NCBI GenBank assembly: GCA_023954475.1
Contig: JAMLHW010000001.1
Coordinates: 62,001-126,000, forward strand
Source of the DNA: Anaerolineae bacterium
GTDB taxonomy: Bacteria; Chloroflexota; Anaerolineae; Promineifilales; Promineifilaceae
Direction of reading: 5' to 3'
Length of the DNA: 64,000 nt
Of this stretch, positions 1 through 64,000 are shown one piece after another. Numbering within the stretch: the first letter of the stretch is position 1; each line of letters opens with the position of its first letter. The position numbers and the translations under genes were made by a program. The notes beneath the pieces were generated by a model that did not search any database, was not told the DNA's origin, and worked only from the letters and a program-made list of their open reading frames with translations.

Positions 1-729
1 AACACCAAAGATTCCGACGCCGAATGCATTGTCTATGATGGCCCGGACACCGACTACACCGGGCGCGAAATTTGTGTTACCGGCAGCGATGAATCGGTAA
101 CAATCGGCGATGTCACAGACAAAGATAATCCTGTCATCATCGACATCTTTACCTATCCTAATATCCAGCGCGCGCATCAGGGAGCGTTTACCATTGACCG
201 CAACTATATTCTGATTAGCGACACAATGGACGAGATGATGCTCGGTTTTAACACGCGCACCCATCTGATCGACGCGCACGACCTCGACAATCCAGTTTAT
301 CTCGGCTTTTATCAGCACAGCTCTCCGGCGACCGACCACAATGTCTATATTCCGGCAGGCGGTGCTTATCTGGGCGAGTTTGCTATCGAGACGAACTGGC
401 GCTCCGGATTGCGCATCTTGAATATCGCTTCAATTCCGGATACAGATTGGGAAGAGGTTGCCTACTTCGACACCTATCCGGAAAATGACAATGTGGGTGC
501 AAAGAGCGGAACATGGAGCAGTTACCCATGGTTCGAGAGCGGCGTGATTGCTGTCAGCGATGTAGAACGCGGTTTGTTCCTGCTCTATCCGGTCCTGCGC
601 GGCCCGACCGATGTCACTCTCGACGCTTTCCTCGGCGAGCAAACGACGCAATGGCCGCTCGTCATTGCGCTGCTCGGCACAACGACACTGGTCGGCGGCA
701 TTCTCGTATATCGGCGACGCTCGAACTAG
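1..729 (+). CDS. Choice-of-anchor B family surface protein, 5'-truncated
   Basis: The reading frame is open from base 1 and runs to the TAG ending at 729, so only the last 242 residues are in the window. The segment reading DVTDKDNPVIIDIFTYP followed by an HQGAF stretch and ISDTMDE is typical of the LVIVD-repeat/choice-of-anchor B family, beta-propeller-like extracellular proteins. The C-terminus has one hydrophobic span (about 20 residues from WPLVIALLG) followed by the basic tail YRRRSN, a sorting or membrane-anchor arrangement. This predicts an exported protein anchored at its C-terminus. The substrate or partner is unknown. A strong terminator follows directly. Confidence 0.8.
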   Translation, partial: NTKDSDAECIVYDGPDTDYTGREICVTGSDESVTIGDVTDKDNPVIIDIFTYPNIQRAHQGAFTIDRNYILISDTMDEMMLGFNTRTHLIDAHDLDNPVYLGFYQHSSPATDHNVYIPAGGAYLGEFAIETNWRSGLRILNIASIPDTDWEEVAYFDTYPENDNVGAKSGTWSSYPWFESGVIAVSDVERGLFLLYPVLRGPTDVTLDAFLGEQTTQWPLVIALLGTTTLVGGILVYRRRSN

Positions 730-739
730 ATTGTTTGAC

Positions 740-776
740 AAGGAGACTGTTGCTTGTTTCGGTAACAGTCTCCTTT
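740..776 (+). terminator. Intrinsic terminator after the surface protein
   Basis: A 12-bp perfect stem (AAGGAGACTGTT with AACAGTCTCCTT, 740-751 and 764-775) with a 12-base loop runs into a short T tract. It lies 10 bases after the stop codon and immediately before thpR. Confidence 0.85.
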
Positions 777-785
777 TCAGGACGT

Positions 786-1364
786 ATGGCAACTGCTGTT
801 CGTGCGTTTATCGCTGTTCATTTACCCAATGCTGTGACTGCTTATCTGGGTAAGCGACAGGCGGAGTGGATGCAAACACTGCCGCACGATGCTGTGCGCT
901 GGGTCAAACCGGATGCAATGCATCTGACTTTGCGTTTTTTGGGTGATACGCCGTCGGCCAAGATTGAGCAGATTGCGGCAGCGCTGGATACTGCTGCTAC
1001 CGTTAACAGCAACTTTGGTTTGTTTCTGGACGCGACCGGCTGTTTTCCCAATCCGCGACGGCCCCGTATTTTCTGGGTTGGGCTGCGGGGCGAACTGGCT
1101 TCGGCCGATTATCTCAAGCAAGCAGTTGACAATGCGTTGCAACCGTTGGGATGGGAACCGGAGCGCCGTTCGTTCAAACCGCATCTGACAATCGGCCGAA
1201 TCAAAGATGCCCGCAAACTGAACAACACGCTGCTGCCGCTCAATGTACTACTGGAACCACTACGCATTGATGTGGACGCCATCCACCTCATACGCAGCGA
1301 TCTGAAGCCGAGCGGCCCTGTCTACACCGTGCTGCACTCGAGTCACTTGTCCACGCCGGGTTAG
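786..1364 (+). CDS. thpR: RNA 2',3'-cyclic phosphodiesterase (2H family)
   Basis: This 192-residue protein matches the usual length of ThpR/LigT-type 2H phosphoesterases. The two hallmark motifs are present: HLTL at residues 46-49 and HLTI at 133-136, which supply the catalytic histidines and threonines. The N-terminus (VRAFIAVHLP) is the typical first beta strand. The family hydrolyses 2',3'-cyclic phosphate RNA ends and can ligate 2'-5' half-tRNA molecules in vitro. The chosen ATG at 786 begins at this conserved strand; an upstream in-frame extension would overlap the previous gene and terminator. No clear ribosome-binding site precedes it. Confidence 0.9.
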   Translation: MATAVRAFIAVHLPNAVTAYLGKRQAEWMQTLPHDAVRWVKPDAMHLTLRFLGDTPSAKIEQIAAALDTAATVNSNFGLFLDATGCFPNPRRPRIFWVGLRGELASADYLKQAVDNALQPLGWEPERRSFKPHLTIGRIKDARKLNNTLLPLNVLLEPLRIDVDAIHLIRSDLKPSGPVYTVLHSSHLSTPG

Positions 1365-1413
1365 CGACGCGTAAATTATCCCGTAAGGGGGCGCATTTGG
1401 ACGGTTTCCGCAC

Positions 1414-1419
1414 TATCAT
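1414..1419 (+). promoter_or_regulatory. Possible -10 element of a leaderless ABC-exporter mRNA
   Basis: TATCAT lies six bases before the ATG at 1426. There is no Shine-Dalgarno-like sequence between them, and no convincing -35. Offered as a weak member of the leaderless set. Confidence 0.3.
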
Positions 1420-1425
1420 TCTTTT

Positions 1426-3198
1426 ATGAGTCTCGCACAGCCGTTGAGCAAAGCCGAGTTTTCGGCCGAAACCAGGATCAGCACAGACCAGACAACGCCC
1501 GGTCGCTGGGTTTGGTCCCATCTCAACCACCATCGGTTGTTGTTTGCTATCCTGTTTATCGGCGCATTTGGCAATGCAGCGCTTGCGGCGCTTGTGCCGA
1601 TCATGATCGGCACCGCCTTTAATGCGGCTCAAATTGGCGATATGACGACTATTGGCTGGATTGCGGTAGGAATCGTCGTCACACAAGCAGTGCGGGCGGT
1701 GCTGCAATTGGGACGCAATTTTTCGGCCGAATTGATCGGCCAACGCATCGAACGCGACGCCCGTGAAGAATTGTACGTCAGCTTGCTCGGCAAAAGCATG
1801 ACCTTCCACGACTTGCAACCGGTAGGCGACACAATGGCGCGTGCGACGAACGATGTGCGCGAACTCAATCTGATGATCAGTCCCGGCATCAATCTCGTCG
1901 TCGGCTCGTCGATGTTTGTCATCATGCCCCTGATCCTGTCGGCGCGCTACGCGCCGGTACTCGTGCTGGCACCTTTATTTTTCGTCGTCTTTTACATCTT
2001 GTCGCTGTGGCGCTATCTACACGTTTTACGGCCGATCGCTGACCGTGTGCGCAACGCATTTGGCATCCTCAATAGCCGTTTGGCGGAAGCAATCGACGGC
2101 ATCGAATTGGTAAAAGGTGCGGGTCAGGAAACGATGGAAATCGGCCGATTTGAGACCAACGCCCACACCTATCGCGATGCCGTCGTCGATCAGGGACGCG
2201 TCGAAGCGCGTTTTATTCCTCTGCTTCTACTAGGTCTCACACAAGCCATTGGCTTCACGATGGCTTTGATCTTATATGGTCAGGGTGAATTGCAGGTCGG
2301 TGATGTCATCGGCTACATGGGTTTGTTGACCCTTTTTGGCTTCCCGACTTTCATTTCGCTGGCCGCTTATTCACAGGTGGCACGTGGCATGGCCGGCTCA
2401 CGGCGCATTCTGTCGCTGATGCAAACAGAAAATAATCTGGGAGAAAATGCAGACGGTGTTTCGGCCGAAATGGTCGGCGCAGTGCGCTTTGAAAATGTCA
2501 CATTTGGCTATGTCGCTGATGTCGATGTGCTGCAAGGGATCAGCTTTGATGTCGAAGCGGGACAAACAATTGCCATCGTCGGGCAAACCGGTTCCGGTAA
2601 AAGCACCATAGCCAAGCTCGTCAACCGCACGTATGATGTCAATGCCGGACACGTCCTGGTCGACGGCATCGATGTCCGCGACTGGAATCTGGCCGCACTA
2701 CGCCGCCAGATTTCCATTATCGAGCAGGACATATTCCTGTTTTCGCGCTCCATTGCCGACAATATCGCGTTTGGCAACCCCGAAGCCACACGTGACGTCA
2801 TCGAAGCAGCGGCACGCGCAGCACAGGCGCACGAGTTTATCATGGGCTTTCCGGAAGGGTACGAAACTGTGATCGGTGAGCGCGGCGTGACGCTTTCGGG
2901 CGGTCAGCGCCAGCGGTTGGCGCTGGCACGCGCTTTCCTGACGCAACCACGTATCCTGATTCTCGACGACTCCACCAGCGCAGTCGACAGCGCCACGGAA
3001 GACCGCATCCAAAAAGCCATCACCGGCGCAGCGGCTAATCAGACTACGTTCCTGATCACACATCGTCTATCGCAGATTCGCTGGGCAGATAAAGTTGTTT
3101 TGTTACGAAAAGGGCGTGTCGTCGCAGTTGGCAATCACGACGAACTGATGCAGGATTTTCCGGCGTACCGGCGCATTTTTGAGCAATACGAAGGGTAG
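1426..3198 (+). CDS. ABC exporter, fused membrane and ATPase domains
   Basis: This 590-residue half-transporter has an N-terminal six-helix membrane domain (about residues 35-320) and a C-terminal nucleotide-binding domain. Walker A (GQTGSGKST) is near residue 386, the signature LSGGQ near 490, Walker B (ILILDDSTSAVD) near 510 and the H-loop (LITH) near 545. The residue after the Walker B aspartate is Asp instead of the usual catalytic Glu, as in the degenerate half of heterodimeric multidrug exporters. No partner half-transporter is adjacent, so the partner may lie elsewhere, or the protein may be a homodimer with a weakened site. The substrate (lipid, drug or peptide) cannot be told from sequence. 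Confidence 0.9.
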   Translation: MSLAQPLSKAEFSAETRISTDQTTPGRWVWSHLNHHRLLFAILFIGAFGNAALAALVPIMIGTAFNAAQIGDMTTIGWIAVGIVVTQAVRAVLQLGRNFSAELIGQRIERDAREELYVSLLGKSMTFHDLQPVGDTMARATNDVRELNLMISPGINLVVGSSMFVIMPLILSARYAPVLVLAPLFFVVFYILSLWRYLHVLRPIADRVRNAFGILNSRLAEAIDGIELVKGAGQETMEIGRFETNAHTYRDAVVDQGRVEARFIPLLLLGLTQAIGFTMALILYGQGELQVGDVIGYMGLLTLFGFPTFISLAAYSQVARGMAGSRRILSLMQTENNLGENADGVSAEMVGAVRFENVTFGYVADVDVLQGISFDVEAGQTIAIVGQTGSGKSTIAKLVNRTYDVNAGHVLVDGIDVRDWNLAALRRQISIIEQDIFLFSRSIADNIAFGNPEATRDVIEAAARAAQAHEFIMGFPEGYETVIGERGVTLSGGQRQRLALARAFLTQPRILILDDSTSAVDSATEDRIQKAITGAAANQTTFLITHRLSQIRWADKVVLLRKGRVVAVGNHDELMQDFPAYRRIFEQYEG

Positions 3199-3270
3199 CC
3201 CAGGCTAATGCCGGGCCTTCGGCCGATCACGCAGCAACCAACAATCTGTGACTGAAAAACAGTCATCCCC

Positions 3271-4092
3271 CTAGATCAATTCGTGCCACGGAGAGAGCAC
3301 TTCCGGCCCGTTGGTTGTGATTGCAATCGTGTGTTCAAATTGAGCTGAGAGTTGATTGTCGTTTGTAACCACGGTCCAGCCGTCTGCCGTCAAATGGCAA
3401 TCGGCCGAACCCGCATTGATCATCGGCTCCACCGTAAAGACCATGCCCGGACGCAAACGCATGCCGTATTCAGCCGGGCCATTGTGCGGCACAGACGGCG
3501 ACTCGTGCAAATCGCGTCCAATGCCATGTCCACCCCATTCTTTGACCACACTATAACCGTGTGCTTCCGCATGATCCTGAATCGCCTGGCCGATGTCGCC
3601 CAGCCGGTTGCCAATCTGCGACGCTTCAATACCCTGCCACATGCATTCTTTAGCGATGGTCAAGAGACGATCTGCTTCGGCCGAAACCGTTCCCACCGCA
3701 AACGTCACACACGCATCACCACAAAACTCTCCCAACCGCAGGCCAATGTCAATCCCGATAATATCCCCTTTGCGCAAACGGCGGTCATCGGGAATACCGT
3801 GGCAAATCTCCTCGTTAATCGACGCACAAATCGTGCCGGGAAACGGCGGGTGCGTCTCCTGACTGCCGCGATACCCTTTGTACAACGGCAACGCGCCGCG
3901 TGAACGAATGTAATCTTCAACCATGCCATCAAGCGCACTCAAACGCATGCCCGGCTCAATCGATTCCTGCAACAAGGCAAACGATTCTGCAACCAGTTGC
4001 CCGGCTTCTTTCATCGCAGCAATTTCACTTTGACTTTTTAGAATGACGCCACCAGTTTTCCTGCGCCTCAATTTCAAACGGCCTTTACTCAT
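3271..4092 (-). CDS. map: Methionine aminopeptidase, type I
   Basis: Removes the initiator methionine from new proteins. The 273-residue length fits type I enzymes plus a short basic N-terminal extension (SKGRLKLRRRKTG). The five metal ligands are recognisable: Asp in GIDIG, Asp in CGDACV, His in GGHGIGRD, Glu in TVEPMI and Glu in QFEHTI. The start has GAGG upstream. It is the last gene of the minus-strand metal-transport cluster, about 185 bases after the second permease, so it may have its own promoter. It converges on the ABC exporter with no obvious terminator in the 72 bases between them. Confidence 0.95.
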   Translation of the reverse strand: MSKGRLKLRRRKTGGVILKSQSEIAAMKEAGQLVAESFALLQESIEPGMRLSALDGMVEDYIRSRGALPLYKGYRGSQETHPPFPGTICASINEEICHGIPDDRRLRKGDIIGIDIGLRLGEFCGDACVTFAVGTVSAEADRLLTIAKECMWQGIEASQIGNRLGDIGQAIQDHAEAHGYSVVKEWGGHGIGRDLHESPSVPHNGPAEYGMRLRPGMVFTVEPMINAGSADCHLTADGWTVVTNDNQLSAQFEHTIAITTNGPEVLSPWHELI

Positions 4093-4274
4093 ACAAACCT
4101 CGCCTCAATCAGCAACCGTCGATTGAGCCAATTACTAACAGCTTCAACACGCTCAATCACTGTAACTATACCGGTGGCTTCCAATCGGGGCGAGGTCATA
4201 AACAAGGCAATTACAATTTGCATATCCTGGCGCTGTGCAAGCATTTGTGCAAAAACGCCGCAGCCTGATTCCAA
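4089..4274 (-). CDS. Possible small protein between permease and map
   Basis: A 61-residue reading frame fills the gap between the second metal permease and map. Its TGA overlaps the map ATG (ATGA arrangement), which would suit translational coupling. It has no recognised family, no clear ribosome-binding site and no transmembrane segment. It may be a chance frame in a promoter-bearing spacer. Confidence 0.2.
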   Translation of the reverse strand: MESGCGVFAQMLAQRQDMQIVIALFMTSPRLEATGIVTVIERVEAVSNWLNRRLLIEARFV

Positions 4275-4277
4275 TGT

Positions 4278-5377
<1,100 letters not shown>

Positions 5378-5381
<4 letters not shown>

Positions 5382-6532
5382 GCTGTTGTCACCCCCAAAT
5401 CGGCCGAAACAAAGCGCTCCGTCTCCAGAATACCCGCATCAGTCAGCGCCCACTCACCCGGCGTGACCTCAGTCACCCAGCCACGCCCTTGCGCCACCTT
5501 CAGGCTCGCCTCCACACCACCGCGACCCAAACTCATGGCACGCAGCACCTCAATCGAGTGCGCATGGTGCGGATCATCATGCTGCAGCGCCAGCGTGCGC
5601 AGGTCACCCAGCACAGCACCCACGCGTAGACGCCGTCGATTTCGCCCACGCCGCACCCAACGCCAGATCAATCCGCGATTAGGCGCAAACAAAATCGAAA
5701 ACAACGCAATTGCACTGATACACAGCACAATCACCGGGCCGGTTGACAAACCATCCCCTAAACTGCTCAATGCAGCGCCGCCCATGCCGGCCAGTGCCCC
5801 AAAAAACGCTGCCAGCACAACCATCAGACTCAGGCGGTCGGTCCACTGCCGTGCCGATGCCGCCGGAGCGACAATCATGGCGCTCATTAAGACAACACCA
5901 ACCGCTTGCAGGCCAATGACAATGGCAACTACCAGCAATGTTGTCAGCAAAATATCGAGCCATTGCATTGGAAAGCCCAAACTGGCTCCAAAATCACGAT
6001 CAAAACTGAGGAGCTTAAACTCCTTCCAAAACAATCCCAAAATCAGGAGCGCCACACCGCCAAACAGCGCCATCGTGATCACATCACTGACCAGCAGCGT
6101 CGCCGCTTGTCCAAAGAGGTAGCTGTTCAGCCCAGCCTGCCGCGAATCGGGGTCGCGCTGCAAAAAGGTGAGCAGCATCAGGCCAAAGCCAAAAAATACC
6201 GACAGGATAATGCCTAACCCGCTGTCTTCTTTGATGCGGCTCTGGCGCACGATGGCGATGAACAAGAGCGTGCCGAGGATTCCGGCAATGCCTGCGCCGA
6301 GCATGAGCACAAGCGACGACTTGCTGCGCGTGAGCATAAACGCGATGACGATGCCGGGCAGCGCCGCATGCGACATGGCATCTCCGAGCAGGCTTTGACG
6401 GCGCAACACGGCAAATGAACCCAGCGCGCCACTGACAATACCGAGTACAGCGCACCCCAACGCAACAGTGCGCACGGTGTAGTCAAACACAAGTTGCTCG
6501 ATCAGGAATTGAATAATCTCAAACAGATTCAT
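5378..6532 (-). CDS. Metal ABC transporter permease with C-terminal winged-helix domain (first permease)
   Basis: A 384-residue ABC-3 permease. The membrane part (about residues 1-285) carries the conserved segment LGDAMSHAALPGIVIAF and a later AVGVVLMSAMIVAPAASA. The cytoplasmic tail, about residues 295-384, looks like a winged-helix domain and ends with WALTDAGILETERFV. It lies one base downstream of the ATPase stop codon, a tightly coupled operon. Having the tail on both permeases suggests a regulatory cytoplasmic module, perhaps metal-sensing or bound to the cognate repressor; that role is inference. Confidence 0.88.
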
Positions 6533-6533
6533 C

Positions 6534-7307
6534 TCAATCGCTCACGATCGTAGTTTCGACATGACCGTTGGCGGCATGGCTGAGAAAGGCAACACGGCCA
6601 CCATACGCCGAACGCAGATTTTCTTCCGTGAAGGTTTCTGCGACAGGACCACTGGCAATCCGGCGGACATTGAGCAGCATCACCCAGTCAAAATACTCTG
6701 GTACAGTTTGCAGATCGTGATGGACGGCGATTACCGTTTTGCCTGCGGAGCGCAGTTGTTGCAGCAAGGTGACAATGGCGCGTTCCGTTGTGGCATCGAC
6801 TCCCTGAAACGGTTCGTCCATGAAGTAGACCTGGGCATCCTGCACAAGGGCGCGAGCGAGAAAGGTGCGTTGCTGCTGACCGCCCGATAGCTGACTGATT
6901 TGCCGATCGGCGTATTTTTCCATACCAACTTTCCTGAGTGCATCCATGGCAAGATCGTGGTCATGGCTCTTTTTGCGCCGGAACCAGCCAAGCCGTCCAT
7001 AGCGGCCCATCATCACAACATCGAGCACATTGGTGGGGAAATCCCAGTCGACGCTGCCGCGTTGCGGTACATAGCTAACGAGATGGCGTTGTTCTTCGTA
7101 TGGCTTGCCATAGATCGAAACGCGTCCGGCAGCCGGGCTAAGCAAACCGAGAATTGACTTGATCAACGTGGTTTTGCCGGCACCGTTGGGGCCGACAATG
7201 GCCATCAGAACGCCTTCGGGCACGACGAGGTCGATGTCCCAGAGAACCGGTTTTTCGTGATAGGCGAGTGTCAGGTCGTTGACTTCGACGGCATATGGTT
7301 TGGTCAT
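6534..7307 (-). CDS. Metal ABC transporter ATP-binding protein (ZnuC/MntA-like)
   Basis: A 257-residue ATPase with Walker [10 protein letters not shown], signature LSGGQQQR, Walker [13 protein letters not shown] and H-loop AVHHDL. The segment [15 protein letters not shown] is characteristic of the Mn/Zn/Fe (ABC-3) importer ATPases. It powers the two downstream permeases. GAGG precedes the ATG, and the gene is 23 bases after the binding-protein gene in the same operon. Confidence 0.93.
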
Positions 7308-7330
7308 AGTTGCTCCTCAGATGTTCGCAA

Positions 7331-8266
7331 TTATTCTGCGAGCAATGCACCCACAATTGTATCGATATTGTGCCTGACCATGCCGACGTAAGTGCCTTCT
7401 TCAGTTCCCCAGTCGCCCATCGCGTCGCTAAACAGCTCGCCGCCTATCTCGACGGTGAAACCCTGGTTGGCAACGGCAGCCTGGACAGCTTCGGCGTTGC
7501 GCACCGGCACAGATGACTCGATGAAAATGGCCGGAATTTCATTGGCAACGATAAAATTGGTCAGGCGCTGCACGTCGGCCGTACTCGCCTCTGATGCCGT
7601 GCTGATGCCTTGTAAACCGAGGACCTGGAAGCCGTAGGTTCGGCCGAAATAGCTGAAGGCATCGTGTGCGGTGATCAATACCCGTTTTGACTCCGGTACG
7701 CGGTCGGCTTGCTCTTGCACATAAGCATGTAACGCCTCCAATTCAGCGAGATAACCGTCGGCATTGGCGCGATAATCATCGGCTTTGGCGGGATCGACTT
7801 CGATCAGCGTATCGCGCACCGTTTTGGCGGCTTCCATCCATAACGGCACTTCAAACCAGATGTGTGGATCATATTCATCATCGTAAAGTGGTGACGCCAG
7901 CAGATTGTCGCGCGCAATATCCCGCGACACAGGCACAGATGGTTTGCGCTCGCCGATTTGTTCGAGAATGTCTTCCATCTGCGCTTCGAGGAAAAGGCCA
8001 TTGTAAAAAACAATATCGGCGTCCTGCAATCTGTTGACTTCGCTGGCGCTGGCCGTGTATTGGTGTGGGTCAGAGCCGGGGCCCATCAGCGCGGTGACGC
8101 TGACGTGTTCACCACCGATATTGTTGACGATGTCGGTGATCTGGCCGATGGTGGTGACAACATTGAGGGTGTTATCGGCCGATTCCACCCCGCTTTCTTC
8201 ACCACACCCGACTAAAAAACTGGTAGCGAGCAGCAGCAGGGCAGCTATTGCTGTGATTTTCTTCAT
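7331..8266 (-). CDS. Metal ABC transporter substrate-binding lipoprotein (ZnuA/MntC-like)
   Basis: A 311-residue lipoprotein with signal peptide and lipobox (LVGC, Cys near residue 21). The family features are clear: VVTTIGQITDIV at the start of the mature lobe, the first metal His in GSDPHQY, DPHIWFE with the second His, and ITAHDAFSYFG with the third. There is no His-rich loop of the sort seen in many zinc-specific ZnuA proteins, and the operator is DtxR/MntR-like, so manganese or iron is a fair guess over zinc. It is the first gene of the operon; GGAGA precedes the start. Confidence 0.92.
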   Translation of the reverse strand: MKKITAIAALLLLATSFLVGCGEESGVESADNTLNVVTTIGQITDIVNNIGGEHVSVTALMGPGSDPHQYTASASEVNRLQDADIVFYNGLFLEAQMEDILEQIGERKPSVPVSRDIARDNLLASPLYDDEYDPHIWFEVPLWMEAAKTVRDTLIEVDPAKADDYRANADGYLAELEALHAYVQEQADRVPESKRVLITAHDAFSYFGRTYGFQVLGLQGISTASEASTADVQRLTNFIVANEIPAIFIESSVPVRNAEAVQAAVANQGFTVEIGGELFSDAMGDWGTEEGTYVGMVRHNIDTIVGALLAE

Positions 8267-8300
8267 GCGTTTGTCTCCGAAAGGTCTGCTGATACGGCAT

Positions 8301-8318
8301 ATTTAGGCATGCCTAAAT
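8301..8318. promoter_or_regulatory. DtxR/MntR-type operator of the metal-import operon
   Basis: A perfect 18-bp palindrome, ATTTAGGCATGCCTAAAT, starts two bases after the -10 box and covers the expected transcription start. TTTAGGC-AT-GCCTAAA has the shape of operators bound by DtxR/IdeR/MntR-family metalloregulators, which repress import genes when metal is abundant. The regulator itself is not in the window. Confidence 0.88.
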
Positions 8319-8320
8319 TT

Positions 8321-8348
8321 ATTATACGCGAGTTGTCCGCCCGGTCAA
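8321..8348 (-). promoter_or_regulatory. Sigma-70-type promoter of the metal-import operon
   Basis: Reading on the minus strand, TTGACC (8343-8348), 16 bases, then TATAAT (8321-8326). The start point would fall inside the palindromic operator. Confidence 0.85.
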
Positions 8349-8420
8349 GTAATTGATGTGTTTGTAATCACCGGTGTCATATCTATTCGTATGAGCTTTG
8401 TCATAAGGCCTGGTCGCGGA

Positions 8421-8449
8421 TTGAGTCAGGTATCGAATCATGCTAAAAT
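8421..8449 (+). promoter_or_regulatory. Sigma-70-type promoter of the P1B-4 ATPase gene
   Basis: TTGAGT (8421-8426), 17 bases, then TAAAAT (8444-8449) with an extended TGC before it. Confidence 0.75.
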
Positions 8450-8463
8450 TTAACCAGGGTTAA
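8450..8463. promoter_or_regulatory. Palindromic operator of the P1B-4 ATPase gene
   Basis: TTAACCAGGGTTAA is a 6-2-6 inverted repeat immediately after the -10. Position and half-site spacing match the operator of the divergent import operon, although the half-site sequence differs (TTTAACC against TTTAGGC). A DtxR-like or other metal-responsive regulator is likely. Confidence 0.6.
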
Positions 8464-8496
8464 GTTTTTAGTTAGCGCTTGTTAAAAGAGACGAGT

Positions 8497-10860
8497 ATGG
8501 ATCACAGTCACGACGAAGAACAACATTGCATTGATCTGGTGGAAGAATCCGTTTCGGCCGAATCCGGCATTGTCGGCGTTGAACTCAATCCCGAAACACA
8601 ACAACTGACCATTGACTACGACCCTGCCCAAACAGAGCAGGCAGACATCGAACGCGTCGTGTCGGTTATCACGCCGACGCTCGAACAGCGCTGGGAAACA
8701 TGCACGATGAGGCTGGGAAAAAAGCCGGGCCGGGCCTGCGAATCATGTGCGCTGGCTATCGAGCGTCAGCTTGCAGCACAGCAAGGCATTCAGCGCGCCA
8801 CAGCCAGCTATCGCGGCGGCGTACTCAGCGTCACCTATGATACCGACCTGTTGACACCTGACCAAATTGCCGTGCGCGTCAGCGATATGGGCGTGCCGCT
8901 TGTCGCGGATCGCACCGCAGCGATAGTGCCAGAGCCAACAACGGCGACTGGTCGCGCGTGGCGCTGGATACGCACTCACATTGAAGCAATCTTCGTCGTC
9001 ATCACCCTGTTTGGCATGATTGGGGGACTCATTTTTGCACGGCAAGAAGGGGCATCGACTGCATCGGCCGTCTTTTATGCCATCGCTTACGTAACGGGCG
9101 GCTACTTCGGTCTGCGTGCTGGAATCGCATCGTTGCGTCAGCGGACAGTCGACATCGACCTGCTGATGATCATGGCAGCCATTGGCGCTGTGCTCGTCGG
9201 CCAACCGTTCGAAGGCGTCATGCTGTTGTTCCTGTTCTCATTGTCCAACGTCTTGCAGGATTACGCCCTCGACCGCACACGCAGCGCCATTTCATCCCTG
9301 ATGGAACTGCGCCCGGACGAAGCACTGGTGCAGCGCGGCGACCGGCTGGTGACATTGCCCATTGAACGCGTCAACATCAGCGACCGCATCATCGTCAAAC
9401 CGGGCGAACGGCTGCCGATGGACGGCGTCATCGTCGAAGGCGAAGCGAGTATCGATCAGGCCTCGATCACCGGCGAGTCGATTCCTGTGCGCAAAGTCGA
9501 GGGCGACACGGTTTTTGCCGGTACGATCAACACGAACGGTCATTTAACCATCGGCGTGACCAAATTGGCTAAAGATTCGACGCTGGCGCGGCTGATCAAA
9601 ATGGTCGAAGAAGCGCACAGCGAAAAAGCCAAAACACAGCGCTGGATCGACACGTTTGAGCAGTATTATGCCGTCGGTGTGATCGTGTTTACGGCGCTGG
9701 TTTTCTTCGTGCCGTGGTTGTTTTTGGGCGAAGCGGCCGGCGCGGCGTTTTATCGGGCGATGACGGTCATGGTCGCCGCCTCTCCCTGTGCGCTGGTGAT
9801 CAGCACACCGGCAACGGTGCTGTCGGCGATTGGTAACGGCGCTCGACGCGGCGTCTTGTTCAAAGGCGGCGTCCATGTCGAGAACGCAGCCACGGTCAAA
9901 GTCGTAACGTTTGACAAGACGGGCACGTTGACGGAAGGTAAACCACACGTCACCGACGTACTGACGTTGAATGGACAGGACGAAGACGAATTACTGGCGC
10001 TGGCGGCAGCCGTCGAGCGCAAGTCACAACATCCGCTGGCGGAGGCAATCGTGCGTTCGGCCGAATCGCGCAACCTGACCATCCCAGCCACCGACGCTTT
10101 TCTGGCGACGACCGGGCAAGGTGTTGTCGGCACAGTCGGTGGACGTGAAATTGCTATCGGCAACGCCCGTTACTTTGCAGATTGGCATGTGGCCGGACTG
10201 GATTCGGCCGAAAAACGCATCGCCGACTTGCAAGACATGGGCAAAACAGCCGTCATCATCGCCGAACTGCACGACGGCACAGACGCGACCATCCTCGGCG
10301 TGATTGCCATTGCCGACGTACTGCGTCCTGATGTAGCTCGGATTGTCCAATCGATCAAAGATGCGGGCGTAGACCGCGTGGTCATGCTCACGGGCGACAA
10401 CGCGCGCGTTGCCAAAGCCATTGCGGCGCAGGCAGGTGTGGATGATTACTACGCTGATCTGATGCCGGAGGACAAGGTGCGCATTGTCAACGAGGAAACA
10501 GAGCATTATGGTCCTGTGGCGATGGTCGGTGACGGCGTTAACGACGCCCCGGCGCTGGCGACGGCGAAGGTGGGCGTGGCGATGGGCGCCGCCGGAACGG
10601 ATGTGGCGATGGAATCGGCCGATGTCGTGCTCATGAGCGACGACCTCTCCAAAATTCCCTACACCATTGCGCTGAGCCGCAAGACGCGCCGCGTGCTCAT
10701 CGCCAACCTCAGCTTTGCGCTGGGCATGATCGTGATCATGATCGGGGCGATCTTCTTCTACGAATTGCCGCTGCCGCTGGCGGTGCTGGGGCATGAGGGC
10801 GGTACGGTGCTGGTGTCGTTGAACGGTCTAAGATTGTTGGGGTATCGCTATAAAGGGTAA
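8497..10860 (+). CDS. P1B-4-type heavy-metal-exporting ATPase
   Basis: A 787-residue P-type ATPase. The N-terminus is His/Glu-rich (DHSHDEEQHC), followed by an HMA-like region with CESC at about 81-84. Core motifs: TGES near 325, phosphorylation loop DKTGTLTEG with Asp 473, and GDGVNDAP near 678. The membrane metal site is SPC (429-431), not CPC, and the last helix region has HEGGT near 766. SPC plus HEGGT defines the P1B-4 class, which exports Co, Fe(II) or similar divalent ions. The ATG at 8497 is preferred to an upstream TTG at 8479 because of the AAAGAG upstream and the MDHSHDEE start. Divergence from an importer implies metal homeostasis. Confidence 0.92.
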   Translation: MDHSHDEEQHCIDLVEESVSAESGIVGVELNPETQQLTIDYDPAQTEQADIERVVSVITPTLEQRWETCTMRLGKKPGRACESCALAIERQLAAQQGIQRATASYRGGVLSVTYDTDLLTPDQIAVRVSDMGVPLVADRTAAIVPEPTTATGRAWRWIRTHIEAIFVVITLFGMIGGLIFARQEGASTASAVFYAIAYVTGGYFGLRAGIASLRQRTVDIDLLMIMAAIGAVLVGQPFEGVMLLFLFSLSNVLQDYALDRTRSAISSLMELRPDEALVQRGDRLVTLPIERVNISDRIIVKPGERLPMDGVIVEGEASIDQASITGESIPVRKVEGDTVFAGTINTNGHLTIGVTKLAKDSTLARLIKMVEEAHSEKAKTQRWIDTFEQYYAVGVIVFTALVFFVPWLFLGEAAGAAFYRAMTVMVAASPCALVISTPATVLSAIGNGARRGVLFKGGVHVENAATVKVVTFDKTGTLTEGKPHVTDVLTLNGQDEDELLALAAAVERKSQHPLAEAIVRSAESRNLTIPATDAFLATTGQGVVGTVGGREIAIGNARYFADWHVAGLDSAEKRIADLQDMGKTAVIIAELHDGTDATILGVIAIADVLRPDVARIVQSIKDAGVDRVVMLTGDNARVAKAIAAQAGVDDYYADLMPEDKVRIVNEETEHYGPVAMVGDGVNDAPALATAKVGVAMGAAGTDVAMESADVVLMSDDLSKIPYTIALSRKTRRVLIANLSFALGMIVIMIGAIFFYELPLPLAVLGHEGGTVLVSLNGLRLLGYRYKG

Positions 10861-10939
10861 ATTTTCGGCAACCTGCGCCTTGAATGTCGATCTGATAGCT
10901 CGTATACTGTGTACAGATCTTGTTCACCGGATCGATGCT

Positions 10940-11176
10940 ATGCCGACGTTGTTGCGGGTTGGATCATACTGATTCTTCATTTACTCCGCTGACTGTGGGG
11001 AACCGTCTCATATCCATGTGGAACGTGACAACAATGTCGCCAAATTTTGGCTCACACCGGTGCGCCTTCAAAGTAGTGGCGGTTTCAAACGTAGCGAGAT
11101 TAACCGTATCTACCGTGTGATTGATGACCATATTGATGAGCTAATACGAGGATGGCATGACTGCTGTAACGATTGA
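10940..11176 (+). pseudogene. DUF4160 gene broken by an in-frame stop
   Basis: Reading from ATG 10940 gives MPTLLRVGSY, then a TGA at codon 11 (10970-10972), then an intact family body: FFIYSADCGEPSHIHVERD, AKFWLTPVRL, GGFKRSEINRI, to a TGA at 11174. The family normally has Arg where the TGA stands, so a CGA-to-TGA transition explains it. DUF4160 proteins (about 80 residues) are usually encoded just upstream of DUF2442 proteins in toxin-antitoxin-like pairs, as here, where the 3' end overlaps the DUF2442 start by 20 bases. Probably inactive. Confidence 0.85.
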
Positions 11177-11465
11177 TTTGCAAGCCGTTGCTATTCAGGA
11201 TGTAACTGTCTCTGAAGACACGTTGTCCGTTGATCTCGTCGATGGACGTACTATCAGCGTGCCTCTAGGTTGGTATCCTCGCCTGTGGCACGCTACAGAC
11301 GCAGAGCGCAGCAATTGGCGTTTAATCGGCAATGGCGTCGGCGTTCACTGGCCTGATCTGGACGAAGATATCAGTGCGGAAGGACTGATTCTGGGCAAGT
11401 CGTCGCGAGAAAGCCAACGGTCGCTTAACCAATGGCTCGAAAGTCGATCCGCCGATGTCTCTTAA
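11157..11465 (+). CDS. DUF2442 protein, partner of the broken DUF4160
   Basis: A 102-residue protein of the DUF2442 family. It has the DGRTISVPLGWYPRL strand-turn, ERSNWRLIGNGVGVHWPDLDEDIS, and a short C-terminal helix. The family is found beside DUF4160 genes and in toxin-antitoxin-like settings; the biochemical role is not known to me. The reading frame is intact while its partner is broken, which fits retention of an antitoxin-like member. It overlaps the end of the DUF4160 reading frame. Confidence 0.85.
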   Translation: MTAVTIDLQAVAIQDVTVSEDTLSVDLVDGRTISVPLGWYPRLWHATDAERSNWRLIGNGVGVHWPDLDEDISAEGLILGKSSRESQRSLNQWLESRSADVS

Positions 11466-11519
11466 ATCAGTAGGGATCGTGGATTCGCTTGAATCTCGTG
11501 ATCGGCCGATATTGCCCTC

Positions 11520-11636
11520 ATGATCGGGGCGATCTTCTTCTACGAGCTGCCGCTGGCGGTGTTGGGACATGAAGGCGGTACGGTGCTCGTGTCGCTGAAT
11601 GGGCTGCGCTTACTGGGCTATCGGTATCGCGCTTGA
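11520..11636 (+). pseudogene. 3'-end remnant of a second P1B-4 ATPase gene
   Basis: These 117 bases encode MIGAIFFYELPLAVLGHEGG and onward to RLLGYRYRA, nearly identical to the last 41 residues of the ATPase at 8497-10860 but lacking two residues (PL). DNA identity is roughly 80% and most differences are synonymous. This is therefore the tail of a diverged paralogue whose 5' part is lost, not a fresh duplication. The DUF4160/DUF2442 pair lies between the intact gene and this fragment. Confidence 0.85.
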
Positions 11637-11650
11637 TTTTCGGACTTTTC

Positions 11651-11685
11651 AAAAGCCGGGTTTCTGACAGAAACCCGGCTTTTTT
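11651..11685. terminator. Strong hairpin terminator, left palindrome flanking the CHAT gene
   Basis: Perfect 16-bp arms (AAAAGCCGGGTTTCTG and its complement, 11651-11666 and 11668-11683) with a single central base, then T6. It would terminate the ATPase remnant. A near-identical palindrome sits at 15852-15884. Confidence 0.88.
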
Positions 11686-11687
11686 GA

Positions 11688-11717
11688 TTGAGGAACCGCA
11701 AAGAACCGTGCTACAAT
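11688..11717 (+). promoter_or_regulatory. Candidate promoter of the CHAT gene
   Basis: TTGAGG (11688-11693), 18 bases, then TACAAT (11712-11717) with a preceding TGC. About 60 bases of leader precede the ATG at 11780. No good Shine-Dalgarno is seen; TCGGCCGA overlaps the A of the ATG. Confidence 0.5.
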
Positions 11718-11779
11718 AACCAGGAGTCGCCTCCCGTTGAGCGCGCCAACCAGGACAACACAATTATCTGGATCGGCCG

Positions 11780-13054
11780 ATGGCATTGACGTTACACATT
11801 TCCACCCACGACGACCACATCCACGTCACGCGCGATGGTGCGGAGACGATCAAGAGCGCGCTGTCCGGTCTGCCTGACCGCGCCCAGGCGCTGGCCGCCC
11901 CGTACGAACATGGCCCGGCTCTCTTCAACGCTCTCGGCGGCGACGATTTGATGGACGCGCTGCGCCGCGAACGCGATAAAACCCTCTACCTGGCCATTCC
12001 GCAGGGCGACCCGGCCGACAGCCTCGCCTGGGAATGCGCTGTCAAACCACCGAAAACATTCCTGGTGCACCGCGTGCCGCTGCTGCGCCTGGTCGACGGC
12101 GAGGCGTGGCTCGACGACACGCCCGCGTCGGTGCGCCTGCTGGCTCTGGGCGCCGATGCACTGGTGGATAACCAGGGCCACGCGCGCAACACGCGGCGGC
12201 TCGACATCTTGCAGGAGATGCGTCAAATCGAGCGCACCTTGCACGACAGCGGCAAAGCGGTGACCGGCGAGCGCATTGCGCCGACGCCGACCGCTCTCGG
12301 CAACGCCCTGGGCGACGGGCGGCGCACGCTGCTGCACCTCTCCTGCCACGGTTCGCTGCTGCAAACCGACCACGGCCCCGTGCCCATCCTGCACCTGGAA
12401 GATGCCGACGGTGGCCCGACGACGCTGACCGGCGACGCCCTGGTCGACTTCACCACCCTGGCCGATGTGCGCCTGGTGCTGCTCAGCGCCTGCCGTACCG
12501 GGCAGGGATACGGAGGCCTGACGCGGGCACTGATCGGCGAAGGCGTGCCCGCCGCCATCGGCATGCAGGGCTTGTTCCCGGACGATTTGAGCGACGACTT
12601 TGCGGCAGCACTCTATCGTGGATTGCTGGCTGGGCAGCCGCTGGGCAAGGCATTGCAAGCCGCTCGCCAGGCATTACGCAATGTTGAGACGGCGGTCGGT
12701 CTGCCGGTGTGTTATGTGGCGCGAGGCGGCGATGTACCGCTGCCGCTGCAGGAGGGCCGGCCGCAGTTGCGCCGCCTCGACCTGGGGGCCAACGTCAGCC
12801 TGCCGCCGGCGGTGCAGGCGCCGGAGCCGCTGCTGGGCCGCAACGGAGAACTGCATGCGCTGGCCAAGCTGGCGCAGCAGCATACCGTGATCACCGTCAT
12901 CGGTACGGGTGGCATGGGCAAGACGGCGCTGGCCGCAGCCTACGCCCGCCGCTTCGGGCTGCGCTACCGCGACGGCGTGCTCGGCTACAGCTTTGCCGCA
13001 GGCGAGGTGGACGACGGCGACTTTCGGCGCGCTTTGCTCGAACTTTGTCGTTGA
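11780..13054 (+). CDS. CHAT-STAND protein, N-terminal part up to an in-frame stop
   Basis: The first 424 residues of a protein that would be 1,329 residues without a 72-bp insertion. Residues about 80-320 form a CHAT (caspase-like) protease domain: His 190 in LSCHGS and Cys 238 in LLSACRTG make the expected dyad. Residues from about 350 begin a STAND/NB-ARC ATPase, with Walker A GTGGMGKTA at 375-383. Translation ends at TGA 13052-13054 within the insertion. The stop is in the same frame as the downstream part, so this is no frameshift. Such fusions sense a trigger with C-terminal repeats, oligomerise with ATP, and activate a protease in defence or cell-death pathways (family knowledge). GC is visibly higher than in neighbours. 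Confidence 0.88.
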   Translation: MALTLHISTHDDHIHVTRDGAETIKSALSGLPDRAQALAAPYEHGPALFNALGGDDLMDALRRERDKTLYLAIPQGDPADSLAWECAVKPPKTFLVHRVPLLRLVDGEAWLDDTPASVRLLALGADALVDNQGHARNTRRLDILQEMRQIERTLHDSGKAVTGERIAPTPTALGNALGDGRRTLLHLSCHGSLLQTDHGPVPILHLEDADGGPTTLTGDALVDFTTLADVRLVLLSACRTGQGYGGLTRALIGEGVPAAIGMQGLFPDDLSDDFAAALYRGLLAGQPLGKALQAARQALRNVETAVGLPVCYVARGGDVPLPLQEGRPQLRRLDLGANVSLPPAVQAPEPLLGRNGELHALAKLAQQHTVITVIGTGGMGKTALAAAYARRFGLRYRDGVLGYSFAAGEVDDGDFRRALLELCR

Positions 13055-13115
13055 CAATCTTTCGGCACGCGTCCGGGAGTGGACGACGGCGACTTTCGGC
13101 GCGCTTTGCTCGAAC
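13007..13115 (+). repeat. 37-bp direct repeat bounding a 72-bp insertion in the CHAT gene
   Basis: Copies at 13007-13043 and 13079-13115 are identical (beginning GTGGACGACGGCGACTTTCG). They are separated by 35 bases that match nothing else noticed in the window and contain the in-frame TGA. The period is 72 bases, a multiple of three. Recombination between the copies would remove exactly 24 codons and restore one 1,330-codon gene. Confidence 0.95.
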
Positions 13116-15841
13116 GACTGGTGGGCGATGCCCTGGCCGACCAAAGCGCCGAGCAGCAGGCGCAGACGATTTTAGACGAACTGCGCCGCCGCGAGCTGCT
13201 GCTGCTGGTCGACAATTTCGAGAGCGTGCAACAGGCAGACGAGCGGGCCGACCATCCGCAGCACGCGGCGGCGAAGGCAATTTACGACCTGCTGGCCAAG
13301 ATCGCCAACAACGGCGGACGCCTGCTGATTACCAGCCGCCGCCAGCCGACCGGATTGAAGCACGAGCGGGTGTTCCCCGGCAAGGACCGGCTGCTGCAGG
13401 GAGTGGACGAACGGGCTGCAGCCGCGCTCTTTTACCAGAACAGCCCGCGTGCAGCCGAGCAGCGCGCGCAAAAGGACGACCGCGAGCTGCGCCGTGCCGT
13501 GCAGCGCCTGGCGCAAAAAGTGCATGACGTGACGGCAGGCCACCCGCTGGCGGTGGCGCTGCTTGGCAGCGAGTACGATAAGGGAGACGCGCCGCCGGAC
13601 ACATTTCTGGACAATTGGGCGGACGAACTGGCGGCGGCCCGCAGCCGAGGGCTTGACCGCCACCACGCCACGTTTGCCGTGGCGTTTGACCGCAGCTACG
13701 CGGCGCTGAGCGCGACGGCGCAGTGGCAGTTGCGGGCGCTGAGCGTCATCCCGTTTCCGTTTTTCGCCACCGGCGCGGCGCTGCTGTGGCCGGGTGACGA
13801 GGACGACGACGGAATGGAGGCGACAAAGGCGGCGCTGCGGGCGCTGGTCGACCGCTCGCTGATTGAGATCGATTTGCTTTACAACGACAAGACGCCGGCG
13901 ACCTACCGCTTCCAGCCGGCGGTGCAGCAGGAGGCGGCCCGCCGCCTGAGCGCCGAGGAAGACGAGACGCTGCAACCGCGCTTTGCCCGCTACGCGGCGT
14001 GGTTGTCACGCAAGGCGTATGATGAAGTTCACCAAGAAGGCGGCGGTGCGCTGGTGCGGCTGGTGCAGCCGACGCTCGACAGCCTGGCGAATGCCGCCGA
14101 CCATCTGGCGGACAGCGACCGCTGGTGGCATTTGCGGCGCGTTGGGTGGCTGATGAACGCCTTCGGCCGCACCGGCGACGCCCATGCGCTGCTCAGCGCC
14201 ACCCTCGCCGAACTCGATGCCGCTGCCGCCGGCGACGAGGCGCTCAAGGTGCGCAGCAGCATGGTGCACGAACTCGCCAACCTGGCGGTCACCCGCGGCG
14301 ACCTCGACCGCGCCCTCGCCCTCTACCAGGAATCGTTGCAGTTCCTGGAGCAAATCGGCGACATCCAAGGCAAGGCCGCCTCGCTGCATCAGATGGCCCA
14401 GGTCTTTCTCACCCGCGGCGACCTCGACCGCGCCCTCGCCCTCTACCAGGAATCGTTGCAGTTAAAGGAGCAAATCGGCGACATCCAAGGCAAGGCCGCC
14501 TCGCTCGCTAATATGGCCCAGGTCTTTCTCACCCGCGGCGACCTCGACCGCGCCCTCGCCCTCTACCAGGAATCGTTGCAGGGCTATGAGCAAATCGGCG
14601 ACATCCAAGGCAAGGCCGCCTCGCTCTCGATGATGTCCAATGTCTATTGGGAGCAAGGCGATCTGGAGCGTGCGAAAGAATTGGTTCAGCAAGCGGTTAA
14701 GCTCAACGAGACTCTTGGTGATTTGCATGGTTCAGCTATTAGGACAGTGAAGTTGGGGCAGATTTCTGAGCGGCTTGGACAAACGGCCGAAGCGCGATCG
14801 CATTATGAACGTGGTTTGACACTTCTAAGGCAAATGGGAGCTACCCGCGAGATAGCTCAGGTCGAAGGTTTGCTGGCCGCGCTCGACGGCAATCAGGCAC
14901 AGCAGCCTGACGATGTAGAAGCAATGCTGGCCCAACTGCCGCCGGAACAGCGTGCGGAAATGGAAGCCCAACTGCGCCAACTGCAAGCGCAACTGGCCGC
15001 CATGTCACCGGAAGAGCGGGCGCGTATGGAGACACAGGCGCGGCTGGGCCAGGCGGTGCAACAGGCACGCGGCGCGGCCGAGCGCCAACTCTGGCCCGCG
15101 ACCGTCACTTATCAGCAAGACGCCGTCGCTTTGGCCCGCCAACTGGTCGCCCAGGCACCTGAAGCTGAGCAGCGCGACGCCCAGATCGAGCTCAGTGTCC
15201 TGCTCTACAACCTGGCGGGCTACTACGGCAACGCCAACCGCCACGCCGACGCCGTCGCCTGCCTCGAAGAAGTGGTCGCCATCGACGCAGCAACCGGCCA
15301 CGAAGATTTGGCAGACGACCGCCGCGCCCTCGAAGCAGCCCGGCAACGTGCCGCTGCAGCAGAAACACACGCCGCGCCGCCACCGGACATTGCTGCCCTG
15401 CTAGCCAGCGTGCCCGCCGCCCAGCGCGCCCAGGTCGAAGAGGCGCTGGCACAGTTCAGCGACGAGCTGGCACAGATGGGGCCGGAGGAGCGCGACCAAC
15501 TGCTGCAAGGCATCGCTAACTTTGCCGCTCTGTCGCCGGAAGAACAGGCGGCGCTGGCAGAACAAAGCGCGTTCGCCCAAGTCGAAGCCCACCTGCTGGG
15601 CCAACTCGCCCCGCCAATCGCCGATCACGCTGCCGGTACGCTGACCGGGGAACAAGCCGCCGCCGTTGCCCAAAACATCGACGACGTGGCTGACCAGGTG
15701 GCGCAAGACGAGCGCCTGGGTAACCGGCGTCACGATCTCGTCGCCCTGCTGCGGCACACTGCTGCCGTCCTACGCGGCGACGACTCGGCACCGCCATTGC
15801 CCGCCGCCTACGCGGAGCAGTGGGCCGACTGGATGGGATAG
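13079..15841 (+). CDS. CHAT-STAND-TPR protein, C-terminal part
   Basis: This 920-codon frame continues the CHAT gene in the same frame after the insertion. It opens with the rest of the STAND ATPase: Walker B-like LLLLVDNFESV, LLITSRRQP sensor region, and a winged-helix-like segment. Then come TPR repeats, three nearly identical 40-residue units at 14281-14640 among them, and a long helical Ala/Gln/Glu-rich region rich in LPPEQRAEMEAQ-type segments. Started alone at GTG 13079 it would lack the protease and Walker A. The gene is followed by a hairpin and by a zinc-ribbon gene and a 3-TM gene that seem to belong with it. Whether it is expressed in this state is unknown. Confidence 0.85.
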   Translation: MDDGDFRRALLERLVGDALADQSAEQQAQTILDELRRRELLLLVDNFESVQQADERADHPQHAAAKAIYDLLAKIANNGGRLLITSRRQPTGLKHERVFPGKDRLLQGVDERAAAALFYQNSPRAAEQRAQKDDRELRRAVQRLAQKVHDVTAGHPLAVALLGSEYDKGDAPPDTFLDNWADELAAARSRGLDRHHATFAVAFDRSYAALSATAQWQLRALSVIPFPFFATGAALLWPGDEDDDGMEATKAALRALVDRSLIEIDLLYNDKTPATYRFQPAVQQEAARRLSAEEDETLQPRFARYAAWLSRKAYDEVHQEGGGALVRLVQPTLDSLANAADHLADSDRWWHLRRVGWLMNAFGRTGDAHALLSATLAELDAAAAGDEALKVRSSMVHELANLAVTRGDLDRALALYQESLQFLEQIGDIQGKAASLHQMAQVFLTRGDLDRALALYQESLQLKEQIGDIQGKAASLANMAQVFLTRGDLDRALALYQESLQGYEQIGDIQGKAASLSMMSNVYWEQGDLERAKELVQQAVKLNETLGDLHGSAIRTVKLGQISERLGQTAEARSHYERGLTLLRQMGATREIAQVEGLLAALDGNQAQQPDDVEAMLAQLPPEQRAEMEAQLRQLQAQLAAMSPEERARMETQARLGQAVQQARGAAERQLWPATVTYQQDAVALARQLVAQAPEAEQRDAQIELSVLLYNLAGYYGNANRHADAVACLEEVVAIDAATGHEDLADDRRALEAARQRAAAAETHAAPPPDIAALLASVPAAQRAQVEEALAQFSDELAQMGPEERDQLLQGIANFAALSPEEQAALAEQSAFAQVEAHLLGQLAPPIADHAAGTLTGEQAAAVAQNIDDVADQVAQDERLGNRRHDLVALLRHTAAVLRGDDSAPPLPAAYAEQWADWMG
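14281..14640 (+). repeat. Three tandem 120-bp TPR-encoding repeats
   Basis: Units at 14281-14400, 14401-14520 and 14521-14640 encode 40-residue TPRs. They are almost identical in DNA except at two short spots (FLE/LKE/GYE before QIGDIQG, and LHQMAQ/LANMAQ/LSMMSN at the end). Near-identity including third codon positions implies recent duplication or gene conversion. From about 14641 the base composition and codon choice change abruptly to lower GC. Confidence 0.95.
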
Positions 15842-15851
15842 CACCGTCCCG

Positions 15852-15884
15852 AAAAACCGGGTTTCTCAGAGAAACCCGGTTTTT
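15852..15884. terminator. Hairpin terminator, right palindrome flanking the CHAT gene
   Basis: Perfect 16-bp arms (AAAAACCGGGTTTCTC and its complement) with one central base and a T5 run. It differs from the 11651 element at only two arm positions. It lies 10 bases after the CHAT stop and just before the zinc-ribbon gene's ribosome-binding site, so it may also attenuate that gene. Confidence 0.85.
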
Positions 15885-15897
15885 GAACGGAGGAGCA

Positions 15898-16128
15898 ATG
15901 GAAAAACCGAAGCACTTGCTGTTGAAATGCAAATTCTGTGGTTACCAGTGGCTCGAGCCGATCGAATCGATACTGGATGAAATCGAGATCATCTATCGGG
16001 CAGACGGCGAACCGGTCGTGGAAACCACCGAACGGCGCATTCCGTGCAAGAACCCTGGCGGCTGCCCGCACGCCGTCATGGTCACCGTACCCGTCGCCTG
16101 GACGCGTGACGACGAGGATGCGTCATGA
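15898..16128 (+). CDS. Small zinc-ribbon-like protein, CHAT-cluster member
   Basis: A 76-residue protein with CKFCGYQW near residue 11 and C-K-N-P-G-G-C near residue 47, giving four cysteines for a zinc ribbon, then a short beta-strand tail. GGAGGAG precedes the ATG at an ideal distance. Its stop overlaps the next start (ATGA), so the two are translationally coupled. I do not recognise the family. Context suggests an accessory to the CHAT-STAND protein, such as a regulator or protease substrate, but this is inference. Confidence 0.8.
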   Translation: MEKPKHLLLKCKFCGYQWLEPIESILDEIEIIYRADGEPVVETTERRIPCKNPGGCPHAVMVTVPVAWTRDDEDAS

Positions 16129-16577
16129 GCGACATCTACGAACCGCCTCAACGTCCTGAACGTCCCGATGAGACGCAGTTGAACGCCTGGTGGACGACTC
16201 AGCGCACCCAATCGGTCGATAACCTGGAAGCGGCGGCACGCCAGATCATCACGCTCGGCAGCGCCCTGCTCACCGCCCTGCTCGGGATCATGGCGCTCAG
16301 CGGCGAGACGCTACCGGATTATATGCGCTGGTCGGGTATCCGCTGGCTCAGTGCACTGGCCGTGATTGGCTTGTTTGCCGCCCTGTCATGCGCCCTCGTC
16401 GTCGTCTATCCTTTTCCGCAAACAGTCGTGCGCAACGATCCGGCCGGCAACGCGGACGCTTTCGAGGCACTGCTGCGACGTAAGAATCGCTGGCTGCGTC
16501 TGGCTGCCATTGCGTTCGCCGTCGGGATGGCGGGCTTGCTACTGGTGATAGTCATCTCCCTGACCCTGATCGTTTAG
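16125..16577 (+). CDS. Small 3-TM membrane protein, CHAT-cluster member
   Basis: A 150-residue protein with a Pro/Glu-rich soluble N-terminus (about 35 residues) and three hydrophobic spans at about 38-60, 73-97 and 123-150, the last reaching the C-terminus. There is no recognised family. It overlaps the zinc-ribbon gene by four bases. Small multi-span proteins beside protease-STAND genes often act as membrane effectors or as protease-activated targets. That is an analogy, not shown by sequence. The TCGGCCGA palindrome is absent, as in the rest of the cluster. Confidence 0.8.
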   Translation: MSDIYEPPQRPERPDETQLNAWWTTQRTQSVDNLEAAARQIITLGSALLTALLGIMALSGETLPDYMRWSGIRWLSALAVIGLFAALSCALVVVYPFPQTVVRNDPAGNADAFEALLRRKNRWLRLAAIAFAVGMAGLLLVIVISLTLIV

Positions 16578-16723
16578 CCGCAGTCAGAGCGGCGCATCGG
16601 CTTGTCGTCATGGGGCAGCGGACTCCGGACGTCATGATTGGGCCGATTCACCCTCATTGATCCGTGGTATGTGACTGGCTGAGATTTCGGCCGAATCCCA
16701 CCACATTCACCTGACTTACCGTG

Positions 16724-16729
16724 TATAAT
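16724..16729 (+). promoter_or_regulatory. -10 element, leaderless biotinyl-protein mRNA
   Basis: A perfect TATAAT ends seven bases before the ATG at 16737, so transcription should begin at or next to the start codon. There is no Shine-Dalgarno and no clear -35. Confidence 0.65.
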
Positions 16730-16736
16730 TGCAGCA

Positions 16737-17228
16737 ATGAAAGCCAAATTGCGAATCAACGGCGAAGAACGCGACATCGACATCATCCGCCAGGGCGATC
16801 AATTGCGCATCACAATAGACGGTGTAACCAGTGAATGCCGCCTTGTCCACAGCGACGGTGCCCTGTTTGTGCTCGAACACGACAATCGCCGCCTGCGCGC
16901 TGCCGGACTGGCGAACGGTGACAAACGCCATTTATGGCACAACGGCCACATCTTCAGCTATGAACGCGTGCAAGCCGCCGGAAGGGGCGCTGCTGATGAC
17001 GCTCAAGGATCACTCTCCGCATCAATTCCCGCCGTTGTCACCCAGGTGCTCGTGCAAATCGGACAACGCGTTGCTGCTGGTGACAAGCTAATTTTGCTCG
17101 AGTCGATGAAGATGATGATCCCCATCGTTGCCCCTGATGACGGCGTCGTCACCGCCCTCAACTGTGCAGCCGGTGACGCCGTGCAGCCGGGTGTCCCACT
17201 CATCGAAGTCGCCCCGTTGATCGATTAA
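16737..17228 (+). CDS. Biotinyl carrier protein (acyl-CoA carboxylase type)
   Basis: A 163-residue protein whose last 75 residues form a biotinyl/lipoyl domain with ESMKMMIPI, where the Lys of MKM is the biotinylation site, followed by the GVV...GDAVQPG hammerhead turn. The N-terminal half is a beta-rich region as in stand-alone carriers next to acyl-CoA or pyruvate carboxylases. No carboxylase subunit is encoded nearby, so its partner must be elsewhere. It has a -10 element seven bases upstream and probably a leaderless mRNA. Confidence 0.85.
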   Translation: MKAKLRINGEERDIDIIRQGDQLRITIDGVTSECRLVHSDGALFVLEHDNRRLRAAGLANGDKRHLWHNGHIFSYERVQAAGRGAADDAQGSLSASIPAVVTQVLVQIGQRVAAGDKLILLESMKMMIPIVAPDDGVVTALNCAAGDAVQPGVPLIEVAPLID

Positions 17229-17391
17229 TCTCATCTCCTGATCGCATTCAACAATTCTCACAAACCACGCCCTTGACCTGCTAAACAGCCTCACTTGCGG
17301 TACAACAGACTCTCAACGACCGTCTTGGACACCGGCACCAAGCTAACCTTGCCGGGTGTCAGACAGCAACTGCCATAGTGCGAGGAGTTCC

Positions 17392-18495
17392 ATGCACACA
17401 TCACGACTGGAGAAATTGCGTCACCATTTGCGCGACGCCGAATTGGGTGGCATCGTCATCATGCCGGGCAACAACATGGTTTATCTGTCCGGCATTCACA
17501 GCCACATCAGCGAACGGCCGATTTTGCTGTTTCTGTTTGCCGACCAGCCACCGGCGATCATTATTCCAACGCTGGAGGCGATGAAAGCAGAAGATGTGGG
17601 TGTAGCACCTGAGCGCATTTTCGGTTGGACCGATGTCGATGGGTATCGCGCAGCGTTTGCACGAGCCGCCGACGCGCTGCAACTCAATGGTCGCGTATTG
17701 GGCGTGGAAGCCGAGACGATGCGCGTGCTGGAATACAAAGCATTGCAGTCGGTTGCCCCGGAGCTGGTGCTGGAATACGCCGATGGCTTGTTGTCTGCTA
17801 TGCGTCTGCGCAAAGATGCCGGTGAGATTGCCGCGCTGCGCAAGGCCGTCGCCGTAGCTGAAGACGCTATCGAAGCGCTGCTGCCACAGATCAAGATCGG
17901 CATGACAGAAAGAGAAGTCGCCGGCAAGCTGGTATTGGCGCTGGTCGATGCAGGGGCCGATGCGCCGGCATTTCGGCCGATTGTCTCTACTGGCCCCAAC
18001 GCGGCATCACCCCACGCCGTACCGACCGATCGACCGCTTCAATCCGGCGACTTGCTCGTCATTGACTGGGGCGCCAAAGTCGACGATTACGCCTCCGACA
18101 TCACCCGCACCTACGCTGTCGGCGACATCGACGAGAGAAGCCGTGCCTATTACGCCGCGGTGCAAGCTGCCAATGCAGCCGGTGTCGCCGCATCACAACC
18201 AGGAGCCAGCGGTCAGGATATTGACCGGGCAGCACGCCGTGCCATCGTCGCCGCCGGTTTTGGCGACTACTTCATCCACCGCACGGGACATGGCCTGGGC
18301 ATGGGCGAACACGAACCGCCGTCGCTGATGGAAGGAAATACGACGCCGCTGCCGGTAGGCGCTGTGTTTACCGTTGAGCCGGGCGTGTATGTGCCGGGTG
18401 TGGCCGGTGTCCGTATTGAGGATGATGTGTGGCTTTCGGCCGAAGGCGGCGTTTGTCTCACAACACTCTCCCGCGAGTTGCGCCATGTCGGCTAG
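17392..18495 (+). CDS. M24 family Xaa-Pro peptidase
   Basis: A 367-residue aminopeptidase P/prolidase-like protein: creatinase N-terminal domain followed by a pita-bread catalytic domain. Metal ligands are visible: two Asp in LVIDWGAKVDDYASDITR, His in HRTGHGLGM, Glu in FTVEPGVY and Glu in VRIEDDV. It cleaves X-Pro dipeptides or N-terminal X-Pro bonds, probably in the cytoplasm. The ATG at 17392 has GAGGAG at good spacing and is preferred to a GTG 36 bases upstream. It overlaps the following lipoprotein gene by 11 bases. Confidence 0.9.
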   Translation: MHTSRLEKLRHHLRDAELGGIVIMPGNNMVYLSGIHSHISERPILLFLFADQPPAIIIPTLEAMKAEDVGVAPERIFGWTDVDGYRAAFARAADALQLNGRVLGVEAETMRVLEYKALQSVAPELVLEYADGLLSAMRLRKDAGEIAALRKAVAVAEDAIEALLPQIKIGMTEREVAGKLVLALVDAGADAPAFRPIVSTGPNAASPHAVPTDRPLQSGDLLVIDWGAKVDDYASDITRTYAVGDIDERSRAYYAAVQAANAAGVAASQPGASGQDIDRAARRAIVAAGFGDYFIHRTGHGLGMGEHEPPSLMEGNTTPLPVGAVFTVEPGVYVPGVAGVRIEDDVWLSAEGGVCLTTLSRELRHVG

Positions 18496-19756
18496 AGTTT
18501 TATGGTTGGTGCTGTTGTTAGCCGTGCTGGTAACTGCGTGCCAGGAAACGACGACGCAAGGTACAGATACGCAAGGTACAGATACGCCGCTGCCACTCCC
18601 ACCAACTGTTATCGCCGACAGTTATCCGGTCGTCACAGCACCGGAGTCGCCGGACATGACCGTGACGCCGTCGAGCGCTGATGCAGCCACAGAGGAATTC
18701 GATACGTTTTTGCCGTCGGTCGGCACGGCGCAAGATGCTACGCCGACACCGACACCGAACGCTGATTCGGCCGAACCGCAGCCGACGCCGACCCCATCAG
18801 TCAGCCCGACCGTTGATTTTGCCGCTGCCCGCGCTGAATTGCTGGCACAGGGGCAAGAATTGGCCTTTAACAAAATCGGTTTTCATGTCGGTGTCGGCGG
18901 CAATGCTGTCGGCATCGGAGACTGGATGCGCCGCCTCGACGAAGCCGGCGTCCCCTTCACGCTCAAGAGCGTCGATAATTCCGGGCCGTTAGTCGAAGCG
19001 CAAGAAATTATGCGCAACAGCGACGTGCCGCACGTGCTCATCTTCCGCACCACCGGCAACGACGTACCCGACTACAATTTGTCGCCGATCCGGGCCGCAG
19101 CCGAACATTGGGCATGGCACCGTGACCGTTTTCCGCCGGAACTGGATCGCAATCTGGTATGGCTGGAAACGATGAACGAACTGGACAAAAATCGCTCGGA
19201 GTGGCTGGCGGAGTTTGCGCTGGAAACGGCGCGTCTGGCGCGAGCCGAAGGGTTCCGCTGGGCGGCGTTCGGCTGGGCAGCCGGAGAACCGGAACCGGAA
19301 GATTGGGAAGGACCAAAGATGTTGGAGTTCCTGCGGCTGGCGGGTGACAATCCCGACACCATCGGCATTGCCCTTCATGAAGGCAGTTTTTCGGTCGATC
19401 ACATTGCCGAACGCTATCCGTACACAATCGGCCGATTTCTGAGTCTGTATGAAACGGCCGATCGCTACGGCATTCCGCGTCCCACCGTGTTCATCACCGA
19501 ATGGGGCTGGGAAGCGTTTGCCGTCCCGGATCCGGGCAAAGCCATCGAGCATATCAAATGGGCGGCCTCTCTCTACGCGCCGTTCCCCGAAGTGAAAGGC
19601 GCGGCCATCTGGTATCTGGGTGGCGGTTTTGACCCGATTCACGAGCAAGCCCAACGCCTGATTGCGCCTGTCACCGAATACAGCTTGCGCAATTACTTTG
19701 CCGTCCCACAGCCGCCGGAATCGGCCGAAGCCGATCCTGACTTATATGCGCCGTAA
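18485..19756 (+). CDS. Lipoprotein with glycoside-hydrolase-like TIM-barrel domain
   Basis: A 423-residue protein with a lipoprotein signal (LLLAVLVTAC, Cys about residue 19). A Thr/Pro-rich linker to about residue 115 includes a 12-base tandem repeat coding for QGTDTQGTDT and a TPTPTPN stretch. A TIM-barrel-like domain follows, with Glu in ETMNELDKN and Glu in FITEWGWEAF placed as acid/base and nucleophile of clan GH-A enzymes. It is likely anchored outside the membrane and acts on a polysaccharide. The substrate is unknown; loss of hydrolase activity cannot be excluded. It is translated from an overlap with the peptidase gene. Confidence 0.75.
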   Translation: MSARVLWLVLLLAVLVTACQETTTQGTDTQGTDTPLPLPPTVIADSYPVVTAPESPDMTVTPSSADAATEEFDTFLPSVGTAQDATPTPTPNADSAEPQPTPTPSVSPTVDFAAARAELLAQGQELAFNKIGFHVGVGGNAVGIGDWMRRLDEAGVPFTLKSVDNSGPLVEAQEIMRNSDVPHVLIFRTTGNDVPDYNLSPIRAAAEHWAWHRDRFPPELDRNLVWLETMNELDKNRSEWLAEFALETARLARAEGFRWAAFGWAAGEPEPEDWEGPKMLEFLRLAGDNPDTIGIALHEGSFSVDHIAERYPYTIGRFLSLYETADRYGIPRPTVFITEWGWEAFAVPDPGKAIEHIKWAASLYAPFPEVKGAAIWYLGGGFDPIHEQAQRLIAPVTEYSLRNYFAVPQPPESAEADPDLYAP

Positions 19757-19775
19757 GACACCAACGCAACACCAT

Positions 19776-19811
19776 CAAAAATAGAAGCCTGCTGTATGAG
19801 CAGGCTTCTAT
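19776..19811 (-). terminator. Terminator between convergent genes
   Basis: An 11-to-13-bp stem (AGAAGCCTGCT/AGCAGGCTTCT) with a five-base loop. The T5 run is on the minus strand, so it mainly ends the FAD-reductase transcript. Confidence 0.8.
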
Positions 19812-19832
19812 CCAATGATAAAAGGTTATCGA

Positions 19833-20990
19833 TTACAATTTCGACAAGAACATATTGGCAAATCCGCTTTTGCCACCCGACAATTTGAGCAGAACGTCGA
19901 CAGTAATCGGCAAATTCATCAACCAGCGTTGCATCAAATAAGCCTTTTTCATGTTTGGCCACAACTCATCATCACAACGGGACTCAAACTGTTCCAAGAA
20001 TGCTTCAGACAAATCACCTGCTTCCAGCGCTCTTTGCGTCACGTCAGCTGCAATGCGGGCCGAAATCATACTGTTGTGAATCCCACCACCCGTCAGCGGA
20101 TTAATAAATGCGCCCGCATCGCCAATTAACAAAGCCCCATTATAAGCGCGTTTGATTTTCTTGATCGAGCCAAACTTGAGCGGCCAACGCTTCAAACCGG
20201 TCATCTTCCACCCCGGTTTAAGGCGCGGTTTGATGCTCGGCAGACCCAGGAATTCATCCATCATATCGTTCAAATCACTGTTTGTTTCTTTGAACTTGTC
20301 GGTGCGCATTCCCAATCCAACATTGGCTTCATCCGTCTTCGTGGGAAATATCCACGCATATCCCGGCAAAATCGAATTGTACAAATAAAATTCGACCTCG
20401 TGCGGCATAATTTCCAGGCCATGAATGTAGGCGCGAACAGCAACAGCACTATGTTCCAGCGGGTGTTTATCATCACGCAATGCACGCGCCATCACCGATG
20501 ATACGCCGTCAGCGGCAATGACGACTTTTGAGCGCACTTCCTCTGTCGATCCGTTAAAACGCGCCTTTACGCCGACGGTACGGTCATTTTCAATGATCGG
20601 CCCCATGACCTGCGCCTGGCAAAACTCAACCCCACTTTCCACAGCGTGCTCTTTCAGCAAGGCATCGAAGTAAATGCGCGGCGTGATCATCGAACTATGG
20701 TCCGTTTCAGCAAACTCCGCGTGGACATCATAGCCGCGAGGTGATGCGAGGTACATTTTCTTTACGGGGTAAAATTCGCCACGTTCAATTGCCGCTTCGA
20801 TCTTGTCACCGGCACCATAGTTGTACAGAAGCTCAATAGCGCCGGCAGGAACAGCGTCGCCGCAAATCTTGTCACGGGGAAACTGCTGGCGATCCAGCAA
20901 CAGCACGTCACGGCCTTCGCGTGCCAGCACCATAGCTGCAGTTGAACCGGCCGGGCCGGCACCAACTACAATAATCTCACGTTCTTCCAT
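19833..20990 (-). CDS. Geranylgeranyl-reductase-family FAD oxidoreductase
   Basis: A 385-residue flavoprotein. The dinucleotide-binding motif VVGAGPAGSTAA is at residues 8-19, the family motif DKICGDAVPAG near 40, and the second FAD motif GDAGAFINPLTGGGI near 290. The family reduces isoprenoid double bonds in chlorophyll side chains, archaeal lipids or menaquinones. No photosynthesis gene is nearby, so an isoprenoid-quinone or lipid role is likelier. GGAAG lies before the ATG. No palindrome TCGGCCGA occurs in this gene. Confidence 0.85.
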   Translation of the reverse strand: MEEREIIVVGAGPAGSTAAMVLAREGRDVLLLDRQQFPRDKICGDAVPAGAIELLYNYGAGDKIEAAIERGEFYPVKKMYLASPRGYDVHAEFAETDHSSMITPRIYFDALLKEHAVESGVEFCQAQVMGPIIENDRTVGVKARFNGSTEEVRSKVVIAADGVSSVMARALRDDKHPLEHSAVAVRAYIHGLEIMPHEVEFYLYNSILPGYAWIFPTKTDEANVGLGMRTDKFKETNSDLNDMMDEFLGLPSIKPRLKPGWKMTGLKRWPLKFGSIKKIKRAYNGALLIGDAGAFINPLTGGGIHNSMISARIAADVTQRALEAGDLSEAFLEQFESRCDDELWPNMKKAYLMQRWLMNLPITVDVLLKLSGGKSGFANMFLSKL

Positions 20991-21216
20991 TGTTTATATC
21001 TTCCTTGCGCAACACCCGGTTAAAGAAATGGATTTTTCAGGAAGTTACCTGCTTTCCAGGCAAAAATCGGTTTTCTCCAGGCAGCGTCGGGTGCTATTTC
21101 CATGTTCAAACAGCGCAAAATCAGTCTCTGAATTGACTTGCGCGGGGAAAAGTGTAACAAATTTCGCTTTGAAATGGTAATCGAAGGCGGTGAGTGGTTG
21201 CAATTCCGGACACGCT

Positions 21217-21693
21217 TCACTTGCGCGGAGGGAGATGGTATGTATCCAATACAAAGCTTAACAGCCCGCGACACCCATCAACGACCAGTGTATAAACGTT
21301 GTCAAATCCGCCGGAATAATATGGATCGGGCACTTCGCGCAGTGTCGTTTCTGTAGCAAAGTCGAGCAGGCGGTAAAGGTGCGGATGGTCGCCAAAGCGT
21401 TTCAGGTCGCGCAGGTTGCTATTATCCATAGCGACCACGATTGTATCGGGATCGCGCATATCGCTGCGACTCACCTGCTGTGCCCGGCCTTCATAGGCGA
21501 TGCCGTGACGTGCCAGCACAGCACGCGTGCCGCTGTGTGCACGTTCACCGACATGCCACGCACCGGTACCGGCCGATTCGACGATGATCTGATCATCGCG
21601 CCCCGCATCGTTCACCATTTGCTGAAACACAGCTTCAGCCATCGGTGAGCGGCAAATATTGCCCAGGCACACAAAGAGAACACGTACCATCAT
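21217..21693 (-). CDS. Low-molecular-weight protein-tyrosine phosphatase
   Basis: A 158-residue enzyme with the P-loop CLGNICRS near the N-terminus (Cys nucleophile, Arg phosphate binder) and the general acid Asp in VPDPYYSGG. It dephosphorylates phosphotyrosine; arsenate-reductase-like activity is a related alternative. I start it at the tandem ATG-ATG (21693/21690), since family members begin only three to five residues before VLFVC. A longer frame reaching 21807 would run into rnpB. No Shine-Dalgarno is visible. Confidence 0.9.
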   Translation of the reverse strand: MMVRVLFVCLGNICRSPMAEAVFQQMVNDAGRDDQIIVESAGTGAWHVGERAHSGTRAVLARHGIAYEGRAQQVSRSDMRDPDTIVVAMDNSNLRDLKRFGDHPHLYRLLDFATETTLREVPDPYYSGGFDNVYTLVVDGCRGLLSFVLDTYHLPPRK

Positions 21694-21801
21694 GGTTTTG
21701 TTACAGTCAAATGCTCGTTGCGCTCTGGTGTTGAAGCACAAGCAACTTGACCGTTGAACTGGTGAACAAACAGCCCACGCTCGTATTTTGCAAATGAAAG
21801 T

Positions 21802-22206
21802 ACCCAAGTCAACCTGTAAGCCGCATTCTGTTCCCCGGTTGGGGCGGTAATCATCTATCTGGGAGCGACTTTACAGTCGCCCTCGTGCGGTCTACCCAGG
21901 TGTCGAACGGTACGAGTAGCCCCGTGAGCGACGACCGCAGTCGCCGTCTTTCACCCTGCTTGACCTTGCTCCCGGCGGGGTTTGCCTGGCCGGTGACATT
22001 GCTGCCACCGCCGGTGGTCTCTTACACCACCGTTTCACGCTCACCGGCGATTCGGCCGAAGCCAATTCGCTTGGGCAATACACCTCTCTGTTGCACTTGC
22101 CGTCGGGTCGCCCCGCCCGGCTGTTAGCCGGCGCCGTACTCTATGGAGTGCGGACTTTCCTCGGCCGATGCATGACACCGACCGCGATTACCCGGCTGAC
22201 TTGGGT
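21802..22206 (-). ncRNA. rnpB: RNase P RNA, bacterial type A
   Basis: The 405-nt RNA cleaves tRNA 5' leaders. On the minus strand it begins ACCCAAGTCAGCC, which pairs with GGTTGACTTGGGT at the 3' end as helix P1 (13 bp, one G-U). The universal GAGGAAAGTCC (P4 5' strand) is present, as are AGGGTGAAA and the 3' block with ACAGAATGCGGCTTA. Two TCGGCCGA palindromes lie inside (about 22051 and 22161). One is immediately before GAGGAAAGTCC; the other forms a local hairpin arm GGCTTCGGCCGAATCGCC. A good promoter precedes it. Confidence 0.95.
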
Positions 22207-22212
22207 AGCTTG

Positions 22213-22241
22213 ATCGTAGCATCGGCACAAAATGGCGTCAA
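22213..22241 (-). promoter_or_regulatory. rnpB promoter
   Basis: On the minus strand: TTGACG (22236-22241), 17 bases, TACGAT (22213-22218, preceded by TGC), then six bases to the mapped 5' end of P1. Confidence 0.85.
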
Positions 22242-22266
22242 GTTCGGCCGACTCAATGTCGCAACA

Positions 22267-22275
22267 TGCTATAAT
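22267..22275 (+). promoter_or_regulatory. Extended -10 promoter of hypCDE
   Basis: TGCTATAAT is a consensus extended -10. No clear -35 at the usual distance. It is 37 bases upstream of hypC, back-to-back with the rnpB promoter. Confidence 0.7.
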
Positions 22276-22312
22276 GTGTCAAGTCACAGTGAAGACATAT
22301 GCGGAGGCAATG

Positions 22313-22588
22313 ATGTGTTTGGGTATTCCAGGCAAAGTGGTTGAGATTTACGAAAAACACGGCACGCGCATGGGCAAAGTCGATTTTGGCGGCATCGTCA
22401 AAGAAACTTGCTTGTCTTTTGTGCCTGAAGTCGAGGTCGGTGACTACACCATCATCCACGTCGGCTTCGCTATCACACAACTGGACGAAGAAGCCGCGCT
22501 GGAGACGTTGGCAGAAATCAGGCAAATGGGCTTACTCGAGGAAGAGTTGTTGGCTGATGAGGACGAGCACGAGGACGTGCTATCGTGA
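22313..22588 (+). CDS. hypC: Hydrogenase maturation chaperone HypC
   Basis: A 91-residue chaperone that carries the Fe(CN)2CO precursor from HypD to the hydrogenase large subunit. The N-terminal MCLGIPGKV, with essential Cys 2, fixes the start at the second of two adjacent ATGs (22313), because the family always begins M-C. GGAGG lies seven bases upstream. The C-terminus is acidic. It overlaps hypD by four bases. Confidence 0.95.
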
Positions 22589-23706
22589 AATACCTGGATG
22601 AGTTTCGCGATCCGGCGTTGGCGCGGGCGTTATTGGACGACATCGGCCGAATCACAACCCAGCCGTGGGCGATCATGGAAGTATGTGGCGGTCAGACCCA
22701 TTCCATCATCCGCAACGGCATCGACCAACTGCTACCCCCTGAAATCGAACTGATTCACGGTCCTGGCTGCCCCGTTTGCGTCACGCCGCTGGAGACCATC
22801 GACAAGGCTCTGGCGATTGCTGCACTGCCCGGCGTCATCTTCTGCTCATTCGGCGACATGCTGCGCGTGCCTGGTAGCATTAAAAACCTGCTGCAAATCA
22901 AAAGTGAAGGCGGCGATGTGCGCATCGTCTACTCGCCACTCGACGCGTTACAGATCGCCCGCGACAATCCCGACAAACAGGTCGTTTTCTTTGGCATCGG
23001 TTTTGAAACGACCGCGCCGGCCAATGCGATGGCCGTTTTTCAGGCCAAACAGCAGGGGCTTAGCAATTTTAGCATGCTCGTTTCGCACGTTCTCGTGCCG
23101 CCGGCCATCGAGGCAATCATGCAATCGCCGACCAACCGCGTACAGGGCTTTCTGGCCGCCGGTCACGTGTGCAGTGTCATGGGCTATTGGCAATACGAAC
23201 CGCTGGCAGCAGCGTACCATGTCCCGATTGTCGTCACCGGCTTTGAGCCGTTGGATGTGTTGCAGGGGATTCGGATGGTCGTGCAGCAACTCGAAGACGG
23301 TCGTGCTGCAGTGGAAAATGCATATCCACGCGCGACGCAACTGGATGGCAATAGTCCGGCGCAAAACCTGATCGCTGCTGTGTTTGAGGTCGGGGATCGC
23401 AACTGGCGCGGCATCGGCCGAATTCCCGCTAGCGGCTGGCATTTGCGCGCTGAGTACGCCGCTTACGACGCCGAACAACGCTTTGACGTTGCCGATATCC
23501 GCACCGTCGAATCGCCTTTGTGCCGCAGCGGCGAGGTGCTGCAAGGCATGATCAAACCCAATGAATGCGCCGCATTCGGCAAAGAATGCACGCCACGCAA
23601 TCCACTGGGCGCAACGATGGTCTCCAGCGAAGGGGCGTGCGCAGCGTATTTCAATTACGGGCGTTTTGTAGAACTTGATACGGTTCAAGTGGCGGGAGGC
23701 ACGTAA
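22585..23706 (+). CDS. hypD: Hydrogenase maturation protein HypD
   Basis: A 373-residue iron-sulfur scaffold for Fe(CN)2CO assembly. It shows the signature blocks [10 protein letters not shown] (Cys 34), [17 protein letters not shown], and the C-terminal [4Fe-4S] region with [20 protein letters not shown]. The start is a GTG inside GTGA overlapping the hypC stop, giving the typical MKYLDEFRD. hypC, hypD and hypE form one operon. Confidence 0.96.
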
Positions 23707-23750
23707 CAAATCCGGCTTGCCCGTTTGCAATTTGCTCCCTGTAATCTGCT

Positions 23751-24806
23751 ATGAGTGAAATAACCTTCGACGGCTGGACGTGCCCGCTCCCGCTCCGCGA
23801 CTATCCGACCATTGTCATGGGTCATGGTGGTGGCGGAAAATTATCGGCCGAATTGATCCAGCACCTCTTTTTGCCTGCCTTCGCCAACGATGCACTGACC
23901 AACCTCGGTGACAGCGCCGTCATCCAGTTCGAAGGCGCACGACTCGCCGTTTCCACCGATTCGTTTGTCGTGCGGCCACTCTTCTTCCCCGGCGGTGACA
24001 TTGGCAAACTCGCCGTTCACGGCACAGTGAACGATGTCGCCATGAGTGGCGCAAAGCCCGTCTACCTGACATGCGGCTTCATCATCGAAGAAGGGCTGCC
24101 ACTGGACACATTGGGTCGTATCGTCGACAGCATGGCGACGGCGGCGCGGGAAGCCGGTGTCCAATTGATCGCCGGTGACACCAAAGTGGTCGACAAAGGA
24201 CATGGCGACGGCGTCTACATCAACACGAGCGGCATCGGTGTCATTCCCCCCGGCGTCACCATTGCGCCAAATCGGGCGCAAGCGGGCGATGTCGTTTTGA
24301 TAAGCGGCACGATCGGCGACCACGGCATGGCGGTGATGAGCGAGCGTGAAGGATTGCAATTCGAGAGCGACATCGTCAGCGACACGGCGGCGCTCAACGG
24401 GTTGGTCACCGACATCCTGGCCGCGACACATGATGTCCATGTGCTGCGCGACCCGACGCGCGGCGGTGTGGCTTCGGCGCTCAACGAGATTGCACGCGCA
24501 TCACAGGTTGGCGTTGTGCTCGACGAACGCACCATTCCGGTCAATCCATCCGTACAGTCGGCATGTGACATGCTGGGGATGGATCCGTTGTTTGTCGCCA
24601 ACGAGGGTAAATTGTTGGCTATTGTGCCGGAAACCGTCGCTGAAACGGTGCTGGCTGTCATGCGGAGGCACCGGCTGGGTAAAGATAGTGCAATTATCGG
24701 CCGAATCACCTCCGACCATCCCGGTATCCTCGTCGCTCGCACCGGTATCGGCGGCACACGCGTTATCCCGCTGCAAATCGGCGAACAATTGCCGCGTATC
24801 TGCTAG
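23751..24806 (+). CDS. hypE: Hydrogenase maturation protein HypE
   Basis: A 351-residue ATP-dependent dehydratase that converts a C-terminal thiocarbamate to thiocyanate for the NiFe cofactor. The GHGGGGKLS loop is near residue 24, and the protein ends in PRIC, where the last Cys is the modified residue. It sits 44 bases after hypD. A possible promoter TTGCCC-17-TGTAAT ends five bases before the ATG, so it may also be made from a leaderless mRNA. No hydrogenase genes, hypA, hypB or hypF lie in the window. Confidence 0.96.
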   Translation: MSEITFDGWTCPLPLRDYPTIVMGHGGGGKLSAELIQHLFLPAFANDALTNLGDSAVIQFEGARLAVSTDSFVVRPLFFPGGDIGKLAVHGTVNDVAMSGAKPVYLTCGFIIEEGLPLDTLGRIVDSMATAAREAGVQLIAGDTKVVDKGHGDGVYINTSGIGVIPPGVTIAPNRAQAGDVVLISGTIGDHGMAVMSEREGLQFESDIVSDTAALNGLVTDILAATHDVHVLRDPTRGGVASALNEIARASQVGVVLDERTIPVNPSVQSACDMLGMDPLFVANEGKLLAIVPETVAETVLAVMRRHRLGKDSAIIGRITSDHPGILVARTGIGGTRVIPLQIGEQLPRIC

Positions 24807-24836
24807 TTGGTTCACCAATGACTGAGTTATGGCAGT

Positions 24837-24865
24837 GGTATCAATCAACATCAAAACTTGATACC
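24837..24865. other. Hairpin after hypE
   Basis: Inverted repeat GGTATCAA/TTGATACC with a 13-base loop, 31 bases after hypE. It lacks a T run, so it is a weak terminator or a processing/stability structure. Confidence 0.45.
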
Positions 24866-24902
24866 CCATTTCACTCGAAAAAACACATAACCGGAGATTC
24901 CC

Positions 24903-25292
24903 ATGAGTGATCAAATCGTCACCATCCGCCCCGAAAAAACCATTATGACCAAGCAACTGCTGCCCAATTTCGTCGGCATCTCGCAGGAAAGCGCCGGATC
25001 GACAGGACTGGCAATGAATATTGTCATCATTCCGCCCGGAGCAGCAGCCGCGCCACACTATCACGACGGATTTGAGACAGCCATTTACATTCTCGAAGGA
25101 TCGGTAAGGACACTGTACGGGCCTGGGTTGAAGCAGGAGACGATCAACCACGCCGGAGAGTTCATGTTTATTCCGGCCAATGTGCCCCACCAGCCGATCA
25201 ACATGAGCGCGACTGAGCCGGCCAAAGCGCTCATCGCTCGCAACGATCCCAACGAGCAGGAAAGTGTGGTTCCTTACGATCCAGAACAATGA
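24903..25292 (+). CDS. Cupin-domain protein
   Basis: A 129-residue single-domain cupin. Motif 1 is present as PHYHDGFETAIYILEGSV, with two His and one Glu as likely metal ligands, and motif 2 as FIPANVPHQPIN with the third His. CGGAG precedes the ATG. Metal-binding cupins range from isomerases to dioxygenases and regulators, so no reaction can be assigned. It follows hypE and precedes a tRNA gene and appears to be a single gene. Confidence 0.85.
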   Translation: MSDQIVTIRPEKTIMTKQLLPNFVGISQESAGSTGLAMNIVIIPPGAAAAPHYHDGFETAIYILEGSVRTLYGPGLKQETINHAGEFMFIPANVPHQPINMSATEPAKALIARNDPNEQESVVPYDPEQ

Positions 25293-25319
25293 CAATTACA
25301 TTCAGCTGGCGAAGTAATA

Positions 25320-25349
25320 TTGCCACACAGTAGCAGATTGCCGTACAAT
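25320..25349 (+). promoter_or_regulatory. tRNA-Arg promoter
   Basis: TTGCCA (25320-25325), 18 bases, TACAAT (25344-25349), ending ten bases before the mature tRNA. Confidence 0.7.
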
Positions 25350-25359
25350 GGGAGCGTAA

Positions 25360-25432
<73 letters not shown>

Positions 25433-25445
25433 CAGGAAAAGGCAG

Positions 25446-25491
25446 AAAGATGAATGATGAAGGTCAAGATGCCTTTGTAATTCATCTTTTT
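25446..25491 (+). terminator. Terminator after tRNA-Arg
   Basis: Ten-bp stem AAAGATGAAT/ATTCATCTTT with a 24-base loop, ending in a run of T. Confidence 0.75.
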
Positions 25492-25511
25492 TGCGTTCAG
25501 GTGGTGTTTTG

Positions 25512-27122
25512 ATGAAGGTTTTTACTGTTGCGGAGATGGTTTCGGCCGAAAAATCGGCCGATGCAGCCGGTCACAGCTATGATGAAATGATGGAACGCGC
25601 CGGGCAAAGCCTGGCCGAAGCCATCACAGAGCGCGTTGACGTGACCGGCAAAAACATCCTCGTTCTCGTCGGCCCGGGCAACAACGGCGGTGACGGTCTC
25701 GTTGCCGGACGTTACCTGGCACAAGCGGGCGCCGACGTCGCTTTCTATCTCTTCAAACCGCGCGACGCAGCGCAAGACGTCAACTTCGCCAAAATTCAGG
25801 AAATGGGTCTATTCGCCGTCGACGCAGACTTTGACCAGCGCCATCGCGTTCTGCGTACCCGTCTCAACATCAGCGACATCGTCATCGACGGCTTGCTCGG
25901 CACAGGTGTCGCCCGACCAATTGGCGGCGATCTCGCTCAACTGATGCGTCAGGCAGCTACCGGTATCGCCGAGCGCACCGACATCCTTCGCACGCAACAC
26001 GACAACGCACGCGTCACGCTCACCGCGCCACATCTCACAAAGTCACCTTCTCCGCGACCGTTTATCGTCGCTGTCGATTGTCCCAGCGGTCTCAACTGCG
26101 ATACGGGCGCACTCGATCCGCTGGCCTTACCGGCCGATTTGACGGTGACTTTCGCCGGACCCAAACGCGGTCATTTTGTCTTCCCTGGAGCGGCGGCGTG
26201 CGGCGAACTGATTGTCGCCGATATTGGCATTGATCCGGCGTTGACGGCCGATGTGCCTGTCACGGCAGCGACGCCGCAGCTGATGGGATCACTGTTACCT
26301 TTTCGGCCGAAAGACGGTCATAAAGGCACATTTGGCTTTGCACTGATCGCTGCCGGGTCGCGCCGCTATTGGGGTGCGCCTGCATTGGCCGGTTTAGGCG
26401 CCCTGCGTGCCGGGTGTGGTCTCGTTGCTCTGGCTGTGCCCGCGCAATTGCGTCCGTCGCTGGCTATGCAATTACCGGAAGCGACGTATCTCCTCATTCC
26501 GGATGCAGAGGATTTGGGCAGTGCTTCGGCCGAAACTCTGCTCAAACACATGCAACGATACGACGCGCTGCTGGTCGGGCCGGGATTAGGTCCGGATTCG
26601 GCCGAATTTCTCCACACCCTGTTTGCAGCGCCCGATCTGCCGCCCCTCGTCATTGATGCAGACGGACTCAACTACCTGGCGCAGCAGGCCGAATGGTGGA
26701 AGCATATTCCGCCTGGTTCAATTTTGACGCCACACCCGGGCGAGATGGCGCGTTTGGTAGGTGAGGGCATTGATGATGGAGATCGAATTGCGTTAGCGCT
26801 GGAAAAATCGGCCGAATGGAACCAGATTGTCGTCCTCAAAGGCGCTTACACGGTGATTGCCACGCCTGAGGGCGAAGCGACACTCATTCCTATCGCCACA
26901 CCAGCCCTTGCCGTTGCCGGCAGCGGAGATGTGTTGGCCGGCGTCATCGTCAGCTTACTGGCACAAAAGGTATCACCCTACAATGCAGCCCGTCTTGGCG
27001 CATACTTGCACGCACGAGCTGGACTTCATGCCGCCCAGGTTATCGGCGCAGCCGGCGTACTCGCCCGTGAAATCGCTGACCATATCCCCTCTACCCGTAC
27101 TGCCTTGCTACAAGGCAGGTGA
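25512..27122 (+). CDS. nnr: Bifunctional NAD(P)H-hydrate epimerase / ADP-dependent dehydratase
   Basis: A 536-residue repair enzyme for damaged NAD(P)H hydrates. The N-terminal epimerase domain (YjeF_N, about 1-235) has GPGNNGGDGLVAGRYL. The C-terminal ribokinase-like dehydratase (about 245-536) has GPGLGPDSAEF, the TPHPGEMARL motif and AVAGSGDVLAGVI. A short low-complexity insert lies near residues 160-185 of the epimerase half. The ATG at 25512 gives the family-typical MKVFTVAEM start. Six TCGGCCGA palindromes lie in this single gene, mostly as Ser-Ala-Glu codons. Confidence 0.94.
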   Translation: MKVFTVAEMVSAEKSADAAGHSYDEMMERAGQSLAEAITERVDVTGKNILVLVGPGNNGGDGLVAGRYLAQAGADVAFYLFKPRDAAQDVNFAKIQEMGLFAVDADFDQRHRVLRTRLNISDIVIDGLLGTGVARPIGGDLAQLMRQAATGIAERTDILRTQHDNARVTLTAPHLTKSPSPRPFIVAVDCPSGLNCDTGALDPLALPADLTVTFAGPKRGHFVFPGAAACGELIVADIGIDPALTADVPVTAATPQLMGSLLPFRPKDGHKGTFGFALIAAGSRRYWGAPALAGLGALRAGCGLVALAVPAQLRPSLAMQLPEATYLLIPDAEDLGSASAETLLKHMQRYDALLVGPGLGPDSAEFLHTLFAAPDLPPLVIDADGLNYLAQQAEWWKHIPPGSILTPHPGEMARLVGEGIDDGDRIALALEKSAEWNQIVVLKGAYTVIATPEGEATLIPIATPALAVAGSGDVLAGVIVSLLAQKVSPYNAARLGAYLHARAGLHAAQVIGAAGVLAREIADHIPSTRTALLQGR

Positions 27123-27158
27123 CATAGTGCGCGTCCTGTGAGAAATCACATAGGCTAT

Positions 27159-27187
27159 TTGCACCCGATCCCAAATGCGTTTATAAT
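27159..27187 (+). promoter_or_regulatory. tRNA-Met promoter
   Basis: TTGCAC (27159-27164), 17 bases, perfect TATAAT (27182-27187), 13 bases before the tRNA. Confidence 0.8.
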
Positions 27188-27200
27188 TTTCGCCTGTTGC

Positions 27201-27272
27201 GGCGCCATAGCTCAGCGGCAGAGCGGGGGATTCATAAGCCCTAGGTCGGTGGTTCAAATCCACCTGGCGCCA
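27201..27272 (+). tRNA. tRNA-Met (anticodon CAT, elongator type)
   Basis: A 72-nt cloverleaf with a fully paired acceptor GGCGCCA/TGGCGCC, discriminator A and no encoded CCA. The anticodon loop TTCATAA gives CAT. Because position 1 pairs with 72, it is not the initiator. Elongator Met is more likely than lysidine-modified Ile. The anticodon stem has a non-canonical A-G at 31-39 and G-U at 27-43. Confidence 0.9.
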
Positions 27273-27282
27273 TCAATATGAG

Positions 27283-27306
27283 GGTCACCGATTGGTGACC
27301 TTTTTT
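27283..27306 (+). terminator. Terminator after tRNA-Met
   Basis: GGTCACC-GATT-GGTGACC followed by T6, ten bases after the tRNA. Confidence 0.92.
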
Positions 27307-27403
27307 GTTGGGCGAAGCTGTCACTCAACGCGTTCAACCGACAGCTTCTGTCGCAACAGCTTTGCCACTTCACGACTTTGTGTGAAGTTTTTCAACCTAT
27401 CTT

Positions 27404-29941
27404 ATGAATGCCTCTGACAATTCGGCAACGCTTTCAGAGCAAGCTCGCATAACCATGCGGCGCTGGTTTTGGCTGCCGCTGCTCCTCGGCGCTGTGCTGA
27501 TGCTTGTCTGGGCACAGGTGACACAGTGGCCACCGGCCATTGTCGCTATCGATATCAACCAGCATCGCGCCGATACCCCGGCCACCATCCCCAACAACGA
27601 TGACATCCTCAAGCAAACCTTTGTCGCCCGTCGGGACGGCTTGCAAGAAATTGAGCTGTTGCTCGTCAAATACGACCGTTCCGATCTGCCGAACAGCCAA
27701 TTGATCATCGAATTGCGCGATGACATCGGCAATCTCATCGTGCAGGAATTTCTTTCAACCAGCTCGCTGACACACAATGACCGTTACACAATTCGCTTTG
27801 ATCCGCAGCCGCATTCGGCCGATCGCACGTACACCTTCACATTGCGCGGACAAAACAACGAAACCGTGTCCGTTTGGGCTTACGCACACGATGTCTATGC
27901 CGATGGTGCTTTAATGCAAACCGAGCCGGGTGCGGCTCGTGATTTGCGCTTCATCACCCGCTATCGACTCACTGTTCCCGGTGCATTCAATCTGTTGCAA
28001 AACACAGTCCGCAGCGATGCCTTCCTGCTCGTGACGGCACTGTTCGTTTTGCCTTTGCCCGGTCTGCTTCTGCTGCAAGGGCATGAAACTATCGCTGTTT
28101 TACGTGCGCGGCGCACCAATACGGTCGTGTCGCCGGGTATTTTGGGGTCGGAGCCAAATTTCATCGCTATGTTGGCATTGGGTTTTGCACTGGGTATTGG
28201 CGTGTGGGCCATTATCTGGCAATGGATGACGGTGCTTGATCGTCACTGGTGGCCGCAAGCGCTGTGGGCTGTAACCATATTCGGCTGGGTAATGGTGATC
28301 ACGGGTCGCCTGGTTGTCGTGCGCCGGGGAAAAGAGGTTGTTCGGCCGAAAATGACCTTCCATTGGCAAGATGCACTGCTCATCGCACTCCTCACCCTTG
28401 CTCTGTCCGTGCGCTTACTGGCCGTGCGCGATCTGGCCTTTTCCGCCTGGGTCGATTCCAGCCGACACGCCTTGATCACGCGCAGCATGGCACTCAACGG
28501 CAACATGCTTGCCAACTATCACCCGCTGTTACCGGTCGATTCGGCACCATATCATTACGGTTTCCATGCCATCGCCGCGACACTATCGCAGATGCTCGGC
28601 GGCGATCTGGCGCATCTATTGCTCATTTTTGGGCAACTGCTGAATGCACTGCTCGTTCTCGCCGTCTATGGCGGCGGTGTCCTGATGACACGTCGTCGCA
28701 GCGCAGCATTGATCGCAGCTTTTCTCGTCGCACTGCCGCTTTATTTTCCCGCCTACTATGTCAGTTGGGGCCGTTACACCCAGTTGACCGGCATGTTGCT
28801 CTTCAGCGTGCTGGTCGGGCTGTCATGGCGTGTCTGCACCCAATCAACCTGGCGCAAGATTGACTGGTGGGCCGCAACCGTGATTGGACTATTGGCAGGC
28901 GGATTATTTCTCATCCATGTGCGCGTCTTTTTACTGTATTTGCCATTACTCATCGTTTTTTGGGGGTTTAATCGGGCACGGGGCAGCGCAACAATGCTCG
29001 CCGGCGGGATTATCGGCGTGCTGGTCGCTTTGCCACGATTGCTGGTCGTAGCGCCTTCTGCTACGCCAGATCGCGTATTCTCGCCTATTCCCGGCTACAA
29101 CAGCTTTCCAGTGAGTTACATCACGCCCGGTTGGGAGCGTCAATTTTACGCGCTGGCCGTGCTGGCTTTGCTGGCTGCCGTAATCGCCGCCGGACGCGAT
29201 TTGTATCGGCATGATGCAGCGCAAAAAACGCGCTGGTACAAACCGGTTCTCGCACTGGGTGTCTGGGTCGGTGTCTTGTTTCTGTTACTCGCCGGTGAGC
29301 GTGTCGGCCTGCCGGAATCGTGGTTGTTCAACCTCAATGCAATGGTAATCACTTTGTTTTTGCCGGTTGCGCTGGTAATCGGCATTGGCGCGGATCGCTT
29401 GTGGTTATGGCTGCGCGGTGCTCACTGGCTGGTGCAGCTAGTCGGGTATGCGGTGACAGGCGCATTATTGGTAGCGACATTGTTGTTTGGTGTACAACGG
29501 CAAATCACCATTGTCAATGAGCAGACGGTCCTGGCCGATTCGGCCGATAAGACAGCTTTGGCCTGGGCATTCAACAATTTGCCCGCTGACAGCAACATTG
29601 CCGTCAACAGTTGGCTCTGGTCAGGTCAAACCTGGGCAGGACACGATGGCGGCGCATGGTTCCTGCCGGTAACAGGCAGAAAAACGACGACGCCACCAAT
29701 CGATTACATCTACAATGCAGACCTCAGAGCGTCGGTCACGGCATTCAATCAGGCTGCGACGGCAATTGACGATTGGTCGACAGTGGATTCGGCCGAATTT
29801 CTGCGCCAAAACGGCATCACTCATGTCTACATCGGCTCACGCGGCGGCTTTTTCAACGAGCGTCAATTGCTCGACAATCCCGCACTGAAGTTGCTCTACA
29901 GCCGCGACGGTACGTTTATTTTTGCCCTGGCGCAACGATAA
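27404..29941 (+). CDS. Large polytopic membrane protein, GT-C-like
   Basis: An 845-residue protein. One N-terminal membrane span (about 20-40) leads to a beta-rich extracytoplasmic part (about 45-200). About a dozen further spans follow, including residues 205-310 and 320-700, and a soluble C-terminal segment of about 130 residues. The VDSSRHALITRSMALNG and APYHYGFHAIAATL stretches in the first large loop resemble the acceptor/donor loops of GT-C (dolichol- or polyprenyl-phosphate sugar) transferases, but the classic DE pair is not evident. A cell-surface glycan role is plausible. The start has no strong ribosome-binding site. Confidence 0.65.
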   Translation: MNASDNSATLSEQARITMRRWFWLPLLLGAVLMLVWAQVTQWPPAIVAIDINQHRADTPATIPNNDDILKQTFVARRDGLQEIELLLVKYDRSDLPNSQLIIELRDDIGNLIVQEFLSTSSLTHNDRYTIRFDPQPHSADRTYTFTLRGQNNETVSVWAYAHDVYADGALMQTEPGAARDLRFITRYRLTVPGAFNLLQNTVRSDAFLLVTALFVLPLPGLLLLQGHETIAVLRARRTNTVVSPGILGSEPNFIAMLALGFALGIGVWAIIWQWMTVLDRHWWPQALWAVTIFGWVMVITGRLVVVRRGKEVVRPKMTFHWQDALLIALLTLALSVRLLAVRDLAFSAWVDSSRHALITRSMALNGNMLANYHPLLPVDSAPYHYGFHAIAATLSQMLGGDLAHLLLIFGQLLNALLVLAVYGGGVLMTRRRSAALIAAFLVALPLYFPAYYVSWGRYTQLTGMLLFSVLVGLSWRVCTQSTWRKIDWWAATVIGLLAGGLFLIHVRVFLLYLPLLIVFWGFNRARGSATMLAGGIIGVLVALPRLLVVAPSATPDRVFSPIPGYNSFPVSYITPGWERQFYALAVLALLAAVIAAGRDLYRHDAAQKTRWYKPVLALGVWVGVLFLLLAGERVGLPESWLFNLNAMVITLFLPVALVIGIGADRLWLWLRGAHWLVQLVGYAVTGALLVATLLFGVQRQITIVNEQTVLADSADKTALAWAFNNLPADSNIAVNSWLWSGQTWAGHDGGAWFLPVTGRKTTTPPIDYIYNADLRASVTAFNQAATAIDDWSTVDSAEFLRQNGITHVYIGSRGGFFNERQLLDNPALKLLYSRDGTFIFALAQR

Positions 29942-30035
29942 CGCACACAAATTATAACGCCGTTGAGCGAAAAGTTGACGCTCTTTGTGCCACGTAACCT
30001 ACCCCTTGCCCCTCTTTATAACGCACTGCGTCGTG

Positions 30036-30064
30036 TTGTCATCTGTTGTCCAAAAAGCTATAAT
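30036..30064 (+). promoter_or_regulatory. etfBA promoter
   Basis: TTGTCA (30036-30041), 17 bases, perfect TATAAT (30059-30064). The leader would be about 100 bases. The 230-bp gap holds nothing else that I can recognise. Confidence 0.85.
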
Positions 30065-30171
30065 CGTGTGTTGTCAACTTGACGAAATACAATGCATCGC
30101 GCATTGATGATTTTTGAAAGACAAAGCGGTCAGCATTTGCCGGTCGCACCCTATTTCTGGAGGTTCCATAC

Positions 30172-30966
30172 ATGAAAGTTGTCGTTTGTACCAAACAAAC
30201 GCCCAGCACCACCGCCACATTCACTGTCAACAACGGTGTTGTAAGTTGGGATGATCCGGGCGGCAAGCCCAACGTTGTCAATCCGTGGGACGAATACGCT
30301 ATCGAAGAAGCGATCCGCCTCAAGGAAAATCATGGCGCAGAAGCGGCCATCGCCCTTACCGCCGGTGGTGAATCGGCCGATGACGTACTCAAAACCGCAT
30401 TGGCGATGGGTTGCACCGAAGCGATCCGCGTCGAAGATGCCGGATTTGCCGGCTCCGGCAGCCGCGGCACAGCCAACATTCTCGCCGCTGCCATCAAGAA
30501 GACCGGTGCCGATATCGCTTTCTTCGGCAAACAGGCCATCGACGGCGACACGGGACTGACACCAGTCATGGCGGCACGCGCTTTAGGCTGGACGCCATTG
30601 ACCTATGTGTCCGCAATCAAGAGCGTTAGCGATGACAGCATTACCGTCGAGCGCCAGATCGAAACGGGCACACAAACAGTCACCGCACCACTGCCGGTCG
30701 TTATCAGCGTTGTCAAAGAGATCAACGAGCCGCGTTATCCCTCTTTCATGGGTATCCGCAAAGCCAGCCGCGCCACAATCCCGGTCTGGTCTGCCGCTGA
30801 TCTGGATATTGAAGGCGCGTACGGCCCCGGATCAGCCAAAGTCGATTGGTCGGAAATTACGCAGCCGCCGTCACGCGACACAGTCGTTGAGTTTATCAGC
30901 GGTGATTCGGCCGAAGAAATCGCAGCAGCGCTGGCTACCAAGCTGTTTGAGGAGAAGGTGATCTAA
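30172..30966 (+). CDS. etfB: Electron transfer flavoprotein beta subunit
   Basis: A 264-residue ETF beta. It shows MKVVVCTKQTP at the start, NPWDEYAIEEA, and the AMP/FAD-binding segment GKQAIDGDTGLTP. It forms a heterodimer with EtfA that passes electrons from acyl-CoA dehydrogenases to the quinone pool, or takes part in bifurcation. GGAGG precedes the ATG. The stop overlaps etfA. An enoyl-CoA hydratase gene at 52.6 kb is the only other fatty-acid oxidation gene noticed here. Confidence 0.94.
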   Translation: MKVVVCTKQTPSTTATFTVNNGVVSWDDPGGKPNVVNPWDEYAIEEAIRLKENHGAEAAIALTAGGESADDVLKTALAMGCTEAIRVEDAGFAGSGSRGTANILAAAIKKTGADIAFFGKQAIDGDTGLTPVMAARALGWTPLTYVSAIKSVSDDSITVERQIETGTQTVTAPLPVVISVVKEINEPRYPSFMGIRKASRATIPVWSAADLDIEGAYGPGSAKVDWSEITQPPSRDTVVEFISGDSAEEIAAALATKLFEEKVI

Positions 30967-31931
30967 TGAAAACGTTCGTTTTTATTGAACATTACAACGA
31001 AGAAATTACGCCGATCAGCCGCGAAGCGCTGGGTGCCGCTCGCACTATCCTCGATGGCGAGGTCATCGCCCTCGTGTTTGGCAGCGATGCTGAAGAAGTA
31101 GCTGAAAAGGCGTTTGCATACGGTGCAGACCAGGTATTGGCCTGTGATGACGACTCGCTTGACGATTTTCGCGTGGAAGCAGTCGGTCCGCTGGTCGCTG
31201 AATTGGCAAATGAGTACGAGCCGGACGTGATTTTGATGGGCGCTTCCGTCACCGGTCGCGATCTGTCGGCCTGGATAGGCTACGATCTGGACGCCGGTGT
31301 CATTCCGGATGTAGTTGATTTCACCTTGGACGGCGACACGATCAAAGCATTACACCCGGTTTATGCGAGCAAATTGATGTCCACGGCTTTTGTCACGGGC
31401 GGCACGCAAATCATCACATTGCGTAGCCGGGCATTTCAGGCTATTGAGCCGGACGAAGATGCCGATGGTGATATCGAATGGGTGGACGCGGTTGCTGATG
31501 ACGACGCTGTGAAAGCAGAAATCGAAGGGTTGGCCGTTAGCGAAGGCGGCGTCAGCCTCACCGACGCGAGCATTATTGTCAGTGGTGGTCGTGGTGTCGG
31601 TGGCCCGGAAGGATTCGAGCCCGTACGCAAACTGGCTAACGTGTTGGGCGGTGCTTTAGGTGCTTCCCGCGCCGCTGTTGATGCCGGCTGGATTCCGTAC
31701 GAGCATCAGGTTGGTCAAACCGGCAAGACGGTTAGCCCGGACCTGTACATCGCTTGCGGCATCAGCGGTGCGATTCAGCATCAGGCCGGCATGCGCACAT
31801 CCAAAGTGATCGTGGCCATCAACAAGGATGCAGAAGCGCCGATATTCAAGTTGGCGAATTACGGTGTAGTTGCCGACCTGTTCAAGATCGTGCCGGCATT
31901 ATCGGCCGAATTCAGTAAACGCCTCAGCTAG
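30966..31931 (+). CDS. etfA: Electron transfer flavoprotein alpha subunit
   Basis: A 321-residue ETF alpha. The C-terminal FAD domain has the family signature GGRGVGGPEGFEPV, GASRAAVDAGWIP, HQVGQTGKTVSPDLYIACG and SGAIQHQAGM. Its ATG overlaps the etfB stop by one base. It holds the FAD that exchanges electrons with partner dehydrogenases. A strong terminator follows. Confidence 0.95.
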   Translation: MKTFVFIEHYNEEITPISREALGAARTILDGEVIALVFGSDAEEVAEKAFAYGADQVLACDDDSLDDFRVEAVGPLVAELANEYEPDVILMGASVTGRDLSAWIGYDLDAGVIPDVVDFTLDGDTIKALHPVYASKLMSTAFVTGGTQIITLRSRAFQAIEPDEDADGDIEWVDAVADDDAVKAEIEGLAVSEGGVSLTDASIIVSGGRGVGGPEGFEPVRKLANVLGGALGASRAAVDAGWIPYEHQVGQTGKTVSPDLYIACGISGAIQHQAGMRTSKVIVAINKDAEAPIFKLANYGVVADLFKIVPALSAEFSKRLS

Positions 31932-31950
31932 CATCATCACTCACCCACGA

Positions 31951-31981
31951 AAGGGGCCGCCAAACAAGGTGGCCCCTTTTG
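31951..31981. terminator. Terminator between etfA and the SAP gene
   Basis: Twelve-bp stem AAAGGGGCCGCC/GGTGGCCCCTTT (one G-U) with loop AAACAA and T4. It serves the convergent genes on both sides. Confidence 0.88.
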
Positions 31982-32007
31982 GTTTGGATTGACGTGCAGG
32001 CTTTACC

Positions 32008-32610
32008 CTACTTCTTTTTCAATTTCTTCGAGGCTGTCTTAACCTTTTTTGCTGCGCCTTTCGCCCCGTCGGTTGCTGTCGCAGCGGCACTACCGGCCAT
32101 TTTTTGTGCTTTGCTCGCCGCATCGGCCGATGCTTTGGCGGCTTCAGATTGCTTGGCTGTGTTAGCTGCATCCTCTGTCGCTTTCTTGACGGCGCCGGCC
32201 AATGTCGCAACCTGCACCTCAACTGTGTGTGCGGTTACTTCGAGGAGTGTTTTGAGTTGTGCGACCGTATTGCGCAATTCCTCAACCAACGAATCAAACT
32301 CTGAACGTCCGTTCTCTTCGATGTTCACACTCTCTGTAACGGGTTCAGTCTCGAGAGATTCGGCCGATTCAATCACCAAATCCGGTGTCGGCGGTGTCCC
32401 TTCCGTTGCGGCAAGCGATTCTGCAGCAACAACCGGTTTATACCCTTTCGGCATCGGAATAGAAGCCGTCACATCGCCTGGGCCATCGGTTTCCAACCGT
32501 TCAATCAGTGTCGCTTTGACACCACTGACCGGCAAATCGCGTTCACGCAACAGGTCTTTTAGTTCGGCAACTGTCATGTCTTCGTAATTTTTGCTTTCAT
32601 CGGCATTCAT
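32008..32610 (-). CDS. SAP-domain protein with histone-H1-like basic tail
   Basis: A 200-residue protein. Residues 12-46 (TVAELKDLLRERDLPVSG, then KATLIERL) form a SAP motif, a small helix-extension-helix that binds AT-rich or scaffold DNA. The middle is acidic and helical with coiled-coil character (about 105-150). The last 50 residues are Ala/Lys/Ser/Thr-rich and end KKVKTASKKLKKK, like histone H1 or phasin tails. A nucleoid-associated or DNA-organising role is inferred. GGAGAA precedes the start. Confidence 0.75.
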   Translation of the reverse strand: MNADESKNYEDMTVAELKDLLRERDLPVSGVKATLIERLETDGPGDVTASIPMPKGYKPVVAAESLAATEGTPPTPDLVIESAESLETEPVTESVNIEENGRSEFDSLVEELRNTVAQLKTLLEVTAHTVEVQVATLAGAVKKATEDAANTAKQSEAAKASADAASKAQKMAGSAAATATDGAKGAAKKVKTASKKLKKK

Positions 32611-32663
32611 CAGGTTCTCCCACGATAAGGATCGTTACTTTTTTCTATTTGAAGTTGAAGATA

Positions 32664-33755
32664 TTACAATTCGTCGCACAGCGTTTGCCAGTAAGCAGCC
32701 ATCCGTGCGCTAAATTGGTGGGGCATTTCCGCGTAGAGGCGTGCGCCTAGTGGTCGCGCCTCCATCTGCAATTCGCGACGGCGACGGTCGATCAATGCAA
32801 GCAAGTGGTCACGTTCAACCGCATCATCACAAAGAAAGAATTTGCGTTGCAACAGTTGGCTCAACTCATATAAGTCGTGTTCATCACCAAGTGTATCTGA
32901 CAACAGCTCCAATTGGCTGGCAAGGACATCGATAATTGCCGGCCACAAATTGCTGAGTATACCCATCTGGTAGCGCAAATATTTGACGCGTTTGCGCCAA
33001 TCGTGAAAAGTATGCGGCGTTTCATCTTGTAAGGCACGTGCCATCGCACGCCGCCCACGCCTATAAACGCGCGTGACACCTTGTTGCACGGTTGTGAATG
33101 TTTCGTCGGTCACAGGCAAGGCGACGAGGCGCGGACGGGCAGAGGCAATCAATGCCGCTGTCTGATCGAGCAGCGTACCTTCATCGATGATGGTGCGCAC
33201 GGCCATAGTGTGCATCTCCATGATGCGATCGTACGTGACAGCAAATGCATCGTCCGGCAATTCGTCGGCATAATGTGCGACTAGCTTGGCCAGTGTCAAA
33301 GCCATCACGGCGCTGTCGCGCATACCTGACAGTCGGCGACTGGCATCACGATAGACAATATTCTCGCGGCGGTAAACTGCGCTGCCGGTTTCATCACGAA
33401 CGAGACGCAGCGCGGCACGAACACGTTTGAACGCTTTGCGTGCGTCGTGAACGGCCAGATCAGAATGCCAGGTGGATTCGGTGAGTTGCCAGTATCCGAG
33501 ATCGGCCTGCTCGAGTGTAATGCGGCGAATACCGTCGGGGATGGCTTCGTGCGGCATGAGCAGGTAATTGACTGGTGGTCTGTCATCAACAATCGCGGAT
33601 TCAGGCAGCGCGTTGAGTTGTGCCTCGAGGTCGCGAATGCGCGTTTCGGCCGAATCTAGTGCCTGTTCCAATCGCCGTCGCTCTTGTTCCCAATTGGCGC
33701 GATCCGAATCGGATTCGATACCCTTGCCATAGCCGTTTATTGTTTGATCCTGCAT
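32664..33755 (-). CDS. CHAD-domain protein (polyphosphate-binding)
   Basis: A 363-residue protein. An N-terminal coiled-coil (about 20-55) is followed by a CHAD domain of two helical bundles. The conserved basic His motifs are AVHDARKAFKRVRAALRLV and TFHDWRKRVKYLRYQM, which bind polyphosphate or other polyanions. The usual CYTH partner domain is absent. I prefer the ATG at 33755, which has AAGGA five bases upstream; a further ATG lies 33 bases earlier. It neighbours the SAP gene on the same strand, 53 bases away. Confidence 0.87.
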   Translation of the reverse strand: MQDQTINGYGKGIESDSDRANWEQERRRLEQALDSAETRIRDLEAQLNALPESAIVDDRPPVNYLLMPHEAIPDGIRRITLEQADLGYWQLTESTWHSDLAVHDARKAFKRVRAALRLVRDETGSAVYRRENIVYRDASRRLSGMRDSAVMALTLAKLVAHYADELPDDAFAVTYDRIMEMHTMAVRTIIDEGTLLDQTAALIASARPRLVALPVTDETFTTVQQGVTRVYRRGRRAMARALQDETPHTFHDWRKRVKYLRYQMGILSNLWPAIIDVLASQLELLSDTLGDEHDLYELSQLLQRKFFLCDDAVERDHLLALIDRRRRELQMEARPLGARLYAEMPHQFSARMAAYWQTLCDEL

Positions 33756-33896
33756 AGTATCCTTATCAGATGCGATTGCACCAATCAATCAGCTTCTCGC
33801 CACTCACGATTGATCTTACTCCTCTATCTTAAACAATCCAAAAGCAGATATCAATTGTTTCGCATGTATATTCACACTTGAAGCGTTTGAGTGCGT

Positions 33897-33902
33897 TATA
33901 AT
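33897..33902 (+). promoter_or_regulatory. -10 element, leaderless gltX mRNA
   Basis: Perfect TATAAT ends seven bases before the ATG at 33910, with no Shine-Dalgarno between. The -35 is not clear. Confidence 0.65.
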
Positions 33903-33909
33903 CACCAAT

Positions 33910-35256
33910 ATGATGCCACGTTTTCGTTTTGCACCCAGCCCTACCGGAAGTCCGCACGTCGGCACATTGCACACGGCTCTCTTCAGTTGGGGATTGGCGC
34001 GAGCACTGGGCGGTGACGTGATTCTGCGCATTGATGACACTGATGCCAGCCGCAATCGTGCAGAGGATGTGCAAGCGATGATCGATGCACTGCATTGGCT
34101 GGGGCTGGATTGGGACGAAGGGCCGGACATCGGCGGTGACTGTGGGCCATATGTTCAATCACACCGACGGGAGCGACACGCTGCGGTTGCTGCATTGTTG
34201 CTGGAACGAGGCGCGGCGTATGTTGATGATTCGGCCGAAACTCGACAGAAACCCATTCGCCTGCGCATGCCCTCCGAAGGTGTCACCATTTTCGACGACG
34301 CCTTGCGTGGTTCGATTACCTTTGACAACGCCAATTTACCTGACCCGATCATTGTGCGCGGTGACGGCAGCCCACTCTACCATCTCGCTAACGCCGCAGA
34401 CGATCACGACATGGGCATCACACACGTGGTACGCGGCGACGATTGGATCAGCTCGACGCCAATTCAAATCGCCATATTCCGCGCACTGGACTGGCCGTTA
34501 CCCGTTTGGGTGCACTTGCCCTTGATCCTCAACAAAGAGCGCAGAAAACTGTCCAAACGCGATCCGGAAGGCGGTTATCTGGTCGATGATTTCCGCAACG
34601 CCGGCTACTTGCCGCAAGCGCTGTTCAACTACTTGCTGCTGCTGGGCTGGTCGCCGGATGGTGAGCAGGAAATCGTGAGCAAGTGGGATGTATATAAGCA
34701 GTTCACGATTGACCGGCTTTCGGCATCGGCACCGATCTTTGACTGGGGCAAGCTGAACTGGCTCAATCGGCATTATCTCAGGCAATATAGCGACGAAGAT
34801 TTGGCCGGTCTGATTCGGCCGATTTTAGAAGAAGCGTACGGTGCCATGCCGGTTTCGGCCGAATGGCTTGTGCAGTTGACCCGAACAATTCGCGATGAAT
34901 TGGTGACATTGCAGGATGCGGTCGATTCGGCCGAATGGGCGTTTGACCCACCGCCGTTACCCAATGATGCCGGCCAACTAGAACTTGCCGCGCCGCACGC
35001 ACCTGCTATCCTCATGCAACTCATCGCGGAATTGGCAGCTGTCGTCATATTGGATGCAGCCACGGCAAGCAGCATCCTCAACGGTTTGCGCCGTCAATTC
35101 CGTCAGCAGCACGATCTCAACGCCCGCGCCGTCTTGATCCCCATCCGCGTAGCCCTGACCGGCAAACTGGAAGGCCCGCCTTTGCACGAGATTATGGGAC
35201 TGTTGGGCAAGCAGCGCTGTCTGGATCGGCTCGCCGCCTCGCTCCGGCACCGGTAA
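33910..35256 (+). CDS. gltX: Glutamyl-tRNA synthetase
   Basis: A 448-residue class I synthetase. The HIGH motif appears as PHVGTLHTALF near residues 16-26, the KMSKS loop as KLSKRDPEGG near 213, and the discriminator region as DWGKLNWLNRHYL. The C-terminal anticodon-binding domain ends with GPPLHEIMGLLGK. It charges tRNA-Glu, and in many bacteria also tRNA-Gln. Its length is slightly below the usual 460-490. Five TCGGCCGA sites lie in or just after it. Confidence 0.93.
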   Translation: MMPRFRFAPSPTGSPHVGTLHTALFSWGLARALGGDVILRIDDTDASRNRAEDVQAMIDALHWLGLDWDEGPDIGGDCGPYVQSHRRERHAAVAALLLERGAAYVDDSAETRQKPIRLRMPSEGVTIFDDALRGSITFDNANLPDPIIVRGDGSPLYHLANAADDHDMGITHVVRGDDWISSTPIQIAIFRALDWPLPVWVHLPLILNKERRKLSKRDPEGGYLVDDFRNAGYLPQALFNYLLLLGWSPDGEQEIVSKWDVYKQFTIDRLSASAPIFDWGKLNWLNRHYLRQYSDEDLAGLIRPILEEAYGAMPVSAEWLVQLTRTIRDELVTLQDAVDSAEWAFDPPPLPNDAGQLELAAPHAPAILMQLIAELAAVVILDAATASSILNGLRRQFRQQHDLNARAVLIPIRVALTGKLEGPPLHEIMGLLGKQRCLDRLAASLRHR

Positions 35257-35402
35257 CGGTGTCTTTTACGTCCTAAACTTGCCAATTTCGGCCGAAACCT
35301 ATCAACTTTCCGAGTTGTTTTAGCGCGTGTGTTACAATCTTTCACTGATTGAAACCTGCGCTAACAAACATGTTTGAGGCGTCCCTAAGCAAGGAGTCCC
35401 TT

Positions 35403-36479
35403 ATGACAGAAATTGACGCCGACCTTATCAACGAACTAGACGGACAGCGATCCGCAACACCGCCCGGCTTACTCAGCAAACAAGAAAAAGATGTGCTCAT
35501 TGAACGCGCCTTCGTTGGGCTGTACCGCTGGTATGTCTCCCGCTCGCAAACGACGCGCAATTGGAATCCCAACACCGACTTCGACTGGCGCAGTCTGCGT
35601 ACCGATCATTCTACAGAACTAAATCACATCATCGAAGGGTTTTTTGCCGTCGAACAATATGTGCCCGACTACGTGCTCAAGCTGCTGCAAATCATTCGCC
35701 GCAGCTATGGCCGTTCCCACTTCCACATCCGCTGGGGATCGGAAGAGGAAAAGCACTCGGATTTGTGGGAAAACGCGCTGCTTTTCTCCCGCTATCGCTC
35801 GCCGGAATGGATCGCCGATTACAAAGTGATGCTGCGCGAGAACGAGTACGATTTGCCCTGGGACGATCCGATGTCAATGATTTTCTACACGGTGATTCAG
35901 GAACGGGCGACGCAGGTCAACTACCTCAATACCGGCCTGATTGCCGCAGGGAAAAATGACGATCCCACGTATGCAGACGATGTCGATCCCGTCCTGGCGC
36001 AAGTGGCCAAGGTCATCGCAATTGATGAAGCGGCGCACTACAATTTTTTCCTGGAAGGGGCGCGTCTCTTTTTGTACTACTATCCGGCTGAAGCGCTGGA
36101 AGCATTGCATAATGTCATCAAGTTTTTCGCCATGCCGGCGGGCAATTTGATTCCCAACTACGATCGCTTTTCGGAAACAGTGGCGCGTGCCTGTATTTAT
36201 GGCCCGCGTGAACATCTGCGCGATGTGGTCGATGTAGCGCTAAAGAATTTGAGCATTGAGAATTATCGTGCCTTGCGCAAAGGCATCAACCGCATTCGGC
36301 AGGTTCCACAAACGGATGGGACGATGCGCGACACGGGAATTTTTGATGTACTCGATTACGATGGGGTGGAGAAGAAGGTACAGAAGTTATTCGGCCGAAT
36401 CGAAGCCTACGAACAAAAAGTCGGGTTTGACGAAGTCGATCCTACCCATTTCATCGCCAGCGGCATCACTCGCCCCTGA
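35403..36479 (+). CDS. Acyl-ACP desaturase-like diiron protein
   Basis: A 358-residue ferritin-like diiron protein. The two iron-binding motifs are EEEKHSD (near 114) and DEAAHYN (near 208), in helices typical of soluble stearoyl-ACP desaturases. It would insert a double bond into acyl-ACP for membrane lipids. AAGGAG precedes the ATG at 35403, which I prefer to an in-frame ATG 54 bases upstream. A TTACAAT element lies about 70 bases upstream. Confidence 0.85.
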   Translation: MTEIDADLINELDGQRSATPPGLLSKQEKDVLIERAFVGLYRWYVSRSQTTRNWNPNTDFDWRSLRTDHSTELNHIIEGFFAVEQYVPDYVLKLLQIIRRSYGRSHFHIRWGSEEEKHSDLWENALLFSRYRSPEWIADYKVMLRENEYDLPWDDPMSMIFYTVIQERATQVNYLNTGLIAAGKNDDPTYADDVDPVLAQVAKVIAIDEAAHYNFFLEGARLFLYYYPAEALEALHNVIKFFAMPAGNLIPNYDRFSETVARACIYGPREHLRDVVDVALKNLSIENYRALRKGINRIRQVPQTDGTMRDTGIFDVLDYDGVEKKVQKLFGRIEAYEQKVGFDEVDPTHFIASGITRP

Positions 36480-36486
36480 TCGATCC

Positions 36487-36520
36487 AAAAAGGCGCAGAT
36501 TGATCAAATCTGCGCCTTTT
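36487..36520. terminator. Bidirectional terminator, desaturase / protease
   Basis: AAAAAGGCGCAGATT and its complement with a five-base loop, giving T-rich ends on both strands between two convergent genes. Confidence 0.9.
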
Positions 36521-36539
36521 AGCATTGCAATCCGGACTG

Positions 36540-39131
36540 CTATTCCACAGCTATCTGCGCGTACGTCTGCGTCGGATTTCCGTCCAAATCTTCTACGATA
36601 AAGCCAACCACATAGTTGCCGACCGGTGCGTCCAGTTCAACCCACGTCCACGGCTCCTCGCCAAAAGTCAGCGTGCCGCCTTCCTGGGCTGCGACATTTG
36701 CTACGCGACCTTGTGCGTCGAGATCGTACCATTTTTCCAGCACGGTAAACGAATCACCCACTTTCGGCACAATCTCCCGTGGCGCACCAGATCCGTTTTC
36801 GCCGGTAAAACCAAAAACCTGTTGCAGTTCGCCATCGCGGAAGTACAGTCGTGCATACCGTTCTTCGCCATCGCCGTAGTGGTAAATACCATCTACCGTA
36901 TACATCGCATCCTCAAAGCCGGCTCCGTACGTTTCCGGCGTAAAGAGGGCCACAACCGAATTGGTCCCATCGTCAATCGCTTGCAAGAACGGCTCCCATT
37001 CAAACTCCATCGTGAATTCGCCCTCGCCCCAAACTGGATAGTACACTCCGTTGACTTCGACTGTGTTAGGACTTTCCAGATAATCACTGTCGGCAACCCA
37101 GATTGAATTGGCTTGCTCATCATAAAGTCCAACGAACAAGTAAACATAGCCGATGTTGTCACCACTGATGTCGGTAGTGAGCAATACAGGTTGGTCAGGC
37201 GCGGCAACACTCGAGGCTGCTTTGACTGGTGTCACGGTAACGCCGCCGGCAGCGGGCGCACGCACTGATGCAATATCGGGTATCGTAGCAGGTGCCGTCG
37301 CGGCTGCCGCGTTGAACGAACGACCGGTATAGTGATATGCAAGGAAATCATCCCACAACGTCGTATCTACAAAACGCTCAGCAACGGCATTGTACGATTG
37401 CGGGCCTGTCTGCGGATTGCCGTAGAGCTGCGAGTTGGGGAAATAAACCGAGACACCTGTTGCTCCGGGTTTTCCCGCACCGTGTTTCTCAGCAATCACC
37501 GCCTGGTTGAGAGCAGCGATCACACCATCAGCCGCTGCCGTAATATCGCTGTCGCGTGTTTGTTGCTTCAGCAAAGCGGCAAAGTGACCGAGATCAATGT
37601 AGGATGGCGGCACGCTTTTGCCAAAAATACTGGTGAATGATTGTGAGTATTGCCGGGCCTGTGACACAGCGCGTTGGTTCGCATCCTGCAATTCGTAGGA
37701 TAGATTGTTTACACTATCAACTAATTGTGGTATTTGCTGCAAATCGATGGCGGTCAGCGTGCTGTTTTGGCCAAGCTGTGCTGCCACCTGCTGCGCGGAG
37801 GGTGCGCCGAACAGACCACCACGCGCAAACTCTGCCCGCGCCTGATCGTCGACGATGCGCTGATCTTCTGAAATGTAGCTGTCGACAATGTAACGACCCA
37901 GATCAGCACCGGTCACGCTTGGGTTATTGAGTAAATCGCGCAGGAATCCGGTGTAGGCCCAGCCCAAAGCCGGTTCTGTTTCCTGTGAGGCAACAGCGTA
38001 GCGAGCGTGTGGCTCAAGTGCGCTGAACACTTCCAGGTGGCCCATCAAACAAGCATCCATACCAATCAGTTCAAATTTGTCAATGCCGGTTTCGGCACGA
38101 ATCTGGGTGAGTGCTTCATCCAGTTCCATCAGATACAGTTCATCACCGAGTACCTGGGTCAGCGGAATGCTGCGATCGACGGTGCTGCGCTGACCTCCGG
38201 TGTCAGGGTCGGTCCAGCCGCCTGGCCAACCCATGCCATGATCAGACATGATCAACACGTGTTTATCGGCCGGGAATGTTTCAACCGCCCAGGTGACAAA
38301 ATCGACCAGCGTCTGACCGTCGGACATGTTGACTTCGCCAATGTCCATGACTTCTTCAGAGGTGATTCGGCCGAGATCGCGATCCTGCCCAATGTAAAAG
38401 CGTTTTGTGCCGGTCCAGTTGCCGTCACCGCTGTAACCTCCGCGATACCGATCGACTTGGGCGACAATGTGAACGTTGTCGCTGGAGCCAATGCGCTCAG
38501 CTTCGTTGAGGTCGAGGTAGATATCCTGCTCAAGCACTTTATCATCGGCGTCCTGATACATCATGATGAGCCAGGTGTCGCCTTCACCGTCGAACACGGG
38601 TGCGACGAATTCTTCGTTAGTGGTTACGGCATTGTTTTCGCCGGCAGTGAAGCCGTCAAGTGATGATGACTGCGATTCGGCCGAACCAACCTCTGCCGAT
38701 CCCGAACTAACCGGCTCAAACACCTGACCGCTACTGCTGTTATCATCGCCTCCGAACAAAGTCATCACAATAAACGCGCAGACGAATAGCAGCACAATAC
38801 CGATCAAAACAACCGGTGGCAAGCGCATGCCACCGCCACTACCTGAAGCTGACGGCGGTCGCGATGGCGGGCGTGTTGTGCCGCCACCGGATGGCGGTTT
38901 GCTCGATGAGGTCGGCTTACTCTGGCTACTGGGGCGATCGCGTCGTGAGGCTTCAGCTCTTTCGCGGTTACCTTCAGAACTACTGCGTCGTCTGCGGCGT
39001 ACACGGACTTTGCGTTTGCCGTCATTGCTGGAGGTTAAGAGTGGTTGTGTGCCCCATTCGGCCGAATTCGGCCCCGCTATTTGTATGCCTGGTACGGTCA
39101 CCCACCGGGAATTCTTGCTGGTAAAATTCAT
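36540..39131 (-). CDS. Membrane-anchored clostripain-like (C11) peptidase
   Basis: An 863-residue protein. The cytoplasmic N-terminus (about 100 residues) is very basic and Ser/Pro-rich (KVRVRRRRRSSS). One membrane span follows (VVLIGIVLLFVCAFIVM, about 108-125), then a Ser-rich linker. A clostripain-type caspase-fold peptidase comes next: catalytic His in IMSDHGMGWPG near residue 296 and Cys in GMDACLMGH near 360. A beta-rich C-terminal region of about 250 residues completes it. It probably cleaves after basic residues outside the membrane. GAGGGA precedes the ATG. Confidence 0.87.
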   Translation of the reverse strand: MNFTSKNSRWVTVPGIQIAGPNSAEWGTQPLLTSSNDGKRKVRVRRRRRSSSEGNRERAEASRRDRPSSQSKPTSSSKPPSGGGTTRPPSRPPSASGSGGGMRLPPVVLIGIVLLFVCAFIVMTLFGGDDNSSSGQVFEPVSSGSAEVGSAESQSSSLDGFTAGENNAVTTNEEFVAPVFDGEGDTWLIMMYQDADDKVLEQDIYLDLNEAERIGSSDNVHIVAQVDRYRGGYSGDGNWTGTKRFYIGQDRDLGRITSEEVMDIGEVNMSDGQTLVDFVTWAVETFPADKHVLIMSDHGMGWPGGWTDPDTGGQRSTVDRSIPLTQVLGDELYLMELDEALTQIRAETGIDKFELIGMDACLMGHLEVFSALEPHARYAVASQETEPALGWAYTGFLRDLLNNPSVTGADLGRYIVDSYISEDQRIVDDQARAEFARGGLFGAPSAQQVAAQLGQNSTLTAIDLQQIPQLVDSVNNLSYELQDANQRAVSQARQYSQSFTSIFGKSVPPSYIDLGHFAALLKQQTRDSDITAAADGVIAALNQAVIAEKHGAGKPGATGVSVYFPNSQLYGNPQTGPQSYNAVAERFVDTTLWDDFLAYHYTGRSFNAAAATAPATIPDIASVRAPAAGGVTVTPVKAASSVAAPDQPVLLTTDISGDNIGYVYLFVGLYDEQANSIWVADSDYLESPNTVEVNGVYYPVWGEGEFTMEFEWEPFLQAIDDGTNSVVALFTPETYGAGFEDAMYTVDGIYHYGDGEERYARLYFRDGELQQVFGFTGENGSGAPREIVPKVGDSFTVLEKWYDLDAQGRVANVAAQEGGTLTFGEEPWTWVELDAPVGNYVVGFIVEDLDGNPTQTYAQIAVE

Positions 39132-39220
39132 GAGTCCCTCTATCGATCAGATGCTTGTCCCATTATAAGCTTTTCACTATAAAGTTTGTCGTACGAAACG
39201 TGAAGATCGTCACAATTCGA

Positions 39221-40369
39221 TCACCGACTGCCTCGCAAACCGTGTTGACGCAGTTCAGTGGAGGACAAATCGACACGAAAATCGGGAATCGGCCGAAACA
39301 ATTCCTCAAATCCCGTTGGCACGTCAAGTTCATTTGCCGCACCAAAACTACCGTCTTTTTGTAGGCGTCCGGCAACGAGAAACCGACATCCGGCAGTCTG
39401 CAATTCTGCAAGCGCCTGCTGAATACCGAGTTCAGCACCGCCATAGAAACGACGCTGCAGCACACGTACAGCCGTATCGTAGCCGACGACAAAAGTTGCT
39501 CCAGGGAAAATACGGGCTTTCTCGACAAACGTCGCAGCACTACTGATATAAACCGGCCAGCGTCCGGCAAATTGCGCCAATCTTCCCAAAATCATATCGA
39601 TGGGCAGTGCAGGCTTATCTGCATTGAAAGCAGGTATCTCCATGGCGACAGGTAACCCCGTCATTGCCATGGCAGCTTGTGCCAGGGCCAAATGTCCGGC
39701 GTGGAGGGGGTTAAATGAGCCGGATAGCAGCAATTGCGGTTGCACGCCAGCAACGCGTACGCGACCATCTGCATGAACACCAACGAAAATCCGTTCACCG
39801 CGCAACAACTGTTCAATGGGCTTGCGCAGATCGGTAATTGTCGTTTCCAACACATCGCCGTTGTACATTTCCAGCTGCAACTGATCGTTCAGGCCATAAA
39901 CTGACGCGATGGCGTTGAGAATCACGCGACTGACGAGTGCTTCTTCCCCGTCGCGATCACGCGCACCTTTGTCTAGCTTCAAATAGATACTGACCACACG
40001 TTCAGGTGTCCAAACAGCAATATGGGCACGATGATCACCGCGTTTCGGCCGATCGGTAGCAATGGTAGCGGTACAGGCAGCGCCAATTGGTGGCGTGCCA
40101 TCCTGTATCAGCCACTGCGCTCGACTGAGTGCGCGCCCGGCGAGCTGGCGTCCGGTTTCGGCCGAAACATATTGCTCCGGTGTCTGCTCGAGAAAATCAT
40201 CAAATGCAGCGCTGTTATACGGGATCAACGCCTCAAGCAGTGTGCGGCTGGCACCGGCAACACCCAACAACCACGCTATCGCCTGTGCCCCTGCGCCTGC
40301 ACTGACCAACACCAACTTACCGTTAGCATTGTGAATCGATTCAACCAGACGGCGTATGTCATTTTTCAT
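39221..40369 (-). CDS. PncC/CinA-C-like domain fused to a NadD-like nucleotidyltransferase
   Basis: A 382-residue fusion. Residues about 1-190 match the CinA C-terminal/PncC family (NMN deamidase): KLVLVSAGAGAQAIAWLLG, LSRAQWLIQ, and GIGA-like PIGAACTATIATDRPKRGDHRAHI. Residues about 215-382 have the nucleotidyltransferase signature LLSGSFNPLHAGHLALAQ and a late VDLSSTELR, as in NadD. Together they could salvage NMN to NaMN and then make NaAD. That is inference from known family activities. The active-site loop of the first domain is atypical and needs checking. The -10 lies six bases before the ATG. Confidence 0.82.
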   Translation of the reverse strand: MKNDIRRLVESIHNANGKLVLVSAGAGAQAIAWLLGVAGASRTLLEALIPYNSAAFDDFLEQTPEQYVSAETGRQLAGRALSRAQWLIQDGTPPIGAACTATIATDRPKRGDHRAHIAVWTPERVVSIYLKLDKGARDRDGEEALVSRVILNAIASVYGLNDQLQLEMYNGDVLETTITDLRKPIEQLLRGERIFVGVHADGRVRVAGVQPQLLLSGSFNPLHAGHLALAQAAMAMTGLPVAMEIPAFNADKPALPIDMILGRLAQFAGRWPVYISSAATFVEKARIFPGATFVVGYDTAVRVLQRRFYGGAELGIQQALAELQTAGCRFLVAGRLQKDGSFGAANELDVPTGFEELFRPIPDFRVDLSSTELRQHGLRGSR

Positions 40370-40375
40370 GGCATG

Positions 40376-40381
40376 ATTGTA
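40376..40381 (-). promoter_or_regulatory. -10 element, leaderless PncC-fusion mRNA
   Basis: TACAAT on the minus strand ends six bases before the ATG at 40369, and there is no Shine-Dalgarno. Confidence 0.6.
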
Positions 40382-40516
40382 ACACAGCCGGAATTTAGCA
40401 ATTACCCCGGCGCAACATGATGCAGTCAAATTGCTTTATGTCGTTAAAATTATTTTGTTCAATCATTCGTTCAAGTCGGATAAAACCGATAAATTTGAAT
40501 TATTCAATCAAACGGT

Positions 40517-40546
40517 TTGACCAGACTCGCTAGAGTACGGGATAAT
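40517..40546 (+). promoter_or_regulatory. Promoter of a leaderless GT-C gene
   Basis: TTGACC (40517-40522), 18 bases, GATAAT (40541-40546), then six bases to ATG 40553. The predicted transcription start coincides with the start codon. Confidence 0.75.
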
Positions 40547-40552
40547 ACCATT

Positions 40553-42526
40553 ATGGATGCAGATATAAATCAGCAAGATCACGACAAAGCCATGGCAATC
40601 GCTTATGCGCTGATAGGCGGGGGATTGTTGGTGCTTTTGAGCCAATTTGTCATGCATGAACGACCACATGAAGAGCGCTGGCAAGTTACGGTGCTTACTG
40701 TGATTGGAGCAGGTTTTTTTGCTGTTGGCCTCTGGCAATCCCAAACGACGCACCGGTTAGCGGGAAAGCGTTTATTGCAGGTAGCCGACTTTTTCGGCGT
40801 GCACGTTGGACAAGTTGTGCTACTTGTTCTTGCAGCTTGTTTTGCTGTGTTGACACGGTTAGCGGCCGGCAGCGGTCTAATGGCATGGCATGCGTGGGCA
40901 GCGTTGCTGTCATGGGCACTGGCGTGGACTTGTGTGATTGCAGGTAGCAACCGCAATGGGCGAGGGCGCATCGGCCGATTGGCGACATGGGAAATTGGTC
41001 TATTGGCAGCGCTGTTTATCGCTGCATTGGCGCTGCGCAGCTACAACATTGCCGGCATTCCCACAACGTTGGCTGGCGATGAAGCGTCGGCCGGCCTATC
41101 GGCCATTACCTGGCTGAATGGAGAAGCGAATAATCTATTCAGCATGGGCTGGTTCTCGTTTCCATCGCTGTTTTACGCCTTACAAAGTGTGAGCATTGGC
41201 CTTATCGGCCGAAATATCGAAGCGCTGCGCCTCTTATCAGCATTTGCCGGAGCGTTCACTGTAGTCGGACTTTATCTGCTTGCCCGTTCTCTTTTTGGGC
41301 AGTTGACGGCGTTTTTGGCAGCGGCATGTCTGGTAGCCAACCATTTTCACGTCCACTTCAGCCGGATCGGCTTACAAAATATTTGGGACGGCTTATTTCT
41401 CGTCATCGCCTTTGGCGGGCTATGGCACGGCTGGAAAAAAGGATGGCGCGGCGGATTCATCATTTGTGGCATTGCTCTCGGACTAGGGCAATATTTTTAC
41501 GTCGGTTTTCGCATAGTACCGCTTTTGGTAATAATATGGTCGATAAGTGCTGCCATTGTACAGTTTGACACGTTCAAAAAGAGATTACCCGACCTCATTT
41601 TGTCAGTCTATACGGCACTGATCATCTATTTGCCCCTGGCCTTATTCTATATCGAGAATCCGGTTGACTTCAACGCCCCATTGGAGCGTGTAACCATATT
41701 TAACGGCTGGCTGGATCAGATGGTACACGCCACAGGAAGCGCTGAATGGTCGATTATCCTCCAGCAAGCATGGCAAGCGGCGCAAGGTATCACCCATTTG
41801 CCGTTGCAACACTGGTATCCTGCCGGAGAACCGTTGCTCCTGGCCGGTGCAGCCGGCTTGTTTTTATTGGGTTTGCTGATTGCTGTGCTGCGTTTTGACT
41901 TGCGCTATTGGCTGGTATTATTGCCGCTGTTGGGCGTGATCGCGATCAGCGCGTTGAGTATGGATGTACCCGCTGCGCAACGCTACGTGCTGGCAGCGCC
42001 GTCGGTGGCCATATTGGTAGCATTGCCTCTTGCAGAGACAGCAAAATGGGTAGCCCGGGCCTGGCCTCAATTTCGGCCGATTGCGATCACTACTGCCATT
42101 ATCATCATCGCAATGTTGATGGTATTTGATATCGATTTCTACTTTAACGAATCGGCCGATAACTATTATCTGGGTGGAGGCAATGCATACACAGCTATGT
42201 ATATCGTCGATTATCTGGAGCAGCAGCAGAATCCGCATCCAATCGTCTACTTTTTCGGCTGGCCCCGCATGGGCTATTTGAGCATTTCTTCAATCCCTTA
42301 TCTGGCCCCTTATGCAGAGGGCATTGACGTCAACGAACCGCTTAACCAACCACCAGATTGGGAGCTGACCGGCGAAACAGCATTTCTGTTTTTGCCGGAA
42401 CGTGTCTCAGACCTCACTTGGGTAGAGAAAGCATACCCTGGCGGTATCATGACTAGTTGGCTGGATGAGAAAGAGGATCTGCAATTCATCGTTTACACGG
42501 TGTCTACAACGCAAGCAGGCTCTTAG
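40553..42526 (+). CDS. GT-C family glycosyltransferase (ArnT/PMT-like)
   Basis: A 657-residue polytopic protein with about 13 membrane spans. The first long loop contains LAGDEASAGLSAI, a DE pair typical of polyprenyl-phosphate-sugar-dependent GT-C enzymes. This is followed by the FSFPSLFYAL segment common in the ArnT/Pmt superfamily. A soluble C-terminal part of about 130 residues follows. It probably moves a sugar from a lipid carrier to an acceptor outside the membrane. The start at 40553 gives a charged N-terminus and leaves the promoter upstream. Confidence 0.82.
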   Translation: MDADINQQDHDKAMAIAYALIGGGLLVLLSQFVMHERPHEERWQVTVLTVIGAGFFAVGLWQSQTTHRLAGKRLLQVADFFGVHVGQVVLLVLAACFAVLTRLAAGSGLMAWHAWAALLSWALAWTCVIAGSNRNGRGRIGRLATWEIGLLAALFIAALALRSYNIAGIPTTLAGDEASAGLSAITWLNGEANNLFSMGWFSFPSLFYALQSVSIGLIGRNIEALRLLSAFAGAFTVVGLYLLARSLFGQLTAFLAAACLVANHFHVHFSRIGLQNIWDGLFLVIAFGGLWHGWKKGWRGGFIICGIALGLGQYFYVGFRIVPLLVIIWSISAAIVQFDTFKKRLPDLILSVYTALIIYLPLALFYIENPVDFNAPLERVTIFNGWLDQMVHATGSAEWSIILQQAWQAAQGITHLPLQHWYPAGEPLLLAGAAGLFLLGLLIAVLRFDLRYWLVLLPLLGVIAISALSMDVPAAQRYVLAAPSVAILVALPLAETAKWVARAWPQFRPIAITTAIIIIAMLMVFDIDFYFNESADNYYLGGGNAYTAMYIVDYLEQQQNPHPIVYFFGWPRMGYLSISSIPYLAPYAEGIDVNEPLNQPPDWELTGETAFLFLPERVSDLTWVEKAYPGGIMTSWLDEKEDLQFIVYTVSTTQAGS

Positions 42527-42611
42527 CCGTCAATGCAGAAAACGGGTTTTACGGGCTTGTTACAGCTATAGTCTGGCTAAAACCAGTTTCTCTACTATGG
42601 AGAGATAAGTT

Positions 42612-43214
42612 ATGACAACTAAACCCAAACGCATCATCGTCGGCATGTCTGGCGCGAGCGGTGCCGTTTATGGCATTCGTTTGCTGGAAGTGCTGCGTGA
42701 TGTGCCGCATGTGGAAACACATCTGGTTGTCAGTAGCGCCGCTGCACAGACAATCAGCCTTGAAACTGATTTTACGCCGTCACAGGTTGAGGCAATAGCC
42801 GATGTGGTTTACCGGTTTCGTGACATCGCAGCGGCAATTTCATCAGGTTCTTTCAAAACAGCCGGAATGGTAGTCGTGCCCTGTTCGATGAAGACCTTGT
42901 CGGGCATCGCCTACTCATTTAGCGATAATTTGTTGCTGCGAGCGGCTGATGTTGTCCTCAAAGATCGGCGGCGCCTGATATTGGTTTCACGTGAAACACC
43001 TTTGCACCTGGGGCATCTGCGTGCCATGACACAGGCAGTTGAAATGGGTGCCATTCTCGCGCCACCCATGCCCGCATTCTACCATCGGCCGAAAACTATC
43101 GATGACATCATAAACCAATCAGTCAATCGCATTCTCGATCTGCTCGAAATCGAACTGCCTCGAGATTTGTTCACTCGCTGGCAGGGGGCAGGACAAAGCG
43201 CACACAATGAGTAG
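42612..43214 (+). CDS. ubiX: Flavin prenyltransferase UbiX
   Basis: A 200-residue enzyme that makes prenylated FMN for UbiD-type decarboxylases. The N-terminal GMSGASGAVYGIRLLE binds FMN phosphate. VVPCSMKTLSGIAYS and VSRETPLHLGHLRAM are family signatures, and the C-terminal part has the usual ILDLL helix. GGAGAG precedes the ATG. It overlaps the next gene by eight bases. No ubiD is in the window. Confidence 0.94.
   Translation: MTTKPKRIIVGMSGASGAVYGIRLLEVLRDVPHVETHLVVSSAAAQTISLETDFTPSQVEAIADVVYRFRDIAAAISSGSFKTAGMVVVPCSMKTLSGIAYSFSDNLLLRAADVVLKDRRRLILVSRETPLHLGHLRAMTQAVEMGAILAPPMPAFYHRPKTIDDIINQSVNRILDLLEIELPRDLFTRWQGAGQSAHNE
42983..42998. promoter_or_regulatory. parS-like site inside ubiX (15 of 16)
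   Basis: GGTTTCACGTGAAACA differs from the bacterial parS consensus TGTTnCACGTGAAACA only in the first base. It also encodes the conserved UbiX segment VSRET, so it could arise by chance from coding needs. Confidence 0.5.
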
Positions 43215-43662
43215 TCCCCGCGAACGTGCCCTGGCATATGTGCGGACACACAACGTCGTCACACTGGCAACAAGCGGCCCGGAAGGCATCTGGGCTGCAG
43301 CCGTTTTCTACGCTGAAGACAGTTTTAAGCTGATCTTCTTATCGGCCGAACATACCCGTCATGCCCGTAATATAGCCAGTCAGTCACATGTTGCCGCTAC
43401 AATTCAAGAAGATTATGCTGATTGGCCCGGTATTCAAGGTATTCAACTCGAAGGCACCGCACGAAAATTGTCGGGAGCAGAACGCGAAAAAGCCGTCAAC
43501 CGCTACAAAGTCAAATACCCATTCGTCGACCGGCCGATTACCAGCCTAGCAACGGCACTGAGCAAAGTCAGTTGGTACGTCATCGAACCGCAGCGCCTCT
43601 ACTTTGTCGACAACACGCGCGGTTTCGGCCATCGCGACGAAATCGATCTCAACATAGGATGA
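43207..43662 (+). CDS. Pyridoxamine 5'-phosphate oxidase-like FMN-binding protein
   Basis: A 151-residue split-barrel protein. VVTLATSGPEGIWAAAVFYA and LIFLSAEHTRHARNI are typical of the PNPOx-like family that binds FMN or F420. The eight-base overlap with ubiX suggests co-expression with flavin prenylation. A specific reaction cannot be given. Confidence 0.85.
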   Translation: MSSPRERALAYVRTHNVVTLATSGPEGIWAAAVFYAEDSFKLIFLSAEHTRHARNIASQSHVAATIQEDYADWPGIQGIQLEGTARKLSGAEREKAVNRYKVKYPFVDRPITSLATALSKVSWYVIEPQRLYFVDNTRGFGHRDEIDLNIG

Positions 43663-43670
43663 CAATTAAC

Positions 43671-44258
43671 TCACAATTCTGCAGCGTCCGGTGCCTGTGA
43701 CGAAACTCCCTCAAACAACTCGTCTACAAGCGACGCCAGCTCAGCAAAAATAGGATAGCGATCTGACTCGGGGTTATTCTCTAGCAGGCTGGAGACTACC
43801 GCCCGGTAATACCATGCCTGCTGTTGCTCGTCTCGACTGAATCCTTTCCACATTGTCTGTCCGTTTTTTTGCTTACTCCGCTGCAAATGGTAGAGATTGT
43901 GGTACTTGTCGGCTGCACCGACCAACTTCACTCGCAATGGGGCTTCCCGATATTGCGCGATGGCCGTTTGTTTACGGATTTCCCATTTCTTACCCTGAGG
44001 CTCCGTACAAGCCGCGACAATAGCAGCGATTTCCTCACCGAATTCTGCTTGAATCTCTTCCATGGAAACAGAGGTGTCCTCTATCGTGTCGTGCAGCAGC
44101 GCGGCAGCAATCGTATTCTCATCGCAATCCATCCCAAGCAATATCATCGCAACGCCAAATGGATGTGCTATAACCGGCATATTGCCACGCTTGCGCCGTT
44201 GACCTGCATGCGCCCGTGCAGCAAAGCCAATAGCTTTATCAACTTGCTCAGAGATCAT
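43671..44258 (-). CDS. HD-domain phosphohydrolase (MESH1/SpoT-hydrolase-like)
   Basis: A 195-residue metal-dependent HD protein. The early ARAHAGQRRKRG and VIAHPFGVAMIL match the (p)ppGpp-hydrolase fold. AALLHDTIEDT holds the HD pair with the ED next to it, and AADKYHNLYHLQ holds the last Asp. Small single-domain members can hydrolyse alarmones or related nucleotides. There is no synthetase domain. Its ATG overlaps the stop of the upstream NYN gene, so the two are an operon. Confidence 0.85.
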   Translation of the reverse strand: MISEQVDKAIGFAARAHAGQRRKRGNMPVIAHPFGVAMILLGMDCDENTIAAALLHDTIEDTSVSMEEIQAEFGEEIAAIVAACTEPQGKKWEIRKQTAIAQYREAPLRVKLVGAADKYHNLYHLQRSKQKNGQTMWKGFSRDEQQQAWYYRAVVSSLLENNPESDRYPIFAELASLVDELFEGVSSQAPDAAEL

Positions 44259-45466
44259 GTCTTGTCACTACCGGCGCAGAATTGATCAAAGATCAGGCGG
44301 ATATAGGGCGTATAACTCGTTGAATCGTAAAGAGCAATGGCAGCCTGATCCATATCAAACGGCAGATCGGCAAAATTCTTGATTTCACACAAGTATGCTG
44401 CATCACAACGCATTACTGCCTGCTTGAACAGGTTTTCGCCTTCAATCGCCAATGTGACGGCGAGTGCAGACAATGGTTTGTTGCCGTTTGATTCTACAGC
44501 AATAACTTTGGCGCGTCGGGCGACGCGCAAAACATCATTTATGTGACTTTTCGATACTTGTTCACCCTTGTCCGCGTAAAACTTCGATAGGAATTCGACT
44601 ACTTTTTGCCAATGTGTCTCATCTGCATGTTGCAAATAAGCGATGACATCTTTGATGACATGCAAACGCGTACTGAGCGGTACGACACGCAAACCATGGC
44701 GCTTCAATGCGCTGCGATATGATCGCGGCAAGTCGTCAATGGTGGCCTGTGGCCTTTTTACATAAAGCGTCGATCCCTCGTGCTCCAACGCTATCAGGTC
44801 TGGATATTGTTCCAAGAGCTTGCTAAAACTCATCTTGGATTGCTCTGAGGAAGCAAACTCTCCTGCACTAATCTCATCCAAATGCTGGCGCATCACGCTT
44901 GCGCGAACGCGCGACCTTTTCTGCAGCAGTTCATCAACAGCCTGAACTAACCACTCACGCATTTCGTTCCTGGTCAATTGGCGGCGTACATCAGCCAAAT
45001 CATCATAAAATACATACTCATCACACAAATTCGCCAGACTGGTGCTCGTTGCGTGGCGTACGCCAACACCGACAACGTGTTTGCCGCGTTTGCGTAGGGT
45101 CTGGACAAGCGGCATAAAGTCACGATCTCCAGTAACGAGTACGTAAGTTTCAAACGAATAACCGTCGATCAATGTTTCTACTGCATCGACAACTAGCTGC
45201 ATATCAGCGAGATTTTTGCTCATGTTGTTGAGACGCACCGCCGATTGCAGTTCAAACCCGGCCGACGCAACCTGGCGCATTAAATCAGGATTCTGTCGCC
45301 AATCGCCATAGCCACGGCGCAGCACGATGCGTCCGCCGGTAGAAGTCTTGATGTAATCGAGCACGATATTGACATCAAAGACCAACCGCGCTTCGCCGGC
45401 AGCGATGATGACGTTATCAAGGTCGAGAAATATTGCGACGTCGTTACGGATAATCGGTGACTGCAT
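44255..45466 (-). CDS. NYN-domain ribonuclease with OST-HTH/LOTUS-like domains
   Basis: A 403-residue protein. The N-terminal PIN-like NYN domain (about 10-150) has acidic clusters in AIFLDLDNVI, MSKNLADMQLVVDA and VTGDRDFMPLVQTLR. After a linker, residues about 160-235 look like an OST-HTH (LOTUS) RNA-binding winged helix. A second helical domain lies at about 255-330. Such proteins are predicted metal-dependent RNases. The ATG at 45466 gives the shortest plausible N-terminus. It is first in an operon with the HD protein. Confidence 0.82.
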   Translation of the reverse strand: MQSPIIRNDVAIFLDLDNVIIAAGEARLVFDVNIVLDYIKTSTGGRIVLRRGYGDWRQNPDLMRQVASAGFELQSAVRLNNMSKNLADMQLVVDAVETLIDGYSFETYVLVTGDRDFMPLVQTLRKRGKHVVGVGVRHATSTSLANLCDEYVFYDDLADVRRQLTRNEMREWLVQAVDELLQKRSRVRASVMRQHLDEISAGEFASSEQSKMSFSKLLEQYPDLIALEHEGSTLYVKRPQATIDDLPRSYRSALKRHGLRVVPLSTRLHVIKDVIAYLQHADETHWQKVVEFLSKFYADKGEQVSKSHINDVLRVARRAKVIAVESNGNKPLSALAVTLAIEGENLFKQAVMRCDAAYLCEIKNFADLPFDMDQAAIALYDSTSYTPYIRLIFDQFCAGSDKT

Positions 45467-45733
45467 GGGCAATTAATGTATAGAGTACGCTCACAAGGAA
45501 AGCACTTCAAAATGACATGAAAATTTGATGCCATTCTACTATAAGAACAGCTTCCTTGCTATGCACTTATCTGAACATCGGACGGGTGAACCATTTTATG
45601 TCCTTGTGGCTTTCGCAGACAGACGATTGTCCAAAGGTTGCGCTGGTCGAAGCCTGTTCTGATGAACCTTATCTGATTGCATTCCGCTTGTATTTTACTG
45701 CCTTTTTCATTCTGCGCGTCGCCATTGAGCCGA

Positions 45734-45749
45734 TGTTTCACGTGAAACA
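45734..45749. promoter_or_regulatory. parS site (perfect consensus)
   Basis: TGTTTCACGTGAAACA matches the ParB-binding consensus at all 16 positions, and the palindrome extends one base each side. It is intergenic. The surrounding 45467-45789 (about 320 bases) holds this site and the promoter of the methyltransferase, and nothing else recognised. No parA or parB gene is in the window. Confidence 0.88.
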
Positions 45750-45754
45750 TGGCA

Positions 45755-45783
45755 TTTGCCTATCGACAAAGCCATGCTACTAT
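45755..45783 (+). promoter_or_regulatory. Promoter of a leaderless methyltransferase gene
   Basis: TTTGCC (weak -35), 17 bases, TGC-TACTAT ending six bases before ATG 45790. The parS site sits just upstream of the -35. Confidence 0.55.
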
Positions 45784-45789
45784 TCTCGC

Positions 45790-46686
45790 ATGGATACAAC
45801 ACCGCCCGTTTGCGATTATGAAGGATCTGATTATCGCACGCGTTTCTGGGAAAACCAGGGACGCGATTATGAAGATCAGGCTGAACGCAGTGCCCTGCGC
45901 CGGCTTATGCCGGCAAAGGGTACGACGTTGCTCGATGTGGGTGCCGGATTCGGCCGATTAGCGGACGAATACGCCGGTTATGAGAAAATCGTACTGCTCG
46001 ATTACTCCTCCTCACTACTACGCGAAGCCAAGGCGCGGCTTGACCCTGATCCCCGCTTTGTCTACGTCGCTGCCAATTGGTACAAAATGCCGTTTGTGGG
46101 TGGTCTGTTCGAGACCCTGGTGCAGGTTCGCACCCTGCATCACGCCGCCAATGTACCCGGTTTAATGTCACAATTGGCTCGCATTGTACGGCCCGACGGT
46201 CATTACATCCTTGAATTTGCCAACAAACACAACCTGAAAGCGATTGCCCGCTATGGTTTGCGGCGTCAAACCTGGTCGCCGTTTGATCGCGAGCCGGTTG
46301 AATTCGCTGCACTTAACTTCGATTTTCATCCGAAATGGATACGTGAACAGTTGCTTTCGGCCGAATTCACACCTCAAACCACACTCACCGTATCCCATTT
46401 CCGTATTCCACTACTTAAAAAAGTCATTCCGACCGACCTGCTCACTGCCGTTGACAAAGCCATCCAACCCACCGGCCGCTGGTGGCAGCTTTCTCCCAGT
46501 GTGTTTATTGCCAGTCGGGCTTCGGCCGAAGGCACGCAAGCCCAACCTGATCAATTCTTTGCCTGTCCCGAATGCAGCGCCCCCCTGCGAGATGCCATCG
46601 ATGACCGCCTCACGTGCAATACCTGCGGTGCAATGTGGGCCGTCGAAAGCGGCATCTATAACTTCAAGTCGCCACTTCCGGCTTAA
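45790..46686 (+). CDS. Class I SAM methyltransferase with C-terminal Trm112-like zinc ribbon
   Basis: A 298-residue protein. The SAM-binding motif LLDVGAGFGRLADEYAG is near residue 45. The last 45 residues form a zinc ribbon, FACPECSAPLR...LTCNTCGAMW, of the Trm112/YcaR type ending in VESGIYNF. In other organisms Trm112 is a separate activating subunit of methyltransferases; here it is fused. The substrate is unknown. The start at 45790 is just before the methyltransferase core, with a leaderless-type promoter. An upstream extension would run through the parS site. Confidence 0.85.
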   Translation: MDTTPPVCDYEGSDYRTRFWENQGRDYEDQAERSALRRLMPAKGTTLLDVGAGFGRLADEYAGYEKIVLLDYSSSLLREAKARLDPDPRFVYVAANWYKMPFVGGLFETLVQVRTLHHAANVPGLMSQLARIVRPDGHYILEFANKHNLKAIARYGLRRQTWSPFDREPVEFAALNFDFHPKWIREQLLSAEFTPQTTLTVSHFRIPLLKKVIPTDLLTAVDKAIQPTGRWWQLSPSVFIASRASAEGTQAQPDQFFACPECSAPLRDAIDDRLTCNTCGAMWAVESGIYNFKSPLPA

Positions 46687-46746
46687 ACAAGCTCTCAGGC
46701 GTATCTGACCCAGTTGCATCAATTTCCAGATGTGAAAAATTGATCC

Positions 46747-46775
46747 TTGACACAATAGAACAAGCGTGCTATTCT
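46747..46775 (+). promoter_or_regulatory. Strong promoter upstream of a leader terminator
   Basis: TTGACA (46747-46752), 17 bases, TATTCT (46770-46775) with a preceding TGC. Transcription should start near 46782. Confidence 0.85.
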
Positions 46776-46812
46776 TCTTTTCAGAACACACGTTCTACCA
46801 CCCTCTTCCCAA

Positions 46813-46851
46813 GGGCTGGTGACCTCGCCCTTCACCAGCCCGCTTTTTCTT
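46813..46851 (+). terminator. Leader terminator: attenuator or end of a ~70-nt small RNA
   Basis: Ten-bp stem GGGCTGGTGA/TCACCAGCCC, nine-base loop, then GCTTTTTCTT. It sits between the promoter and the ATG at 46886. Confidence 0.75.
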
Positions 46852-46885
46852 AAAGGTCGTAGCAAATGGGCAAAGGAAGGCAACT

Positions 46886-47614
46886 ATGCGATCAGACATG
46901 ATGTTTTCAAAACCCGGCGCGCCGTCGGGCTTTTCGCTGCCTCGGATTCCGCGTCAGCTTATCATTGGCTTTATTTTCATCGTGGCTCTGTGTGCGTTCG
47001 AGATTTTCAATTTCGATACAACCGAGTTCGCGTTGCAAAGTTTACTGGGTGAAGCCAGTTTTCTTGGGCTGCAATGGGCTACAATTTTGGCAATTGCGTT
47101 CTGCGCCATCGATTTTGCCGGCCTTGCCCGCATTTTCACACCTGAACAGGGGCGCAACGAGCCAAAAGAAGTCTGGTACCTGACTGGTGCCTGGTTGTTG
47201 GGTGCAACGATGAATGCGGTGATGACATGGTGGGCAGTGTCGTTGATGCTGCTGAGCCATGATTTCGGCAATGAGGTGCTCAGTCGCGATCAACTGCTGC
47301 GGTTTGTGCCGATTTTCATTGCCGTACTCGTGTGGTTGACGCGCATTATGTTTATCGGATCGATGGCAGTTGCCGGTGATCAGCTCTTTGATTTCGGCCG
47401 AACCGCCAAAGCGACGACCGGCCAGCCACAGCAACGCCAATCAAAAACGCCACCATCAACACGCCCAGCATTGCAGCAGCCGGCAGCGCAGACATATTCC
47501 TCCCCCAAAACCGGCCCAACGCAACAGCGACCACCAGCACAAACACCGGTTCGTCGGCCGGCTCCATTGCGCACACAGGGGTCAAACAGCCGGTCGCGCC
47601 ACCTCAATTACTAG
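46886..47614 (+). CDS. 4-TM membrane protein with Gln/Pro-rich tail
   Basis: A 242-residue protein with about four membrane spans (about 24-44, 52-80, 93-120 and 132-160) and a disordered C-terminal tail of about 75 residues rich in Gln, Pro, Ser and Thr with a few Arg. I recognise no family. GGAAGG precedes the ATG. Expression may be attenuated by the terminator in its leader. The low-complexity tail could be a cytoplasmic binding platform. Confidence 0.7.
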   Translation: MRSDMMFSKPGAPSGFSLPRIPRQLIIGFIFIVALCAFEIFNFDTTEFALQSLLGEASFLGLQWATILAIAFCAIDFAGLARIFTPEQGRNEPKEVWYLTGAWLLGATMNAVMTWWAVSLMLLSHDFGNEVLSRDQLLRFVPIFIAVLVWLTRIMFIGSMAVAGDQLFDFGRTAKATTGQPQQRQSKTPPSTRPALQQPAAQTYSSPKTGPTQQRPPAQTPVRRPAPLRTQGSNSRSRHLNY

Positions 47615-47688
47615 CGACCTATAATGTGCAATGTTGTTCATAGCAAGCGTGTTGCATAACTGATAAAAGCCATTTGCAATAACATTTC

Positions 47689-47719
47689 AATGGCCGACTC
47701 CTGAGTCGGCCATTTTTTA
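47689..47719 (+). terminator. Terminator after the 4-TM protein gene
   Basis: Perfect 12-bp arms AATGGCCGACTC/GAGTCGGCCATT then T6-rich tract. Confidence 0.92.
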
Positions 47720-48051
47720 TGTCAACTCAATCAATCAGACTTTCGGTGATAGTGTCTGATTTTCAACCGATCGCGTTCTTCAGCGGCACAAAACCGCGCA
47801 GACTTCATTGCCATACGCTCCTTCGTGAGCACCTCCTCGCCAATTTGTCCACCATTTGCCAATCAATAATCGCTGTGCTAGTATCAGCCGCTGCTCCTGG
47901 TTAACATTAAAGCCCTTTTTGATGGCAGTGAATAGAAGCTGCACAAGGCATTTAAGAACACCGTCTTTCAATTTGACATCGCAAGACAACTTCCCACGGA
48001 CTTTGTCCCTGACATCACACAAAACCACTAAGTCAAACCTGAGAAATTGAT
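47720..48051. other. Gene-poor spacer before the PIN-TRAM gene
   Basis: About 330 bases with no recognised gene. A minus-strand frame of 94 codons (47780-48064) contains Trp-rich WWTNWRGGAHEG but has no known relatives that I can name and overlaps the next gene's start. No strong promoter or RNA structure seen. Confidence 0.5.
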
Positions 48052-49125
48052 ATGCGTGCATCAACCGGATTATTGTTTCGCTTTGTGGGAGCTTTCGTAG
48101 GCGCAGCTGTATTTGCCTTCGCTGGACTGCTCCTGAACATCGTCATTGGCAATCCATCTCAAGAGCGCGCGTTTGCCCTCGTCGCCGGCTTGATTGGTGC
48201 AGTGATCGGCCTGCTACTGACGCCGTATACGGTCAGACAAGCCCGTGCATCGATGGAATCGCTAACATCACGGCAGTTGGGTGGGTTCATGATCGGCATT
48301 CTCACGGGATTAAGTGCTGCGGCGTTATTCACATATCCCCTTTCTCAACTTCCCGGTGCGCTGGGTCAATTTTTACCGCTGCTGGTAGCCGTTGCCGGCG
48401 CATATCTGGGCGGTATTACAGGTGCAAGGCGGGCCGAAGACTTCATTACTTTTGTGAAAGATTTACGGCCATATAGCATCAAGAGCAGTTCGGCCGAAAC
48501 ACTTGCCATGAAAACAGAGCGTGCCGTCTTGCTCGATACAAGCGTAATCATCGATGGCCGCATCGCCGATGTCAGCAAAACTGGCTTCCTCAACGCAACC
48601 ATGATCGTACCCAGTTTCGTGCTGCACGAACTGCAAAACATCGCCGATAGCCCGGACCCGATACGCCGCAAGCGCGGCCGACGTGGCTTAGAAATCCTCA
48701 ATGTATTGCGCACAGAATGCCCGCTGCCTTTTGAAATAACTGATTTGGATGTCAGTGAAGTGCGCGATGTAGACACGAAACTGGTAGCGTTGGCCCGACA
48801 TCTAAACCACGCAATCATGACTAACGACTACAATCTCAACCGCGTTGCCGGGCTACAGGGCGTCAATGTCCTCAACATCAACGATCTGGCCAACGCGATT
48901 AAAGCCACATTCCTGCCCGGAGAAGAGCTTGAAGTAAAGGTCATACAGGAAGGACGGGAATATGGGCAGGGCGTCGGGTATTTGGATGACGGCACAATGG
49001 TTGTCATTGAAGACGGCAATTCGCACATGAATGAACTGCTGGATGTACACGTCACGAAGGTGTTACAGACAAGTGCCGGGCGCATGATTTTTGCCCGGCT
49101 CACTGATGATGACAATCACAACTGA
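48052..49125 (+). CDS. PIN-TRAM membrane protein (YacL-like)
   Basis: A 357-residue protein. Four membrane spans fill residues 1-135. A PIN nuclease-like domain (about 155-280) has the acidic residues in LLDTSVIIDGRI, FVLHELQNIAD, DVDTKLVALA and MTNDYNLNR. A TRAM RNA-binding domain occupies about 285-350. This is the usual layout of the conserved YacL family, thought to be membrane-tethered RNases. The gene begins with ATG directly after the 330-base spacer. Confidence 0.9.
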   Translation: MRASTGLLFRFVGAFVGAAVFAFAGLLLNIVIGNPSQERAFALVAGLIGAVIGLLLTPYTVRQARASMESLTSRQLGGFMIGILTGLSAAALFTYPLSQLPGALGQFLPLLVAVAGAYLGGITGARRAEDFITFVKDLRPYSIKSSSAETLAMKTERAVLLDTSVIIDGRIADVSKTGFLNATMIVPSFVLHELQNIADSPDPIRRKRGRRGLEILNVLRTECPLPFEITDLDVSEVRDVDTKLVALARHLNHAIMTNDYNLNRVAGLQGVNVLNINDLANAIKATFLPGEELEVKVIQEGREYGQGVGYLDDGTMVVIEDGNSHMNELLDVHVTKVLQTSAGRMIFARLTDDDNHN

Positions 49126-49176
49126 GTTCAGGCCTGGTGGATAAGAGGGGTCAACTTATAGTAAGCTGTAACTACT

Positions 49177-50811
49177 ATGCGTGACCAGCCCGAAACACTC
49201 ACTGCACTGCGTCAGATTGCCCGTTCCCTAAGCGCAGCATGGGATCTCGACACAACGCTCGACCTGATTGCCCGCAAAACGACTGAAGTGATGCGTGTCA
49301 ATTCCTGCACGATCTATTTACTCGATCCGGATGGCAAGACGTTGCGGATGAGGGCATCAACCGGGTTGGCACCCAATGCGCTGGGACGTGGCACGCTGCG
49401 CGTCGGTGAAGGGCTGACCGGACAGGCCGTCGCGACCAATGCCCCGGTTTATGCCGCCCAGGCGCAAGCTGACCCGCGTTTCAAATGGGTTGCACGCACA
49501 CGTGAAGATGAGTATCAGTCATTGCTGGCCGTACCTCTGGTGACAGCAGAAAACCTGAATACGGACAATCGGCCGATTGGGGCGCTCAATGTGCAAACGT
49601 TCGATGCGCATGACTACACATCGGCCGAAATCGACATGCTGTCCCTCATTGCCGATATCGCCGCCGGTGCATTAGCCAAAGCCCAACTTTACGACAATCA
49701 ACACAGCCAACTTGCCGAACTACAGGCACTGGCGAAAATCAGTGAAGCTGTCATCTCGCCGCAGTATCTGGATGATATTCTCGACGTCGTCACCCAAATG
49801 GCTGCCAAGGCGATGAGTGCCGCCGTCTGCTCACTGTTTTTACTCGACGAAAATGGTGAACAACTGGCGTTACATGCTGCAGCACGCATATCGAGTCCTT
49901 ACCATCATCGTGAGCCGCAACCATACGATGAAGGCGTTTTGGGCGCAGTCGTCACATCCGGAACACTGCAATATGTGCCCGATGTCGCTGCAGAACCATT
50001 GTTCACGCACCCCGAACGCGCCAAGGCAGAGGGATTGGCGTCGATGCTGGCCGTGCCGTTGAGTGTACGTGACCATGTCATTGGTGTACTTGTGTGCTAT
50101 TCGGCCGAAATCGCGGGGTTCACCGACGATCAGATCATTCTGTTCTCAACATTGGCCAATCAAACTGCACTCGCCATTGAAAACGCGCGCCTCATCACAA
50201 ACGCCGCCGTCATTCGCGAAATGCATCATCGCATTAAGAACAATCTGCAAACCGTTGCCATGCTGATGCAGATTCAACTGCCTGAAGCCGATCAACTGGA
50301 CACGGCCGAGGTGTTAGTGACCAACATTCATCGCATCCAGAGCATCGCTACCGTGCACGAAGTGCTCTCCGAAAAAGGATTCCGTCTTGTCGATTTGCGC
50401 GACGTGCTGCTGCGCATTGCCCGCGCCACAGAGCAAGCCGTTGTACGGGACGAGGGCAGCATTAAGATCGATGTAGTCGGCGAACGCATTCAATTACCGA
50501 GCAAAGCAGCGACTGCACTGGCTTTAATCGTCAATGAATTGGTACAAAACGCACTCGAACACGGCTTTGACAGCTTTTCATCGGGCACTATTACCATTTC
50601 ACTCGGGCGATCCCCGTCTGAAATCATCATTCTGGTACGTGATAATGGCGCAGGACTGCCTGAACCGTTCGCCCGTGGCATGGGGCTCGAAATTGCAGAA
50701 ACGCTCGTGTCCGGCGATTTACGCGGCACGCTTAAGTTCAATCGCCTGGCGCAGGGCACCGAAGCCAGCATCCGCTTACCGCGTTCCGTTGAGCTCGATC
50801 CAGAACGATGA
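49177..50811 (+). CDS. GAF-GAF sensor histidine kinase (PdtaS-like)
   Basis: A 544-residue soluble kinase. GAF domain 1 is at about 10-165, GAF 2 at about 185-340. The HisKA_2 dimerisation helix has MHHRIKNNLQTVAMLM with the phospho-His at 350/351. The HATPase region has ALIVNELVQNALEHGF and DNGAGLP. The pairing with an ANTAR response regulator, overlapping by four bases, mirrors the PdtaS/PdtaR system. No membrane span, so it senses a cytoplasmic signal. Confidence 0.9.
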   Translation: MRDQPETLTALRQIARSLSAAWDLDTTLDLIARKTTEVMRVNSCTIYLLDPDGKTLRMRASTGLAPNALGRGTLRVGEGLTGQAVATNAPVYAAQAQADPRFKWVARTREDEYQSLLAVPLVTAENLNTDNRPIGALNVQTFDAHDYTSAEIDMLSLIADIAAGALAKAQLYDNQHSQLAELQALAKISEAVISPQYLDDILDVVTQMAAKAMSAAVCSLFLLDENGEQLALHAAARISSPYHHREPQPYDEGVLGAVVTSGTLQYVPDVAAEPLFTHPERAKAEGLASMLAVPLSVRDHVIGVLVCYSAEIAGFTDDQIILFSTLANQTALAIENARLITNAAVIREMHHRIKNNLQTVAMLMQIQLPEADQLDTAEVLVTNIHRIQSIATVHEVLSEKGFRLVDLRDVLLRIARATEQAVVRDEGSIKIDVVGERIQLPSKAATALALIVNELVQNALEHGFDSFSSGTITISLGRSPSEIIILVRDNGAGLPEPFARGMGLEIAETLVSGDLRGTLKFNRLAQGTEASIRLPRSVELDPER

Positions 50812-51362
50812 AGATCTTAATTGCCGACGATGAGGCCATCATCCGCATGGGTCTCAAATCGATGTTGGCTGAGCTGGGACACACTGTGTTTGAGGCGACA
50901 AACGGACGTGAAGCGCTGCAGATTGTACAACACCAGCATCCGGAATTGGCACTGCTCGACATTCAAATGCCTTACACTGATGGACTGCATGTTGCCCGCG
51001 CAATAGAGCGTGTTCGGCCGATTCCAGTTGTCATTCTCACTGCATTTGGACAGAAAGAATTGGTCGATAAGGCGTCTGAATATCCGATTCACGGTTATTT
51101 GATCAAACCCGTACAATCGGCCGAATTAAACGCTGCCCTTGCCGTGGCAACCCGTCGTTTCGCAGAAACACGCGCACTGCTGGCCGAAAAAGCACGCCTG
51201 GAACAAGCTCTGGCAACACGCAAGCTCATCGATCGCGCCAAGGGACGTTTGATGGAATCCGGCTTGACCGAAGAAGAAGCTTATCAGGCTGTACAACGCC
51301 ACGCGCGTGAAAGACGGATTTCGATGGCGGATGCGGCACGAGAAATCCTTGAGTGGCAGTAA
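50808..51362 (+). CDS. ANTAR-domain response regulator (PdtaR-like)
   Basis: A 184-residue regulator. The receiver domain (1-120) has ADDE near the start and phospho-Asp 51 in LLDIQMP, with Thr in ILTAFG and Lys in YLIKPV. The ANTAR domain (about 125-182) contains KLIDRAKGRLMESGLTEEEA. ANTAR domains bind paired RNA hairpins and prevent transcription termination. The targets are presumably leader terminators elsewhere; the 46813 leader is a nearby but unproven candidate. It is the last gene before the DnaA-box region. Confidence 0.92.
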   Translation: MKILIADDEAIIRMGLKSMLAELGHTVFEATNGREALQIVQHQHPELALLDIQMPYTDGLHVARAIERVRPIPVVILTAFGQKELVDKASEYPIHGYLIKPVQSAELNAALAVATRRFAETRALLAEKARLEQALATRKLIDRAKGRLMESGLTEEEAYQAVQRHARERRISMADAAREILEWQ

Positions 51363-51849
51363 GCCTTGCCGGTGTGCTTGCCACCCTCATTTTCTGCTTC
51401 AACTGGTTATCACTCGCATCGACAGGTGACCGTCGTCTCTACAAGAAAATATCCACAGTAGGAAGCATAACAAATGTATATTTTAGTTGTATGTAGTAGG
51501 CCATGTGGATATGTGGAAAAGCCGTCTGCACCCCTATATGTAGTCTGTAATCGCAGCAAGCTGCCGTATGTGACGATATTTGGGGGTATACGTGTTTCCG
51601 GAAATGTGGATAACTGTGTAGAGAAATAAAAACCTCTTTTATCGTTGAATTCGGCCGAAAACAATGCCCGAAACGATAAAACCCCATATATGGGGCCTGC
51701 GTCCGTTAATACTAAACATATTCTGGAACATATTTTCGAAAAATGAAAATTGTTTTCCCCCATTACCCGGCCTTTTCCACAGATATGCCCATAGTTATCC
51801 ACAGAAATGCAATGCAATTCAGTCTAAATAATGCTACAATCGCGCCGCG
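51363..51849. other. Candidate replication origin: intergenic DnaA-box cluster
   Basis: A 487-base gap, AT-rich for this genome. Perfect DnaA boxes: 51605-51613 (TGTGGATAA) and 51795-51803 (TTATCCACA). One-mismatch boxes: 51449-51457, 51504-51512, 51512-51520 and 51773-51781. Between the groups lies an AT-rich run (about 51705-51755). Also seen: a perfect palindrome CCCCATATATGGGG at 51682-51695, and an inverted repeat TTTTATCGTT/AACGATAAAA (51637-51646, 51672-51681) enclosing a TTCGGCCGAA. dnaA and dnaN are not in the window, so origin activity is inferred. Confidence 0.6.
51833..51840 (+). promoter_or_regulatory. Extended -10 element of the CPBP-like gene
   Basis: TGC-TACAAT ends nine bases before ATG 51850, giving an almost leaderless mRNA. 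Confidence 0.55.
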
Positions 51850-52599
51850 ATGACAGCAAAACAATCTGCCTTCCCCCCACATATACGGACGCTGCTCGCG
51901 CTTGTTTGGCCCCTTATCGCCGGTTTCCTGCTGCAGTTCCTTCTGCCCGGCAGCAGAGACCAAGCACTGTCGATGGCTCCCTTGTTTGCCGCTATCGGCG
52001 TGGTGAGCTGGCTGATCGGGGTGCGCTGGTATGGCGTGGCCGATATGGGGTTGCGCCGCGGTCGTCCACTGATGGCCGGCATCGGATTTTCCTTTCTGGG
52101 CTGGTTAGCAATTTTGTTGGCCCGCTATCTTTTTGTGGACTTCGACGCCATTGCGTCCGGCGGTCTCATTCGCAGTTTCATCTATTTACTGGTCTTTGAA
52201 GCATTTTGCACACAGTTGTGGTTATTCGGTGTGCTGTTTCGTGGCATTGCTGAATGGCGTGGCGGGCTAGTAGCCGCCGTTGGCAGTGGGCTGTTATTTG
52301 GCGTGGTCGGATACCTCTTGTTTATTGAAGCGCAATTGTCCTATGATGCTACCTGGCTGGCAGTTCCATTTTTCCTCGTGTGGGGTGTGTTTTACGGTGT
52401 TATTCGGCTGCGCACCGGCAGTTTTCTGGGCACAACCATAGTGCAGGCGTTGCAGGCTTTGACGGCGTGGTACATTATCATTCCTGTTGATAGTCCCCCT
52501 GCCAGTGAATTGAACCTGTTTTACGGTTTGTCGATCATCTTACTGGCAATTTTGACGTGGCGCTTGTGGCCGCATGGTGAAGATGATTACCGCATCTGA
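51850..52599 (+). CDS. CPBP-like polytopic membrane protein
   Basis: A 249-residue protein with seven or eight membrane spans. The helix pattern and the region FEAFCTQLWLFGVLFRGIAEWRG recall the CPBP (Abi/CAAX protease) family. The catalytic EExxxR is reduced to E-A-F-C-T-Q, with an Arg further along, and the later histidine motif is not evident. If it belongs to the family it has probably lost protease activity. No Shine-Dalgarno precedes the ATG. Confidence 0.55.
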   Translation: MTAKQSAFPPHIRTLLALVWPLIAGFLLQFLLPGSRDQALSMAPLFAAIGVVSWLIGVRWYGVADMGLRRGRPLMAGIGFSFLGWLAILLARYLFVDFDAIASGGLIRSFIYLLVFEAFCTQLWLFGVLFRGIAEWRGGLVAAVGSGLLFGVVGYLLFIEAQLSYDATWLAVPFFLVWGVFYGVIRLRTGSFLGTTIVQALQALTAWYIIIPVDSPPASELNLFYGLSIILLAILTWRLWPHGEDDYRI

Positions 52600-52631
52600 A
52601 ACGGTGAAAGGTCTGACAAAAGGAGTTTTAC

Positions 52632-53405
52632 ATGAGTTATGAGTTGATACGGACGCGCGTCGAAAGCGGTGTCGGCATTGTGCAATTCAATCGGCCGAAA
52701 GCCCTGAATGCGCTCAATCGCGAAATGATGGCCGAAGTGATCGATGCTCTGGAACAGTATGATGTCGATGACGCAGTCGGCTGCCTGCTCGTCACCGGCG
52801 ACCAACGCGCCTTTGCCGCCGGCGCAGACATCAAGCAAATGGCGAACGCCACACCGGTGGACATGCTCGCCAATCCGTTTATCGACTACTGGGATCGCTT
52901 GCGCCGCATCAGTAAGCCGCTTGTGGCGGCGACATCCGGCTTTGTGCTGGGCGGTGGCTGCGAATTTGCGATGGCATGTGACATGATTATCGCCAGCGAA
53001 TCCTCGCGCTTCGGCCAGCCGGAGATCAATCTCGGTATCATCCCCGGCGCGGGCGGCACGCAGCGCATAACCTATGCAGTGGGCAAAGCGTTGGCGATGG
53101 AGATTGTATTGAACGGCCGCTTCTTGTCGGCCGAAGAAGCGTTACATTACGGCTTGATCAACCGCATCGTTCCTGTCGAAACGTATCTCGACGAAGCAAT
53201 CAAATTCTGCGCCGAAATTGCGGCACGTGCTCCGGTTGCTGTGCGTATGGGCAAAGAAGCAGTCAATGCGGTGTTTGAAACGTCGCTACAGGCCGGATTG
53301 GCACACGAACGCCGCCTGTTTTACATGCTTTTTTCCACGGAAGACCAGAAAGAAGGCATGGACGCATTTATCAACAAGCGTCAGGCACGGTGGCAAGGGA
53401 AATAA
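52632..53405 (+). CDS. Enoyl-CoA hydratase
   Basis: A 257-residue crotonase-fold enzyme that hydrates trans-2-enoyl-CoA in fatty-acid oxidation. The oxyanion hole segments are AFAAGADIKQM and GFVLGGGCEFAMACD. The two catalytic Glu are in GGCEFA and QPEINLGIIPGAGGTQR. AAGGAG lies before the ATG. It could work with etfBA in the same window. Confidence 0.93.
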   Translation: MSYELIRTRVESGVGIVQFNRPKALNALNREMMAEVIDALEQYDVDDAVGCLLVTGDQRAFAAGADIKQMANATPVDMLANPFIDYWDRLRRISKPLVAATSGFVLGGGCEFAMACDMIIASESSRFGQPEINLGIIPGAGGTQRITYAVGKALAMEIVLNGRFLSAEEALHYGLINRIVPVETYLDEAIKFCAEIAARAPVAVRMGKEAVNAVFETSLQAGLAHERRLFYMLFSTEDQKEGMDAFINKRQARWQGK

Positions 53406-53430
53406 ACGGTGAAGGGTGAATGGGTCGTCG

Positions 53431-55710
53431 CTACTCGAGCGTGACGGGCCATGTTACGGCATCATCGCCGTCGCGACGGGGGACGCGCACGAGTGTTGCC
53501 GGATCGTAGAGGCCGACGGCAATGGTGTAGGGTCCGGGCTGCAATTCGGCCGATAACATCAATTCATGCCTATCGCCAATCCACTCACCTGTTTGCCACA
53601 TAGTGGTCGGATAAAAGCCACCGACCGGTGGCCCGTCACCACTCGCAACCAGGTTCCCGGTTTCATCGATCAACTGTACAAATACGGTGTAATTGGTATC
53701 CGGTGTCGCTTCAGCTTGCCATGTTAGCGTCACCGGCACTGTTGCGCCGGGTGATAATGTGTTCGGTATGGTGTAGCCGCGCAGTGTGATCCCTTGTTCG
53801 AACGGGATGTCGAGAATGGTCGTCGGCTCGACGGGATTTTCGGCCGATGTCAATCGCCCTTCACCCACCAGAACAAATTCCAGTGGCGTACCATCAGCTG
53901 CCATCGCCGGCAAGTCGGAATCCGTGGCGACATCGTACAAGCCCACATCGAGGCGCAGCACAGATGGTGCAGCCGCGTCGGCATTGACACGTACGCCGTA
54001 CTCATCGCGCCAAATTTCTCCTGTGTGCCAGCGACTGGTCGGAACCATGCCCCAACCCGGATAGCGCGAAACATTGCCGACTGAGTCGAAATCGCGCCCC
54101 AGCAGATGAACTGTGCTGACGTAATTGTTTGCTACCGGCTCGCTTGCCTGCCAGTAGAGGGTGACGCGGATGAACGCATCGCTGCCCGGTGTTGTTGTCT
54201 GCTCAGGAGCGAGGTCGACGCCGACAAGTTGAATTGCGCCGTCAGGTGCCATGTAGGTGATTGGCCCAAATTCGGCCGAAGCCGGCACAGTCAACAGCGC
54301 TTGTGGCCATGCATACGCCGGACGAATTGTTATCCACGGAATCACCACAGCTATTACCAGAAAATAGCCGGTTATCCACAATTCTATCCACACTTTATGC
54401 CCAAAACGCCGTCTGAGCGCGCGTTCCCATGCTACCCAGCCCGCCGCCCAAAGCACGTTGACAGCGCCTAACGCCGGAAAAAGTAGCCGACCCTGAAAGG
54501 CCGGCGAGATGATATTCCAGCGAACGAGCAGCAGGAATAAAAGCACAGCCCACGCAGCGAGCAGCCACGTGCCGCTCGGGAAGTGCCCGCGCTCACGCCG
54601 GTATACGATCAGTCCGACCATACCACCTACCAACAACAGATTGCAGACAACGTAAATCCATTGCGGCGCGGCGACGTTGACGCCACCGAATAAGCCCCAA
54701 TACGTGCGATAGAATGTGCCGAATTCGGCCAACCAACCGCTTAGCTGCAATGGTGCGTCACGCGTTCCCTGCACCGCGATGAACGGGATGAGGCCGGTCA
54801 AATCACCGTGAAGTACCATATTGCGCACAAACCACCAGCCCGAAATGATCAGGATTTCTGTGATGATGATGCTGCCGCCAATCAATACGGGTCGCCAATT
54901 GCGTCGTTGCCAACTCTGCCACGCCAGCGCACTGCCCGTCAGCCCTAGCAGCCCGCCGACGCTGAGTTTGGTCAGGATACCCAGGCCCAAAACGATGCCG
55001 AGAACGATAAATTGAACAATCGTTCTCGACTCTGTTCCAATGACTTCTCCCGCCTCAAACTGTCGCCAGAGACGGACGAGGAGCCATATGCCCAGAGAGC
55101 CGAGAAAAATGGCGAGCGAATCGTTGTTGACCGCTGCGTGGACGAAGAGAAACATCGGATTGAACGCTGTCAATGCTGCGGCCAGCAATCCAACCCGTGC
55201 CGAAAACAACAATCGGCCGAGGTGTGCCGTCACAACAATCGTCCCTGCGCCCAATAGCAGTGATGCCAAGCGAATCACATTGACTGCCAGAATGGAGCCG
55301 CTGCCGGGGAATGCCTGCCGATCCGGATTGTGGATGATCAGGTTCTTGTTGTGAATCTGGTTAGGGTCGCCGACAAAAGCATGCGGATTGCGCTGGTGAA
55401 CAACAGGCAAATCAGATGTGTCGATGTCTGCCGTCAGCGCGGCCATCATGAGGTAGTAGAGTGGGGGTTGTGCGCCTTCCTGCAGCCAGCGCCCCGGATT
55501 GTCCGCATCGAGAATGACCAGTTCGCCTGTGGTTTGGATGTGCTGGACGACCGGATAATGCTTGTATTCATCGGAAGCTTCCAACGGCGGCGTAGCCCAG
55601 GCATAGACGACGCCCAACGCGAGAAAAGCGAACACAACTATGGCGAGAAGCGCCTGCCAATGGCGTTGACTGACGGGTAGAAGGGGCGAGAGTTCGGCCG
55701 AATTGATCAC
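53431..55710 (-). CDS. Large GT-C-like membrane protein with C-terminal beta modules (third of three)
   Basis: A 759-residue protein. About 10-12 membrane spans fill residues 20-480. The first periplasmic loop begins PPLEASDEYKHYPVVQH, where the DE pair is the GT-C catalytic/metal motif, and continues QPPLYYLMMAA. The final 270 residues are soluble and built of at least two beta modules with a recurring VGLYD signature (near 600 and 740). The last one reads VGLYDPATLVRVP. It probably glycosylates a surface polymer. One perfect DnaA box and several near ones lie inside the coding sequence. Confidence 0.8.
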   Translation of the reverse strand: MINSAELSPLLPVSQRHWQALLAIVVFAFLALGVVYAWATPPLEASDEYKHYPVVQHIQTTGELVILDADNPGRWLQEGAQPPLYYLMMAALTADIDTSDLPVVHQRNPHAFVGDPNQIHNKNLIIHNPDRQAFPGSGSILAVNVIRLASLLLGAGTIVVTAHLGRLLFSARVGLLAAALTAFNPMFLFVHAAVNNDSLAIFLGSLGIWLLVRLWRQFEAGEVIGTESRTIVQFIVLGIVLGLGILTKLSVGGLLGLTGSALAWQSWQRRNWRPVLIGGSIIITEILIISGWWFVRNMVLHGDLTGLIPFIAVQGTRDAPLQLSGWLAEFGTFYRTYWGLFGGVNVAAPQWIYVVCNLLLVGGMVGLIVYRRERGHFPSGTWLLAAWAVLLFLLLVRWNIISPAFQGRLLFPALGAVNVLWAAGWVAWERALRRRFGHKVWIELWITGYFLVIAVVIPWITIRPAYAWPQALLTVPASAEFGPITYMAPDGAIQLVGVDLAPEQTTTPGSDAFIRVTLYWQASEPVANNYVSTVHLLGRDFDSVGNVSRYPGWGMVPTSRWHTGEIWRDEYGVRVNADAAAPSVLRLDVGLYDVATDSDLPAMAADGTPLEFVLVGEGRLTSAENPVEPTTILDIPFEQGITLRGYTIPNTLSPGATVPVTLTWQAEATPDTNYTVFVQLIDETGNLVASGDGPPVGGFYPTTMWQTGEWIGDRHELMLSAELQPGPYTIAVGLYDPATLVRVPRRDGDDAVTWPVTLE

Positions 55711-55757
55711 GGTTTTCTCTGGTAGCTGTGACTGAAAAACATGCTACACGCAAAAAG

Positions 55758-55786
55758 TTATGCACATCAGAGATCGGTTATCCACA
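55758..55786. promoter_or_regulatory. DnaA boxes in the spacer between two GT-C genes
   Basis: TTATGCACA (one mismatch, 55758-55766) and perfect TTATCCACA (55778-55786) in the 84-base gap. Confidence 0.6.
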
Positions 55787-55794
55787 GTTATGCG

Positions 55795-58005
55795 CTACTT
55801 CTCCACAGCCACTGTTCCGATTTGGAACACGTCGCTGCCGGTCATTTGACCGTCAACAGAGACGGGTAAGCGATTGAAATCCGCATCGTATAGACCTATC
55901 CACAGGGGATAAAAACCTGTGGATAACTCATCCGGAATGTGGATAAAATAGTTGTCCTCAAATACTTCTCCGGCTTGCCATAGATGTGTAGGGTAGTCGC
56001 CGGACAACGGAACGGCATCACCTTGCGCTAACGGCGGCACATCTGATCGCCCGACATGCAGCAGCGTTGTCAGGTCACGGCCTGGCGGATCGATTACCGC
56101 CCATGTGACCGAAACGGCTACATTTGACCCCGGCTGCACCACATCTGGGTCAATTTCGGCCGAAACAAGCCCGATCTTTGTGTCGTCATCCCCCAGATAT
56201 GCTATAGGGTTATCCACATTTGTCCACATATTCGGCCGAATTGTCAACAGCCCCACGTCTGTGTCCGCGCCGTCGACCAACGCCACGTTTACGCGTGCCT
56301 GTGTCGGAGCAACGGCAGCCTCATCGAGCCGGATACCTACACGGCTGTGGATAACTTGCCCACTTTTCCACAGGTTTGCCGGAAATAATCCACCGCCGTG
56401 ATAGCTCTGCAATTTGCCGATCAACGTGTTTTCGCGGCCAAAAATGGTGATGACGACTTCCGGAACGGTTTGCGGCGGCTGTTGTGTTGTCCAATATAAG
56501 TCGAGCCAAACGATGTCACCAGGCTGCGTCGACTCGGTTTTCAGCTCAGCGGCGACCAGTTCGACGCCAAAACCCAGATTTTTATGCACAGGCGCGGCTG
56601 TCGGGGGAATTTCGGCCGAAATTTCGGGTAGTGCATAAATCGGCCGAATGACAAACAGCGCGCAGTAGAATGTTGTCACCAGTAGTATCCCGGCAAACGC
56701 CATGGCGACACGTCGCTGAACCGGCTGATGCAGCCGATCCAGCCATTGCGACAGGCCATATCCCAGCCCCAGCGCCACCTGCAGCAGCGCCGGAAACAGC
56801 AAACGCCCTTGCGCTGCCTTTGTTTGCAGCAAGAAGAGTACCATACCGGCGTACACCAGCACGACCCATCCGGCCAGCAACAGCGGCAGGCCCCAACGCT
56901 GCGGCCCGGATTCATCCGTATGTGTCCGCGTCGCCCGGCGCTGCAAAAACGCGCCGACAATGCTCAAAACAATAAGTGTCGTCCACAGCCATAGCACCCA
57001 GGAGGGTGGCGTGACATTGAACCAGCCAAAAACGCCGATCAGCGAGCGCCAGATGGCCGGCCATTCCGACAGGACTTGAGCCAAGGTGAAACCACGGTTG
57101 CCGCCGGCTTCGAGCACAAATTGGTTCGCCGCTGTCGGATCACCGTAGAGCTGCCAATTGCGCACCAGCAGCCATCCGCCTATGAGCAGCGCCAAACTGC
57201 CGACAACGGCCCATGCACCCACGAGCCGTCTCCAGCTCCAGCGATGCGCCCATGCCAGCACGAGTAAAAAGCCGACTGCGTAGACGAGCAGTAACAATCC
57301 GGCCGTTTTGCTCAGCAGCGCCAATCCAATTGTCAAGCCTAGCAGTCCCAATCGGCTCCACGAAACTGCTAGTCCTCCAACGCGAGAGTTTTGCCACATC
57401 CAAATCAACTGCCAAAGCGCAGCTGACGCCAGAAAGATGATGAGTACATCGTTGTTGACGTAGCTATGGAGGAAATTGAACTGTGGCAGAAAAGCGACAA
57501 GCGTCGTTGCTAGCAAGGCACGGTATGGTTTGTCGGGCCACAGGGTGCTGCCTGCGCCAAAGATGAAAAACAAGGTGCCGAGGCCGAGCGCGACTGAAAA
57601 GAAGCGCAGCATGTGAACGCCGAGCGCCCAATCCTGCCACGGCCACATTTCGGCCGATGTGTGTACCAAGAAGTTGCGATTGGTGGGAGACCCAGCATCG
57701 CCGAGTTGTACAAACGGATTTATCCACACATTCTCCACAGGATATTCGACGGCAATCGGCCGAAGTAACACACTCGCCAACCCGTAATACAAGGGCGGTT
57801 GGGCCGCTTCTTGCCCCAGCCACGCATCGGCTGCGCCGTCAATTACCGGAAGTTGACCTGTTTCTGCCAGAAAATGGGCAACGGCGAAATGGTGGTGTTC
57901 GTCAGGCGCTTCAAAGAGCGGATTGACCACACTATACGTGACCGTGACTGCCAGATAGCCAATCAGGAGCAGAATCAGCCAGCGGTTTGCGTCGTGTTTG
58001 GTCAT
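55795..58005 (-). CDS. Large GT-C-like membrane protein with C-terminal beta modules (second of three)
   Basis: A 736-residue paralogue of the neighbour. The first loop has FEAPDEHHHFAVAHFL with the acidic pair and QPPLYYGLASVL. About 11 spans reach residue about 430. Two C-terminal beta modules follow, with WKSGQVIHSRVGI and WQAGEVFEDNYFIHIP segments, and IGLYDADFNRLPV near the end. Five perfect DnaA-box sequences occur in this gene, read in different frames and orientations. It is 15 bases after the methyltransferase gene. Confidence 0.8.
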   Translation of the reverse strand: MTKHDANRWLILLLIGYLAVTVTYSVVNPLFEAPDEHHHFAVAHFLAETGQLPVIDGAADAWLGQEAAQPPLYYGLASVLLRPIAVEYPVENVWINPFVQLGDAGSPTNRNFLVHTSAEMWPWQDWALGVHMLRFFSVALGLGTLFFIFGAGSTLWPDKPYRALLATTLVAFLPQFNFLHSYVNNDVLIIFLASAALWQLIWMWQNSRVGGLAVSWSRLGLLGLTIGLALLSKTAGLLLLVYAVGFLLVLAWAHRWSWRRLVGAWAVVGSLALLIGGWLLVRNWQLYGDPTAANQFVLEAGGNRGFTLAQVLSEWPAIWRSLIGVFGWFNVTPPSWVLWLWTTLIVLSIVGAFLQRRATRTHTDESGPQRWGLPLLLAGWVVLVYAGMVLFLLQTKAAQGRLLFPALLQVALGLGYGLSQWLDRLHQPVQRRVAMAFAGILLVTTFYCALFVIRPIYALPEISAEIPPTAAPVHKNLGFGVELVAAELKTESTQPGDIVWLDLYWTTQQPPQTVPEVVITIFGRENTLIGKLQSYHGGGLFPANLWKSGQVIHSRVGIRLDEAAVAPTQARVNVALVDGADTDVGLLTIRPNMWTNVDNPIAYLGDDDTKIGLVSAEIDPDVVQPGSNVAVSVTWAVIDPPGRDLTTLLHVGRSDVPPLAQGDAVPLSGDYPTHLWQAGEVFEDNYFIHIPDELSTGFYPLWIGLYDADFNRLPVSVDGQMTGSDVFQIGTVAVEK

Positions 58006-58020
58006 CGGACTATTGGCTGG

Positions 58021-58830
58021 TTAAGCCGGTTTCCGTGCTTGTAATGAGAACAGAAACGGAATGATGCCGTGTTGATGAGCGGGCAAACGCCACCAGCCGT
58101 CTTCCCCTTGCACCATAAACGGGAATTTTGCGCGTGCTGCGTAGGGAAATTCGTGAAGAAACTCAATGTGCAGGCCGGCCGCGATGAGTGCATTGATCAC
58201 GTCGCCCAGACTGTAATCCCATACATAGGAGACGCTGCTTTCCCCTTCGTTGTCAGTGGCATAGGACCCGGTTGCTTCGATGCGCTGTGGTGTGTCTGAA
58301 TGGAAGTAGGATCGTTCGGCTTTGAATTCGTCGTGGGGTTTCGGCCGAAAAACGCGAAACATAGGATGATCTTCCACAATGTAGAAGATGCCACCGGGTT
58401 TGAGGTAGTGCGCGATTAGTTTGCCCCACGACGGCAAATCAGGCAATCCGTGTAATACACCATACGACGTAAAAACGATGTCGAACGCACCTACCAGCAC
58501 CTCGGTCAGTTTGTAGATGTCACTGCAATAGAATTGCGCCGGGATGCTGAGGTCATCGCTGAGTGATTGTGCCAGCGCAATAGCCTTTGGTGAAAAATCG
58601 ACGCCGGTAACAACTGCGCCCCGTCGCGCCCAGGCAAGTGTGTCCATGCCGAAGTGACACTGCAGATGCAACAGCGTTTTCCCTTGAACATTACCAACTT
58701 CCGTCAACTCGATAGAACGCAGCCGGTCTTTACCGGCCTTGAACCCAGCGAGATCGTAAAAAGACGATGCTTGATGTTCATCAGTCAATTGATCCCAACG
58801 TTTCCGGTTGGCCTGGAGATAATCGTTCAT
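58021..58830 (-). CDS. Class I SAM-dependent methyltransferase
   Basis: A 269-residue protein. Motif I is LLHLQCHFGMDTLAWARRG, followed by VTGVDFSPKAIALAQ and later FDIVFTSYGVLHGL, the standard Rossmann methyltransferase layout. The substrate is unknown. The gene lies between two glycosyltransferase genes on the same strand, with 15 and 22 base gaps, so a sugar or surface-glycan methylation is a reasonable guess. Confidence 0.85.
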   Translation of the reverse strand: MNDYLQANRKRWDQLTDEHQASSFYDLAGFKAGKDRLRSIELTEVGNVQGKTLLHLQCHFGMDTLAWARRGAVVTGVDFSPKAIALAQSLSDDLSIPAQFYCSDIYKLTEVLVGAFDIVFTSYGVLHGLPDLPSWGKLIAHYLKPGGIFYIVEDHPMFRVFRPKPHDEFKAERSYFHSDTPQRIEATGSYATDNEGESSVSYVWDYSLGDVINALIAAGLHIEFLHEFPYAARAKFPFMVQGEDGWWRLPAHQHGIIPFLFSLQARKPA

Positions 58831-58852
58831 TAAATCAATCTCTTTTTCGGAA

Positions 58853-61633
58853 TCATGGCACAGTGATCGTCGTCAGTAAGAGGACATCATTTGGCATTGG
58901 TATGCCATTTTGCGACACGGGCACACGGACAAGCGTTTCCGGATCGTAGAAGCCGACGAAAATATCGTAATCCCCAGGTGGCAACGGGCTTATCCCCAGG
59001 TTGTGGATATCTTCGAGAATTTCACCGGGTCGCCAGCCATCAGTTGGGCGCAGCCAATCGACCGGAATGCGGTCTGATTGCGTCACTGCTTCGATGCCAC
59101 CAGAGGGGACAACGTGGACAAATACGGTGTAGCTCTGTGGCGCGTCGCCGGTCGCTTCCCAATACAGGGTGAGGCTGTCGCCGTTTTGCACATAAGCACG
59201 CACCTTACCCACATTGATAAATAGGTTATCCCCAACAGTTACAAGGTTATCCACAGGTTTCAGTTCAGTTATCAATGGCCATGCTTCAACGGTCACTTCG
59301 CCAAACAGGTTGGCATCGCTGCGCCACGGCAATCGGCCGAAACGGCTGGGCACTGGTTCATCACCGTCAAATACAGTCCAACGCAGCGAAAATTGCCCCG
59401 GCGCAGTCTCTGGCGGGAAGTAGATACCAATCGGCTGTGCGATGCGAGTATCTGTCGGGAAATGGCTGCCGGATAGCCAGGATGGTCCGACTACGCCACC
59501 ATCGACGCGCAAAACATCCCCATTGTGATCGATGACTTCGAGCTGATAACGCAGGCTGTCGGCAAACGTGGTTTGCCATACCAGGGTGACGGGCAGTGGA
59601 TGACCTGGTTTGACCGCTTCAGTGCTGATGACATCGACAAGATGCAAGCCGTTGGCAAAATGCAATCCCGTATTGGGATCGCTTTCGGCCGAACTGCCTG
59701 CAATCTCTACTTCCAATAGCGGTTCCCATTCGCCTGAACCTGTTTCATCCGCATAATCCCAGGAACCGACAAGTAACTCATACGTGCCCGGCGGCAAGCT
59801 GTCCGGTAATTCCAACTGGTAATTGGTGCGCTGCAATGTTGTATCAGGCAACGGCGGCGCAGCGTCCATATAAAATGGTGCCACGTTTTTGGCCAACAAT
59901 TCGCCGTCCGGGGCACGCAAAGCCAATTGCACACCGTGCTCCGCTGAGGGGGCAGCGGCATCCCAGAATAGATCGACCCACAGGTTATCCACAGCTTTCT
60001 CAGGCATTATCCCCAACCGTGCGCCTCGTAGAACCGGCAATCCGTCTCCCTGCCACGTCTGTGCCACAGCATCCGACGGTAATGTCTCCACGCCAAATGG
60101 AACACTCTGATATGCTGTGATTTTCATCTCTGTGTTGACGCCGTGGAACCAGCGTTCATCAATGGGCAACAGTTTGCCTTCGATTTGCGCCCCGACAACG
60201 TTTTCCGGGTCGCGATTGTCTGGAGGCGGTTCAGCCATGTACCAGACGCGGTCATAGTCGGCAAACAGTTGTAGTAAATCGTCGATCGTGCCGGGATGTG
60301 CACCGTGCGGGTAGGTGGGCAGGGCGGTGACGGCGATGTCGTCACGCGTGCGGTAATGTTCGTGCAGCGGCATGAGTAGCGCGTTGTGATAGAGCACGAC
60401 ATCGTTAGCGCCGGCATGTGATTCGATGTAGGCGACCATGCCGCGATAATCTTCTTTGGTGAATCGGATGTCGTGGTACAGATTATCGAGAGCAATGTGT
60501 GATGCCCAGAGTACGATGGTGATGCCCAGAATGGCGACCGCACTGTGCAACATGCCCCACTTTTTGTGCCGCTCTGCAGGCTGCGGCCAGAAAAGCGACG
60601 CCCCGCGAGCCAACAAAATAAACAGGGCCGGCGAACCGACCATGATGTGGCGCACGCCGAGATACATTGGTTTGAAAAGAGCCGAGCCGACTATTAAACC
60701 GAGCGGTGTGGCGAACAGGTAGATGAGGAGAAACAGGCGTGACAACCAGGCGTTTTCGGCTTTGCGGCGGTAAACGATGCCGGCGAGGAGCAGTAGCCAC
60801 AAGCCGATGGTGAACACCTGAATGAGCAGCGCGTTGTGATCGACTGTTCGGCCGAAAACAAAGCCGCGTACCACATCCTCAACAATTACCCACGGCGGGA
60901 CTGTCGTGTAGCCGGTTTCCGGTGCATCGGACAGCAAGCGGCTCGTGACCAATGGCAGCAAGGGTAAAGTCAGCAGGAAAGCCAGCACGGCGCCGCCGAC
61001 CAGCCATTTCTTCAATCCCGCGTGCCACAACAACCATGCCCAGAGTATACCCTGGCCTAAAATCAGGAATGCGGCTGTGTAATGTGTCCAGAAAGCCAAT
61101 CCGGCCAGAATGACATAGGACAGCAGCCACCCGACCAGCCTTTTTTTGTTCTGACTATCGGCTAGGGCACGCCACAGCGCATAGGACGCCAATGCCATCA
61201 GCAGGACGGCCAGCGTATACATGCGTGCTTCTTGCGCATACCAGACTTGCAACGGATTGACGGCGGCAAACAGTGCTGCGATGAGGCCGATAGTGTCACT
61301 GTGTATTTTTCGGCCGATTTGAAACACGACCGGCACGAGTAAAACACCGAATAACAGTGGCAAATAGCGCCAGGCAAAGTCTGTGCCGCCGAGCAGGCGT
61401 TCACCGACGTGGGCGACGAGGTAATAGAGCGGTGGATGGGTATCGCGTGTTGCCCAGCCCTGAATGTCGATCTCGTTCCTGAGGATTTTAGCGAAGTCAT
61501 AGCCGGCGCGTACCGGCGTCAGGCCCTCGTCGTGCCAAAAGCTCATCGCATCCAGATTGTGTATCCGTATAGCGAAGGCGAGCAGGATTAACACGCCCAA
61601 CAATGTCAGGCGTTGATTGCGCGTCAGGTTCAT
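58853..61633 (-). CDS. Large GT-C glycosyltransferase (PMT/GT39-like) with C-terminal beta modules (first of three)
   Basis: A 926-residue protein. AMSFWHDEGLTPVRAGYDF supplies the DE pair in the first loop, and HPPLYYLVAHVGERLLG follows, both hallmarks of Pmt/ArnT-type enzymes. About 12 spans reach residue 400. A soluble part (about 400-530) comes next, then several beta modules to the C-terminus, the last ending VGFYDPETLVRVPV. It opens a four-gene operon. Two perfect and four one-mismatch DnaA boxes lie in its coding sequence (58990-60015). Confidence 0.85.
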   Translation of the reverse strand: MNLTRNQRLTLLGVLILLAFAIRIHNLDAMSFWHDEGLTPVRAGYDFAKILRNEIDIQGWATRDTHPPLYYLVAHVGERLLGGTDFAWRYLPLLFGVLLVPVVFQIGRKIHSDTIGLIAALFAAVNPLQVWYAQEARMYTLAVLLMALASYALWRALADSQNKKRLVGWLLSYVILAGLAFWTHYTAAFLILGQGILWAWLLWHAGLKKWLVGGAVLAFLLTLPLLPLVTSRLLSDAPETGYTTVPPWVIVEDVVRGFVFGRTVDHNALLIQVFTIGLWLLLLAGIVYRRKAENAWLSRLFLLIYLFATPLGLIVGSALFKPMYLGVRHIMVGSPALFILLARGASLFWPQPAERHKKWGMLHSAVAILGITIVLWASHIALDNLYHDIRFTKEDYRGMVAYIESHAGANDVVLYHNALLMPLHEHYRTRDDIAVTALPTYPHGAHPGTIDDLLQLFADYDRVWYMAEPPPDNRDPENVVGAQIEGKLLPIDERWFHGVNTEMKITAYQSVPFGVETLPSDAVAQTWQGDGLPVLRGARLGIMPEKAVDNLWVDLFWDAAAPSAEHGVQLALRAPDGELLAKNVAPFYMDAAPPLPDTTLQRTNYQLELPDSLPPGTYELLVGSWDYADETGSGEWEPLLEVEIAGSSAESDPNTGLHFANGLHLVDVISTEAVKPGHPLPVTLVWQTTFADSLRYQLEVIDHNGDVLRVDGGVVGPSWLSGSHFPTDTRIAQPIGIYFPPETAPGQFSLRWTVFDGDEPVPSRFGRLPWRSDANLFGEVTVEAWPLITELKPVDNLVTVGDNLFINVGKVRAYVQNGDSLTLYWEATGDAPQSYTVFVHVVPSGGIEAVTQSDRIPVDWLRPTDGWRPGEILEDIHNLGISPLPPGDYDIFVGFYDPETLVRVPVSQNGIPMPNDVLLLTTITVP

Positions 61634-61758
61634 AGCGGCATGATTTTACCCGATGCCGTGTGAATAGTCCGATGGAGTTGAATGTGTGGTTAGAGCGTGG
61701 GCCAGTCGTCACGCTTGCGGATTAGAGAAGTTGTCTCCACAGCGTCATTCGGCCGAAA

Positions 61759-62133
61759 TCAAGCCTGATCCAACGGTACGACGCGGTCAGGCGAAGGGGT
61801 TACGGCAAAGCGCACGGCAGAAATGGACGGCAGATTGAAAACGTAAGCCTTCAAGATGCGGTGCATACCGTCCATCACGTTGCCTTCGGCGCTGATGATG
61901 ATCGGATAGCTCAAATCGGCGGCCAGAATTTGCTTTGACTGGTCGCCGATGTCGCGCCAATAGAGGGTGTCGGTCGGTAGATTGAACTGGAAGTTGTCGT
62001 TAGTCCAGTCGAACTTATCCAGGGAGATGTGAATGACAGGTTCCGATGCTGCGAGTTGCCACAGCCGTTTGGCGCTCCAGAAATAGAGGCTGTCGTCGTC
62101 TTCTTCAACGTAGCCGTGTTCGCCCCAGCTCAT
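61759..62133 (-). CDS. Small ParB/sulfiredoxin-fold-like protein
   Basis: A 124-residue protein. The segment YPIIISAEGNVMDGMHRILKAYV resembles the (V/I)DGxHR core of ParB/Srx-like domains, which bind nucleotides or act as CTPases/nucleases. Only this one domain is present, with no DNA-binding part, so it is not the chromosomal ParB. Its ATG overlaps the stop of livF by four bases, an odd partner for a transporter gene. The function is unknown. Confidence 0.6.
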   Translation of the reverse strand: MSWGEHGYVEEDDDSLYFWSAKRLWQLAASEPVIHISLDKFDWTNDNFQFNLPTDTLYWRDIGDQSKQILAADLSYPIIISAEGNVMDGMHRILKAYVFNLPSISAVRFAVTPSPDRVVPLDQA

Positions 62134-62885
62134 ACATCACCCAGATAAGCCTTCTTCATCTGCGGATTGGTGCGCAGCGCTTCGGCCGAACCGCTCAACA
62201 CGATCTCGCCAGTTTGCAGCACGTACCCCTTGTCAGCAATCGACAACGCCATATTTGCGTTCTGCTCGACCATAAAAATCGTCGTCCCCTCATTGCTGAT
62301 CGTCTGAATGATGTCGAAAACCGTCTGCACAAAGATCGGCGCCAACCCCATCGACGGCTCATCCATCAGCAGCAGCTTGGGACGTGCCATCAACGCCCGC
62401 GACATCGCTACCATTTGCTGTTCGCCGCCGGACAGCGTACCCGCCGTCTGGTGCAGACGCTCCTTGACGCGTGGAAACAGTGTAAACAGATGCTCCATAT
62501 CAGCTTCGATCTCATCGTCGTTGCGGAGAAATGCACCCATTTTCAGATTTTCGAGGACGGACATTCGGCCGAAAAGTCGTCGATTCTCAGGCACCAGGGA
62601 AACTCCCAATCCGACGATTTCCTTCGTCTGCATTTTTTCAGTGCGCGTGCCGAGAAATTCAATCGTACCCTCCCGAGGAGGGGCATAACCTAAAATCGTC
62701 TTCAGTGTCGTCGATTTACCGCTGGCATTTCCGCCCAGTAAACAGACCATTTCGCCTTTGCGAATCTCGATATTGATCTTGTTCAATGCCCGAATTGCGC
62801 CGTAATAGGTACACACATCGGTCATGCGCAGCACAATTTCGCGTTCGACTTTGTTTTTACCGTTGTCACTCATGCTTTCAGCCAT
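62130..62885 (-). CDS. livF: Branched-chain amino-acid ABC transporter ATPase LivF
   Basis: A 251-residue ATPase with Walker A GGNASGKST (Asn-Ala in place of the usual Asn-Gly), signature LSGGEQQM and Walker B LLLMDEPSMGLAP. SMGLAP and LVPENRRLF are specific to the LivF branch. With LivG it drives uptake of Leu/Ile/Val or related amides. The first ATG (62885) or the second (62873) could start it. Confidence 0.92.
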   Translation of the reverse strand: MAESMSDNGKNKVEREIVLRMTDVCTYYGAIRALNKINIEIRKGEMVCLLGGNASGKSTTLKTILGYAPPREGTIEFLGTRTEKMQTKEIVGLGVSLVPENRRLFGRMSVLENLKMGAFLRNDDEIEADMEHLFTLFPRVKERLHQTAGTLSGGEQQMVAMSRALMARPKLLLMDEPSMGLAPIFVQTVFDIIQTISNEGTTIFMVEQNANMALSIADKGYVLQTGEIVLSGSAEALRTNPQMKKAYLGDV

Positions 62886-62913
62886 TTGCTTTAGCCATTA
62901 GCGCCTGGCGTTC

Positions 62914-62937
62914 AGCCTTAGCATGAAGCTAAGCGCT
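62914..62937. other. Hairpin between livG and livF
   Basis: CTTAGC-ATGAA-GCTAAG with partial extension inside the 71-base spacer. No T run; possibly an mRNA-processing or repeat element. Confidence 0.35.
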
Positions 62938-62956
62938 GATCGCTGATGGCTAACAG

Positions 62957-63748
62957 CTATTTACTCGTAAAACTGCCGCCCTGCGTGCCCAAATACGCCT
63001 CGATTACTTTCGGATCGTCGGTCACTTCCTTGTAACTGCCTTCGGCGATCTTTTTGCCGTAATCCATTGCAATCACCCGATCTGAAATGCCGCCGACTAC
63101 CTTCATGTCGTGTTCAATCGCCAAAATGGTGAAACCGCGTTCGTCGCGCAAACGGCGTATATTATCTGCCATTTCCAGGGTTTCCTTGGGATTCATACCC
63201 GCTGCCGGTTCGTCGAGCAATAGTAGTTTGGGTTCAGTTGCCATCGCGCGCGCGATTTCCAGACGACGACGATTGGCATAGGAGAGTACATTGGCGGGTT
63301 GATTCTGACGATAACCAGCGAGGCGTGTCCCAAAAAACGACAATTGCTTTAGCGCTGTTGCGCGCGCTTTTTCCTGCTCGCGCTTATAACCCGGCGTGCG
63401 CAAAATGACGCTAAAAACTCCGCCTTTGGTACGCGAATGTTGGCCGACCAGTACATTCTCCATAATTGACATGTTGAAAAAAAGGCGCACGTTTTGAAAG
63501 GTGCGAGCGATGCCTTTCTGCGTAATCAGGTGGGACGGCAGCCCGGTAATGTCGTCGCCGTCCAGCGTGATTTGACCGTAATCAGGTCGGTAGAAGCCGC
63601 TGATCAGGTTAAAAACAGTCGTTTTGCCCGCGCCGTTTGGCCCGATGATGCTGACAATTTCATGTTGATCGACGTGAAAGGTCAGGTTATCGACGGCTTG
63701 CAGGCCGCCGAAAGCTTTGCTCAATTCAATACACTCGAATAGTGGCAT
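62957..63748 (-). CDS. livG: Branched-chain amino-acid ABC transporter ATPase LivG
   Basis: A 263-residue ATPase. It has Walker [10 protein letters not shown], the LivG-specific GIARTFQNVRLF, a signature replaced by LSYANRRRLEIARA (typical of the LivG branch) and Walker B LLLLDEPAAGMNP. The start at 63748 gives MPLFECIELSKAFGG, just ahead of the first beta strand, with GAGGGTAGG upstream. It lies 25 bases after livM. Confidence 0.94.
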   Translation of the reverse strand: MPLFECIELSKAFGGLQAVDNLTFHVDQHEIVSIIGPNGAGKTTVFNLISGFYRPDYGQITLDGDDITGLPSHLITQKGIARTFQNVRLFFNMSIMENVLVGQHSRTKGGVFSVILRTPGYKREQEKARATALKQLSFFGTRLAGYRQNQPANVLSYANRRRLEIARAMATEPKLLLLDEPAAGMNPKETLEMADNIRRLRDERGFTILAIEHDMKVVGGISDRVIAMDYGKKIAEGSYKEVTDDPKVIEAYLGTQGGSFTSK

Positions 63749-63773
63749 ATGCCTACCCTCAAACAGCCGGCTA

Positions 63774-64000
63774 TCAATCTGTTCCGGTTGCGCCTGTTTC
63801 GGCCGAATCTTGATCGTCTTCTTCCGCATCAAAAATCTGCAGCCAGGCATCTTGTCGCCGGTCTGACACATCGATATCTTCTTCGTGTTCCAGAGGCGGC
63901 AACAGACCCTGCGGTCGCAATATCATCATCGCTACCAGCAATGCGCCGAAAGCGACAATGCGGTAATTCTCTGCCTCACGCAAAATCTCCGGTAAACCGG
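63774..64000 (-). CDS. livM: Branched-chain amino-acid ABC permease LivM, C-terminal part
   Basis: The frame is open to the window edge, so the 5' part is missing. The visible end reads GLPEILREAENYRIVAFG then LLVAMMILRPQGLLPP, the characteristic last helix of LivM. It is followed by an unusual acidic tail of about 40 residues (EHEEDIDVSDRRQ ... EEDDQDSAETGATGTD) that most LivM proteins lack. Confidence 0.88.
   Translation of the reverse strand, partial: GLPEILREAENYRIVAFGALLVAMMILRPQGLLPPLEHEEDIDVSDRRQDAWLQIFDAEEDDQDSAETGATGTD

Follow-up and report, generated by a model that had tools for sequence, protein, structure and literature searches.

In Bacillus subtilis, the DnaA-box clusters termed DBCs are located near oriC. 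In the summary of Okumura 2012 given in PMC5295017, deletion of all six DBCs resulted in early initiation, indicating that they limit free DnaA. The E. coli datA locus limits initiation by DnaA-ATP hydrolysis with IHF between defined boxes (PMC5835720, PMC5295017). On the scale of the whole chromosome, DnaA boxes of E. coli and Salmonella accumulate toward the origin, which is favourable for titration (PMC12371093). DnaA sites inside open reading frames have been described in B. subtilis codV and rplB; they are strong in vitro and not readily detected in vivo (PMC4447404). Within the literature searched, we found no paper dealing with DnaA boxes in this Chloroflexota group, none describing a DnaA array conserved within a gene, and no comparable element for Chloroflexota. 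Here, we compare with these systems a field of DnaA boxes embedded in three glycosyltransferase genes beside a probable chromosomal origin.

Results

DnaA boxes are clustered in an 8.4-kb stretch

The window, i.e. the whole stretch of 64 kb analysed here, covers positions 62001-126000 of contig C1 in a genome (G000) of 5.12 Mb (5,120,153 bases, 26 contigs). It contains 11 perfect copies of the DnaA box TTATCCACA, all between 51605 and 59993, compared with 0.29 expected from dinucleotide shuffles of the window; none was found on either strand within the first 51.5 kb. This exact recount agrees with a first-pass annotation of the sequence, which had placed eleven boxes from 51.6 to 60.0 kb and none upstream. 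When one mismatch was allowed, 40 sites were obtained (9.75 expected), 31 of which lie at 51.4-60.0 kb. Genome-wide, the density is uneven, as 11 of only 37 perfect copies in 5,120,153 bases fall within this one 8.4-kb stretch. The reversed word, used as a composition control, occurs 35 times in the genome, so the motif is clustered without being enriched overall.

Eight perfect boxes are located in open reading frames of three GT-C glycosyltransferases (GT1 to GT3), exactly those eight that had been listed before. One (55778) lies in the gap between GT1 and GT2, and two (51605 and 51795) in an intergenic gap at 51363-51849. The genes and arrays of the field are as follows.

53431..55710, minus strand: GT1, GT-C (PMT-like) membrane glycosyltransferase, 759 aa, Pfam PMT_2 and PMT
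54330..54392, plus strand: array in GT1, TTATCCACG at 54330, TTATCCACA at 54372, CTATCCACA at 54384
55758..55807, plus strand: triad at the GT1/GT2 junction, TTATGCACA -20- TTATCCACA -21- TTCTCCACA, with the geometry of the GTx triad described below and a counterpart in genome G031
55795..58005, minus strand: GT2, GT-C membrane glycosyltransferase, 736 aa, Pfam PMT
55896..55946, both strands: array in GT2, CTATCCACA at 55896 (plus), TTATCCACA at 55918 and 55938 (minus), the latter two 20 bp apart; read FIH-IPDE-LST
56210..56228, plus strand: pair in GT2, TTATCCACA / TTGTCCACA, 10 bp apart
56346..56372, both strands: pair in GT2, TTATCCACA at 56346 (minus) and TTTTCCACA at 56364 (plus)
57720..57739, plus strand: pair in GT2, TTATCCACA / TTCTCCACA, 11 bp apart
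58021..58830, minus strand: methyltransferase-like gene without boxes, in the interval between GT2 and GT3
58853..61633, minus strand: GT3, GT-C membrane glycosyltransferase, 926 aa, Pfam PMT_2
58990..59010, both strands: sites in GT3, TTATCCCCA at 58990 (plus) and ATATCCACA at 59002 (minus)
59205..59255, plus strand: triad in GT3 with 21/21 bp spacing, TTACCCACA, TTATCCCCA, TTATCCACA; the last two at the aligned codons of G031
59985..60015, plus strand: pair in GT3, TTATCCACA / TTATCCCCA, 22 bp apart

With several boxes at a density above chance, near but outside the probable oriC, the GT1-GT3 field resembles a DBC at the sequence level.

Two other features of the window were recorded. There are 46 copies of the palindrome TTCGGCCGAA and 98 of TCGGCCGA, across genes and gaps, which suggests a HIP1-like palindrome over-represented throughout the genome. 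Positions 12001-16000 have 62-70% GC, compared with mostly 50-58% elsewhere, and carry long open reading frames at 11780-13054 and 13079-15841.

A probable origin next to the cluster

Judged from its layout and neighbourhood, the 51363-51849 gap very probably represents oriC. The features of this region are the following.

51363..51849: probable oriC, intergenic between an ANTAR response regulator gene and a CAAX-protease gene, 43% GC
51773..51803, plus strand: oriC box pair TTTTCCACA / TTATCCACA, 22 bp apart and oriented toward the CAAX gene
45734..45749 (C1:107734): perfect parS TGTTTCACGTGAAACA within a methyltransferase open reading frame
42983..42998 (C1:104983): parS-like site with one mismatch

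Six boxes with at most one mismatch are found in these 487 bp (+51449, -51504, -51512, -51605, +51773, +51795), and a 50-bp stretch of 20% GC at about 51706-51755 is a candidate unwinding element. Counted from the first box, the layout is + 0, - 55, - 63, - 156, + 324, + 346. In genome G005, the region upstream of the CAAX-protease gene carries boxes at + 0, - 56, - 64 and - 158, followed by a plus-strand triad at 319/339/360; the arrangement in G025 is nearly identical, including the 20/21 triad. An AT-rich intergenic box cluster is thus present, and its order, orientation and spacing are kept in both relatives. The two parS sites are 6-9 kb from the gap. The cumulative GC skew of C1 has its minimum at about 155-160 kb, some 35-40 kb from the gap, with a weak slope. 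No dnaA gene adjoins the gap; dnaA is located on contig C14, with no boxes around it. A position beside dnaA is common for bacterial origins and no strict requirement. The earlier proposal that the box cluster lies beside the origin is in line with this assignment, as it adjoins the probable oriC.

In relatives, the conserved partner of oriC-like arrays is the CAAX-gene side. The idea that the gap next to the ANTAR regulator is kept at that locus in all relatives was rejected, because no clusters were found downstream of the regulator orthologue. GC skew computed for G023 from 20-kb samples every 200 kb was too noisy to place its origin. Palindromes of the form TGTTTCCCGGGAAACA, some of them closely paired (G001:C98:102855; G023:C1:2271043 and C2:902642), could represent the form that parS takes in some relatives. 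Elsewhere on C1, beyond the window, a 523-aa open reading frame (L022, C1:38435-39415 of G000) contains two tandem DnaA/DnaC-like AAA domains and possibly encodes a double helicase-loader-like protein; similar-length reading frames with two DnaA/DnaC-like matches are present in several relatives.

Boxes exceed the codon expectation and are helically phased

The first-pass annotation had argued that protein constraint does not explain the boxes, since several reading frames and both orientations are represented among them. They do indeed occupy three frames and the two strands. For GT1, GT2, the methyltransferase gene and GT3, codons were permuted among positions of the same amino acid in 2000 shuffles, leaving protein and codon content fixed. 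The eight perfect boxes observed in these four genes contrast with a mean of 0.54 and a maximum of 4, which shows that protein constraint is insufficient as their cause, and the 14 one-mismatch boxes compare with a mean of 5.1 and a maximum of 12. On the reverse strand, TTATCCCCA reads GGG-GAT-AAC (Gly-Asp-Asn), a motif that recurs in the GT-C protein domain. Protein sequence may therefore account for some one-mismatch sites.

Of the same-orientation pairs formed by the 31 sites at 51.4-60.0 kb, seven have a spacing of 20-22 bp (0.20 expected, at most 3 in 20,000 random placements) and three a spacing of 10-12 bp. These spacings correspond to one or two helical turns, i.e. the boxes are helically phased.

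Boxes in GT1-GT3 are shared with a sister genus

In GT2 homologues from 29 other genomes, a clear box cluster was found only in G031, which represents a sister genus; G024 has one perfect box just outside its homologue. In G031, the methyltransferase gene, GT1, GT2, GT3 and a kinase/regulator pair are found on one 28-kb contig, which has boxes of its own. Its GT1-GT3 genes contain four perfect boxes, compared with 0.16 in codon shuffles. Two arrays are matched in position between G000 and G031: the triad at the junction, spaced 20/21 in either genome, and two boxes of GT3 that fall on identical codons in the alignment. The junction triad is the more clear-cut of the two, because the GT3 stretch in question also shows conservation at the protein level (VDN, GDN). 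The GT2 tree places G000 and G031 together as sisters (support 99), and no other genome examined was found to carry boxes in GT1-GT3. The expectation that relatives share the boxes in orthologous genes is therefore borne out by the sister genus, with arrays at matching positions, and fails for the other genomes, whose GT2 homologues lack clusters. For the same reason, we rejected the boxes as a general property of the GT-C family. That the boxes are selected DNA elements is well supported. Selection on each single GT1-GT3 box is unproven, because G031 alone shares boxes and most individual sites of the two genomes are not matched in position.

A box triad inside GTx is conserved across the family

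A search of 59 relatives for phased pairs with the pattern TTATCCNCAN{1,13}TTNTCCNCA gave 112 matches, compared with 12 for the reversed pattern. Many were beside dnaA or adjoined an Hrq1/MrfA-like helicase gene, and these arrays are presumably origins. The largest group of remaining matches falls within one orthologous GT-C gene, here called GTx. Its triad, TTATNCACA -20- TTATCCACA -21- TTATCCACA with all three boxes in the same orientation, is embedded in the coding sequence at more than 1 kb from the gene start. It is present in 28 of the best 30 homologues, G000 included. In G000, whose GTx is located at C16:12802-14658, the triad has decayed to CTATACACA, TTATCCACG, TTATCCACA; the open reading frame at 40517-42526 of the window was considered as the GTx orthologue and rejected. 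Addition of loci from GTDB contigs yielded 51 non-redundant sequences, 42 of which have the triad, counted as present when at least two boxes stood at its place. Those GTx loci that have names belong to MAGs labelled Promineifilum, Ardenticatenaceae, Anaerolineae and Chloroflexi bacterium, which marks G000 as a Chloroflexota bacterium of the Anaerolineae type.

A comparison of synonymous sites among relatives had been proposed in the first-pass annotation as a check; the interpretation given there draws its strongest support from this family-wide conserved triad, which is not part of the window. The seven most codon-biased of 373 testable GTx columns are all box codons. Leucine is encoded by TTA in 38 of 39 and 38 of 43 sequences (background 8.5%), serine by TCC in 42 of 42 and 42 of 43, threonine by ACA in 40 of 42 and 37 of 40, and valine by GTT in 25 of 26, while residues next to the box codons vary freely. 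In the first box, variation is mainly confined to the fifth base, which is the free base of the published DnaA-box consensus TTWTNCACA (PMC5835720). This pattern amounts to selection on DNA inside the GTx gene.

On a GTx tree built by a quick method with SH-aLRT support, triad presence requires two changes, as it marks the family, is missing from outgroup lineages and was lost once inside the family. The loss occurred in the clade of G016 and L299, a neighbour of G000 (support 88). G016 belongs to the same genus as G031; GT1-GT3 boxes are thus found just where the GTx triad has decayed or, at least in that genus as represented by G016, been lost. Lacking the GTx triad, G016 has an array in a menD-like gene (L200, 6544-8274). 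In G007, a genome without a close GTx homologue, a triad of identical form is located in DNA lacking GTx similarity, which is what one would predict if the element mattered as DNA, independently of the gene. Other phased box pairs were seen at the start of uvrA in G018 and upstream of an alanine racemase gene in G029, and a similar site in G014 (loci L155, 4113-4132; L172, 7894-7934; L173, 7809-7849).

Discussion

From these sequence comparisons, which draw on draft MAGs, the region probably combines a chromosomal origin with an adjoining field of DnaA arrays in GT1-GT3 that would sequester or regulate DnaA, the GTx triad being the equivalent element. The GT-C genes thus seem to have a second role as DNA that controls chromosome replication. 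DnaA would bind the phased boxes cooperatively on one helix face, and the field would draw free DnaA off the origin or alter its nucleotide state, either of which could limit re-initiation. Being at most 9 kb from oriC, the field would be duplicated straight after initiation. The phased, oriC-like geometry, the proximity to oriC and the early duplication fit a DnaA sink or a regulator of the DnaA state. In most of the family, the single GTx triad would serve as the equivalent element; in the G000 lineage, where it has decayed, the function may have moved to GT1-GT3. We read this, from few lineages, as the relocation of one DnaA-binding function between coding hosts. Binding of DnaA in vivo, the sequestration effect and the relocation history are what we infer from these patterns. 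More generally, it seems likely that the Promineifilum/Ardenticatenaceae-type Chloroflexota MAGs keep an in-CDS DnaA control element in surface glycosyltransferase genes, conserved letter by letter at synonymous sites although the proteins are only about 50% identical, and re-creatable in a new coding host beside oriC once the old copy decays.

Titration alone offers no explanation for the repeated choice of GT-C hosts. The main rival takes DnaA as a transcription factor that binds in the GT-C genes and there blocks elongation or sets its timing, so that envelope glycan synthesis is coupled to replication initiation. GT-C hosting in GTx, in GT1-GT3, in a GTx paralogue of G027 (L160) and in a DUF2142-like membrane gene of G025 similar to GT1 (L189) seems, in our judgement, more frequent than chance, and a polysaccharide-export gene before GTx in G024 and a penicillin-binding protein gene after it in G009 point the same way. 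Nevertheless, we regard this explanation as unlikely, given that the arrays lie more than 1 kb into GTx and away from the promoter, that GT1-GT3 boxes occur in both orientations relative to transcription, that gene order after GTx is variable, that a triad occurs in G007 outside any GTx gene, and that the G016 array is hosted by menD.

The boxes might instead extend the origin, with outlying sites raising local DnaA or helping the initiation complex to assemble and so promoting initiation. They begin less than 2.5 kb from the oriC-like gap and share the 20/21 geometry of the oriC triad, and G025 has a second cluster of 11 boxes about 13 kb from its oriC. In the genomes checked, however, GTx is on another contig than dnaA and the oriC-like arrays (weak evidence, the contigs being short), so the element seems to work without adjacency to oriC, and we consider such a promoting role somewhat less plausible still than transcriptional coupling. 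It is very improbable that the boxes merely follow from the protein sequence and codon usage of GT-C C-terminal domains. VGDN/LGDN codons do yield TTATCCCCA, and Val-Asp-Asn contexts can yield boxes; against this stand the excess over codon shuffles in G000 and, independently, in G031, the near absence of boxes from GT2 homologues of other genomes and from the methyltransferase gene, the use of three frames and both strands, the noncoding members of the junction triad and the codon constraint in GTx. The best reading of the sequence is that the GT1-GT3 field works like an origin-side DnaA control cluster, for which we do not claim identity with datA. The titration locus proposed in the first-pass annotation is supported in part.

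Replication-control sites of the datA/DARS type have been described as non-coding, whereas the GTx array overlays a protein gene. Its extreme codon constraint across some twenty genera provides a sequence handle on initiation control in an almost uncultured phylum, and the GTx and GT1-GT3 arrays would allow DnaA titration to be tested readily beyond E. coli and Bacillus. Moreover, scans of coding DNA for synonymous constraint can expose initiator-binding loci missed by intergenic searches.

Among the known systems, the B. subtilis DBCs resemble the field in comprising several box clusters near but outside oriC. Here, as far as sequence can tell, the clusters differ in lying within GT-C coding sequence, in their 20/21-bp phasing and in having a sister element conserved family-wide at synonymous sites. 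Like the negative regulator datA, the field combines dense strong and one-misfit boxes away from oriC. The datA locus, where DnaA-ATP hydrolysis requires IHF, is non-coding, whereas eight of the nine perfect boxes outside oriC lie here within open reading frames. Compared with the broad chromosomal trend of E. coli and Salmonella, 11 of 37 perfect boxes are concentrated in 8.4 kb, mostly in three genes. The codV and rplB sites of B. subtilis are likewise inside open reading frames, unlike the phased, family-conserved array described here. Finally, the GTx triad is reminiscent of ColE1 DARS, a three-box element (PMC5835720, PMC5295017); in the latter, two boxes need the correct orientation, and in GTx the three boxes share one orientation, with 20/21-bp spacing.
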